A DNA stretch of 31,278 nucleotides. Source: a virus. Positions 1-31,278 of this stretch are shown piece after piece. The position numbers and the translations under genes are program-made. The stretch lies in the IMG/VR virus record IMGVR_UViG_3300045116_000587, positions 1 to 31,278 of that record, one strand, 5' to 3'. A model generated the notes under the pieces. It was not told the origin of the DNA, ran no database searches, and was given only the letters and a program-made list of their open reading frames with translations. How positions within the stretch are numbered: the stretch's first letter is position 1; every line of letters begins with the position of its first letter.

Positions 1-136
1 CCGTCAGCAGGTTGCGCTGCGCCCGCTCGGCGTTGCTCCAGCCCATCAGCATAAACGCCAGGAACACCGCCACGACACCGATCCCCAGCAGCACGTACAG
101 CCCGACCCCGCCGTTCCTCGATCCGAACCCGTTCAT
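1..136 (-). CDS. Small single-pass membrane protein, partial
   Basis: The gene is cut by the left edge of the window; 45 codons are visible. The reading starts MNGFGSRNGG, then a strongly hydrophobic stretch of about 20 residues (roughly 12-32, rich in V, L, G, I and F), then a polar segment with WSNAERAQ. This fits a small inner-membrane protein with one transmembrane helix and a short N-terminal tail. The ATG at 134-136 is preceded by a near-perfect ribosome site (AAAGGAGG) about 6 nt upstream, which fixes the start. It has its own promoter at 191-219, giving a leader of nearly 50 nt. The function is not recognisable; phage holin, spanin or superinfection-exclusion roles are possible but unsupported. 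Confidence 0.7.
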   Translation of the reverse strand, partial: MNGFGSRNGGVGLYVLLGIGVVAVFLAFMLMGWSNAERAQRNLLT

Positions 137-190
137 CCCGTCCTCCTTTGTGGATTGCCAGCCTTTCAGATTTCCGTCCTTCAGGCGCCC

Positions 191-219
191 ATTATAGGGG
201 CTGGCCGATCCGGAGTCAA
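191..219 (-). promoter_or_regulatory. Sigma70-like promoter of the small membrane protein gene
   Basis: On the minus strand TTGACT (214-219) and TATAAT (191-196) are separated by exactly 17 nt. The -35 box abuts the stop codon of the upstream gene. Unlike several other promoters here it drives a conventional leader with a ribosome site. Confidence 0.8.
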
Positions 220-1014
220 CTACCCCAGCAACTCGTCCTCCTCCGCGATCCTGAAGTCGCCGACTTCAGGATCGGAAGGGACGGCCGGCCCGCCGAAGGG
301 GTTGCCGGGTTTGCTGGTCGGTCGGGCGGCTCGCATGGCCTCCCGCATCCTCTCGCGGATAAGCCACTGTTCGGCGGGCACCGTCGGCAGGCGCTCGCCG
401 TGCTCGACGACGATGGCCTGCCTGGACTGGAGTCTGACGGTCTCTCCCGACGACAGGAAAGCCTCCACGTTGCCGTCGGAGTCGGGGGCGGCGGTGGCGA
501 CCCCGATGGGGTGCTCGCCTCCGATGGCGAGCCGCACGAGACAAGTGGAGTCATCGATCGTCAATATGGATCCCGCGACTATGCGCGCCGCGGCCACGGC
601 TTCCAGCGGCGACGGGGCTGGAGCGGCAGGCGAGGCGGGTTCGCAGATCACGGCGGCTATGGCGTCGATCTCGTAGGACATCCTGGAAGGATCGGCCGCG
701 ACGGGGTTGACGTCCTCGCTGGCGTGGTATCCCCTCGACAAGGTGACGGAGATGTGCTCGCAGCAGGGCCTCAGCGCGACCAGCCTGCTGGAAGGCACGA
801 AGACGCCGTCCGGCGGCACGAACATGACCCGCAATGGCCCTCGCGGGTTGGGCTCTGGGGTCCCCATGTACGACTCGCGCGTGACCCCCATCATCGAGAA
901 TGCGAGGCGCGACGTCCCGTCGGCGCCGACCCGGTACTGGCGGCGCCACACGTAATCGTCCAGGGGGACGCCGTCCGGCGTCTTCAGCCTTCCGTTCGCA
1001 TCGATGACCAGCAT
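220..1014 (-). CDS. Protein of unknown function (264 aa)
   Basis: Not recognised. It starts MLVIDANGRLKTPDG and has no transmembrane segment or signal peptide. The first ~120 residues look like a mixed, beta-rich fold. Residues ~125-145 are an Ala/Pro-rich linker, followed by a second beta-rich part and a Pro/Gly-rich acidic tail. The ATG at 1012-1014 follows a purine-rich site (GGGCGAGG) that overlaps the TAG stop of the Vsr-like gene, so the two are translationally linked in one minus-strand operon driven from 1448-1476. That coupling is the only clue to its role; a partner or specificity factor of the Vsr nuclease is conceivable but not shown. Confidence 0.7.
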   Translation of the reverse strand: MLVIDANGRLKTPDGVPLDDYVWRRQYRVGADGTSRLAFSMMGVTRESYMGTPEPNPRGPLRVMFVPPDGVFVPSSRLVALRPCCEHISVTLSRGYHASEDVNPVAADPSRMSYEIDAIAAVICEPASPAAPAPSPLEAVAAARIVAGSILTIDDSTCLVRLAIGGEHPIGVATAAPDSDGNVEAFLSSGETVRLQSRQAIVVEHGERLPTVPAEQWLIRERMREAMRAARPTSKPGNPFGGPAVPSDPEVGDFRIAEEDELLG

Positions 1015-1027
1015 CCCATGCCTCGCC

Positions 1028-1441
1028 CTATCGTGCCCCGTCCACTGCCAGCCTCAACAACCCCTTGTAGGCGCCGCTCCTGAAGTCGTGCTCCCAGATG
1101 ACGACGGGGTTCCACCCGGCGGATCGCAAGGCGGCGAGTTGGCGCCCGTCCCTGGCGGCGTTCCTCGTGACCTTGTCCCTCCAGAAGGGCTTCATCCTCG
1201 CCTTGTCCCTGGCGCACGCCGGGCAGTCGTGCCAGAAGCATCCGTGGGCGAACAGGACGGTGCGCGTCCCCGACAGGGCGACGTCAGGATGCCCCATGTC
1301 CTTGGAAGGCATCGTGGGGTGCATCCTGTGCCTGGCGTGGATGGACTTCAGGAACCCATGGGCCTGCCTCTCCGGCAGGGTCCACTTGCCGCGGATGAGG
1401 GCCATCCGGTGGCTGATCTGCGCTTTGGTTTCTTTTCTCAC
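1028..1441 (-). CDS. vsr: Vsr-like very-short-patch-repair (mismatch) endonuclease
   Basis: Vsr enzymes nick 5' of T in T:G mismatches that arise by deamination of 5-methylcytosine in Dcm-type sites. The 137-residue protein shows the family landmarks: GHPDVAL with Asp53 (E. coli Vsr Asp51), AHGCFWHDC with His66 and Cys68, a Lys/Arg-rich helix with FWRDKVTRNAARD, and GWNPVVIWEHDF. E. coli Vsr binds structural zinc through two Cys, one His and a distal Cys117; here the distal position is His118, and an extra Cys (C73/C76) follows the HGCFW motif, so the zinc site is altered. The start is a GTG placed 6 nt after TATAAT, with no ribosome site, implying a leaderless mRNA. Two C5-cytosine methyltransferases occur in the window, the expected partners of such an enzyme. 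A restriction-like Vsr homologue is the main alternative. Confidence 0.85.
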   Translation of the reverse strand: MRKETKAQISHRMALIRGKWTLPERQAHGFLKSIHARHRMHPTMPSKDMGHPDVALSGTRTVLFAHGCFWHDCPACARDKARMKPFWRDKVTRNAARDGRQLAALRSAGWNPVVIWEHDFRSGAYKGLLRLAVDGAR

Positions 1442-1447
1442 GCTGGC

Positions 1448-1476
1448 ATTATAGGCGCCTCGCTACCGAAAGTCAA
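1448..1476 (-). promoter_or_regulatory. Sigma70-like promoter of the vsr operon (leaderless)
   Basis: Minus strand: TTGACT at 1471-1476, 17-nt spacer, TATAAT at 1448-1453, then 6 nt and the GTG start codon (1439-1441). A sigma70 start site about 7 nt after the -10 box would coincide with the first base of the start codon. The inserted nuclease cassette begins 2 nt outside the -35 box. Confidence 0.85.
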
Positions 1477-1513
1477 TGCAGGGATTTACCTATGTAACAT
1501 CGTATGAGTGTCC

Positions 1514-1642
1514 ATGAAAGTCAAACTCCAATTCCTCAAGTGCCTGAAATGCGATTGGAAGTGGGTTCCCAGGAAAAGCGACGTGAGGATGTGCCCAAAG
1601 TGCAAGACGGCATATTGGGATGTGCCAAAGAGCAAGTCATGA
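1514..1642 (+). CDS. Small zinc-ribbon protein (42 aa), nuclease-cassette partner
   Basis: This 42-residue protein (start MKVKLQFLKC) carries two CxxC pairs, CLKC and CPKC, about 15 residues apart, with a conserved WKWVPRKS between them and KTAYWDV after. This is a one-zinc ribbon. A clear homologue at 28907-29059 shares KWVPRKS and CKTAYWDV. The stop TGA overlaps the ATG of the following nuclease gene (TCATGA), so the two are probably translated together. In both copies the ribbon gene immediately precedes a homing-type nuclease, which suggests a DNA-binding or targeting accessory, or a remnant of an N-terminal domain split from the nuclease. No ribosome site is obvious before the ATG. Confidence 0.75.
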   Translation: MKVKLQFLKCLKCDWKWVPRKSDVRMCPKCKTAYWDVPKSKS

Positions 1643-2594
1643 GACACATCAGTCAATATGTTTGCCAGAGGTGCGGAAAAGGGTTTTCCCGCGTCGGATA
1701 CAAACCGTATCGTTTCTGCTCAATGCGGTGCTATCGCCCAGATGCGATGTCAAGAATGGAAGAGTGCCGCGTGTGCGGGAGGGGATTCGTGGTCAACCAG
1801 CATCGCACAGGCAAATACTGTTCGAGAAAATGCGCCGGCGTTGCCTCTCGAAGCACGCCCAAGGTTTGCAAGCGATGCGGCAAGAAATTTCAACCAAGCC
1901 ACGACAAGCAGATCTATTGCTCTGGGGCCTGTTTCGGGCAAACAAGACTTACGGGAACAGAATCGAGGTGCAAAAACTGCGGCGTTCCAATCTACATCCC
2001 CTTGGGAAGGCTATCAAAAACTGCTTTTGTGACCCAAAATGCCACAACGACTATCAAGGAAGACACAAGGTTGAGCACACCTGCAAAACATGCGGAAAGG
2101 TGTTCAGACGCAGCCCGTGCAAAAAGAAATTCGCTGCCGTTCTGTACTGCTCAATGGCGTGCAGAAACGCATGCCCAGACTGGAAACGAAACGCCGTCAT
2201 CGCAGGCAACCTTGCACAACAACGGCGTCAAAAGCCTACCAGCCTCGAAGAAAATGGATCTGCCATTCTTCGGGAGTTGGGTCTCTCGTTCTCGACCCAA
2301 GTGCTGATCTCCGACAAATTCGTCGTAGATGCGGTTGTTGATGGGACAAGCCTCGTCATTCAATGGGACGGAGACTACTGGCATGGCTATCGAAATCCGG
2401 GCCCAAGACAGACCAAAAGAATGAACCTCGACAGGTCACAAGACGCATACATGCGCAAGTGCGGGTACACTGTTCTGCGTTTTTGGGAGCACGATGTGAG
2501 TCAGTCCAAGGAGATGGTCAAAGACAGCATCAGGAAGACCCTGGAATCGTTGAGCCAAATAGGTCACAAACTGGAGCCTCTTGTTCCAGTCTGA
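1639..2594 (+). CDS. Zinc-finger / Vsr-like (EDxHD-type) homing endonuclease, -1 frameshifted
   Basis: The first ~125 codons (from ATG 1639) encode repeated Cys-rich modules such as VCQRCGKGF...FCS.RC, ECRVCGRGF...YCSRKC, VCKRCGKKF...YCSGAC and RCKNCGVPI. The rest lies in the -1 frame: NCFCDPKC completes the broken fourth module, TCKTCGKVF...YCSMAC is a fifth, and a C-terminal nuclease domain follows with VIQWDGDYWHG, RSQDAYMRKCGY and VLRFWEHDV. That C-terminal pattern is the Vsr-like fold of EDxHD homing endonucleases. The frames meet at a run of five A (2016-2020); six would make one frame, and a -1 slip on the run gives LSKNCFCDPKC. Joined, the product has about 318 residues. The 3' end overlaps the convergent methyltransferase gene by 65 nt. 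Either an indel/assembly error, an inactivated gene, or recoding. Confidence 0.75.
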
Positions 2595-3333
2595 CCAGCG
2601 ATTTTGCGTGTATGTCTGCGTCCTTTTCGATACAAACAAAACGCCTTCCGAACATCCTGGCCGCCACGGCAGTTGTACCAGAGCCAGAACAGTTATCTAA
2701 AACCAAGCCTCCCTCGTTGCTGAATGTCCTCATCAAATAAACCCACAATGCCAATGGCTTTTCAGTCGGGTGGGTTCTGCTGGTCTTCCCGTCGACCTCG
2801 ATGAGCGTCGTGGGCCAGTTCGTCCACTCCTGCACGTAGGGGTCACGCTTTTGTTCACCGTAGCAGGTCGTGGAGGTCTTGCCTTGCTTGGTGAGCGTGC
2901 CCTTCCTGACGAGTCCCTGCGGGTTGTAGGCCGGGTCCCCGCGGTAGAACACGAGCACGTCCTCGTGCTTGCGGAGGAGTTGCCTCTTGGCGTTGAGCTG
3001 GTTCGTGTGGTTGCGCTTGCACCAGACGGCGGAGTACCTGTACGGGATCGATTCCGGGGCCGCAAGGATCAGCATAGCGGAGAACTTCCCCTGCGCCGTG
3101 AGGACCACGACCCCGTCCTTGGACAGCAGCCTGTCGTACTGCGCCCACAGTGGCTCCAACGGTATGACGGAGTCCCACTGATTTTGGGTCGTCCCGTAAG
3201 GCAAATCTGCCAACACAAGATCGACAGAATGGTCAGGAACAAGAGGCATGAGTTTCAGACAATCCCCTTGAACGATGGCGTCTGGAACAAGAATGCCTTC
3301 GGTCAGTATGGTCTCTTCGGATGCGGTGTTCAT
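2530..3333 (-). CDS. DNA N6-adenine / N4-cytosine methyltransferase (beta-class order)
   Basis: This 267-residue enzyme is predicted to transfer a methyl group from S-adenosylmethionine to an exocyclic amino group in DNA. The catalytic motif IV is DLPY (residues 43-46, in LADLPYG), a variant of DPPY, and comes before the AdoMet motif (LDNCSGSGTTAVAA, near residue 216), the beta-class order. HPTEKPLAL, a conserved element of the family, lies between. The ATG overlaps the TGA of the HNH gene (ATGA), and the gene ends the operon C5-methyltransferase, RHH, HNH, methyltransferase. The last ~20 codons overlap the convergent nuclease gene, so its C-terminus may have been reshaped by that insertion. 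Specificity cannot be read from sequence; likely role is protection against host restriction. Confidence 0.9.
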   Translation of the reverse strand: MNTASEETILTEGILVPDAIVQGDCLKLMPLVPDHSVDLVLADLPYGTTQNQWDSVIPLEPLWAQYDRLLSKDGVVVLTAQGKFSAMLILAAPESIPYRYSAVWCKRNHTNQLNAKRQLLRKHEDVLVFYRGDPAYNPQGLVRKGTLTKQGKTSTTCYGEQKRDPYVQEWTNWPTTLIEVDGKTSRTHPTEKPLALWVYLMRTFSNEGGLVLDNCSGSGTTAVAARMFGRRFVCIEKDADIHAKSLVRLEQEAPVCDLFGSTIPGSS

Positions 3334-4052
3334 TGGGGTTGGTCTACGAACAAGGATGAAGTCGTCTTCGTTTCAGACTTGAACTTTCGCCACTCCTTGT
3401 CGTCCATGTCAGCCTTCGCTCTGTTTTCAAACCATGTTATGAAACGCAGGTTGTCCAAGTCAAATGTTCCGCCCCTTGACTTGGGGGTTCGGTGGTCAAG
3501 CGATGGCCGATGCCATTTGTTCCTTCCACTCTTGACCCACCCGTCGTACAGCAGGTTGAAAGACTGGTCGAAGTAAAACCTCTTGATAAAATCCAACTGT
3601 GCCCGATGTTTCTCGGATTCCGTGCTGCCAAGCCATTTCCGCAGTTTGCAAATTAATCGACTCAAGAAAAGAAAACGATCTAGGTCAACGTACGGACTCA
3701 AGTCATAGACGTCATCCAATCCGAACTTTACCCGAATCTGCTTGAGCCTGAAATCGTGCGTCATTTTCTTGCCTTTCGACCAAGTGGGCCAAGAATGCTT
3801 CTCCCCTTTCTTGAAGGCGTGACCTGATGGGTTCTTGACTTTTGCTTCTGACAACTTCCTGCGGTGTTCCGCCGAGAACGGTTCGCATACCCTTCCCCTC
3901 TTGTCAATGGCGACTGCATGGCGAGCAAGAAGCCTCTGAACCGCATGGTGATCTGTTTCGAGCGAGCGTGCTATGCGACGCATAGTCCATCGATGATTGA
4001 CATACAGATCGATCACCTTTGCGTCTAAGCTTGTGTCAATTGGTCTGTTCAT
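3330..4052 (-). CDS. HNH homing-type endonuclease with N-terminal helix-turn-helix
   Basis: The 240-residue protein begins with a helix-turn-helix (about residues 10-45, TMRRIARSLETDHHAVQRLL), then a Lys/Gly-rich NUMOD3-like stretch (SAEHRRKLSEAKVKNPSG), and ends with an HNH nuclease core SLDHRTPKSRGGTFDLDNL followed by FENRAKADM. In HNH enzymes the first His pair and the Asn coordinate the metal and activate water. The architecture is typical of free-standing phage homing endonucleases. Start and stop codons overlap both neighbours by ATGA junctions, so it is wedged inside the methyltransferase operon and translated with it. Codon use is more AT-rich than its neighbours, consistent with insertion. 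Confidence 0.85.
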   Translation of the reverse strand: MNRPIDTSLDAKVIDLYVNHRWTMRRIARSLETDHHAVQRLLARHAVAIDKRGRVCEPFSAEHRRKLSEAKVKNPSGHAFKKGEKHSWPTWSKGKKMTHDFRLKQIRVKFGLDDVYDLSPYVDLDRFLFLSRLICKLRKWLGSTESEKHRAQLDFIKRFYFDQSFNLLYDGWVKSGRNKWHRPSLDHRTPKSRGGTFDLDNLRFITWFENRAKADMDDKEWRKFKSETKTTSSLFVDQPQ

Positions 4053-4216
4053 CGGCTGGCATCTCCGCCCGATTGGATGAGCGCGTCTAGGTTGCGACGC
4101 AAGGCTATCCTGACCAACTGGGATATGTTGACCGCAAACCTTTTTCGCAATTCCCTGATAGTTGTGACATCATCGGCTGTCAACTTGACATACAGACCAG
4201 TCTTCTTTTTCTTCAT
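4049..4216 (-). CDS. Small ribbon-helix-helix DNA-binding protein (55 aa)
   Basis: A short gene in the gap after the C5-methyltransferase. The product starts MKKKKTGLYVKLTADD, then TIRELRKRFAVNISQLVRIA and LRRNLDALI: a beta strand (GLYVKL) followed by two helices, the CopG/Arc/MetJ ribbon-helix-helix pattern. Such proteins bind DNA as dimers through the paired strand. It starts 12 nt after the methyltransferase stop, has no strong ribosome site, and its TGA overlaps the ATG of the HNH gene. It is probably an autoregulator of this operon or of the nuclease; an antitoxin role is an alternative since RHH antitoxins look the same, but no toxin is adjacent. Confidence 0.7.
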   Translation of the reverse strand: MKKKKTGLYVKLTADDVTTIRELRKRFAVNISQLVRIALRRNLDALIQSGGDASR

Positions 4217-4228
4217 GTCTATACCATT

Positions 4229-5302
4229 CTATACCTTCAACGCCAAACCCTGCGTCAAATTGCGTAATTTCTCCGCAATCGCCTTGGCGAGCGGCGGCGG
4301 CACGGCGTTGCCTATCTGCTTGAGCACGTCTCCTTTGGTCCCGTGGAACACGTGTTGGTCGGGGAACCCCTGGAGCCTCGCCAGCTCGCGCGCCGACATG
4401 CACCTGTCCTTGTCGTAGTGGATGAACACGCCACCGTTGTTGGCCTTGACGGTCTTGCTCGGGAAGTCCGGGTGGCATCGGAAGCACGCCTCCGAGTACC
4501 TCGTGACGCTGCTCCCCCATGGCGTCATGTGTATCCTCTTGACGTACTCTGGCGAGTGCTTGGTGAAGACGTGGTTGCTTCCCGGATCCTCTGGCAGGTC
4601 GGCGATGTCGGCGATGGCCGTGCGCACCGACACATGGGGCGCCAAGGGCTCGAACATGTCCATCTGTCTGGAGTGGGTATGGGGCGGGAACGGGCTCATG
4701 CCTGGGGGGTCGAAGGCGACGTCCTTCCTCGCGCCGAGGATGATGACCCTCTCCCTGTGCTGCGGGACGCCGTAGTCGGCCGCGTCGAGGACCTTGGTGA
4801 AGACCTGGTATCCCGCCTCGTCCATCCTCGCGTGGATGAGGTCCCTCACCCTCACGCCGTCGTGCCTCATCGAGAGCAGGCCCTTGACGTTCTCCATGAC
4901 CGTGAACATTGGTCTGACCCTGCCGACCATCTCGACGTAGGCCTCGAACAGCCTGCCCCTGGGGTCGTTGGGGTCGCGCCTTCCGGCCATGGAGTAGGCC
5001 TGGCAGGGCGGGCCGCCGATCAGGACGTCGCACGATCCTCCGCAGGCCGCCACGAGGTCGCCCTTGACGCTGGGGTCGTTGATGTCCCCCTCGACGAGGA
5101 CCGTGCCCGGGAAGTTCCTCCGGTAGGTCTCGGCGGCGGGATGCCAGAACTCGTTGGCGGCGGCCACGGCGAACCCGGCCTGCTCGAACCCGAGGTCCAT
5201 CCCGCCGCAGCCGGCGAACAGGGAAAGCACCTTCAAGGTGTCGTCCGCGAGGACGCGAGGCTCCATCGGCGTCGGTCTTTCCCTGTCCTGCCGTGTTGTC
5301 AT
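4229..5302 (-). CDS. DNA C5-cytosine methyltransferase (Dcm/HhaI family)
   Basis: The 357-residue protein has the ordered motifs of C5-cytosine methyltransferases: motif I LSLFAGCGGMDLGF (residues ~26-39), motif IV GGPPCQAYS with the catalytic Cys100, motif VI MENVKGLL (Glu137), motif VIII around GVPQHRERVIILG, a target-recognition region, then RELARLQGFP and IGNAVPPPLA (motifs IX and X). It methylates position 5 of cytosine using S-adenosylmethionine. The start chosen is ATG 5300-5302, because TACAAT ends exactly 6 nt upstream and no ribosome site exists, so the mRNA should be leaderless; an in-frame ATG 12 codons later is an alternative. First gene of a four-gene minus operon. Its Cys-methylated sites are a plausible substrate source for the nearby Vsr. 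Confidence 0.93.
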   Translation of the reverse strand: MTTRQDRERPTPMEPRVLADDTLKVLSLFAGCGGMDLGFEQAGFAVAAANEFWHPAAETYRRNFPGTVLVEGDINDPSVKGDLVAACGGSCDVLIGGPPCQAYSMAGRRDPNDPRGRLFEAYVEMVGRVRPMFTVMENVKGLLSMRHDGVRVRDLIHARMDEAGYQVFTKVLDAADYGVPQHRERVIILGARKDVAFDPPGMSPFPPHTHSRQMDMFEPLAPHVSVRTAIADIADLPEDPGSNHVFTKHSPEYVKRIHMTPWGSSVTRYSEACFRCHPDFPSKTVKANNGGVFIHYDKDRCMSARELARLQGFPDQHVFHGTKGDVLKQIGNAVPPPLAKAIAEKLRNLTQGLALKV

Positions 5303-5306
5303 GTTG

Positions 5307-5320
5307 GCATTGTACAATGC
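5307..5320. promoter_or_regulatory. Palindromic, bidirectional -10 element between divergent genes
   Basis: GCATTGTACAATGC is a perfect 14-bp palindrome. It presents TACAAT on both strands: 6 nt before the ATG of the minus C5-methyltransferase and 5 nt before a GTG of the plus-strand small protein gene. The -35 boxes are weak on both sides. The symmetry could also be an operator half-site pair, for example for the RHH protein in the same operon. Confidence 0.55.
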
Positions 5321-5323
5321 GGC

Positions 5324-5569
5324 GTGGAAGTATATGGCATGGACGGACCGATTGACAACCCGATGGACGATGTCATCGCCGCAGGAAGGCGCTTCGACGT
5401 GGAGGATCCACTGCCGACGCCGCTCGTCTTCATGCCTGACGAAACGGACGTGAACTGGGGCACGGTGCCTCTGCCTCCCCCGAGGCCATTGTACAAGCGC
5501 GATCCCGACGACATCCCGGACGACGAGGCGGGGGTCACGTCGGACTGGAACTTCACGCTCCCGACCTAG
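5324..5569 (+). CDS. Small acidic protein of unknown function (81 aa)
   Basis: Not recognised. The product (start MEVYGMDGPIDNP) is acidic and proline-rich, with DPLPTPLVFMPDETD in the middle and a DDIPDDEAG segment near the end, suggesting a flexible, DNA-mimic-like or structural accessory protein. The GTG at 5324 sits 5 nt behind the palindromic -10 box; the ATG at 5339, with GGAAG upstream, is the alternative start (76 aa). The reverse frame gives only a Ser/Gly/Thr-rich shadow. It is convergent with the next gene and overlaps its end by 17 nt. Acidic small proteins next to methyltransferases can be anti-restriction factors, but that is inference. Confidence 0.55.
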   Translation: MEVYGMDGPIDNPMDDVIAAGRRFDVEDPLPTPLVFMPDETDVNWGTVPLPPPRPLYKRDPDDIPDDEAGVTSDWNFTLPT

Positions 5570-5855
5570 GATCCCGTCCCGTGATCGCCGCGAGGGACTC
5601 CCTGTACGCCTTGTTCGCGGCGTCGATCACCGCGCCGTGCTGCCTCCACAGGACGAGGTAGAAGGCCATCAGGCGGACGACCTTCGCCTTGTCGTCCGAC
5701 ACGAACACGACCTCGTCCTTGGGGAACCTCCCCCCGACGTGGGAGAAATGGCAGCCCTCGATCCCCTTGACGGAGTAGCCCGACGGCGTCTCCTTGACCA
5801 CCTCCCCGGCCGTCAGGAACTCGCCGTGCGTCATCCTGATGACGTAAGTCGCCAT
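5553..5855 (-). CDS. Protein of unknown function (100 aa)
   Basis: The product begins MATYVIRMTHGEFLTAGEVV; the first half (to ~residue 55) looks like a small beta barrel with KDEVVFVSDD, the second half is helical (KAKVVRLMAFYLVLWRQHG). No family was recognised. The ATG at 5853-5855 follows AAGGAGG with ideal spacing, and a promoter TTGACC-N17-TACATT lies just upstream at 5876-5904, giving a leader of about 14 nt. It is a single-gene unit, convergent with the small acidic protein gene. Confidence 0.75.
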   Translation of the reverse strand: MATYVIRMTHGEFLTAGEVVKETPSGYSVKGIEGCHFSHVGGRFPKDEVVFVSDDKAKVVRLMAFYLVLWRQHGAVIDAANKAYRESLAAITGRDPRSGA

Positions 5856-5872
5856 TCTGGCCTCCTTCGCTG

Positions 5873-5904
5873 TATAATGTAGCATGTCCGACGCCCCCGG
5901 TCAA
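5873..5904. promoter_or_regulatory. Overlapping divergent promoters
   Basis: Minus: TTGACC (5899-5904), 17-nt spacer, TACATT (5876-5881), serving the 100-aa gene. Plus: TATAAT at 5873-5878 overlaps the minus -10 box and points to the holin-like gene; its -35 is poor. An ATG follows the plus TATAAT by 5 nt and is in frame with the holin-like gene. Confidence 0.6.
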
Positions 5905-5970
5905 CCAGGAAGGGTAGACGGGCGTGGCCGGCGAAGTACCAGTCCTGGACAAGCGAAAGCGGAGGAAGCC

Positions 5971-6216
5971 ATGAGCGAAGAGACCACGATCCCGGTGGCG
6001 AAGACGGTGTGGTACAAGAGCGTGACCCTCTGGACGAACGTCGTGACGGTCGGATGCCTGATCGCCACGCAATACTTCGGGGTCGCCATCGACCCGAAGC
6101 TGCAGGCGGGAATCCTCGCGATCGTCAACCTCGTGCTGCAGGCCCCGACGATGGCCGCCACGAAGGCGCGGGCGGAGACCCACAACAGGGCGGTCAGGGC
6201 GCGGATGGTCCGATAG
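5971..6216 (+). CDS. Small membrane protein, holin-like
   Basis: The 81-residue product starts MSEETTIPVAKTVWYKSVTLW, then a hydrophobic helix (about residues 23-42, NVVTVGCLIATQYFGVAI) and a second moderately hydrophobic helix (LQAGILAIVNLVLQ), ending in a basic tail (HNRAVRARMVR). A K-x-W-(Y)-KS-x-x-x-W entry into a first helix and a positively charged C-terminus are common in small phage holin-like proteins. The ATG is preceded by GGAGGAAGCC, which decides the start. An in-frame ATG at 5884, leaderless behind TATAAT, would add 29 residues and cannot be excluded. Its end overlaps the convergent gene by 23 nt. Holin identity is tentative; no lysin gene is adjacent. Confidence 0.55.
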   Translation: MSEETTIPVAKTVWYKSVTLWTNVVTVGCLIATQYFGVAIDPKLQAGILAIVNLVLQAPTMAATKARAETHNRAVRARMVR

Positions 6217-6490
6217 CCTTCGCCGAGAACCTGAAGACCAGCCTCCTGCCGCAACGGGGGCGCTCGGCGGTCGAGTCGCACAGGGCCTCCCTGTTCAGGG
6301 CTCCGGCCTTGATCGCGATGATCGCCAGGTCGATCGGATTCATCTCATGACCAGTCTTCCTGCACGTTGACCTCCTCCTGCGGAGGCCGAAGGCGAGGAA
6401 TTTCCTCCACGTGAGCCTTACGTTCGTGCCGAACAGGTCGGACTCGCCAGGCTTCGATCGCAGCCAACTTGAGATCCTGCCGGGGCTCAC
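6194..6490 (-). CDS. Small basic protein of unknown function (98 aa)
   Basis: Starts at GTG 6488-6490, whose GTGA overlaps the stop of the McsA-like gene (AAGTGA). The product is strongly basic in the middle (VRLTWRKFLAFGLRRRRSTC) and then NPIDLAIIAIKAGALNREAL. It has no recognised domain; the charge suggests nucleic-acid contact. An internal ATG (MNPIDLAI) would make a 49-residue protein. The convergent holin-like gene overlaps its end. It closes the minus operon that begins with the glutaminase gene. Support is reading-frame continuity and the tight overlap only. Confidence 0.45.
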   Translation of the reverse strand: MSPGRISSWLRSKPGESDLFGTNVRLTWRKFLAFGLRRRRSTCRKTGHEMNPIDLAIIAIKAGALNREALCDSTAERPRCGRRLVFRFSAKAIGPSAP

Positions 6491-6861
6491 TTCGTCTGGT
6501 CCTTGGTCCCGCCCTGGGGCTGGATGGCGGCGATCTCGTCCCTGATCTTGGCCGCCTTCTCGTAGTCCTCCTTGGCGATGGCGGCCTGCATGGCCCTGTT
6601 CAGGCGCTTGACGGCCTGTTCGGTCGTCTCCGCCGCTGTCGGCTCCCCCGAGGCGGTCTTGTCCAGCTCCTGCCTGACCATGTCGAGCACGGACGATGGC
6701 TGCTGTCCTTGCGGGATCACGCTGGGGAGCAGCCTGACGCGCTCCTCCTTGGCGCACTTGGGGCAATAGCGGTGCCTTGACGCGCGCCCCTTGCCGCTGA
6801 TCGCGGCGAAGTAGACGGTCGCCTCCGCCTCCCTGCACTTGTCGCACTTCGTCTTGTCCAC
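6487..6861 (-). CDS. McsA-like protein: zinc-binding CxxC pairs plus UVR motif
   Basis: The 124-residue product has CDKC (Cys6, Cys9) and CPKC (Cys33, Cys36), with ATVYFAAISGKG between them, and near the C-terminus a UVR motif (about 84-113: RLNRAMQAAIAKEDYEKAAK then IRDEI). This order, two CxxC pairs then UVR, is that of McsA, the activator of the protein-arginine kinase McsB and ClpC in Firmicutes; UVR motifs also mediate UvrB-UvrC contact. No kinase is present here, so it may act on host partners, or bind host Clp or Uvr proteins. GTG start with GGAGG 5 nt upstream. Part of the glutaminase operon. Confidence 0.7.
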   Translation of the reverse strand: MDKTKCDKCREAEATVYFAAISGKGRASRHRYCPKCAKEERVRLLPSVIPQGQQPSSVLDMVRQELDKTASGEPTAAETTEQAVKRLNRAMQAAIAKEDYEKAAKIRDEIAAIQPQGGTKDQTK

Positions 6862-6870
6862 GTCGGCCTC

Positions 6871-7101
6871 CTAATCGCATCCCCCCGCTCTGTTCGCTAG
6901 GTTGCGCCTCTGGGTCTGGTTCCAGACGATCATTGCCCTGTCCCTAGACTGGTGGAAGTCAATGCAGTTGGCGCATTCGGAACACTCGACTCCCCAGAGG
7001 AGCGATCCGTCGTCTTTGGATGTGTACCTTGCCCTCTCCCCGCATTCGGAGCACCTGTCGAGGATGCCGTCGGTGTCCGCTGGGTGTCTGGTCGTTCCCA
7101 T
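6871..7101 (-). CDS. Lar-like restriction-alleviation / zinc-ribbon protein
   Basis: The 76-residue protein carries CSEC (Cys17, Cys20) and CSEC (Cys40, Cys43) around a GVEC strand, then SRDRAMIVWNQTQRR. A CxxC-x(~19)-CxxC ribbon followed by an alternating A-x-x-x-WN-x-R helix is the signature of Lar-type proteins, which reduce type I restriction of incoming DNA. The ATG at 7099-7101 lies 4 nt past the stop of the membrane protein gene, whose TAG is inside the ribosome site (CAGGTAG). Role in counter-restriction fits the several methyltransferases in the window; other small zinc ribbons could look alike. Confidence 0.6.
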   Translation of the reverse strand: MGTTRHPADTDGILDRCSECGERARYTSKDDGSLLWGVECSECANCIDFHQSRDRAMIVWNQTQRRNLANRAGGCD

Positions 7102-7105
7102 TTCG

Positions 7106-7303
7106 CTACCTGACGAACCCGCCGTGGCTTGGGGGAACCAGCATCGAGATCAGAAGGCCGACTCCAATGGCCCCTCCGGTGGCCGACAGGACGAACAGGA
7201 CGCCCCACCATCCGCCGCAAAGCAACCCGCACAACAGTCCGGGGATGACCAGCCACGGGACCGCCTTGAGACGCGACAGGGCAATTGACATGTCCTCGCT
7301 CAC
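7106..7303 (-). CDS. Small two-helix membrane protein (65 aa)
   Basis: Almost the whole product is hydrophobic: VPWLVIPGLLCGLLCGGWWG and VLFVLSATGGAIGVGLLISML form two likely transmembrane helices (about residues 15-34 and 35-56). The short N-terminus is MSEDMSIALSRLK. The GTG start (7301-7303) is placed by AGGAGGAGTAGC just upstream, which overlaps the previous gene's stop. Function unknown; it is the only membrane protein of the glutaminase operon. Confidence 0.65.
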   Translation of the reverse strand: MSEDMSIALSRLKAVPWLVIPGLLCGLLCGGWWGVLFVLSATGGAIGVGLLISMLVPPSHGGFVR

Positions 7304-7304
7304 G

Positions 7305-7532
7305 CTACTCCTCCTGCGGATCCGACTCTTCCCTCGTCATGGAAGCCAGGACGGTCACCAGGGCGGTCTGGTCCGGCATCGCCACCACGGAGACGCCATC
7401 GACCTTCATGTCGTCTCCGAGTGCCTTGCGGCATCTCTCGGCGCACTCCAGCGTCGCCTGCTCCACGCTCTCCGCCCCCCTGTTCGGGTAGGCGTAACGG
7501 CAGGCCGCCGCGAACTCCTTGCGCTTCGCCAT
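7305..7532 (-). CDS. Protein of unknown function (75 aa)
   Basis: Starts MAKRKEFAAACRYAYPNRG; a helical segment ESVEQATLECAERCRKAL is followed by KVDGVSVVAMPDQTALVTVL and an acidic tail. Three Cys are spread in the first half (10, 30, 34) without a clear metal motif. The ATG at 7530-7532 follows GGCAGGAGGCAGAC, a good ribosome site, and lies 20 nt behind the stop of the glutaminase gene. No family recognised. Confidence 0.65.
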   Translation of the reverse strand: MAKRKEFAAACRYAYPNRGAESVEQATLECAERCRKALGDDMKVDGVSVVAMPDQTALVTVLASMTREESDPQEE

Positions 7533-7551
7533 GTCTGCCTCCTGCCCCATT

Positions 7552-8445
7552 CTACAGCAGGACGGCGCCGCGCCACTCCCACGAGTAGGTCAGCGAGCCG
7601 TCGGGCCAGAAGATGGGCTGGAGTCCGTTGCCGACTTGGTTGGACTGCGGCATGCAGTCGGCCACGCACACGCTCAGCCCTTCGAGGTCGAACACTGGGG
7701 CGCCGTGCGGGAGCGTCCGCAGGTAGTGACCGTTGGTCACGATGTGGTTGACGATCTTGCCGGCATGCTCCGGCTGGTGGGCGTCTATCCATCGCTCGAC
7801 TGCCTGGCTCGCAGACCTGCTGGGCTTGCCGAGCTTGGCCACGTCGCGGATCATCTGCTGGCGCCTGTGCGGCTTGCCGAAGACGTAGGGGCTGCTGTTC
7901 AGGGAGATCAGGTTGCAGACGCCGAGGCGGCGGTAGGCTTCGACTGGGTTGTCATCGTAAAGGTACTCGCTGACCATTTTGTCCATCCAAATGTCCTCGC
8001 ATATCACAACCCCGAACTTCGCGCCACACATGTCGACCACACACAGATCGCGACCTGGCTCGAAGTATCTGCCCTCATCGAAGACGTCGTAGAACGGCAG
8101 GAGATGCTTGCGATAGTTGGCGATCCGCATCCCGTTCCTGACGACCGCCGCGGAATTGAAAAGCGGCTTCCCACAACCGGTCGCATTCCTTTCGGCGTAT
8201 CCGACGAATATCGTGACCGACGGAAAGCACTTCGACTCATCCAGCAACTTCCCCAAGGCCGCAAGATTTGCGTCGACGAACCCCTCCGTCAACATGGCGT
8301 CTCGGCAGAGATAGCCGGGGATGGAAAGTTCCGGAGCGACAATCAAATCCGCTTCACCAGCGGAGCGGATGCCGTCAATGATTTGCCGACAGTTGCCGTC
8401 GAAATCCCCAGGGACTGGGTTGGTCTGGACAATGGCTATGCGCAT
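7552..8445 (-). CDS. Nitrilase-superfamily glutaminase, NAD-synthetase amidase-domain type
   Basis: The 297-residue protein has the Glu-Lys-Cys triad of carbon-nitrogen hydrolases: Glu39 in VAPELSIPGY, Lys113 in YRKHLLPFYDVFDEGRYF, and Cys149 in VVICEDIWMD. The YDVFDEGRYF and ICEDIW sequences are those of the glutaminase domain of glutamine-dependent NAD synthetase, which hydrolyses Gln to supply ammonia for deamido-NAD. The synthetase (ATP pyrophosphatase) domain is absent and does not follow in any frame, so this is a stand-alone amidase: it could supply ammonia, act on another amide, or work with a host NH3-dependent NadE. ATG with AGGAG; own promoter at 8469-8497; first gene of a six-gene minus operon. 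Confidence 0.85.
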   Translation of the reverse strand: MRIAIVQTNPVPGDFDGNCRQIIDGIRSAGEADLIVAPELSIPGYLCRDAMLTEGFVDANLAALGKLLDESKCFPSVTIFVGYAERNATGCGKPLFNSAAVVRNGMRIANYRKHLLPFYDVFDEGRYFEPGRDLCVVDMCGAKFGVVICEDIWMDKMVSEYLYDDNPVEAYRRLGVCNLISLNSSPYVFGKPHRRQQMIRDVAKLGKPSRSASQAVERWIDAHQPEHAGKIVNHIVTNGHYLRTLPHGAPVFDLEGLSVCVADCMPQSNQVGNGLQPIFWPDGSLTYSWEWRGAVLL

Positions 8446-8468
8446 GTCAATCTCCTGTATTCATAAAG

Positions 8469-8497
8469 AGGATAGCACGGCGGGCGGGGGCTGTCAA
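8469..8497 (-). promoter_or_regulatory. Sigma70-like promoter of the glutaminase operon
   Basis: Minus strand: TTGACA (8492-8497), 17-nt spacer, TATCCT (8469-8474); the predicted mRNA start near 8462 leaves a short leader with AGGAG before the ATG at 8445. The stop codon of the inserted tandem-HNH gene lies 3 nt outside the -35 box. Confidence 0.75.
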
Positions 8498-8500
8498 CGA

Positions 8501-9283
8501 CTATCTGCTGCTTCTGTGCAGGCTGTTCGACTTCAGTATCTCGTACGCCCTGCAGTACGAGCATCCGACCGCAACCGCAACATCCTTGGTCGTCATCCCG
8601 GACTGGCCAAGACGGATGACTCGCTCGACATCCACCTTGGGCTTGGTTCTCATCGTTAGCGCCTTGGACAGGATTTCGTCACTGGCCGAGGCATACCTGT
8701 CGTGATCGAAATGAAAATCCTTGTGGCAGTTGGAACAGAGCAACACGCACTTATCCAACTCCGCAACAACGCTGGCTTGGAGGTCACCGACGCTTCGCCA
8801 GGCATGGGCCCATATGTGCCGTGCGATCTTGGCGTCCTTTGCGCCGCGAACATGATGGAATTCCAACGCCCAATTGCTCTTGGAGTACCCACACCTAGAG
8901 CAACTTGACCGCCCAACAAACTGAAGACACACGTCCTTGTTCAGGCGTTGACGATCACATTCGGGAGACGATTCGGCGTGCGTTTCCCGGTGACAGTTCT
9001 CGCATAGCAAGTGGCAACCTTTGATTTCCTCCTCTACCACTTCCCATCTGGCGTGCGCGCCGAACAACGAGCACAGGCTGCGTTCTTTGGCGGTCGAGTC
9101 GCGATGATGAAAACTGAGAACGAATGGTCTGTCATCTCCACAGCGACTGCATTTGCCACCAGCAACAGTGATCGCCTTGAGCTTTTTCGCCCATCGAAGG
9201 ACATAGGTCTTGCGAGAGTCGCGAGCGGCATCTCTTTTGGATGGATTGCGGATGTATGGCTTCGGAGCAATATGCGTTGTCAT
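8501..9283 (-). CDS. Tandem-HNH homing-type endonuclease with C-terminal HTH
   Basis: Two HNH-like zinc modules lie in a row: module 1 CSRCG ... LSFHHRDS ... CHLLCENCHRETH (about 45-105) and module 2 CSRCG ... LEFHHVRG ... CVLLCSNCHKDFH (about 130-200). Each has a CxxC, a HH pair and a CxxCH-x3-H, the typical ββα-metal layout. The C-terminus is a helix-turn-helix (GMTTKDVAVAVGCSYCRAYEIL). A second member of the same family sits in the tRNA cluster at 12994-13815. The N-terminus is basic (RNPSKRDAARDSRKTYVLRW). No ribosome site precedes the ATG at 9283. It lies exactly between another gene and the glutaminase promoter, as an inserted selfish gene would. Codon use is less GC-biased. Confidence 0.85.
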   Translation of the reverse strand: MTTHIAPKPYIRNPSKRDAARDSRKTYVLRWAKKLKAITVAGGKCSRCGDDRPFVLSFHHRDSTAKERSLCSLFGAHARWEVVEEEIKGCHLLCENCHRETHAESSPECDRQRLNKDVCLQFVGRSSCSRCGYSKSNWALEFHHVRGAKDAKIARHIWAHAWRSVGDLQASVVAELDKCVLLCSNCHKDFHFDHDRYASASDEILSKALTMRTKPKVDVERVIRLGQSGMTTKDVAVAVGCSYCRAYEILKSNSLHRSSR

Positions 9284-9319
9284 GGCATATCATTCGACAA
9301 CTTCGCATATCAACCCTGC

Positions 9320-9700
9320 CTAGAAGTCTTTTTGTGGAGATATTCCGAGACCCGTCAAGTACGCCTTGTGCGCCTCGCCCGCCGCCCTGCGCCCCTCCTC
9401 CTCGCTCGGCATGTCGTGCCACAGCGCCCAGTTCGCCAGGCACGTGGGCCTGCACAAGACGTCGATGAGCAAGCCGATCCACGAGGTCATGACGGAGAAC
9501 CAAAACGTGAACCTGGCGCAGGAGCGCGCCCTTCCCCTGACCTCAAGCCATCGCGCGTCGAAGTCGCGCCAGAGCGACGGGAACCGCGACAGGTTCCTGC
9601 GGAACCCGTGCGAGAACGTGGCGGAGCAGGTCCCCATCTGCTTCGCGTAGCAGAGGACGGATCCGACCAGCCATGCGCAGACGAAGCCCAAGAACGTCAT
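9320..9700 (-). CDS. Membrane protein of unknown function (126 aa)
   Basis: Two hydrophobic helices are visible: MTFLGFVCAWLVGSVLCYA at the N-terminus and FTFWFSVMTSWIGLLIDVL near residues 68-87, separated by a basic loop with SRFPSLWRDFDARW. The C-terminal part (SEEEGRRAAGEAHKAYLTG) is polar. The ATG at 9698-9700 overlaps the TGA of the preceding small gene and has a GCGAGGG site. Function unknown. Confidence 0.65.
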   Translation of the reverse strand: MTFLGFVCAWLVGSVLCYAKQMGTCSATFSHGFRRNLSRFPSLWRDFDARWLEVRGRARSCARFTFWFSVMTSWIGLLIDVLCRPTCLANWALWHDMPSEEEGRRAAGEAHKAYLTGLGISPQKDF

Positions 9701-9840
9701 GTCGCCCTCGCCTCGATCGCTGCCTCCCGCCGTGCGGCCTTCCTGTCCACGCGCAGGCAACGCCGGCGGTGCGGCGTGTCCTTCGACCTGCGCCTGCCCG
9801 ACAGGCCCTTGGTTCCGACGCCGATGGAGTATGCCCTCAT
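9697..9840 (-). CDS. Small basic protein (47 aa)
   Basis: A short reading frame between two genes of the same operon, starting at ATG 9838-9840 with AGGA 8 nt upstream, ending with a TGA that overlaps the next ATG (ATGA). The product MRAYSIGVGTKGLSGRRRSK continues with an Arg/Lys-rich region (PHRRRCLRVDRKAARREAA) and has no recognised domain. The coupling at both ends supports it being real; its charge suggests nucleic-acid or membrane surface binding. Confidence 0.5.
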   Translation of the reverse strand: MRAYSIGVGTKGLSGRRRSKDTPHRRRCLRVDRKAARREAAIEARAT

Positions 9841-9842
9841 CG

Positions 9843-10049
9843 TCACATCCTGAACAGGTCCAGACCGCACGTCTTGTGCAGGTCAGGATCGTCCTCGTCG
9901 TCCCACTTCACGACGGCCCACCATTGCCCGCCCGAGAAGAACCTCCCGAAGTATTGCCCCGTCCTCCCAGCGCCTTCCCAACCCTTGATGATGCGGCAGG
10001 GCACGCTCCTCTTTTCGAAGACGGCATCAGGCTCGATAGGCTCGCTCAT
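9843..10049 (-). CDS. Small protein of unknown function (68 aa), leaderless start
   Basis: The product starts MSEPIEPDAVFEKRSVPCRI and continues with aromatic-rich strands (TGQYFGRFFSGGQWWAVVKW) and an acidic DDEDDPDLHKTC segment; it looks like a small SH3-like beta barrel. No family recognised. The ATG at 10047-10049 is exactly 6 nt behind TATCCT of a TTGACT-N17-TATCCT promoter and has no ribosome site, so the mRNA should start at the ATG. First of three minus genes (with 9697-9840 and 9320-9700). Confidence 0.65.
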   Translation of the reverse strand: MSEPIEPDAVFEKRSVPCRIIKGWEGAGRTGQYFGRFFSGGQWWAVVKWDDEDDPDLHKTCGLDLFRM

Positions 10050-10055
10050 GTGGAA

Positions 10056-10084
10056 AGGATACATCCTTGCGGCCACGGAGTCAA
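10056..10084 (-). promoter_or_regulatory. Sigma70-like promoter, leaderless
   Basis: Minus strand: TTGACT (10079-10084), 17-nt spacer, TATCCT (10056-10061), 6 nt, then the ATG at 10049. The -35 box lies just beyond the stop codon of the PHP gene. Confidence 0.75.
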
Positions 10085-10087
10085 GCC

Positions 10088-10723
10088 CTACTTGCCCGCC
10101 GCGACAAGCCTGTACCTCGACAGGCAGCACTCCAGCGCGAGCTCCCTGATCGTCTTGGGGGCGCCAATGAAGTCCATGTAGTGCCTTCCGACGTCCCCCC
10201 GCCTGTGCGAGTCGGACGCGCACGCCAGACCCATCCCCCATGCCGCCGCAAGGCGCGTGACCGAGCGCAGGGCCTCTTGGTTCGCCGACCTCCCGATCGC
10301 ATCGATGAGCGTCGGCCGGAACTGGTGGAGATCGAAGGACAGGGCGTGACGGCGGCGGAACGGATGGGCGAGCATCGTCAGGACGTCGTTTCGGCCCTCA
10401 AGGGCCTTGACGAGCAGACCGATGTCCTTCGTGGAAAGCCCGCCGGAGACGGCGAGATCCAGCGGGGCGTCGGACGCGACCACGACGTGGTCCTTGTGGC
10501 CGCGCGCCTCGTCGAAGATCGTGAGCTCGCACGCCCGCCAGAACGTGATCGATGGGGCGGATTCCCGGGCGAACGCCATGACCTCGTCCGTGGGGAACCA
10601 GTCGTGGTCGAGCAGGGCCATGCCGCCGATGCCGGCGGCCTCCGCCTCCTTGAGCATGGCGGCAAGGCGCGGCAGGCGGTCTTCCTTGCGACGGCGGAAG
10701 TGGAAGTGAAGATCGACCCTCAT
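10088..10723 (-). CDS. PHP-domain metallo-phosphoesterase
   Basis: The 211-residue protein shows the PHP metal-ligand pattern: DLHFHF (His6, His8), LLDHDWFPT (Asp-His-Asp near 38-40), a Glu in WRACELTIF, AHPFRRR, and ACASDSHRRGDVG near the end. PHP enzymes hydrolyse phosphoester bonds with two or three metals; relatives include histidinol phosphatase, DNA-polymerase proofreading domains and 3',5'-nucleotide phosphatases. Being a stand-alone domain of typical minimal length, a small-molecule or nucleotide phosphatase is likely. The ATG overlaps the stop of the HNH gene (ATGA). Last gene of the operon starting at 11700. Confidence 0.85.
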   Translation of the reverse strand: MRVDLHFHFRRRKEDRLPRLAAMLKEAEAAGIGGMALLDHDWFPTDEVMAFARESAPSITFWRACELTIFDEARGHKDHVVVASDAPLDLAVSGGLSTKDIGLLVKALEGRNDVLTMLAHPFRRRHALSFDLHQFRPTLIDAIGRSANQEALRSVTRLAAAWGMGLACASDSHRRGDVGRHYMDFIGAPKTIRELALECCLSRYRLVAAGK

Positions 10724-11016
10724 CGGTACTTCCCTTCCGCCCGACCGTTCCTGCGGTCGGTCTTGAACTTCGTCTCCGGCGGCTGCTTGCGGATCCAGCG
10801 CAGGTACTTCCGGAACCGCTCGTCAGCCTTGATCTTCTCGACCGTGTTGAACACGTCGCGGAGCTCGTTGTGGGACCACGTGCCGTGGATGAACGACCCG
10901 CACGAGCCGCAGGTCGGGACCGTGTCCTCGCCTCCCTTGCATCGCGGCACGACGTGGTGATAGTGCATCCCGGCGCAGCCAGTCCTGTCGCAGAATGAAC
11001 ACCTGTCGTCAGGCAT
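10720..11016 (-). CDS. Small HNH nuclease-like protein (98 aa)
   Basis: CSFCDRTGCAG followed by HYHHVVPRCKGGEDTVPTCGSC gives a CxxC, a HHVVP pair and a second CxxC, the HNH/zinc-binding core found in small phage HNH proteins; a helical, basic C-terminus follows (FRKYLRWIRKQPPETKFK). The final His/Asn helix of a canonical HNH is replaced by SFIHGTWSHNELRD. It is in the middle of a four-gene operon and overlaps the PHP start. It may be a real nuclease or a structural zinc protein. Confidence 0.65.
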   Translation of the reverse strand: MPDDRCSFCDRTGCAGMHYHHVVPRCKGGEDTVPTCGSCGSFIHGTWSHNELRDVFNTVEKIKADERFRKYLRWIRKQPPETKFKTDRRNGRAEGKYR

Positions 11017-11248
11017 CGCGGGACTCCCTCTTCCACCTGACGTGGTTGCGGAAGGCGACGGCCGTGTACGCCACGACGCCCGGCATCAGCCCCCAGTTGC
11101 CGGACAGGGGCACCCAGACGAACCACAGGACCTGGACGCCCAGCAGGGCGAGCCACGCCCGCCTGTCCTTGCTGCCGGCCATCCAGAGGGACAGGCAGGT
11201 CGCGGCGGACATCACCCACGGCAGGATCGCGACGATCATGGCCTTCAT
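11009..11248 (-). CDS. Small multi-pass membrane protein (79 aa)
   Basis: Starts MKAMIVAILPWVMSAATCLS with a first helix, then WLALLGVQVLWFVWVPL and MPGVVAYTAVAF as further helices, and a basic end (RNHVRWKRESRDA). About three membrane segments, positive-inside C-terminus. The ATG overlaps the TGA of the upstream gene (ATGA). Function unknown; a holin-like or exclusion role is possible. Confidence 0.65.
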   Translation of the reverse strand: MKAMIVAILPWVMSAATCLSLWMAGSKDRRAWLALLGVQVLWFVWVPLSGNWGLMPGVVAYTAVAFRNHVRWKRESRDA

Positions 11249-11700
11249 TGACTGCCTTCCGCCATGGCCTTGACGAGTTGCTCGGCGCAGAAGTACCCAT
11301 CCCCCATGGCGAGCCTGTCGGCCTCCAGGCAATCGAGGGAACGGCCGTCACGCCACAGCAGGCCGTCCCTCGACTCGACGCCGATGTTGGCCTTCCGGCG
11401 GGCGACGGCCTGCCGGACGACCGTCAAGCGGGCCGAACTCGCCCAGTCGTCCGTCATCGTGTCGTCGGGATGGTTCACGCGCATCGCGTCGACCAGCCTG
11501 TCCCTCATCGCCACGAGATCGCGGAGGCGCATGACGTCGACCAGCTCGACGTGACAGACGTTCATCCTCCCGCGGCAGTCGGGGCATTCCGGCTTGGCCG
11601 CCGCCTCCGCCTCGTGACGGAAATGGCACGCGGGGCATCCGAGGAACTTGTCGCCGACCTTCAGGCCCGACATATCGTAATGGCCATTCTTGGCTTTCAT
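11245..11700 (-). CDS. Zinc-ribbon protein of unknown function (151 aa)
   Basis: Residues 22-42 form a zinc ribbon with CPAC (22, 25) and CPDC (39, 42). The rest is a helical domain with MRLRDLVAMRDRLVDAMRVN, a segment TVVRQAVARRKANIG, then a short strand region and a final helix (AEQLVKAMAEGSQ). No family recognised. The ATG at 11698-11700 is 7 nt behind TACAAT of a TTGACT-N17-TACAAT promoter, with no ribosome site, so translation is probably leaderless; an earlier ATG overlaps the -10 box itself and is unlikely. First gene of the operon 11700-10088. Confidence 0.65.
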   Translation of the reverse strand: MKAKNGHYDMSGLKVGDKFLGCPACHFRHEAEAAAKPECPDCRGRMNVCHVELVDVMRLRDLVAMRDRLVDAMRVNHPDDTMTDDWASSARLTVVRQAVARRKANIGVESRDGLLWRDGRSLDCLEADRLAMGDGYFCAEQLVKAMAEGSQ

Positions 11701-11707
11701 TGGCGGC

Positions 11708-11736
11708 ATTGTATCGCGAGACGCCCGCGGAGTCAA
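11708..11736 (-). promoter_or_regulatory. Sigma70-like promoter of the zinc-ribbon/PHP operon
   Basis: Minus strand: TTGACT (11731-11736), 17-nt spacer, TACAAT (11708-11713), then 7 nt to ATG 11700. It is back-to-back with the plus-strand gene at 11754. Confidence 0.75.
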
Positions 11737-11753
11737 CGGCAGGGGCTCTGGCG

Positions 11754-12536
11754 ATGGCCAAGGAAATAGGTGGCATGCGCATGCTCAGGATAGCCGAAGG
11801 GGACTTCGCCGACGAATACACCTGCAAGAGGACTCCTGACGTCACGTTCGCCACCGGGGAGACGCAGTCGAACCACAAGGGCGAGTACATGGTCATGGCG
11901 ATCCTCCCGACCAGCGGGATGATGGACGTCGAGTACGTCGGCGGCGACCACGTCGGGGAGACCCAAAGGCTCGACATGGAGGACCAGGGCAGGGTCATCA
12001 GGCGGATGAGGAACGAGAGGCTCCGCGAGCAAGGCGTGCGCCCGACGCTCACGAGGGGGAGCGAGGAGATATTCTCGGTCGCCCTGCTCGCAGGGTGCGC
12101 CAACCTCCACGCCCAGGTCCCCAGCGACGAGGAGATACAGGTCGCCAGACGATACCAGTCCCTGGCGGGCGTCGACCCTGGCGGCGACCCCAACTTCGAG
12201 GTGTCGCCCGAGGGCACGAACAAATGGCACCACCAGTTGCGCTTCCGCCTCCCGGTGCGGATAGGCCCCGAGGTGGCCGAGACGCTGAGCTTCGGCGAGG
12301 GGATCAGGGCGATCCGCAGGCGCGACGGGGCCTACGAGGTCAACGACACGCGCCTGGCGTGGCACCTCGTGGCGATCGGCTTCCGCCTCGGCCACGCCCA
12401 CGACGTGGCGAGGATCAGGGACGCCATGTGCCAGACGCCGTCCGACCGCGAGAGGTTCGAGGAGGGCCTCGCCGCCGCAGGGCTGCCGCATGCGGCGTCG
12501 CTCGGCGCCGGCGGTTGGATGATCTCGATGTCCTGA
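11754..12536 (+). CDS. Protein of unknown function (260 aa)
   Basis: Not recognised. The product starts MAKEIGGMRMLRIAEGDFAD; early beta-rich part with YMVMAILPTSGMMDVEYVGG, a helical Arg/Glu-rich middle (RRMRNERLREQGVRPTLTRG), then strands around HHQLRFRLPVRIGPEVAETL and a C-terminal helical region ending WMISMS. No signal peptide or membrane segment. ATG 11754 has AGGGG about 9 nt upstream; an ATG at 11775 (MRMLRIAEG) with AAGGA is an alternative. It is the only gene between the divergent promoter at 11708-11736 and the tRNA operon. Confidence 0.65.
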   Translation: MAKEIGGMRMLRIAEGDFADEYTCKRTPDVTFATGETQSNHKGEYMVMAILPTSGMMDVEYVGGDHVGETQRLDMEDQGRVIRRMRNERLREQGVRPTLTRGSEEIFSVALLAGCANLHAQVPSDEEIQVARRYQSLAGVDPGGDPNFEVSPEGTNKWHHQLRFRLPVRIGPEVAETLSFGEGIRAIRRRDGAYEVNDTRLAWHLVAIGFRLGHAHDVARIRDAMCQTPSDRERFEEGLAAAGLPHAASLGAGGWMISMS

Positions 12537-12545
12537 ACAAAGCCG

Positions 12546-12574
12546 TTGACGCGGGACGGGGTTTCCGGCATACT
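12546..12574 (+). promoter_or_regulatory. Promoter of the tRNA operon
   Basis: TTGACG (12546-12551), 17-nt spacer, CATACT (12569-12574). The -35 and spacing match the other promoters; the -10 is a 4/6 match. The predicted RNA start near 12581 precedes the leader ORF by about 20 nt. Confidence 0.65.
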
Positions 12575-12600
12575 ATCCCATTGCGAGGACGGAAAAGAAC

Positions 12601-12666
12601 ATGATCGCTGTCATCCAGAATAACAACCAGCAAAACCGGACGCCCGACGGGCACCCGGCTGGTTGA
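12601..12666 (+). CDS. Asn/Gln-rich leader peptide (21 aa) of the tRNA operon
   Basis: ATG 12601 opens a 21-codon ORF ending in TGA 12664-12666. It encodes MIAVI, then seven consecutive codons for only Gln and Asn (QNNNQQN, codons 6-12, 12616-12636: CAG AAT AAC AAC CAG CAA AAC), then RTPDGHPAG. An AGGA sequence lies 11 nt upstream, a weak ribosome site. The downstream tRNA genes carry anticodons for Asn (GTT, twice) and Gln (CTG and TTG), exactly the amino acids in the run. The peptide itself is too short to have a fold; the codons are probably the functional part, acting as a ribosome-stalling sensor for charged tRNA-Asn and tRNA-Gln, as in amino-acid operon attenuators. This function is inferred from architecture. 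Confidence 0.7.
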   Translation: MIAVIQNNNQQNRTPDGHPAG

Positions 12667-12729
12667 GTTCTGCTGACCAGCGACTAGGGTGGGCCGTCGG
12701 GCAGGGATGCTCGGCGGCCGAAATGTTTT
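12642..12729 (+). terminator. Attenuator: alternative pairings and intrinsic terminator
   Basis: Segment A GCCCGACGG (12642-12650, inside the leader ORF right after the Asn/Gln codons) is perfectly complementary to segment B CCGTCGGGC (12694-12702). B is also part of the 5' arm of an 11-bp hairpin GGCCGTCGGGC (12692-12702) with GCTCGGCGGCC (12709-12719), loop AGGGAT, two G-U pairs, followed by GAAATGTTTT (terminator U-tract). A can also fold on itself (GCCC/GGGC), and a separate 6-bp hairpin (12658-12663 with 12676-12681) encloses the leader stop. A:B pairing would prevent the terminator. All pairings were found by eye; energies were not computed. Confidence 0.7.
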
Positions 12730-12739
12730 AAGGCTCGAT

Positions 12740-12816
12740 AGCCAGGTGGAGGGGAATGGTATCCCGCCTCCCTGTTGAGGAGGAGACTGCAGGTTCAAGT
12801 CCTGTCCTGGCTGCCA
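12740..12816 (+). tRNA. tRNA-Asn (anticodon GTT)
   Basis: Acceptor AGCCAGG (12740-12746) pairs with CCTGGCT (12806-12812); G73 and an encoded CCA follow. Anticodon stem CCTCC/GGAGG with loop CTGTTGA, anticodon GTT at 12774-12776; variable loop of 5 nt; T-arm GCAGG-TTCAAGT-CCTGT. Position 37 is G, unusual for tRNA-Asn, which normally has A37. First gene after the attenuator. Confidence 0.85.
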
Positions 12817-12829
12817 GAATGAGAAGGAT

Positions 12830-12928
12830 TGGCTTGTTGCCCTAACTGGTAAGGGAATCGCCTGTTAAGCGATCCGTGACGCTCGTAAATGGGCGTGCGT
12901 GCAGGTTCGAGTCCTGCCAAGCCAGCCA
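12830..12928 (+). tRNA. Class II-like tRNA with Asn anticodon GTT
   Basis: Acceptor TGGCTTG (12830-12836) pairs with CAAGCCA (12918-12924); G73 and CCA are encoded. D-stem CCC/GGG with a GG-containing loop; anticodon stem ATCGC/GCGAT, loop CTGTTAA, anticodon GTT at 12864-12866; T-arm GCAGG-TTCGAGT-CCTGC. Between anticodon and T stems lie 27 nt (12874-12900) that can form a 6-bp hairpin ACGCTC/GGGCGT with loop GTAAAT. A long, structured variable arm is normal for Leu, Ser and bacterial Tyr tRNAs, not for Asn. Either a class II scaffold with a recoded anticodon or a tRNA-Asn with an inserted hairpin. Confidence 0.8.
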
Positions 12929-12993
12929 TGTTCTTTGACATAGGAGGGTTTCAGGTTCGGGTCTCTCGAATAAACGGCGAAGGAGACCCAAAC

Positions 12994-13815
12994 ATGCAAC
13001 TTAGTAAGACGGATCAGTCGTTCGTGCTGGTGTGGGCCAAGAAGAGGATCGCAGCCAGCCTGCTGGGAAACCGATGCAAGCGGTGTGGCGAATCGGACAT
13101 CAGATGCTTGGAGTTCCACCATCCGAACGAGAAGTCGGCAGGCATCAACAGCATCAAGTGGTCGAGATGGAGCGTCATTGAGGCCGAGGTTAAAAAGTGC
13201 GAACTTCTCTGTTCCAACTGTCATGAAAGGTTGCATGCCAATCCAGGAAGGAACGCCCTTGCAAGGCAGAACCTGTTGCGTTTGGTTGGGGCAAAGGCGT
13301 GTTCGGAATGTGGACATACAGATATTGGGTGTTCAAGTTTGGAGTTCCACCATCATGGCGACAAAGCGTTCTCAATAAGCGCCCTTGCGACACGACAAAT
13401 CAAGGCAGACTGGGAGGATGTCCTAGCAGAACTCGACAAGTGCACCGTCATATGCTCGAACTGTCATGCCAAGAAACACGTGAACGCAGAACGCTTGACT
13501 AGGCTATGGGACGTGATCGAAACTCGGATGACGTCGTATCGCGAGAAGCCGAAGCCAGCTAACAAGGAAGAGGTGGTTAGGCTTTACAGGATGGGAGTCA
13601 AACAGATCGTTATTGCGAAAAGGCTGGGGTATTCCAAGGGAGCCATAAGCGGCATCGTCGGAAAACTGTGTCCACACAAGGTGCGTAGGCCGGCTGATCG
13701 GGGTTTGGTACAGAGTCTGCGGAATGACGGCTTGACTCAAACGGAAATAGCCAAACAACTCGGATATGACCCTAGTACGATCAGTAGAATACTGGGGGAA
13801 ACCAAGCATAAGTAG
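12994..13815 (+). CDS. Tandem-HNH homing-type endonuclease with two HTH motifs
   Basis: This 273-residue protein has two zinc/HNH modules: CKRCGESD ... LEFHHPNE ... CELLCSNCHERLH (about 24-85) and CSECGHTD ... LEFHHHGD ... CTVICSNCHAKKH (about 100-160). The C-terminal third carries two helix-turn-helix units, VKQIVIAKRLGYSKGAISGI and LTQTEIAKQLGYDPSTISRI. It is homologous in layout to the gene at 8501-9283, which has one HTH. ATG 12994 follows AAGGAG (12980-12985). It splits the Asn and Gln tRNA genes and has lower GC than its surroundings, so it is probably a selfish gene inserted in the tRNA operon; being on the same strand it does not interrupt transcription. Confidence 0.88.
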   Translation: MQLSKTDQSFVLVWAKKRIAASLLGNRCKRCGESDIRCLEFHHPNEKSAGINSIKWSRWSVIEAEVKKCELLCSNCHERLHANPGRNALARQNLLRLVGAKACSECGHTDIGCSSLEFHHHGDKAFSISALATRQIKADWEDVLAELDKCTVICSNCHAKKHVNAERLTRLWDVIETRMTSYREKPKPANKEEVVRLYRMGVKQIVIAKRLGYSKGAISGIVGKLCPHKVRRPADRGLVQSLRNDGLTQTEIAKQLGYDPSTISRILGETKHK

Positions 13816-13822
13816 TAGCGAT

Positions 13823-13896
13823 TGCCCGATGGTGTAACGGTAGCATGACTGACTCTGACTCAGTCGGTAGAGGTTCAAATCCTCTTCGGGCAGCCA
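13823..13896 (+). tRNA. tRNA-Gln (anticodon CTG)
   Basis: Acceptor TGCCCGA (13823-13829) with TCGGGCA (13886-13892), G73 and encoded CCA. Anticodon stem ACTGA/TCAGT, loop CTCTGAC, anticodon CTG at 13855-13857, reading CAG. T-arm AGAGG-TTCAAAT-CCTCT. It starts 8 nt behind the stop of the HNH gene. Confidence 0.93.
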
Positions 13897-13902
13897 TTCG
13901 AA

Positions 13903-13976
13903 TGCCCCGTGATGTAATGGCAGCATGAGGCCCTTTGAAGGCCTTCGCATCGGCTCGAACCCGGTCGGGGCAACCA
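13903..13976 (+). tRNA. tRNA-Gln (anticodon TTG)
   Basis: Acceptor TGCCCCG (13903-13909) with CGGGGCA (13966-13972), discriminator A73 and encoded CCA. Anticodon stem AGGCC/GGCCT, loop CTTTGAA, anticodon TTG at 13935-13937, reading CAA (and CAG by wobble). The neighbouring tRNA-Gln has G73, the usual identity base; A73 here is less common. Confidence 0.92.
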
Positions 13977-13977
13977 G

Positions 13978-14259
13978 ATGAAAGACCAACCTCGCATGTG
14001 GCTCCGCTTCGTCTACGACGACGGCAGCGCGACCGACCTGGAGGTCGGCAGGTTCACGACGGTCAAGGCGGGGACCTGCCGGAAGGTCAGGTTCCACGTC
14101 GACCTGCTGCCCGACGGAAAGCACCTCGTCCTCGCCGACGAGTCGGTGCTGCGGGTGGACGACAAGCGCGACATCACGTCCAAGCTCAGGCGCATCGAGG
14201 TCCTGCGGTCGAGCGAGGGGCAGTCCCAGGCAGGAACCGTTCCCACTCCACAGGAATGA
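13978..14259 (+). CDS. Small protein of unknown function (93 aa), abuts tRNA end
   Basis: Product starts MKDQPRMWLRFVYDDGSATD; it is beta-rich with KVRFHVDLLPDGKHLVLADE and VLRVDDKRDITSKL, then a disordered Ser/Gln/Pro tail. No family recognised. The ATG at 13978 is only one base after the CCA of tRNA-Gln, so there is no room for a ribosome site outside the tRNA: after 3' processing the mRNA would be leaderless. A later Met (codon 7) also lacks a ribosome site. Cotranscribed with the tRNA operon. Confidence 0.65.
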   Translation: MKDQPRMWLRFVYDDGSATDLEVGRFTTVKAGTCRKVRFHVDLLPDGKHLVLADESVLRVDDKRDITSKLRRIEVLRSSEGQSQAGTVPTPQE

Positions 14260-14266
14260 TCCTGGC

Positions 14267-14692
14267 ATGAGGATCGTCCGCATAGCGCAGACCCCGGAGC
14301 CAGCCAACCCTCTTGAGGTCAGTCCAGGACGTCTCCGCGCGAGGTGGTCATGGGACTGCCATAGGTGCCGCAACCGGATGTGGCTTGGGCCAAACGGGTT
14401 GCCACTCAAGGAGATCGAGGACTCCGACGGGCGCGTCAGGTTCTACCAGTCTGACGACGACGAGTGCCCGCATTGCATGGCGAAGGACTATCGTTCGAGC
14501 TCGGCTCTCGGTCCGGAGCGGATGGAGTTGCGCCGAAGAAGAATCTTGGACAACCCCTACCGAACCGAATACCGGCTGCGGGGCGATCCGATCCGCGAGC
14601 ACTATCCCATAACGTGGCCGAAAACCAGGATGCCGCCCGTGCGGCCTCCCCTTCGCGACGTGCCGTCGAAATTCGTCGAGGTCATGGCATGA
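14267..14692 (+). CDS. Zinc-ribbon-like protein of unknown function (141 aa)
   Basis: Starts MRIVRIAQTPEPANPLE; CHRC (about 32-35) and CPHC (about 67-70) may bind one zinc, with an intervening strand region. An Arg-rich helix follows (GPERMELRRRRILDNPYRTE). The stop overlaps the next ATG (GCATGA). The start region shares a 21-nt identical sequence with the start of the next gene, so the two N-termini (MRIVRI) arose by duplication or conversion. No function recognised. Confidence 0.65.
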   Translation: MRIVRIAQTPEPANPLEVSPGRLRARWSWDCHRCRNRMWLGPNGLPLKEIEDSDGRVRFYQSDDDECPHCMAKDYRSSSALGPERMELRRRRILDNPYRTEYRLRGDPIREHYPITWPKTRMPPVRPPLRDVPSKFVEVMA

Positions 14693-15174
14693 GGATCGTC
14701 CGCATATCCGGCGCCACGCTGCGCCCCATGTCCGAGTTCCCGCGCGGGGCAGACCCTTCCGAGGTCGAGGTCTACGAGCCGTCATACTCGCAGAGGGACG
14801 GCTCGCGTGGAGGGGTCGCCCTGTCGGTCAAGAAGTGGCCCGAGCACGACCCGCAGGCGGTCGGATGGCGCTGGAAGGATCGCAGGCCTCAAGACCAGAT
14901 GCGCTACCTCGGCCAGTGCGACGTGCTGCGCCGGCAGCCGGGAGGCGAGCGCAAGTGGCAGGAGATGATCCGCGACCGCGTCGAGATCGGCCGGGACGAG
15001 CTCATGCGCTCGTGCGAGACGTCGGCCATCCTCGACGACCCCGACAGGCCGCTGGGCGAGCAGATGGACGAGCTCGTCGCGGACGACCCGTCGTCCTACT
15101 TCGCGAGGTCGCACTGGGGCGGCCGACCATGCGTCTACCTGATGACGAAGGGCTTCGAGTTCATCTTCGCCTGA
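14689..15174 (+). CDS. Protein of unknown function (161 aa)
   Basis: Starts MRIVRISGATLRPMSEFPRG at an ATG overlapping the previous stop. The middle has GWRWKDRRPQDQMRYLGQ and a helical region KWQEMIRDRVEIGRDELMRS; the end is beta-like with GGRPCVYLMTKGFEFIFA. No motif recognised. It is the last gene of the plus operon and overlaps the convergent ART-like gene by 14 nt. The shared MRIVRI start with the neighbour is the only similarity noted. Confidence 0.65.
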   Translation: MRIVRISGATLRPMSEFPRGADPSEVEVYEPSYSQRDGSRGGVALSVKKWPEHDPQAVGWRWKDRRPQDQMRYLGQCDVLRRQPGGERKWQEMIRDRVEIGRDELMRSCETSAILDDPDRPLGEQMDELVADDPSSYFARSHWGGRPCVYLMTKGFEFIFA

Positions 15175-15694
15175 CGAGGCCGGCGTCCATCTCCTCCTTG
15201 ACTCCCAAGGCTCCGTACCCGCCGCACCGCCCGCAGATCTCCGTGTGGGGCCTCGGAATGGAGCGGCGCACATAGCAGTCCCGCATGAATCCGTCGAAGC
15301 CTGGGCCGACCTCCCCGTGCCCGGAGCAGTCCACGCACATCGTCCTGCCTGGGTTGACGATCCTCTGGTGGTGGGCTCGCAGCCTCTCGTTCGCGACGTC
15401 CCCCCAGACCAGCAACTCCGAGGAGAACCTCCTGAGCCATATGACGTTGCCGTACGACGGCAGCGGCTCCGGGTTCCTGCACTGCCATTGCCTCTCGCCG
15501 CAATCCGTCACCCCGTCCATCCTGGCCCATCCGGGCGTGGGGTCCAGGAACACGCAGAAGACCCACTCCCCGCCGAAGATGAGGGCGACCTCAAGGGCGC
15601 TGCCGAACCACGTCCCGGCGCCGAAGAAGCCGTCCCTGTTCTTGCCAAGTATGGCAAGGGCGTTGTCCATGTTCGTGCCGTGGTACAGCAGCAT
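15161..15694 (-). CDS. ADP-ribosyltransferase-fold-like protein with CxxCxGxG zinc motif
   Basis: The 177-residue protein begins MLLYHGTNMDNALAILGKNR, followed by GAGTWFGSALEVALIFG. A YHGT strand, a helix ending in IL, then G-x-x-F-G-S with a following helix is the NAD-binding layout of H-Y-E-type ADP-ribosyltransferases (His5 and Phe30 in place of Tyr); SSELLVWGD near 91-99 may carry the third residue (Glu93). The C-terminal part has CVDCSGHGEV (Cys120, 123) and CGRCGGYGAL (Cys154, 157), the paired repeats of a DnaJ-type zinc finger. ATG with GGGAGG. The enzyme class is an inference from a short N-terminal match; a non-catalytic ART-like fold is possible. Such proteins can modify host RNA polymerase or DNA. 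Confidence 0.5.
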   Translation of the reverse strand: MLLYHGTNMDNALAILGKNRDGFFGAGTWFGSALEVALIFGGEWVFCVFLDPTPGWARMDGVTDCGERQWQCRNPEPLPSYGNVIWLRRFSSELLVWGDVANERLRAHHQRIVNPGRTMCVDCSGHGEVGPGFDGFMRDCYVRRSIPRPHTEICGRCGGYGALGVKEEMDAGLVRRR

Positions 15695-15711
15695 GCGAGC
15701 CTCCCGCTGGC

Positions 15712-15717
15712 ATTGTA
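15712..15717 (-). promoter_or_regulatory. -10 element (TACAAT) of the ART-like gene
   Basis: TACAAT on the minus strand lies 17 nt before the ATG at 15694, leaving a short leader that includes the GGGAGG ribosome site. No good -35 box is seen at 16-18 nt. Confidence 0.45.
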
Positions 15718-15833
15718 CAGCGAAAAGAAGGGAATCGACCACGGGCCATGCAAGCACTATGCGTGAGGCGGCACGAGGGGTCCGAGAGGAGCCAGATGCC
15801 GCACGCCAACAGCGCCATTTGGGAGTAACCACG

Positions 15834-16877
15834 ATGCCACAGCGCGATTTCAAGGTCCTGTTCGTGTGCAAGAAGAGGGTCGATTCCTACGGCATATCGT
15901 TCGGCCTTCTCAACTCCGCCAGGATGCTCGCCTCCATCCTCAACCGCCACGGAGTGGAGGCGACGGTCGAGGCCGTGGTCGACGCCAACGGCATAGACAG
16001 GGTGGTCTGCCAGCACCGCCCGACCCACGTCGTCATCCACGCCCTCTGGGTCACGCCGGACAAGCTGGAGGAGCTGTGCCGCAGGCACCGCGGCGTGTCG
16101 TGGAACGTGCGCGTCCACAGCAAGCCGCCGTTCCTCGCGATGGAGGGCATAGCGTCGGAATGGATCGCCGCCTACTCCGGGCTCCAGGCGTTCCTCCGCA
16201 ACCTGTGGATGTCGGCCAACTCACGCGAGACCGACGAGCTCATGCGGGACGTCTTCGGGTGCCGGTCCATGATGCTGCCCAACGCCTACGTCGCGCCCCC
16301 TCCGCCCGAGGAGCCGATCATCGTCGACCTCGATCCCTGCCGCCTGAACGTGGCCTGCTTCGGGGCCATCAGGCCGCTCAAGAACCACTACGCCCAGGCC
16401 GCCGCCGCGATCATGTTCGCGAGCCGGATCGGCAGGAAGGTCGCCTTCCACGTGAACCACGGGCGCGAGGAGCAGGGCGGGGACCGCGTCGTGCGGAACC
16501 TGCGGGCGATGTTCGACGCCAGCGGCGGCCACAGGCTCGTCGAGCACCCGTGGTACCCGCACGACAGGCTGGTCTACTGCGTGCTGCCGCCGATGGATCT
16601 GGGGATGCAGGTCTCCCTGACGGAGACCTTCAACATCGTCGCGGCCGACATGGTGGCGGCGGGGCTGCCCACGGTCGGGTCCGAGGACATCTACTGGATG
16701 TCGTGGCCCCTGCATGCGGATCCCAACGACCTTGACGACATGGTCGCCACGATGGGGATCGCCCGGCGGCTGGGCGCGCTCGGGGTGTGGCTCAACAGGC
16801 GCGGCCTGCGCCGCGCGAACAGGAGCGCCGTCGAGGTCTGGCTGGACGGGCTTGCCGTCACCGCGGTCGAGCCCTGA
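15834..16877 (+). CDS. Glycosyltransferase, GT-B fold
   Basis: The 347-residue protein has two Rossmann-like halves. The N-terminal part starts MPQRDFKVLFVCKKRVDSYG and GLLNSARMLASILNRHGVEA, as in GT4-like enzymes; the C-terminal half has NVACFGAIRPLKNHYAQAAA (the usual strand-loop after the linker), VEHPWYPHDRL, and LTETFNIVAADMVAAGLPTV, the E-x(7)-E-like nucleotide-sugar binding region (here with T-E-T-F-N). It should transfer a sugar from a nucleotide donor. In phages such enzymes glycosylate modified DNA bases, host surface glycans or virion proteins; no base-modifying partner besides C5-methyltransferases is seen. ATG with GGGAG upstream; overlaps the convergent methyltransferase gene by 20 nt. 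Confidence 0.8.
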   Translation: MPQRDFKVLFVCKKRVDSYGISFGLLNSARMLASILNRHGVEATVEAVVDANGIDRVVCQHRPTHVVIHALWVTPDKLEELCRRHRGVSWNVRVHSKPPFLAMEGIASEWIAAYSGLQAFLRNLWMSANSRETDELMRDVFGCRSMMLPNAYVAPPPPEEPIIVDLDPCRLNVACFGAIRPLKNHYAQAAAAIMFASRIGRKVAFHVNHGREEQGGDRVVRNLRAMFDASGGHRLVEHPWYPHDRLVYCVLPPMDLGMQVSLTETFNIVAADMVAAGLPTVGSEDIYWMSWPLHADPNDLDDMVATMGIARRLGALGVWLNRRGLRRANRSAVEVWLDGLAVTAVEP

Positions 16878-17835
16878 CCATGGCGGACATCAGTCTGCGC
16901 GCCACCCTCTCCGCCAGGGCGCAGGGGACGGCGTTGCCGACCTGCCTGTACCTCGACCTCAGGTCGCCGGCGAACTCCAGCCCTGCCGGGAAGGTCTGCA
17001 CGAGCGCCGCCTCCCTCCATGACAGTCGCCTCGTCTCGCCGTCGCCGAACTCCCACGCGTCCTTGCCGACCTTCCTCATCGGCGGGGACGAGGGGTGCAG
17101 GGGGACCTGCTTGGCCATCGCGGGTATCGTGAACGACGGCTCCATCCAGTCCCTCCTCCTGTTGCGGCTCATGTACCGCGGGGAGAACCTGTCCATGCAC
17201 ACGTCCGCGGGGTCGGGATCGGGAATCCCGGCGAGGACGCCGGACATCGGCGAGCGGCCGTCGTCATCCTCGGGGAACCTGAACGGGCTCTCGTAGTCCC
17301 CGAGTTCCTCCCCTCCGGCGATGCCGAAGGCGTCCTTGAGCAGCCCGACGAAGATGACGCGGAGGCGCTCCTGCGGGACTCCGTGGCGGCTGGCGTCGAG
17401 CGTCTGGTTCACGACGACGTACCCCAGGTCCTCGAAGTCGCCCATGATCTTCCGCACGACCGCCGTGCCTCCCCCTATCGAGAGGATCCCCTGCACGTTC
17501 TCCGCCACGAAGGCGAGGGGGCGGTGGTGCCCGACGCAGCGCACGAAGTGCCTGTACATCACATTGCGCCCGTCGTCGACCTGGCGCGGGCCGCCGAGGC
17601 TGAATCCCTGGCACGGGAACCCTCCGACGATCACGTCCGTCCTGGGCATCGCAGTGGCTCCGACGGCGCACACGTCGGCGCACACGACCTCGGCGGACGA
17701 CCACCGCCTGTGCGTCTCGCACGCGTCCTTGTCGATGTCGTTCGCCCAGACGACGTGGAAGCCCGCCTTCTCGAAGCCAATGTCCATCCCACCGGCCCCG
17801 GAGAACAGGGACGCAACCGTGAAGTCGCTTGCCAT
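16858..17835 (-). CDS. DNA C5-cytosine methyltransferase (second)
   Basis: The 325-residue protein has motif I VASLFSGAGGMDIGF (7-21), motif IV GGFPCQGFS with catalytic Cys75, motif VI AENVQGIL (Glu112), motif VIII GVPQERLRVIFVG, then RLSWREAALVQTFP and RQVGNAVPCALA (motifs IX-X). It differs from the enzyme at 4229-5302 in its recognition region and is shorter, so it probably methylates another site. The ATG at 17833-17835 sits 6 nt behind TATAAT with no ribosome site, implying a leaderless mRNA. It is a single-gene unit, divergent from the RNR gene. Confidence 0.93.
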   Translation of the reverse strand: MASDFTVASLFSGAGGMDIGFEKAGFHVVWANDIDKDACETHRRWSSAEVVCADVCAVGATAMPRTDVIVGGFPCQGFSLGGPRQVDDGRNVMYRHFVRCVGHHRPLAFVAENVQGILSIGGGTAVVRKIMGDFEDLGYVVVNQTLDASRHGVPQERLRVIFVGLLKDAFGIAGGEELGDYESPFRFPEDDDGRSPMSGVLAGIPDPDPADVCMDRFSPRYMSRNRRRDWMEPSFTIPAMAKQVPLHPSSPPMRKVGKDAWEFGDGETRRLSWREAALVQTFPAGLEFAGDLRSRYRQVGNAVPCALAERVARRLMSAMVRARPR

Positions 17836-17841
17836 GGGCCC

Positions 17842-17847
17842 ATTATA
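17842..17847 (-). promoter_or_regulatory. -10 element (TATAAT) of the second C5-methyltransferase gene
   Basis: TATAAT on the minus strand, then GGGCCC (6 nt) and the ATG at 17835: same leaderless geometry as several other genes here. No convincing -35 box at 16-18 nt. Confidence 0.65.
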
Positions 17848-17873
17848 CAGGGGCCTTGCGGCCCTCCGGCCGC

Positions 17874-17902
17874 TTGACTTCAGTGGGTGGTTGTTCTGTC
17901 AA
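17874..17902 (+). promoter_or_regulatory. Promoter of the ribonucleotide reductase gene
   Basis: TTGACT (17874-17879), 17-nt spacer, then TGTCAA (17897-17902) as a poor -10. The -35 box is identical to the others, and transcription from here would start just at the first stem of the riboswitch candidate. Confidence 0.4.
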
Positions 17903-17906
17903 AAAA

Positions 17907-18061
17907 GGTGCCCCATGGGGATTGGGTGGGACCGCCGCTCCGGAGAAGAACTCTTCAGTACCCCATAAGGGAAGGTCTGTCGACGTGACCCCCGGATGAC
18001 CGGCGATGGCGCCTCGGGCGGCGCCTGCCGGTTGTAGAATGTGGCGCCGTCACGCACGTCG
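17907..18061 (+). promoter_or_regulatory. Candidate cobalamin (B12) riboswitch upstream of class II RNR
   Basis: The 5' GGTGCC (17908-17913) can pair with GGCGCC (18008-18013) to close the fold (P1). Between them are features resembling the cobalamin aptamer: CAGTACCCCATAAGGGAAGG (17956-17975, like the CACTG...GGGAAGG core) and CCCGGATGACCGGC (17991-18004), like the B12 box. GGCGCC repeats at 18020-18025 and 18043-18048, and the first can pair with 18020-18025 as a competing hairpin. CGACGTG (17981-17987) is complementary to CACGTCG (18055-18061), adjacent to the AGAGGA ribosome site. No U-tract follows, so control would be translational. A covariance-model match was not run. Confidence 0.5.
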
Positions 18062-18073
18062 AAAGAGGACAAA

Positions 18074-20644
18074 ATGCCTGACAAGAAGCCCCATGAGTTC
18101 GAGGAGGTGCACGCCGCTGCCCTTGAGTATTTCGGTGGCAACGAGCTGGCGGCGGACATCTGGACGAAGAAGTACGCGCTGCGCGACAACGGAGGGAAGT
18201 ACCACGAGCTGACGCCCGCCGACATGCACAGGCGGCTCGCCAGGGAGTTCGCGAGGATAGAGGGGAAATACCCCAACCCCATGTCCGAGCAGGACATCTT
18301 CGCCCTGTTCAAGGACTTCAAGCACGTCGTGCCGCAGGGCAGCCCGATGTTCGGCGTGGGGAACCCGCACCAGATCGTGTCGCAGTCCAACTGCTTCGCC
18401 ATCGCCACGGTGGACAGCTACGGCGGGATCTGCCGCGCCGACGAGCGCATAGCGCAGATCAGCAAGCGCCGCGGCGGCGTCGGCATCGACGTGTCGCCCA
18501 TACGCCCGAAGGGCCTGCCGACCCACAACGCCGCCCACACGACCGACGGGGTCATCGTCTTCATGCGGCGCTTCTCCAACACCTCCAAGGAGGTGGCGCA
18601 GCACGGGAGGCGCGGGGCGCTCATGATCTCGTGCTCCGTCCACCACCCGGAGGTGCTCAGCTTCGTGCGCTCCAAACTGGAGCTGGCGGCGATCACGGGG
18701 GCCAACATCTCGCTGCGCCTCACGGACGAGTTCATGCGGGCGGTGAAGACCGGCAAGGACTACGAGCTGCGGTGGCCCGTCGATGCCGAGAAGCCATCGA
18801 TGCGGTCACGGATCTCGGCGAAGGAGGTGTGGGACGAGATCGTCAAGCACGCCTTCCTGAAGGCCGAGCCGGGCGTCCTGTTCTGGGACAGCATCACCCG
18901 CAACAGCCCCGCCGACTGCTACTCCGACCTCGGCTTCGCCACGGTCACGACCAACCCGTGCAGTGAGTTGCCGCTCGCCGAGGGCTCCAGTTGCATCCTC
19001 GTCGTCCTCAACCTCTGCTCCTACGTCATCGACCCGTTCACCAGGGAGGCGAGGTTCGACTTCGAGCTGTTCGCCAGGCACGTGGGGATGGCGATGCGGA
19101 TCACCGACGACCTCGTGGACATCGAGATCGAGAGCGTCGAGCGCATCATCGCCAAGGTCGAAGCCGACCCCGAGCCCCCCGACGTGAAGGCCAACGAGCT
19201 GTCTCTCTGGAGGATGGTCAGGGACAAGTGCGTCAGCGGCAGGAGGACGGGGCTGGGGATCACCGCCCTCGGCGACGCCGTGGCGATGCTGGGGCACAAG
19301 TACGGCGACGACGCGTCGGTCGGGTTCGTCGAGCAGGTCTACGCCGCGCTCAGGGACAACGCCTACAGGCAATCCGTCGTCCTCGCCAAGGAGCGCGGGA
19401 AGTTCCCGCTGTTCGACGCCAAGAGGGAGAAGGGGCACCCGTTCCTTTCCAGGCTGCCCAAGGACGTCCTCGAAGACATGGCGAGGCACGGGCGCCGCAA
19501 CATCGCGTGCCTGACGACCGCCCCCGCCGGGACCGTCAGCAACCTGACGTGGTGCAGCGACGGCAACTACGGCACGACGTCGGGGTTCGAGCCGGTGTTC
19601 CTCGCCTCGTACGTCCGGAAGAAGAAGATGGTCGCCGGCGACAAGGGCGACGCCGACTCCGTGGGCAGCGACGGAGAGAGGTACAGGCACTTCGAGGTCA
19701 GGCACCCCGGGCTCGGGCTGTTCTGCAAGGTCACGGGCAAGGGGATGGATGAGAGCCCGTACGCCGGGGCGCAGGCCGGCGAGATCGACCACTCCAGGCG
19801 CGTCAGGATGCAGGCCGCCGCCACGGCATTCGTCGACCACGCGATCTCCTCGACGGTCAACCTGCCGAAGGACGTCGCCATCGAGACGGTCGCCCAGATC
19901 TACATGGACGCATGGGAGCTCGGCTGCAAGGGCATCACCGTCTACCGCGAGGGGAGCCGCGAGGGCATCCTCGTGTCCAAGGGGTCGCAGAACGGCAACT
20001 GCGACAACTGCGACGACGCCGCCGACAAGTTCAAGGCGCTCGTCAAGCAGGGAGGGCGTCCGGGGCGCGTCATCATGTCGTCGGCGCCGAAGCGCCCCGA
20101 AGTGCTCGAATGCGACATCGTCAGGACGACGGTCAAGGGCAGGGGCAAGGACAAGTCCTCGCAGTGGGTCTTCCTGGTCGGCAAGCTCAAGGGCCAGCCG
20201 TACGAGGTGTTCGGCGGGGAGAGCGAGGACCTTGAGGTCCCGAGGAAGTTCAAGACGGGCTGGATACTCAAGGACGGAAAGCACGGCGACCGCACGATGT
20301 ACGACCTCGTGCTGGGGGCCCTGGAGAACGACGGCGAGACCAAGAGGATGGTGATCAACAACATCGCCAAGGTCTTCTCCGACTACGAGCACGCCACGTT
20401 CTCGCGCATCGTGAGCCTCGGCCTGAGGCACGGCGTCCCCATCAAGTTCGTCTGCGAGCAGCTCACGAAGGATCCCGAGGACGACTTCCAGTCCTACAAC
20501 AGGGCGTTGGCCCGTGTCCTCAAGTCGTACATCGAGGAGGGGGAGAACTCCGGTCTCGAATGCCCCAACTGCCATGCGGCGAAGATGGTCTACAAGGGCG
20601 GGTGCCCGTCGTGCCTGATCTGCGGCACGTCCAACTGCTCGTGA
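18074..20644 (+). CDS. nrdJ: Class II (adenosylcobalamin-dependent) ribonucleoside reductase
   Basis: The 856-residue protein reduces ribonucleotides to deoxyribonucleotides with a cobalamin-derived thiyl radical, supplying dNTPs for phage DNA synthesis. Seen: SQSNCFAIATVDSYGG with the first redox Cys, KRRGGVGIDVSPIRPKGLP, NPCSELPLAEGSSC (the NPC(G)E-P-L active-site loop), TTAPAGTVSN, GCKGITVYREGSREG, and a Cys-rich C-terminus CPNCHAAKMVYKGGCPSC typical of NrdJ, used for re-reduction or zinc. Length is that of the single-chain vitamin-B12-dependent family. ATG 18074 follows AGAGGAC. Upstream lies a riboswitch-like leader consistent with B12 control. The region between residues ~630 and ~770 is an accessory domain. 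No class I genes are present. Confidence 0.95.
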   Translation: MPDKKPHEFEEVHAAALEYFGGNELAADIWTKKYALRDNGGKYHELTPADMHRRLAREFARIEGKYPNPMSEQDIFALFKDFKHVVPQGSPMFGVGNPHQIVSQSNCFAIATVDSYGGICRADERIAQISKRRGGVGIDVSPIRPKGLPTHNAAHTTDGVIVFMRRFSNTSKEVAQHGRRGALMISCSVHHPEVLSFVRSKLELAAITGANISLRLTDEFMRAVKTGKDYELRWPVDAEKPSMRSRISAKEVWDEIVKHAFLKAEPGVLFWDSITRNSPADCYSDLGFATVTTNPCSELPLAEGSSCILVVLNLCSYVIDPFTREARFDFELFARHVGMAMRITDDLVDIEIESVERIIAKVEADPEPPDVKANELSLWRMVRDKCVSGRRTGLGITALGDAVAMLGHKYGDDASVGFVEQVYAALRDNAYRQSVVLAKERGKFPLFDAKREKGHPFLSRLPKDVLEDMARHGRRNIACLTTAPAGTVSNLTWCSDGNYGTTSGFEPVFLASYVRKKKMVAGDKGDADSVGSDGERYRHFEVRHPGLGLFCKVTGKGMDESPYAGAQAGEIDHSRRVRMQAAATAFVDHAISSTVNLPKDVAIETVAQIYMDAWELGCKGITVYREGSREGILVSKGSQNGNCDNCDDAADKFKALVKQGGRPGRVIMSSAPKRPEVLECDIVRTTVKGRGKDKSSQWVFLVGKLKGQPYEVFGGESEDLEVPRKFKTGWILKDGKHGDRTMYDLVLGALENDGETKRMVINNIAKVFSDYEHATFSRIVSLGLRHGVPIKFVCEQLTKDPEDDFQSYNRALARVLKSYIEEGENSGLECPNCHAAKMVYKGGCPSCLICGTSNCS

Positions 20645-20651
20645 GGGCGCG

Positions 20652-20858
20652 ATGGCGAAGCGCGGGATGACGAACCAGCACTACGGGACGCTGGAGAACC
20701 TGCCGTGGCTCGTCCCGGCGTTCCTCTGGTGGATCTGGAAGGTCAAGCCTCGCGTCGTGTTCCCGAGGTTGCCTGGTGTCCTGTGGAACATGGCCCTGGC
20801 GAAGTATGGCCTTCTCAACTGGTGGAGGGGCAAGCGTGCAGACGGACGTGGTGCTTGA
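20652..20858 (+). CDS. Small protein of unknown function (68 aa)
   Basis: Starts MAKRGMTNQHYGTLENLPWL, then LVPAFLWWIWKVKPRVVFPR, LPGVLWNMALAKYGLLNWWR and a basic end. Trp-rich and amphipathic, perhaps membrane-associated; no family recognised. ATG 20652 lies 8 nt behind the RNR stop with GAGGG; MTNQHYG at 20667 is an alternative start. Its end overlaps the methyltransferase start by 23 nt, so the three genes form one operon. Confidence 0.55.
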   Translation: MAKRGMTNQHYGTLENLPWLVPAFLWWIWKVKPRVVFPRLPGVLWNMALAKYGLLNWWRGKRADGRGA

Positions 20859-21612
20859 GGGCGACTGCTTCGACGTCCTGCCGACATTGCCCGAGGCCAG
20901 CTTCGACATGGTGCTGACCGACCCCCCATACGGCAAGACGGCCCTGGAGTGGGACGTCGCACCCCGGCTGGCGGACATGTGGGCCATGCTCCTGCGCGTC
21001 GGCAAGCCGGGGTGCGCCTTCGTCCTCACGTGCGCCCAGCCCTTCACGACCGACCTGATAGCCAGCGCGAGGCGGATGTTCAGGCACGACTGGGTGTGGG
21101 TGAAGAACGCGCCTTCCGGGATGATGCTCGCCGGCAAGGCGCCGATGAGGCGGCACGAGACGGTCGCCGTGTTCTGCCGCAGGGCCCCGAAGTTCAACCC
21201 GCAGAAGGTCACCGGGTCGCTCACGTCGCAGAACCACAGCCGCAGGGGCTACTCGTACAGGAACGGGGCCTCGAAGCTCTACTCGGTCGACGGGGGCGTC
21301 CCATTCGTGTGGAGCGCGCAGGTCAACCCCCACTCCGTGCTTCCCTGCGACGTGGTGGGGAACCGCGACAGGTCGAAGGTCCACCCCACCCAGAAGCCGG
21401 TCCCCCTGTTCGAGTACCTCGTCAGGACGTACAGCGACCCCGGCGACGTCGTGCTGGATCCCTTCTCCGGGTCGGGGACGACGGCCGTGGCGTGCGCCAA
21501 CTCCGGCAGGAGGTTCGTCTGCGTGGAGAGGGATCCAGAACACGCCGCCGACGCTCGGAGGCGCGCGTCGGAGGCGGTCACTTCCAGCGCCTGCCGGGGA
21601 GCTGCCCCGTAG
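20836..21612 (+). CDS. DNA N6-adenine / N4-cytosine methyltransferase (beta-class order)
   Basis: The 258-residue enzyme has DPPY (residues 29-32, in LTDPPYGKTALEWD) before the AdoMet motif VVLDPFSGSGTTAVACANSG, plus HPTQKPVPLFEYLVRTY. This is the same beta-class arrangement as the gene at 2530-3333, with a similar length, but with canonical DPPY instead of DLPY, so the two are paralogues or independent acquisitions. GTG 20836 is set by GGAGGGG 6 nt upstream. It follows the RNR operon and overlaps the convergent sigma gene by 35 nt. Likely protects phage DNA from restriction. Confidence 0.93.
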   Translation: MQTDVVLEGDCFDVLPTLPEASFDMVLTDPPYGKTALEWDVAPRLADMWAMLLRVGKPGCAFVLTCAQPFTTDLIASARRMFRHDWVWVKNAPSGMMLAGKAPMRRHETVAVFCRRAPKFNPQKVTGSLTSQNHSRRGYSYRNGASKLYSVDGGVPFVWSAQVNPHSVLPCDVVGNRDRSKVHPTQKPVPLFEYLVRTYSDPGDVVLDPFSGSGTTAVACANSGRRFVCVERDPEHAADARRRASEAVTSSACRGAAP

Positions 21613-22363
21613 CGGACAGGAGCAGGTACTCGTCCTTCCCGACGTACCCGAGGATCTTCTTCCTGAGCATCCAGACCAGCTTCGCCCTCATCATCCGGAC
21701 GGCGGAGCGCGTGACGCCCAGCTTCCTCGACATGGCGGCGACCGCCTCCCCATTGCCGTTCTTCTCGTTGGCCTCCGCCACGAGCTCCACCTGGTCGTCC
21801 GTGAGGCCAAGCTCGCGCACGGCCCTGGCCGCGAGGGCGAGGAGGTCGCTCTTGTGGAGGTCGTCGGACACGTTGCCCATGCTCGTGTCGATGACGTCGA
21901 TCGGCTTGTCGTCGTCGCCGTACAGGGGGATGATCCCGGCCATGGCGAGCCTCACGATGGCGGCGTCGCGTCCCCTGCCGGACTCCTCCGCCCTCTTGAG
22001 CACCTCCATGGCGGAGCGCAGCGAGGACAGGGCTGACGTCCTCTGGTAGATGCCTTCCCTGATCTCGGTCCTGATCTTCGGCGTGGCCCACGTGGAGAAC
22101 CGGCCCTTATCGGAGTCGAACGTGCAGGCGGCCTCGACGAGGCCGAGGTTGCCGTCGAAGAGGATGTCGACGTAGTCGGGGAGCGGACGGTACTTGCGGG
22201 TGAGGCTGAGCACGAGACGCATGTTGCCCTCGACCAGCTCCGCGACCGCCGTGGACGTGTCGCCGCCGAGGATCAGCTTGGACAGCTCCTTCTCGCGCGC
22301 CGGGGTGATCGCAGGCACCGCCCTGGCGTGAGCCTCATACTGCCTTTCCGCCATCCTGTCCAT
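21578..22363 (-). CDS. Sigma-70 family RNA polymerase sigma factor
   Basis: The 261-residue protein shows sigma region 2 (about 43-103): LVEGNMRLVLSLTRKYRPLP then DILFDGNLGLVEAACTFDSD and RFSTWATPKIRTEIREGI, the core-binding and -10-recognising helices. A region 4-like helix-turn-helix near the C-terminus (AVAAMSRKLGVTRSAVRMMR) would contact the -35 box. No region 1.1. It would redirect host RNA polymerase, probably to a later gene class; the TTGACT/TATAAT promoters in this window look like host sigma70 targets and may be served by either. The ATG (GGGGAGGA upstream) overlaps the phosphoesterase gene end, in one operon with it and the MBL gene. Confidence 0.85.
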   Translation of the reverse strand: MDRMAERQYEAHARAVPAITPAREKELSKLILGGDTSTAVAELVEGNMRLVLSLTRKYRPLPDYVDILFDGNLGLVEAACTFDSDKGRFSTWATPKIRTEIREGIYQRTSALSSLRSAMEVLKRAEESGRGRDAAIVRLAMAGIIPLYGDDDKPIDVIDTSMGNVSDDLHKSDLLALAARAVRELGLTDDQVELVAEANEKNGNGEAVAAMSRKLGVTRSAVRMMRAKLVWMLRKKILGYVGKDEYLLLSATGQLPGRRWK

Positions 22364-23411
22364 TTGCGTCCTCCCCTGTCCCTGTGGCCGCGGATCCGCC
22401 CGACAGCCTGTCCTTGAAGAACCTGCGCACCGCCTCCTGGTCGGCGGCGAACCCCGTCCTGCACCTGAACGTCAGCGTTCCGGAGCCCTCGTCCCAGAAC
22501 AGGGACGAACCGTCAGCGATCGAGCGCAGGTATGCCCTGTCGTACGTCCTGCCGTGGCGGTTCGTCGCCCCCGCGGTCGCCACGACGGACGACACCATCC
22601 TGTCGGCCTCGCGCTGGGCCCGCACGGCCGCCACGCACTCGACCGACATGGAGAAGTGGTCCTGAGGCACCTCGATTCCGACCGCCTTGAGGACGGCCAA
22701 GTTCCTGGCCCTCGATTCCAGCACGCGCTCGTCGGGATCGGGCGAATATGCCCCCCTTGCCCTGCCGTCCCCATTCTCCGAAGCCTCCCTGGCCCCCATC
22801 GAGGCGCGCTTCTGGTCGATCCTGAGCCGTATGGCCTCCCACGGGATCGGGAAGTACCCCCAGACGTCCACGCCGACGTCGAACGACAGGAGGATGTCCA
22901 GCTCAGGCATCCTGCCGTGGCTGTGTCCGTGCAGGGCCGCAGTGCCCTCCCACGATCCGGGCCAAGCCCGCATCGCGTAGTGGCAGAACGTGACCTTCTC
23001 CCTTTCCGCCCCGCCGTCCGGCAGCCTGCCCGTGTCCATCCTCCTCACGCAGCCGAAGTCGTGCACCTCGGAGAAGTGGCCCATGGCCTCCTTGCTCATG
23101 TCGTCGTGGTTGCCCAGCACCAGCACCTTGTGCCCGTTCAGGGCCGCCGCGTGCCTCGCGTGGTTCCTGAACGCGAAGTCTCCGACGACTATGACCCTGT
23201 CGCGCCTCCCGACCATCCTGTTCCACGCGTCGTGGAACGCCTGGTTGTGCGCCTCCATCGATTCCCTCGTGACCGTCAGGGGGTTGTTCCCCTTGAAGTC
23301 GAAGGGGAGCGCGGGATCGTACGCCGGGTTGGGGACGCACCACGGCCTCCTGCAGTGCAGGATGATGTCCTCGTGGTCTAGGTGGGGATCGGCGATCACG
23401 AAGGTGTTCAT
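22335..23411 (-). CDS. Calcineurin-like metallophosphoesterase with extra C-terminal domain
   Basis: The 358-residue protein has the metallophosphoesterase motifs in order: FVIADPHLDHED (Asp8, His10), VVGDFAF, VLGNHDDM, TFCHYAM and LHGHSHGRMP. These build a dinuclear metal site that hydrolyses phosphoesters in nucleic acids, nucleotides or proteins. The catalytic domain spans about residues 1-205. The rest (about 206-358), with RVLESRARNLAVLKAVGIEV and GTLTFRCRTGFAADQEAVRR, is an extra domain not recognised; the last helix is basic. The ATG overlaps the TGA of the MBL gene. Confidence 0.9.
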   Translation of the reverse strand: MNTFVIADPHLDHEDIILHCRRPWCVPNPAYDPALPFDFKGNNPLTVTRESMEAHNQAFHDAWNRMVGRRDRVIVVGDFAFRNHARHAAALNGHKVLVLGNHDDMSKEAMGHFSEVHDFGCVRRMDTGRLPDGGAEREKVTFCHYAMRAWPGSWEGTAALHGHSHGRMPELDILLSFDVGVDVWGYFPIPWEAIRLRIDQKRASMGAREASENGDGRARGAYSPDPDERVLESRARNLAVLKAVGIEVPQDHFSMSVECVAAVRAQREADRMVSSVVATAGATNRHGRTYDRAYLRSIADGSSLFWDEGSGTLTFRCRTGFAADQEAVRRFFKDRLSGGSAATGTGEDANGQDGGKAV

Positions 23412-24310
23412 GAAGCCGCCCCCACCTCGATCATTCGGCTGCCGTGGAGCAGACTGATCCCGCCGGCGAACCCGAACTCGCCGGCCGTCGCGCGCGCCTC
23501 GGCCACGGCGGACTCGACCGAATACCTCATGGAGAGGTGCACGAGCACGAGGACTCCGACCCCGGCCTTGGCGGCGACCCCGACGGCCCCGCGGACGGTC
23601 GAATGGCCGCCCCCGGCGCGCATGGCGGTCTCCTCGCCATCCCCGACGAGCTCGCCCTTCTCGACGAACGTGCCCTCGTGGAAGAGCACGTCGGCGCCGG
23701 GGACGGAGTCGGGGTCGACCCCGGAGCAGTCCCCGGAGTACGCGAAGACGATCTTCTCGTACGGCTCGTTGATCGCGTCCCTGCCCCTCTCGGCGGCGAT
23801 GGCGGCGATCTCCTTGCCGGGAAGGCCAGAGAACTCCTTGCGGAGCCTGACCCTCTTCTCGACCATCGCGTAGCCGAGGCAGAGCCTGCTGGCATGCCTG
23901 ACCTCGAACGCCCTGACGGACGTCTTGCCGTCGTCGGACATGGTCACGGAGTCGCCCGGGACGATCTCCTTCCAGGCGATCACGCGGCTGTTGTCGCAGA
24001 CGGCATCGATGTACCTCTTGAGCGCCTCGATCTCGCCCCACCCGCCGGGATGGAAGATCACGAACGGCTTGTCCTTGTCGCCGCGGGCGGCGCCCCTTGC
24101 GAGGGCGAGCCCGGCGACCCCTCCGAGGTGGTCGTGGTGCCCGTGGGTGAGGAACACGTTCTCGATGGCGAAGACGTGGTTCCTCATGTGGGGGCTGATG
24201 CCCTCCCCGGCGTCGAACATCGAGCGGCTAGGCCTGTGCCAGAGCCACGTCGAGCACATCGCCATGGAGAAACCCCTGAAGCTGTCGATGATGTCGCGAC
24301 GGACGGACAT
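23408..24310 (-). CDS. Metallo-beta-lactamase-fold hydrolase, RNase Z/BN-like
   Basis: The 300-residue protein has THGHHDHLGG (residues 55-64), the MBL zinc motif, then VRHASRLCLGYAMVEKR, FAYSGDCSGV, and DVLFHEGTF, followed by a distal HLSMRY His. The HxHxDH, SGD, HEGTF and HLS order is that of RNase Z / ElaC-type 3' tRNA processing enzymes and relatives. The N-terminus, RGFSMAMCSTWLWHRPSRSM, replaces the usual G-S/T-x-x-G start. In a phage with several tRNA genes, a tRNA-processing role is attractive, but the tRNAs here already encode CCA. Own promoter at 24343-24371 and a GAGGAGGAAAC ribosome site. First gene of the operon with the phosphoesterase and sigma factor. Confidence 0.8.
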   Translation of the reverse strand: MSVRRDIIDSFRGFSMAMCSTWLWHRPSRSMFDAGEGISPHMRNHVFAIENVFLTHGHHDHLGGVAGLALARGAARGDKDKPFVIFHPGGWGEIEALKRYIDAVCDNSRVIAWKEIVPGDSVTMSDDGKTSVRAFEVRHASRLCLGYAMVEKRVRLRKEFSGLPGKEIAAIAAERGRDAINEPYEKIVFAYSGDCSGVDPDSVPGADVLFHEGTFVEKGELVGDGEETAMRAGGGHSTVRGAVGVAAKAGVGVLVLVHLSMRYSVESAVAEARATAGEFGFAGGISLLHGSRMIEVGAAS

Positions 24311-24342
24311 GATGTGTTTCCTCCTCGTTGCTCACGGCGAGA

Positions 24343-24371
24343 AGGATGCCATGTTCGGCCGGAAGAGTCAA
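24343..24371 (-). promoter_or_regulatory. Promoter of the MBL / phosphoesterase / sigma operon
   Basis: Minus strand: TTGACT (24366-24371), 17-nt spacer, CATCCT (24343-24348), a poor -10. A leader of about 25 nt with GAGGAGG precedes the ATG at 24310. Confidence 0.55.
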
Positions 24372-24382
24372 CCGAGGAATGG

Positions 24383-24640
24383 CTACTTGAGCTCCACTCC
24401 CTGCTGGCGCAGGTATTCGAACAGGCCATTGAGCCAGGAGTCGGCCGTGGCGCCCATGCAGACGGCCTTGTCCCACTGCTTCTCGTTCAGGCCTCGCACG
24501 ACGGCGGCGGCGCAACGGGTCATATCGACGGGCTTGCGGGATCCCTTGATGTCCTTGAGTTCCTTGCCAAGGCGCCGCGCCTTGCGCTCCGACTTGCGGG
24601 CCCGATCCTGCCAGTCGACGACGTTGTATTCCCAGCTCAT
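24383..24640 (-). CDS. Small protein of unknown function (85 aa)
   Basis: Starts MSWEYNVVDWQDRARKSERK; a highly charged helix (RKARRLGKELKDIKGSRKPV) is followed by a helical C-terminus with MGATADSWLNGLFEYLRQQG. No recognised domain. AGGAG lies 8 nt before the ATG. Ends 12 nt before the -35 box of the MBL promoter. Last gene of the small-protein run 25580-24383. Confidence 0.6.
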   Translation of the reverse strand: MSWEYNVVDWQDRARKSERKARRLGKELKDIKGSRKPVDMTRCAAAVVRGLNEKQWDKAVCMGATADSWLNGLFEYLRQQGVELK

Positions 24641-24656
24641 CCCTAGTACTCCTGTT

Positions 24657-25013
24657 CTACGGCTTCGCCTTCTGGTGTGCCTTCTTGATCTTACCGGCCA
24701 TCGTGGCCGCCCTGTCGGCGTATGCCGCTTCGAGGGCCTCCTTGACCTTGCCCGGAAGCGCCTTCTTGAGCCACGCCTTGCTGCCGGCGGCCTTGAAGAC
24801 CTTGACCGAGACGCTCCCGTTCTCGAACGACACTACGGCGGGATCGTGGGACGCGAACCTTCCCATCGCCTCGAACTTGGCGCGTTCCACGAACACGATC
24901 CCCATGACGGCGACGAAGTCATGGGCCAGAGGGGCGTCCCCGTACATCGGGACTTCGGAGTCCCACGCCATCACGTAGCCCCGATCCTCGGCTCTCCTCT
25001 TCTGCCTGCTCAC
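24657..25013 (-). CDS. Protein of unknown function (118 aa)
   Basis: The GTG at 25011-25013 overlaps the preceding gene's stop region (TGACGTGA) with GGGGGA about 7 nt upstream. Product starts MSRQKRRAEDRGYVMAWDSE; beta-rich middle with DFVAVMGIVFVERAKFEAMG and a basic, Ala/Lys-rich C-terminus (AATMAGKIKKAHQKAKP) that could bind nucleic acid. Not recognised. Confidence 0.6.
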   Translation of the reverse strand: MSRQKRRAEDRGYVMAWDSEVPMYGDAPLAHDFVAVMGIVFVERAKFEAMGRFASHDPAVVSFENGSVSVKVFKAAGSKAWLKKALPGKVKEALEAAYADRAATMAGKIKKAHQKAKP

Positions 25014-25014
25014 G

Positions 25015-25350
25015 TCATGATCCCCCGCGCATCGCGGAGCGGTCGGCTCCGCACCAGCGCTCCAGTTCGTCAAGGTATGCTCCGACCTTCCGGTTCACGT
25101 CGAACGCCGCGTCCTCTTCGACGGCGATGTGCAGGCAGGCGAGAGCCCTTTGGCATTCAGACCCGAGGCGCGGCAGGGACCTGACGTCGACCCCGCCGGT
25201 CTTCTCCCCTGGGGTGAACTGCACCCACAGGCGCCCCATGCAGGCACCCCATCCGAACCTCTTCCAGCGGGAGAACTTCCGGGGGACCCACAGGACGAGG
25301 ATCCTCCTGGCGCCCTGCACGTCGGTCATCTGGTCGAGAGGCCTGCTCAT
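25015..25350 (-). CDS. Protein of unknown function (111 aa)
   Basis: Starts MSRPLDQMTDVQGARRILVL; an early part rich in Arg/Trp (VPRKFSRWKRFGWGACMGRL) and a helical second half (CQRALACLHIAVEEDAAFDV). The ATG overlaps the TGA of the upstream gene, whose GAG-rich codons supply GGAGGAGGA as ribosome site. Not recognised. Confidence 0.6.
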   Translation of the reverse strand: MSRPLDQMTDVQGARRILVLWVPRKFSRWKRFGWGACMGRLWVQFTPGEKTGGVDVRSLPRLGSECQRALACLHIAVEEDAAFDVNRKVGAYLDELERWCGADRSAMRGGS

Positions 25351-25580
25351 TCCTCCTCCTTCTCGGCAAGGATGGCGTCCAGAATCCCCGTCATCTCCGT
25401 GCACGCCGACGAGTCCTCCGCCCAGTTCTTTCTGATCTTTTCGCGGTGCTCCTCCTCGATGCGCTTCTGGTCTTTGGCATCCAGGCCCGTCGGCAAGTAC
25501 ATTGGGCCTGGGAAGCCTCGGTGGAGTCCTTCCAGGAGTTTCTTGACACGCTCCAACGACAGCCTCTGCAGCCTTGTCAT
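25347..25580 (-). CDS. Small helical protein of unknown function (77 aa)
   Basis: Start at ATG 25578-25580 is chosen because GGGGGACGGGGA precedes it; an in-frame ATG at 25601 has no ribosome site. Product MTRLQRLSLERVKKLLEGLH continues with a charged helix (DQKRIEEEHREKIRKNWAED) and an acidic end (EMTGILDAILAEKEEE). A possible -10 box GATAAT (25604-25609, minus) overlaps the stop codon of the GIY-YIG gene upstream. Function unknown. Confidence 0.55.
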   Translation of the reverse strand: MTRLQRLSLERVKKLLEGLHRGFPGPMYLPTGLDAKDQKRIEEEHREKIRKNWAEDSSACTEMTGILDAILAEKEEE

Positions 25581-25607
25581 TCCCCGTCCCCCTTCTGCCA
25601 TACATTA

Positions 25608-26351
25608 TCAACCACAACACGAGTCCCAGTCCTCGCCTTCCAAAAGCCTCTGATGGAACCTGGCATCTTGAGCCGGAACCCTAATCAACATCCACCCTGC
25701 TCTGTTTACCCTTATGTTGTCTCCGACTTTACGACGGAACTGTTGGTAGTCGACCCCGAACCTTTTGACCCCGTCCTTAACGCCGCCCTCTATCAGGAAC
25801 TCCTCGTTTATGGGGGAAATCAACCTCCACAAGAACGCCTGCGGGTTCAATAGTCCCTTCTTCGTGTCGGAGATTTTTCTCCGCACATGCGGCAACTTGG
25901 CGACGTTCAGGCCAGTCTCCTTGTCGATGATTCTGTTGGTACGCTTGCATCGTCGCGATGCCGCCAATCTCTGTTCTGTCGTCCACCTGTTGCCGTAGTT
26001 CGGGTTGCGTTGCCCGCCGTTTAGCTCCCTGAACTTGGTCCGCAACTCCTCCGCGCGAGGGTTGGACGAGAACGTGTCTCCCCAAGTTCCTCCTTCGCAG
26101 ATGTTGTACCCCACTCCACGGACATTCGACTTCAGGGTCGCAATCCAGTACCGCTCTCGCTCGCAAAGTTGGTCCTTGTTGTCGCACAGTTCAAGAATCT
26201 CCTTCCGGAAGTTCTGTGAGCCATAGCATCGTACTGCCCTGATAAGAAGACAGCCAGACCCAAGATAGGTCGGATTATCCTCTGGGTTGAACTTGGACTG
26301 TCCGACATAGATTTTCCCGTTTAGCAGGTTGGTCGTCTTGTAGATGTACAT
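25608..26351 (-). CDS. GIY-YIG homing-type endonuclease
   Basis: The 247-residue protein starts MYIYKTTNLLNGKIYVGQSK, a GIY-YIG core (IYK ... YVG), followed by LGSGCLLIRAVRCYG and CERERYWIATL with the catalytic Arg and Glu region, then a DNA-binding tail with NPNYGNRWTTEQRLAASRRC, NUMOD3-like, and VRRKISDTKKGLLNPQAFLW. It nicks or cuts DNA to promote its own spread. ATG with GGAGG, decisive over an in-frame ATG at 26375. It lies between RtcB and a small-protein run on the same strand, with lower GC than both, as an inserted gene would. Confidence 0.9.
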   Translation of the reverse strand: MYIYKTTNLLNGKIYVGQSKFNPEDNPTYLGSGCLLIRAVRCYGSQNFRKEILELCDNKDQLCERERYWIATLKSNVRGVGYNICEGGTWGDTFSSNPRAEELRTKFRELNGGQRNPNYGNRWTTEQRLAASRRCKRTNRIIDKETGLNVAKLPHVRRKISDTKKGLLNPQAFLWRLISPINEEFLIEGGVKDGVKRFGVDYQQFRRKVGDNIRVNRAGWMLIRVPAQDARFHQRLLEGEDWDSCCG

Positions 26352-26410
26352 AGGGTTGCCTCCTACGCACATCATTCCGCAACCGAATCAAACAATCCTG
26401 CATCCGAATC

Positions 26411-27829
26411 CTACTCTCCGATGTCTTTCTCCCACGGCTTCGCGCTCTCTCCCGCCATACGAACAATGAACGAGCGGAACGACCCGATGACATCAACGGA
26501 TTCGCTCTGGCATGCCATAACCTTCGTGACATCCTTGTAGGCCATCGAGCACTCATCAAGCGAACCGCCGATCAGGGTGACGCCCGCCACATCCAAGTCG
26601 CCCCTCATCTGCGCCATTGTGAACTGCTCCTTGGCTGCCTTGCGCGACATAAGGCGACCAGCCCCATGAGATGACGAGAAAAGGTATGCCTCGTTTCCCT
26701 TGCCCCTGCAAACATAGACGGGGGTTGTCATTGACCCAGGGATGATCCCATACACTCCGAGATGGGCAGGGGTAGCCCCCTTGCGATGAACGATGACATC
26801 CCTGCCATCAACAAGTCGCTCTCTCCATGCGAGGTTGTGCACGTTCTCGAAGAACCCGACCCTTTCCGCCTTGATGGCCCTCGTTATCCTGCCATGGATC
26901 ACATCATGACACGCCTTGGCAAAATCTGCCGCCAACATCATGGCGTCCCAGTATTCGCGCCCAGCATCCGAGTCCATACGAAGCCATGCGAGCCGCCTCG
27001 CATCCCCAGGAAGCGGGCATTCCTTCTCGGCCATCTTGGAGAAAACATCTGCGATCTTGTACCCAACCCCACGAGAGCCAGAATGCGACAAAACGGCGAG
27101 CCTTTCCCCGTCGAATTCTGGCAACGACACGAACCCGAATGATACGAAGTGGTTCCCACCGCCGCTAGTTCCGCACTGTCTGGTGGCCAAGTCTCGCAGG
27201 TGCAAGCCCCTGATGGATGGAAGGTCGAACCGAACATCATCAAGAACCCTTGAGTCAACCTTCACATCAATGTCTTGACCAGCCCCGAACACCGTGTTGG
27301 ACGAAAGCACGTTGACAAGGCGATCCTTCATTCCAGACGCATCCTTTGCAGGGATGTCGAAGATAGTCATTTGCATGCGGCACGATATGTCGACGCCGAC
27401 CGCCCAAGGTATGACCACATTGTCCGTCGCCAGCACCCCACCAATCGGAATTCCGTATCCCTGATGCGCGTCTGGCATCAAAGCGGCCCTGACGGAGATG
27501 GGGAGCTTGGCGGCGACGTGTATCTGGCCGATGGCCCCGGGCTCGATCATCGAGTCGCCGAAGATGGTCAGTGGACAATGGTTCTTGGACATGCGAATGG
27601 GCGTGGCCTTCGCGTCCTCCTCGGCCTTGGAGGCCATTGCGGCGGCGAGCGACGCCACCCATGGGACGCAGTCGCCCAAGAACGCCGAGGGGTCGGCGAC
27701 GATGTCCCTCACCTTGGCCTCGATCTGCGCCCTGCCGAAGTCCTTGGGGTTCGGCACGAGCAGGCGGAGCCCGGTCTTGATGGCTGGTCCCTTGACGCCC
27801 CAGTCGATGAGGTCCCTTCCCGTTATCAT
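26411..27829 (-). CDS. rtcB: RNA-splicing ligase RtcB
   Basis: RtcB joins RNA 2',3'-cyclic phosphate (or 3'-phosphate) and 5'-OH ends using GTP and Mn2+. The 472-residue protein has all landmarks: MPDAHQGYGIPIGGVLAT, GVDISCRM with the metal Cys, CGTSGGGNHF, LSHSGSRGVG, VHRKGATPA, SSSHGAGR with the guanylated His, and a C-terminal GSFRSFIVRMAGE. Length is that of the family. In phages it can repair tRNAs broken by host anticodon nucleases, which fits the tRNA genes and the RlaP-like protein here. The ATG overlaps the stop of the upstream Lar-like gene (ATGA) with GAGGAG as ribosome site. Confidence 0.97.
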   Translation of the reverse strand: MITGRDLIDWGVKGPAIKTGLRLLVPNPKDFGRAQIEAKVRDIVADPSAFLGDCVPWVASLAAAMASKAEEDAKATPIRMSKNHCPLTIFGDSMIEPGAIGQIHVAAKLPISVRAALMPDAHQGYGIPIGGVLATDNVVIPWAVGVDISCRMQMTIFDIPAKDASGMKDRLVNVLSSNTVFGAGQDIDVKVDSRVLDDVRFDLPSIRGLHLRDLATRQCGTSGGGNHFVSFGFVSLPEFDGERLAVLSHSGSRGVGYKIADVFSKMAEKECPLPGDARRLAWLRMDSDAGREYWDAMMLAADFAKACHDVIHGRITRAIKAERVGFFENVHNLAWRERLVDGRDVIVHRKGATPAHLGVYGIIPGSMTTPVYVCRGKGNEAYLFSSSHGAGRLMSRKAAKEQFTMAQMRGDLDVAGVTLIGGSLDECSMAYKDVTKVMACQSESVDVIGSFRSFIVRMAGESAKPWEKDIGE

Positions 27830-28065
27830 GTCTCCTCGACCCCCTTCTTCGGCGTCCTGTCGTTCCACCACGATGCCCCCTGGGCCTGGCTGTCGCAGAC
27901 CTGTTCCATCCGCGCCGGGCACACCACCCCCTTCAGGGGATAGTGGACGATCTGGAGGAACGGCGGCTTGTCGCTGGACAGGAAATACGTCTCCCCCGTC
28001 CTGCAGAACGGACACTCGTCGAGCGCGACCTCCTGCTTGTCCGCCGGTATCCTCTTCCAGCTCAT
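27826..28065 (-). CDS. Small Lar-like zinc-ribbon protein (79 aa)
   Basis: CPFC (Cys18, Cys21) at the start and a second pair (Cys49, Cys57) around GVVCPARMEQVC, followed by ASWWNDR. The C-P-F-C beginning and the terminal W-W-N-x-R resemble Lar/restriction-alleviation proteins; another Lar-like gene is at 6871-7101. The ATG at 28063-28065 lies 6 nt behind TACAAT of a TTGACT-N17-TACAAT promoter, with no ribosome site: leaderless. It heads the operon with rtcB. Similar zinc ribbons have many functions, so the assignment is moderate. Confidence 0.6.
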   Translation of the reverse strand: MSWKRIPADKQEVALDECPFCRTGETYFLSSDKPPFLQIVHYPLKGVVCPARMEQVCDSQAQGASWWNDRTPKKGVEET

Positions 28066-28071
28066 GGGCGG

Positions 28072-28100
28072 ATTGTACGACACGGAGGCGAAGGAGTCAA
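28072..28100 (-). promoter_or_regulatory. Sigma70-like promoter of the rtcB operon (leaderless)
   Basis: Minus strand: TTGACT (28095-28100), 17-nt spacer, TACAAT (28072-28077), 6 nt, ATG at 28065. Confidence 0.8.
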
Positions 28101-28109
28101 CCCGTCTCG

Positions 28110-28850
28110 TCAGCCGAAGAGGTCGCACCTGTCGCACATCTTGAGTCCCGCCCTCTTGCCTCCTTGCAGCAGCTCGCGGTAGCGCTTGAGGACGGGGTCG
28201 TTGAAGAGCTCGACGACGCCCTTGTCCCTCACGTTGCCGACGCTGACCTGCCCGAGGAAGTCGTTGCAGCACAGCACGACGTCACCCCGGTAGTTCACGC
28301 ACATCTGGCGGATGCGCCGACACTGCCTCTGCAGGGGGACCTGCCTCTTCGTGGCCACGAGGCCCGCGCGGTTGTAGATGTGGTGGTGCCTGAACTTCCT
28401 GTCCCTCACGCGGGCGCGCTCGTCGTCGGAAAGCTGCCCCCACAGGGCGGAGAACCGCTCCTGGGACTGCCCGTCATAGTGGTTGACCGTCATGTGGTCG
28501 AGGCCGGCGGCGAGCAGCCCCCTGACTCGCTCGACGGTCAGGAGGTCGCCGTTCGTGTGGAAGTAGACGGCGGCCTTGGGGAGGATGGCCTTGACCCTTC
28601 GGACGATGTCCTCCAGCCTGGCGTCGGCCAGCGGCTCGTTGAAGAGGTGCAGGCCGAAGGTCCCGTCGAACCCGACGGCCGCCAGTTCCCTGGCTATCTT
28701 CTCGATGACCTCAAGCGGCATCAGCTCCTGCATCCTCGTGTGGTCGTGCTGGGGGCACCACGGGCACCTCCTCGTGCACGCCGCCGACACCTCGACGCTG
28801 ATCTTCGGCGGGATGTCTAGGCCGTTTTGCTGCCTGATGCGTCTGCTCAT
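28110..28850 (-). CDS. Radical SAM protein with SPASM-like C-terminus
   Basis: The 246-residue protein has CTRRCPWC (Cys25, Cys29, Cys32), the CxxxCxxC 4Fe-4S motif of radical SAM enzymes, then GLHLFNEPLAD (GGE-like), YFHTNGDLLT, and a SPASM-type Cys cluster near the C-terminus: QMCVNYRGDVVLCCNDFLGQ, VSVGNVRDKGVVELFN and KMCDRCDLFG. SPASM enzymes modify peptides or carry auxiliary clusters; this one could modify a small phage or host peptide, or a nucleotide. No obvious peptide substrate is adjacent. The ATG at 28848-28850 is 6 nt behind TATAAT (leaderless), but the -35 region is occupied by a mobile cassette. Single-gene unit. Confidence 0.85.
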   Translation of the reverse strand: MSRRIRQQNGLDIPPKISVEVSAACTRRCPWCPQHDHTRMQELMPLEVIEKIARELAAVGFDGTFGLHLFNEPLADARLEDIVRRVKAILPKAAVYFHTNGDLLTVERVRGLLAAGLDHMTVNHYDGQSQERFSALWGQLSDDERARVRDRKFRHHHIYNRAGLVATKRQVPLQRQCRRIRQMCVNYRGDVVLCCNDFLGQVSVGNVRDKGVVELFNDPVLKRYRELLQGGKRAGLKMCDRCDLFG

Positions 28851-28856
28851 GTCAGC

Positions 28857-28862
28857 ATTATA
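28857..28862 (-). promoter_or_regulatory. -10 element of the radical SAM gene, split from its -35
   Basis: TATAAT on the minus strand, 6 nt before the ATG at 28850. Nuclease cassette 2 begins 9 nt upstream of it (28871), so the original -35 box has been displaced; the cassette supplies only GGTAAA at the -35 position. Confidence 0.65.
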
Positions 28863-28906
28863 CACAGCAAGCAGGGATTTACCGATGGTATAGAGAATAG
28901 GTAAGA

Positions 28907-29059
28907 ATGAAAGTCACACTGCCAACCCTAGACTGCAAACGATGCGGATGGAAATGGGTTCCTAGAAAATCCGAGATTAGGCTGTGCCCCAGATGCAAGA
29001 CGGCCTATTGGGATGTCGAGCGCCAGAACGGGAGGACGAAAAAGTGGTCGTCTACCTGA
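28907..29059 (+). CDS. Small zinc-ribbon protein (50 aa), nuclease-cassette partner
   Basis: Product starts MKVTLPTLDCKRCGWKWVPR and contains CKRC and CPRC with KTAYWDV after the second pair. It matches the 42-residue protein at 1514-1642 along its length (shared KWVPRKS and CKTAYWDV) but has eight extra C-terminal residues (GRTKKWSST end). The reading frame overlaps the GIY-YIG start by 16 nt. The GGAGG inside its coding sequence is the ribosome site of that gene. Most likely a DNA-binding accessory of the cassette. Confidence 0.75.
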   Translation: MKVTLPTLDCKRCGWKWVPRKSEIRLCPRCKTAYWDVERQNGRTKKWSST

Positions 29060-29829
29060 TCACAAACCTGGTCAACGGAAAGCGGTATGTTGGTCAGACT
29101 ACAAGAACGACACAACAACGCTTCAAACATCACTGTTGGCGAAGCACCGTCAGGACAAGGATGCCGATCGCCATGGCCATCGCCAAGTATGGTGCCATCA
29201 ACTTCAAAATCGAGGTCATTTGTTCTTGCTCGTCCCAAGAGGAACTAGATCGAATGGAGTTGCATTACGCCACTCAACTCGGAACCTTCTCTCCGAACGG
29301 TTACAATCTGCGTGCCGGAAATGGGACCGGGTCAGTATCAGCAGAAACGAGGGCCAAACTGTCGGCAAAAATGACTGGGAAAACAGCCACGCCAGAGACA
29401 AGGGCAAAGTTGTCAAAGTCTCATATGGGAATCAGACTATCCGAAGACGCCAAGCGGAAACTGTCAGAAGCAAATCGGGGAAAACCAGGAACGACATACT
29501 GCTACCAGCGGTCGTCGGAAGTTAGTGCGAAAACCTACGTGCTGTATTCGCCAGACGGAAGGAAAACCACAATCCACAACATGAGGAAATTCTGCAAAGA
29601 CCACGACCTGTCGCCAGCGAGAATGTGTGAGGTCGTCAGGGGCAGAAAACTCCACCACAAAGGCTGGACTCTCGATCCTCTACTTCACGTCATTGCCGCA
29701 GAAAAACGAAAGGGATACAAAACCAACCGCTATTTCTTCAATGATCATGGCCGGCGTTTCTCCGAAGGTCGATGCGAAGTTCCATTAGCAACTTACCCAG
29801 CCAGTTCTGACCAACCCATTTCCCAGTAG
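29044..29829 (+). CDS. GIY-YIG homing-type endonuclease with NUMOD3 repeats
   Basis: GTG 29044, set by GGAGG upstream, opens a 261-residue protein: MVVYLITNLVNGKRYVGQTT (GIY-YIG core), then an Arg-containing helix (RFKHHCWR), MELHYATQLG with the catalytic Glu, NUMOD3-type repeats (SAETRAKLSAKMTGK, TPETRAKLSKSHMG, SEDAKRKLSEANRGK), and a C-terminal DNA-binding module (YSPDGRKTTIHNMRKFCKDH). The last ~30 residues are encoded antisense to the NADAR 3' end (92-nt overlap), so they were probably captured from the target on insertion. Segregation by lower GC supports transfer. Confidence 0.9.
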   Translation: MVVYLITNLVNGKRYVGQTTRTTQQRFKHHCWRSTVRTRMPIAMAIAKYGAINFKIEVICSCSSQEELDRMELHYATQLGTFSPNGYNLRAGNGTGSVSAETRAKLSAKMTGKTATPETRAKLSKSHMGIRLSEDAKRKLSEANRGKPGTTYCYQRSSEVSAKTYVLYSPDGRKTTIHNMRKFCKDHDLSPARMCEVVRGRKLHHKGWTLDPLLHVIAAEKRKGYKTNRYFFNDHGRRFSEGRCEVPLATYPASSDQPISQ

Positions 29830-30193
29830 AGTCAGCACATTGACCCCAAACGACATCGCCCCATATGTTGAATTCCACCAGTTCCTCGTCGCCGGTGGCG
29901 AGCAGGAGCCTCGCCATCTCCGGGTCGGAGAACTTGGCCCTGACGACGCTCCTCATCACGTCGTACTTGGCCTCGTCCCAGTCCGCCCTCATCCTGACCT
30001 TGCGCCCGAGGCGCTTGGCGATCGCTGGGGTCCTCGCCATCTTGATGGCGAGCCTGCCTATGTTGTCGGAGCCGTCGGCCTTTGACGCCTGGTAGGCGTG
30101 CTCGGCAGACCTCTAGGTCATGCCGTCCCATTCGAACGGCCTCTCGAAGAAGTTCGACAGGAAGAAGTGCTCGCCCCTGAATGACGTTATCAT
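29738..30193 (-). pseudogene. NADAR-domain protein interrupted by an in-frame amber codon
   Basis: From ATG 30191-30193 the frame reads MITSFRGEHFFLSNFFERPF, then DGMT, then TAG (30113-30115, codon 27), then RSAEHAYQASK and, uninterrupted, KRLGRKVRMRADWDEAKYDV, LLATGDEELVEFNIWGDVVW and NWLGKLLMELRIDL. These are the NADAR (YbiA-like) motifs in order; NADAR proteins hydrolyse ADP-ribose or riboflavin-intermediate N-glycosidic bonds. Family members have Tyr or Trp where TAG stands. Full length would be about 151 residues. A restart at ATG 30040 gives 100 residues without the N-terminal motif. Other genes here end in TAG and no suppressor tRNA is seen, so a nonsense mutation, sequencing error or readthrough is more likely than code change. 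Confidence 0.8.
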
Positions 30194-30207
30194 GTGTTCA
30201 AGCGACC

Positions 30208-31002
30208 CTATGCCACCTTCTCCCCGAACAGCCTGTCCCACGCCATCCGCGACACCTCCGCGTGCAGACCCTCGACCGCCGCCTCGTCGATGGACTCCGG
30301 GATCGGGGACGTCTTGGCGGCCTCGTCCATCTCGGCGACGAGCCCCTCGACCTTCGCCATGACGGCTTCGTAGTCCGTGATCCTGCCCGTCCGCAAGGCC
30401 ATCAGGTATCCGAGCTGCTCCCCGTCGAACCTGACGATCGGCTCCCCGTTCCTGACGATGTTCAGCCCGGACCAGAGCAGCCTTACGCAGTGCGTCATGT
30501 TCTTCTGGTCGAAGGTCAGGTTGCCACGCTCCTGGTCCAGCCACCTGTTGGGGTTGCGGTTCTCGATCCAGTCCCAGTACGACTTCCAGTCCCTGACGGC
30601 GCGCTCGTACTCGTGCTCGTCGTAGAGCAGGATGCCGCTGAACCGGGCGTGCTCGTCCTCAACGGGGATCGACTCGCAGACCAGCATGTCGTCGCCGCGG
30701 AAGACGCCCTTGCACGCCGGATCGCCGTAGTAGCAGTAGAGCCTGTAGGCACTCGCCATGTGCTCGACGGCGGCCACGTGGTAGTCCTTGAGGTCAACCC
30801 ACGGCATCTCGGACAGGGGGATCGGCCTGAACGGGAACCTGGACGACTTGACGTCGGGGTGAGTCCACGGCTTCGCCCCCGGCACGCAGGGAATGATCCT
30901 GCAGAAGTCCAGTTTCCGAGGGCGCATCAACCTTCTGATGTCCGGATCATCCAAATGGCAGTCCATCTCTTGTAGAGATTTCTCGTTCTGTCCAAACTTC
31001 AT
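30208..31002 (-). CDS. RlaP/COG3541-like nucleotidyltransferase-related protein
   Basis: The last ~110 residues have the pattern of the RNA-repair-associated nucleotidyltransferase family RlaP: KNMTHCVRLLWSGLNIVRNG, FDGEQLGYLMALRTGRITDY and SPIPESIDEAAVEGL. The first half (to ~residue 150), with WKSYWDWIENRNPNRWLDQE, has no G-S-R/S-x-D-x-D catalytic motif that I could see, so the protein may be a truncated or diverged relative. RlaP genes often accompany RtcB or RNA ligases, matching this window. ATG 31002 with AAGGAG; the start overlaps the TnsA-like gene end by 56 nt, and MDCHLDD at 30966 is an alternative. Stop lies 15 nt before the NADAR start. Confidence 0.5.
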   Translation of the reverse strand: MKFGQNEKSLQEMDCHLDDPDIRRLMRPRKLDFCRIIPCVPGAKPWTHPDVKSSRFPFRPIPLSEMPWVDLKDYHVAAVEHMASAYRLYCYYGDPACKGVFRGDDMLVCESIPVEDEHARFSGILLYDEHEYERAVRDWKSYWDWIENRNPNRWLDQERGNLTFDQKNMTHCVRLLWSGLNIVRNGEPIVRFDGEQLGYLMALRTGRITDYEAVMAKVEGLVAEMDEAAKTSPIPESIDEAAVEGLHAEVSRMAWDRLFGEKVA

Positions 31003-31278
31003 ATCCCACTCCTTGACCCTCGAAATACATCCTGGTGGCATCCAGTTTGGCGGCAACCTTTGGCACAAGCGTCATTTTCTGAGGCTTCACTTCGATGACG
31101 AACGACTCTCCGTTGGTCATCTTGACCAGGAAGTCTGGAACCGTATGACGCACAACCCCATCGACCACAATGCGAACCTTGAATGGTTCGTAGTCCAGGT
31201 CTACCACAGCCGCATCTGCCTCCATAATCTTCACCACCCTCAACTCGTACGAACTTCTGTAGAAGAAGGTCTTCCCGA
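30947..31278 (-). CDS. TnsA-like PD-(D/E)XK nuclease, partial
   Basis: Cut by the right window edge. The visible 109 residues begin GKTFFYRSSYELRVVKIMEA and contain YEPFKVRI, TVPDFLVKMTNGESFVIEVK and ATRMYFEGQGVGYEVWTERE. The SSYE helix, PDF, and E-x-K motif form the PD-(D/E)XK catalytic core as in the TnsA N-terminal domain, also used by phage head-completion/packaging nucleases. Stop at 30947-30949 inside the next gene. The missing N-terminus prevents a finer assignment. Confidence 0.75.
   Translation of the reverse strand, partial: GKTFFYRSSYELRVVKIMEADAAVVDLDYEPFKVRIVVDGVVRHTVPDFLVKMTNGESFVIEVKPQKMTLVPKVAAKLDATRMYFEGQGVGYEVWTEREISTRDGLPFG

Follow-up and report, generated by a model that had tools for sequence, protein, structure and literature searches.

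Ribosome-mediated attenuation of transcription is a well-established way of tying gene expression to the supply of charged tRNAs. The trp, his, leu, thr and phe leaders and that of pheST are all attenuators of this type. The principle of the classical mechanism has been described in PMC1183508. T-box riboswitches read tRNA charging as well, by a choice between terminator and antiterminator. In phages, tRNA arrays have been linked to counter-defence against anticodon nucleases, together with the RNA ligase RtcB. Still, why phages carry tRNAs at all is an open question, for which codon bias, the replacement of tRNAs destroyed by host defences and host shutdown are the candidate answers. Here, we describe a phage tRNA operon preceded by the parts of an attenuator. 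We think it likely that it is controlled by ribosome-mediated transcription attenuation and works as a tRNA homeostat, although transcription, translation, stalling and read-through are all inferred.

The DNA analysed, hereafter the window, is a stretch of 31,278 nt (IMG/VR virus record IMGVR_UViG_3300045116_000587, positions 1-31,278). It is contained whole, at 100% identity, in the IMG/VR contig 3300045115_000211 (113,194 nt, 64% GC), which we call the parent contig. The features of the locus are the following.

12546-12574, plus strand: putative sigma-70-like promoter, TTGACG-17 nt-CATACT (consensus scan, 9/12 matches)
12601-12666, plus strand: leader peptide ORF of 21 codons, MIAVIQNNNQQNRTPDGHPAG and a stop codon (direct reading; the second phage, L134, has the same layout)
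12616-12636, plus strand: putative regulatory codons 6-12, CAG AAT AAC AAC CAG CAA AAC (Gln/Asn)
12624-12665, plus strand: protector hairpin predicted without a ribosome, formed between 12624-12631, within the codon run, and 12658-12665, around the stop codon (minimum-free-energy fold)
12642-12650, plus strand: segment A, GCCCGACGG, the 5' half of the antiterminator and a perfect 9-nt complement of segment B
12694-12702, plus strand: segment B, CCGTCGGGC, common to the antiterminator (with A) and to the 5' arm of the terminator
12692-12719, plus strand: terminator-like hairpin, followed by GAAATGTTTT, a weak U-tract
12740-12816, plus strand: tRNA-Asn (GTT) (ARAGORN; Rfam tRNA, 42.8 bits)
12830-12928, plus strand: tRNA-Asn (GTT) of 99 nt with a long variable arm (ARAGORN, structure drawing)
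12994-13815, plus strand: HNH endonuclease gene with a C-terminal helix-turn-helix, within the tRNA operon (PHROGs HNH, 6e-29; Pfam HTH matches)
13823-13896, plus strand: tRNA-Gln (CTG) (ARAGORN; Rfam tRNA search)
13903-13976, plus strand: tRNA-Gln (TTG) (ARAGORN; Rfam tRNA search)

These parts are directly readable, and a sequence-only reading made before this work had already proposed most of them. Its 21-codon ORF with seven consecutive Gln or Asn codons, its 9-nt complement between A and B and its 11-bp hairpin all held at their coordinates. So did its four anticodons (GTT, GTT, CTG and TTG); ARAGORN finds these four tRNAs (Asn, Asn, Gln, Gln) and no others in the 113-kb parent contig. Two of its claims held only in part. 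It gave the range as 12546-12976, but the Gln tRNAs are outside this, 0.9 kb beyond the Asn tRNAs and past the HNH gene. It also took the hairpin for a terminator: the stem is strong, with 11 pairs (12 counting an inner A-T) and -23.5 kcal/mol, but the U-tract is weak and starts several bases past it.

Several of these features are improbable by composition. Asn and Gln together make up 4.9% of the codons in the 82 gene calls of the parent contig, a share giving a probability of about 1e-8 for a seven-codon run of these residues within 20 codons. The leader RNA is more stable than shuffled sequences (z = -4.45, 0/200 shuffles equally stable) and dinucleotide shuffles give p = 0.005 for the A:B match. 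The promoter is less secure, because a scan of 12300-14500 returned one such element where 0.8 are expected by chance. Its placement suits the leader without proving a promoter, and its use can only be regarded as a possibility inferred from the sequence. The pattern QNNNQQN was encoded in 58 viral-contig stretches, and tRNAs followed it only at the window locus, with downstream DNA examined up to 2.5 kb (some of the 58 stretches end sooner).

Protein genes come next on the strand of the leader and tRNAs, and the first two of them within the window matched no Pfam or PHROGs family. The 278-aa protein upstream matched viral contigs only at its own contig and had no match in phages; the search for close relatives of the window by protein matches in viral contigs and phages found none. 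Six other RNR-bearing loci were checked and had no tRNAs. Further along the window, on the minus strand, lies a gene for an RtcB-like RNA ligase (26411-27832). Such a ligase fits a life involving tRNA cleavage, without proving that this is the trigger.

How the leader RNA might switch was studied by folding predictions. In the full-length leader without a ribosome, the protector hairpin forms and the terminator stands. We then computed the probability of A:B in a growing transcript, masking the footprint of the ribosome under three assumed footprints. With RNA ending just past B, it was 0.89-1.00 for a ribosome on codons 6-10, 0.94-1.00 on codons 2-5 and 0 from codon 14 onwards. While the ribosome occupies codons 6-11, the predicted antiterminator is worth -18 to -20 kcal/mol, and at codon 12 it weakens to about -10; the upstream pairing energy of the terminator arm is -7 to -12 kcal/mol after codon 11. 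Yet, once the whole terminator has emerged, equilibrium folding prefers it in almost every ribosome state. The switch must therefore be kinetic, by kinetic trapping. Known attenuators are thought to switch kinetically too. A cruder measure, the probability that the terminator arm has any upstream partner at all in the partial transcript, barely moves in the window (0.78 stalled, 0.74 at the stop codon, 0.61 untranslated), presumably because weaker alternatives take the place of A:B. Hence, the comparison of A:B and terminator states proposed by the sequence-only reading is favourable while B has just emerged, with A:B lost past the run, and unfavourable at equilibrium.

A second phage carries a diverged version of the same arrangement. 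L134 (contig 3300035701_008648) was retrieved by a search for a tRNA-Asn pattern that was blind to leaders. At this locus it has tRNAs for Gln, Asn, Asn and Gln, preceded by a leader which differs from that of the window and is nonetheless rich in Asn and Gln (MSFVNQQNQQNSLSPGGDWAGWVL). Directly ahead of the first tRNA stands a terminator, GCCCCTGGGC-GGAA-GCCCTGGGGC-TTTTTTGTTTT, which is canonical where the U-tract of the window is weak. In both phages segment A lies shortly 3' of the codon run, and a protector-like hairpin similar to that of the window is present in L134. The A:B pairs are retained in 9 of 9 positions, with two double (compensatory) changes and one single-side change, and B of L134 is likewise part of the terminator stem, where one position is mismatched. 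The compensatory changes are suggestive, but two sequences allow no statistical test of covariation. The exact-complement test of A:B in L134 is not significant against shuffles (p 0.81), because of a G-U pair. The two phages also have in common the 99-nt tRNA-Asn with a long variable arm, of the same length and aligned without gaps; its pattern occurs in viral contigs in these two phages only. Otherwise they are distant. At 29-36% identity, four of the parent contig's proteins have matches in L134 (by eye they could be DNA methyltransferases and an HNH protein), and little else is common. The pattern NQQNQQN was found in at least 120 viral-contig stretches. We examined 80 of these plus L134, and among 99 occurrences that of L134 is the only one followed by tRNAs within 1.5 kb. 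Conservation of the arrangement in a second phage is thus shown. The sequence-only reading would have been refuted by loci keeping the tRNAs and losing the leader, its codon run or the A:B pairing; L134, the sole diverged locus found with the same tRNA set, retains all of them.

The L134 switch has a complication of its own. Its predicted antiterminator is as strong at the stop codon (-14.9 kcal/mol) as on the run (-15.1 kcal/mol) and falls to about -5 only at codons 14-22. For termination, the ribosome would therefore have to be within the second half of the leader at the moment when the terminator emerges. A similar return of the antiterminator is predicted for several of the other leaders surveyed below. 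An attenuator should have a short leader ORF whose codon run fits the function of its operon; the window satisfies this by seven Asn/Gln codons ahead of tRNAs for Asn and Gln only, with translation of the ORF inferred. It should have an antiterminator and a terminator competing for a common segment, and the window satisfies this, since both use B. The antiterminator should also be open with a ribosome on the regulatory codons and lost once it has passed; the growing-transcript probabilities of A:B satisfy this in the window, as do the antiterminator energies and codon positions in the survey below. This last point is a model prediction, qualified by the equilibrium folding, the crude measure and the behaviour of L134 at its stop codon.

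If phage tRNA genes are controlled in this way, leaders elsewhere should be rich in codons for the tRNAs behind them; the sequence-only reading had proposed a search of related phages for such ORFs. We surveyed the records LR756511, LR745206, LR756500, LR756501, LR756502, LR756504 and LR756508, Agrobacterium phage Atu_ph07, Pseudomonas phage Viktualia, Brevundimonas phage Kikimora, Tunturiibacter phage Tunturi_5, Caulobacter phage phiCbK, T4 and Bacillus phage G, plus viral-contig loci. LR745206, LR756500 and LR756511 entered through protein matches to the window and the other LR records through neighbouring accession numbers. The named phages were hand-chosen as tRNA-rich, four having first surfaced as RtcB matches and Atu_ph07 in a protein search with the window. 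The viral-contig loci came from the searches for RNR-bearing loci, for QNNNQQN and for the tRNA-Asn pattern. The fetched regions cover most, not all, of the tRNA matches of these records. Loci L002-L011, L018-L020 and L078-L107 were excluded as overlapping copies, and L200-L319 are outside the survey. Of the 291 tRNA clusters, an intrinsic terminator stands in the 400 nt ahead of 76, and in 64 a short ORF comes before it, i.e. most clusters have no detected leader (candidates in 64/291). A first list of candidates ranked leaders by score and was thus biased; it was replaced by a blind choice. This takes the longest ORF of 8-45 codons that starts with ATG and stops 8-50 nt short of the terminator, and ignores tRNA identity. 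A cluster whose upstream region was artefactually long was dropped (291 to 290), as were clusters without an assigned amino acid, and the 290 clusters gave 49 blind leaders from 18 sources. ORFs starting with GTG or TTG or failing the 8-50 nt rule were excluded, which leaves the PPKKLLLASS leader of phiCbK and others outside the statistic. Cognate residues are the amino acids of the downstream tRNAs within 1.5 kb. Naturally, these results must be read with the caveat that the thresholds were fixed only after first results were seen, though the frame controls are unaffected by this because they use the same leaders. Also, a T-rich tail was a selection rule for terminators and therefore gives no independent evidence for U-tracts.

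The blind leaders are enriched in the amino acids of their own clusters. Their cognate fraction is 0.328, against 0.178±0.014 with permuted tRNA sets (0/20,000), and no excess appears when these leaders are read in the +1, +2 or antisense frame (7609, 16291 and 11944 of 20,000). The enrichment remains at 0/20,000 when the window is omitted, and is 0/20,000 both in the LR genomes (31 leaders) and in the remainder (18 leaders). Restricting the set to one leader per source (18), which limits relatedness, gives a mean z of 5.0 and a median p of 0.0025, with p<0.05 in 500/500 draws. That leader content follows cluster content is therefore shown at the level of sequence, and the prediction of matching leaders in other phages held. 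It is not universal: 16 of the 49 leaders match poorly (<0.25), ten of them below 0.10. KVP40, crAss001, RaK2 and phage 65 have 25 clusters and a single blind leader, in KVP40, which is ambiguous, as its cognate set comprises nine amino acids. T4 and Viktualia have no blind leader. A small bacterial control (25 loci, 30 clusters) gave two blind leaders, neither convincing. Which synonymous codon a leader uses is not clearly tied to the anticodons of its phage: out of 117 informative codons 72 match, where 64.2 are expected (z 1.64, not significant). The data thus support sensing at the level of amino acids or aminoacyl-tRNAs, and sensing of isoacceptors is unproven. The sequence-only reading had noted that the window leader uses codons for both Gln anticodons; across the survey such matching is not significant.

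The diversity of these leaders is best seen in examples (tRNA clusters in one-letter code).

LR756502: tRNAs QQQQ, leader MTTSFQQQQQQQINRTD
LR756502: tRNAs RSR, leader MKTTIKNTSSRSRSSKSGEVRLYS
LR756504: tRNAs EAIVGE, leader MKTVNTNIAIVEIAVIGGAEEGVMGVYCLNSKTS
LR756504: tRNAs KKK, leader MRTILIIKKKKRDAIPIKIE
LR756501: tRNAs LLLLL, leader MNNILHINLLNSLCLLGIKLIG
LR756501: tRNAs WHHFKS, leader MLQTSKHSKHFSSSSKWFTTF...
Tunturi_5: tRNAs LCLLYLSSS, leader MKTLCLSSYCLSSSLSLSDGW...
Kikimora: tRNAs YVIVQN, leader MMTYRQNVQNIRVVRFYRAG...
phiCbK (outside the blind set): tRNAs PPKKLLLASS, leader MFALSHNSLSTKAASPASLSLAPLATATKPSTK..., at 49540-49677 of NC_019405
Bacillus phage G: tRNAs CDFYET, leader MMKCSWFEFDTDFTDVFYCEYTFYSLYTF..., at 58381-58515 of NC_023719

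The last of these also includes ..CSWFEFDTDFTDVFYCEYTFY.. in its leader. LR745206 and LR756502 form a natural experiment on split and joint clusters. The former has two clusters and two leaders, EEEYEY being preceded by ..SYESYYEE.. and IGMG by ..IAVIGNGAGAI.., whereas the latter has a single EYEYEIGG cluster with a single leader containing Glu, Tyr, Ile and Gly codons (..ETIGYTGYEGAYSE..). Rfam searches of ten leader-bearing loci at the gathering threshold matched only tRNAs, one GOLLD RNA and one tRNA-Sec; the leaders themselves were unmatched.

The cognate codons also concentrate where an attenuator would need them. In 40 of the 49 leaders the antiterminator is predicted to be worth 6 kcal/mol or more. 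In these, the density of cognate codons is 0.497 within the control zone, i.e. where a ribosome would leave the antiterminator strong, against 0.177±0.025 with permuted sets, and 0.238 outside it, against 0.164±0.018. The odds ratio for the control zone is 3.16, against 1.12±0.24 (0/5000), so the coincidence of cognate codons with the control zone is shown. The energies are less discriminating. Among the 33 matched leaders (cognate fraction ≥0.25), the mean antiterminator is -9.4 kcal/mol on the cognate run and -5.3 at the stop codon; the run beats the stop codon by more than 2 kcal/mol in 22/33 and the opposite occurs in 0/33. Yet, unmatched leaders with a defined run differ too (6/10, opposite in 2/10), and stall-versus-stop energy alone is therefore not specific. 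The cruder pairing measure separates the matched leaders weakly (11/33 in favour, 1/33 against), and exact A:B complementarity reaches p≤0.05 against shuffles in 13/33 matched and 3/16 unmatched leaders.

These observations suggest the following mechanism, in which promoter use, translation, stalling, termination and the trigger in vivo (host tRNA loss, host shutdown or amino-acid shortage) are inferred. RNA polymerase would start at about 12585 and a ribosome would begin the Asn/Gln leader peptide. When charged tRNA-Asn or tRNA-Gln is scarce, the ribosome would stall on codons 6-11 and leave A free to pair with the emerging B; the terminator would be blocked and the Asn and Gln tRNAs transcribed. 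When charged tRNAs are plentiful, the ribosome would cover A, the terminator would form and transcription would end. The operon would make the very tRNAs that are sensed, so that its output relieves the stall; it would therefore be a self-limiting supply loop. The arrangement recurs in several other phage groups, where leader codons re-tuned to the downstream tRNAs would run the same circuit. The attenuation logic of the sequence-only reading is thus supported by the folding of partial transcripts, by L134 and by the blind survey, with read-through itself still inferred. Amino-acid shortage and tRNA cleavage would both trip the switch and cannot be told apart from sequence.

One might argue instead that the attenuator senses general amino-acid (nitrogen) starvation mainly on behalf of downstream protein genes, the tRNAs being passengers. 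The match at the level of amino acids rather than clearly of codons speaks for this, as do the amide nature of both Asn and Gln and the protein genes downstream on the same strand. But this is at odds with leaders that track tRNA content for Lys, Leu, Ser, His/Phe/Trp and Glu/Tyr/Ile/Gly, and also for the single-amino-acid clusters QQQQ, KKK and LLLLL. The lack of family matches for the two proteins directly downstream in the window gives it no help either, though this does not cover the downstream genes of other phages. We consider this rival unlikely. Arrest by the nascent peptide, or a functional micropeptide, in place of codon-by-codon sensing has even less in its favour. Peptides rich in Asn and Gln could be active, and arrest peptides do regulate through similar RNA switches, but the peptides vary between phages and track tRNA content, which makes this explanation very improbable.

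Chance or composition, i.e. a short Asn/Gln-rich ORF that merely happens to precede Asn/Gln tRNAs, can be given very little credit as well. Short ORFs are abundant, GC-rich sequence readily makes strong hairpins and our first, score-chosen list was biased. Against it stand the improbability of the run, the in-frame-only match of the blind leaders, the second Asn/Gln operon with a different leader and the control-zone test. At the level of the family, chance is refuted by the blind permutation, control-zone and one-per-source tests, unless some bias that escaped us ties the identity of the tRNAs to in-frame codons alone. Finally, T-box-like sensing of uncharged tRNA by the RNA without translation is suggested by AGGGTGG at 12686-12692, which resembles part of the T-box core, but it is all but ruled out by the absence of a T-box match in Rfam up to E=1 (12400-14100) or E=10 (12540-12740), by the lack of the motif in the L134 leader and by an in-frame peptide signal that would then have no role. 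The Rfam search at the window leader returned only three chance-level matches (E 1.3-5.9), far under the family cut-offs.

We therefore favour attenuation by a translating ribosome. In its bolder and, we believe, still probable form, this reading holds jointly that a family of tRNA homeostats is at work in many large phages, with leaders spelling the amino acids of their own clusters, that such a phage monitors in real time which charged tRNAs of the host are running short and switches on the corresponding clusters alone, and that leader and tRNA content co-evolve, clusters and leaders splitting and fusing together. If leaders work as inferred, the expression of phage tRNAs is conditional and each leader records the shortage that its phage expects. 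The question of why phages carry tRNAs would therefore become directly testable phage by phage. The approach amounts to an easy sequence criterion by which such switches can be sought and their trigger predicted, and it covers phages with laboratory hosts (phiCbK, phage G).

The sequence-only reading held that such control of phage tRNA genes was not described, and we found no description of their attenuation by leader peptides in the mainly open-access literature searched (bioRxiv was outside its scope). A term search of the huge-phage paper of Al-Shayeb 2020 (PMC7162821) returned neither 'attenuat' nor 'leader peptide', and one of the phage-tRNA paper of van den Berg 2023 (PMC10264068) neither 'attenuat' nor 'leader'. 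The type of mechanism is known; its target, the mixed-codon leaders and the loop are new as far as this literature shows. With the attenuators of amino-acid operons, the phage locus shares a putative promoter, a short leader ORF that carries putative regulatory codons, an antiterminator that excludes a terminator-like hairpin, a predicted protector hairpin and, as proposed, the position of the ribosome as signal. It differs from them in that it would control tRNA genes rather than biosynthesis or synthetase genes, in that phage leaders mix codons mirroring the tRNA array, and in that the phage product would directly relieve the signal. As in T-box riboswitches, the proposed response to tRNA charging passes through terminator and antiterminator, but the phage locus has no T-box match and sensing would need translation. 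Lastly, phage tRNA arrays accompanied by phage RtcB also supply phage tRNAs, and an RtcB-like ligase is encoded here too; the difference is that in the phage of the window expression is predicted to be conditional on shortage.

The window and L134, a locus of a diverged second phage (viral contig 3300035701_008648), each carry a tRNA-Asn(GTT) whose variable arm is long, an unusual feature in tRNA-Asn. The two genes are of equal length and align without gaps, and an exact-pattern search found no match in viral contigs beyond this pair.

Window 12830-12928: tRNA-Asn(GTT), long variable arm, 99 nt
L134 6750-6848: tRNA-Asn(GTT), long variable arm, 99 nt

In the window, an endonuclease gene separates the Asn tRNAs from the Gln tRNAs. 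GAGACCC stands immediately 5' of its start codon, and GGGTCTC lies 17 nt upstream; pairing of these motifs is conceivable.

Window 12994-13815: HNH endonuclease gene, C-terminal helix-turn-helix

In LR756502, a GOLLD RNA ends 9 nt upstream of a tRNA gene.

L163 (region of LR756502) 14685-15091: GOLLD RNA, 275 bits

In LR745206, we noticed by eye a tRNA-like stretch (loop TGTAAAA) right after the terminator, between the putative Glu/Tyr leader and the first listed tRNA. ARAGORN made no call for this stretch, which, judged by eye, might be a degenerate tRNA-Tyr. Two further records, LR756501 and LR756503, have 735,411 nt each and may be duplicates. Among bacteria, a genome of the actinobacterium Plantactinospora (G005) has dense tRNA arrays at 46-52 kb of contig C111 and at 3-7 kb of contig C147, possibly a mobile element.

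Two other genes of the window deserve mention.

Window 26411-27832, minus strand: RtcB-like tRNA ligase (PHROGs, 1e-86)
Window 7552-8445, minus strand: nitrilase-type protein

The ligase is compatible with tRNA damage in infection, no more. The nitrilase-type protein resembles the glutaminase part of NAD synthetase, and its top phage match is in the huge phage LR756511 (53% across residues 1-199).
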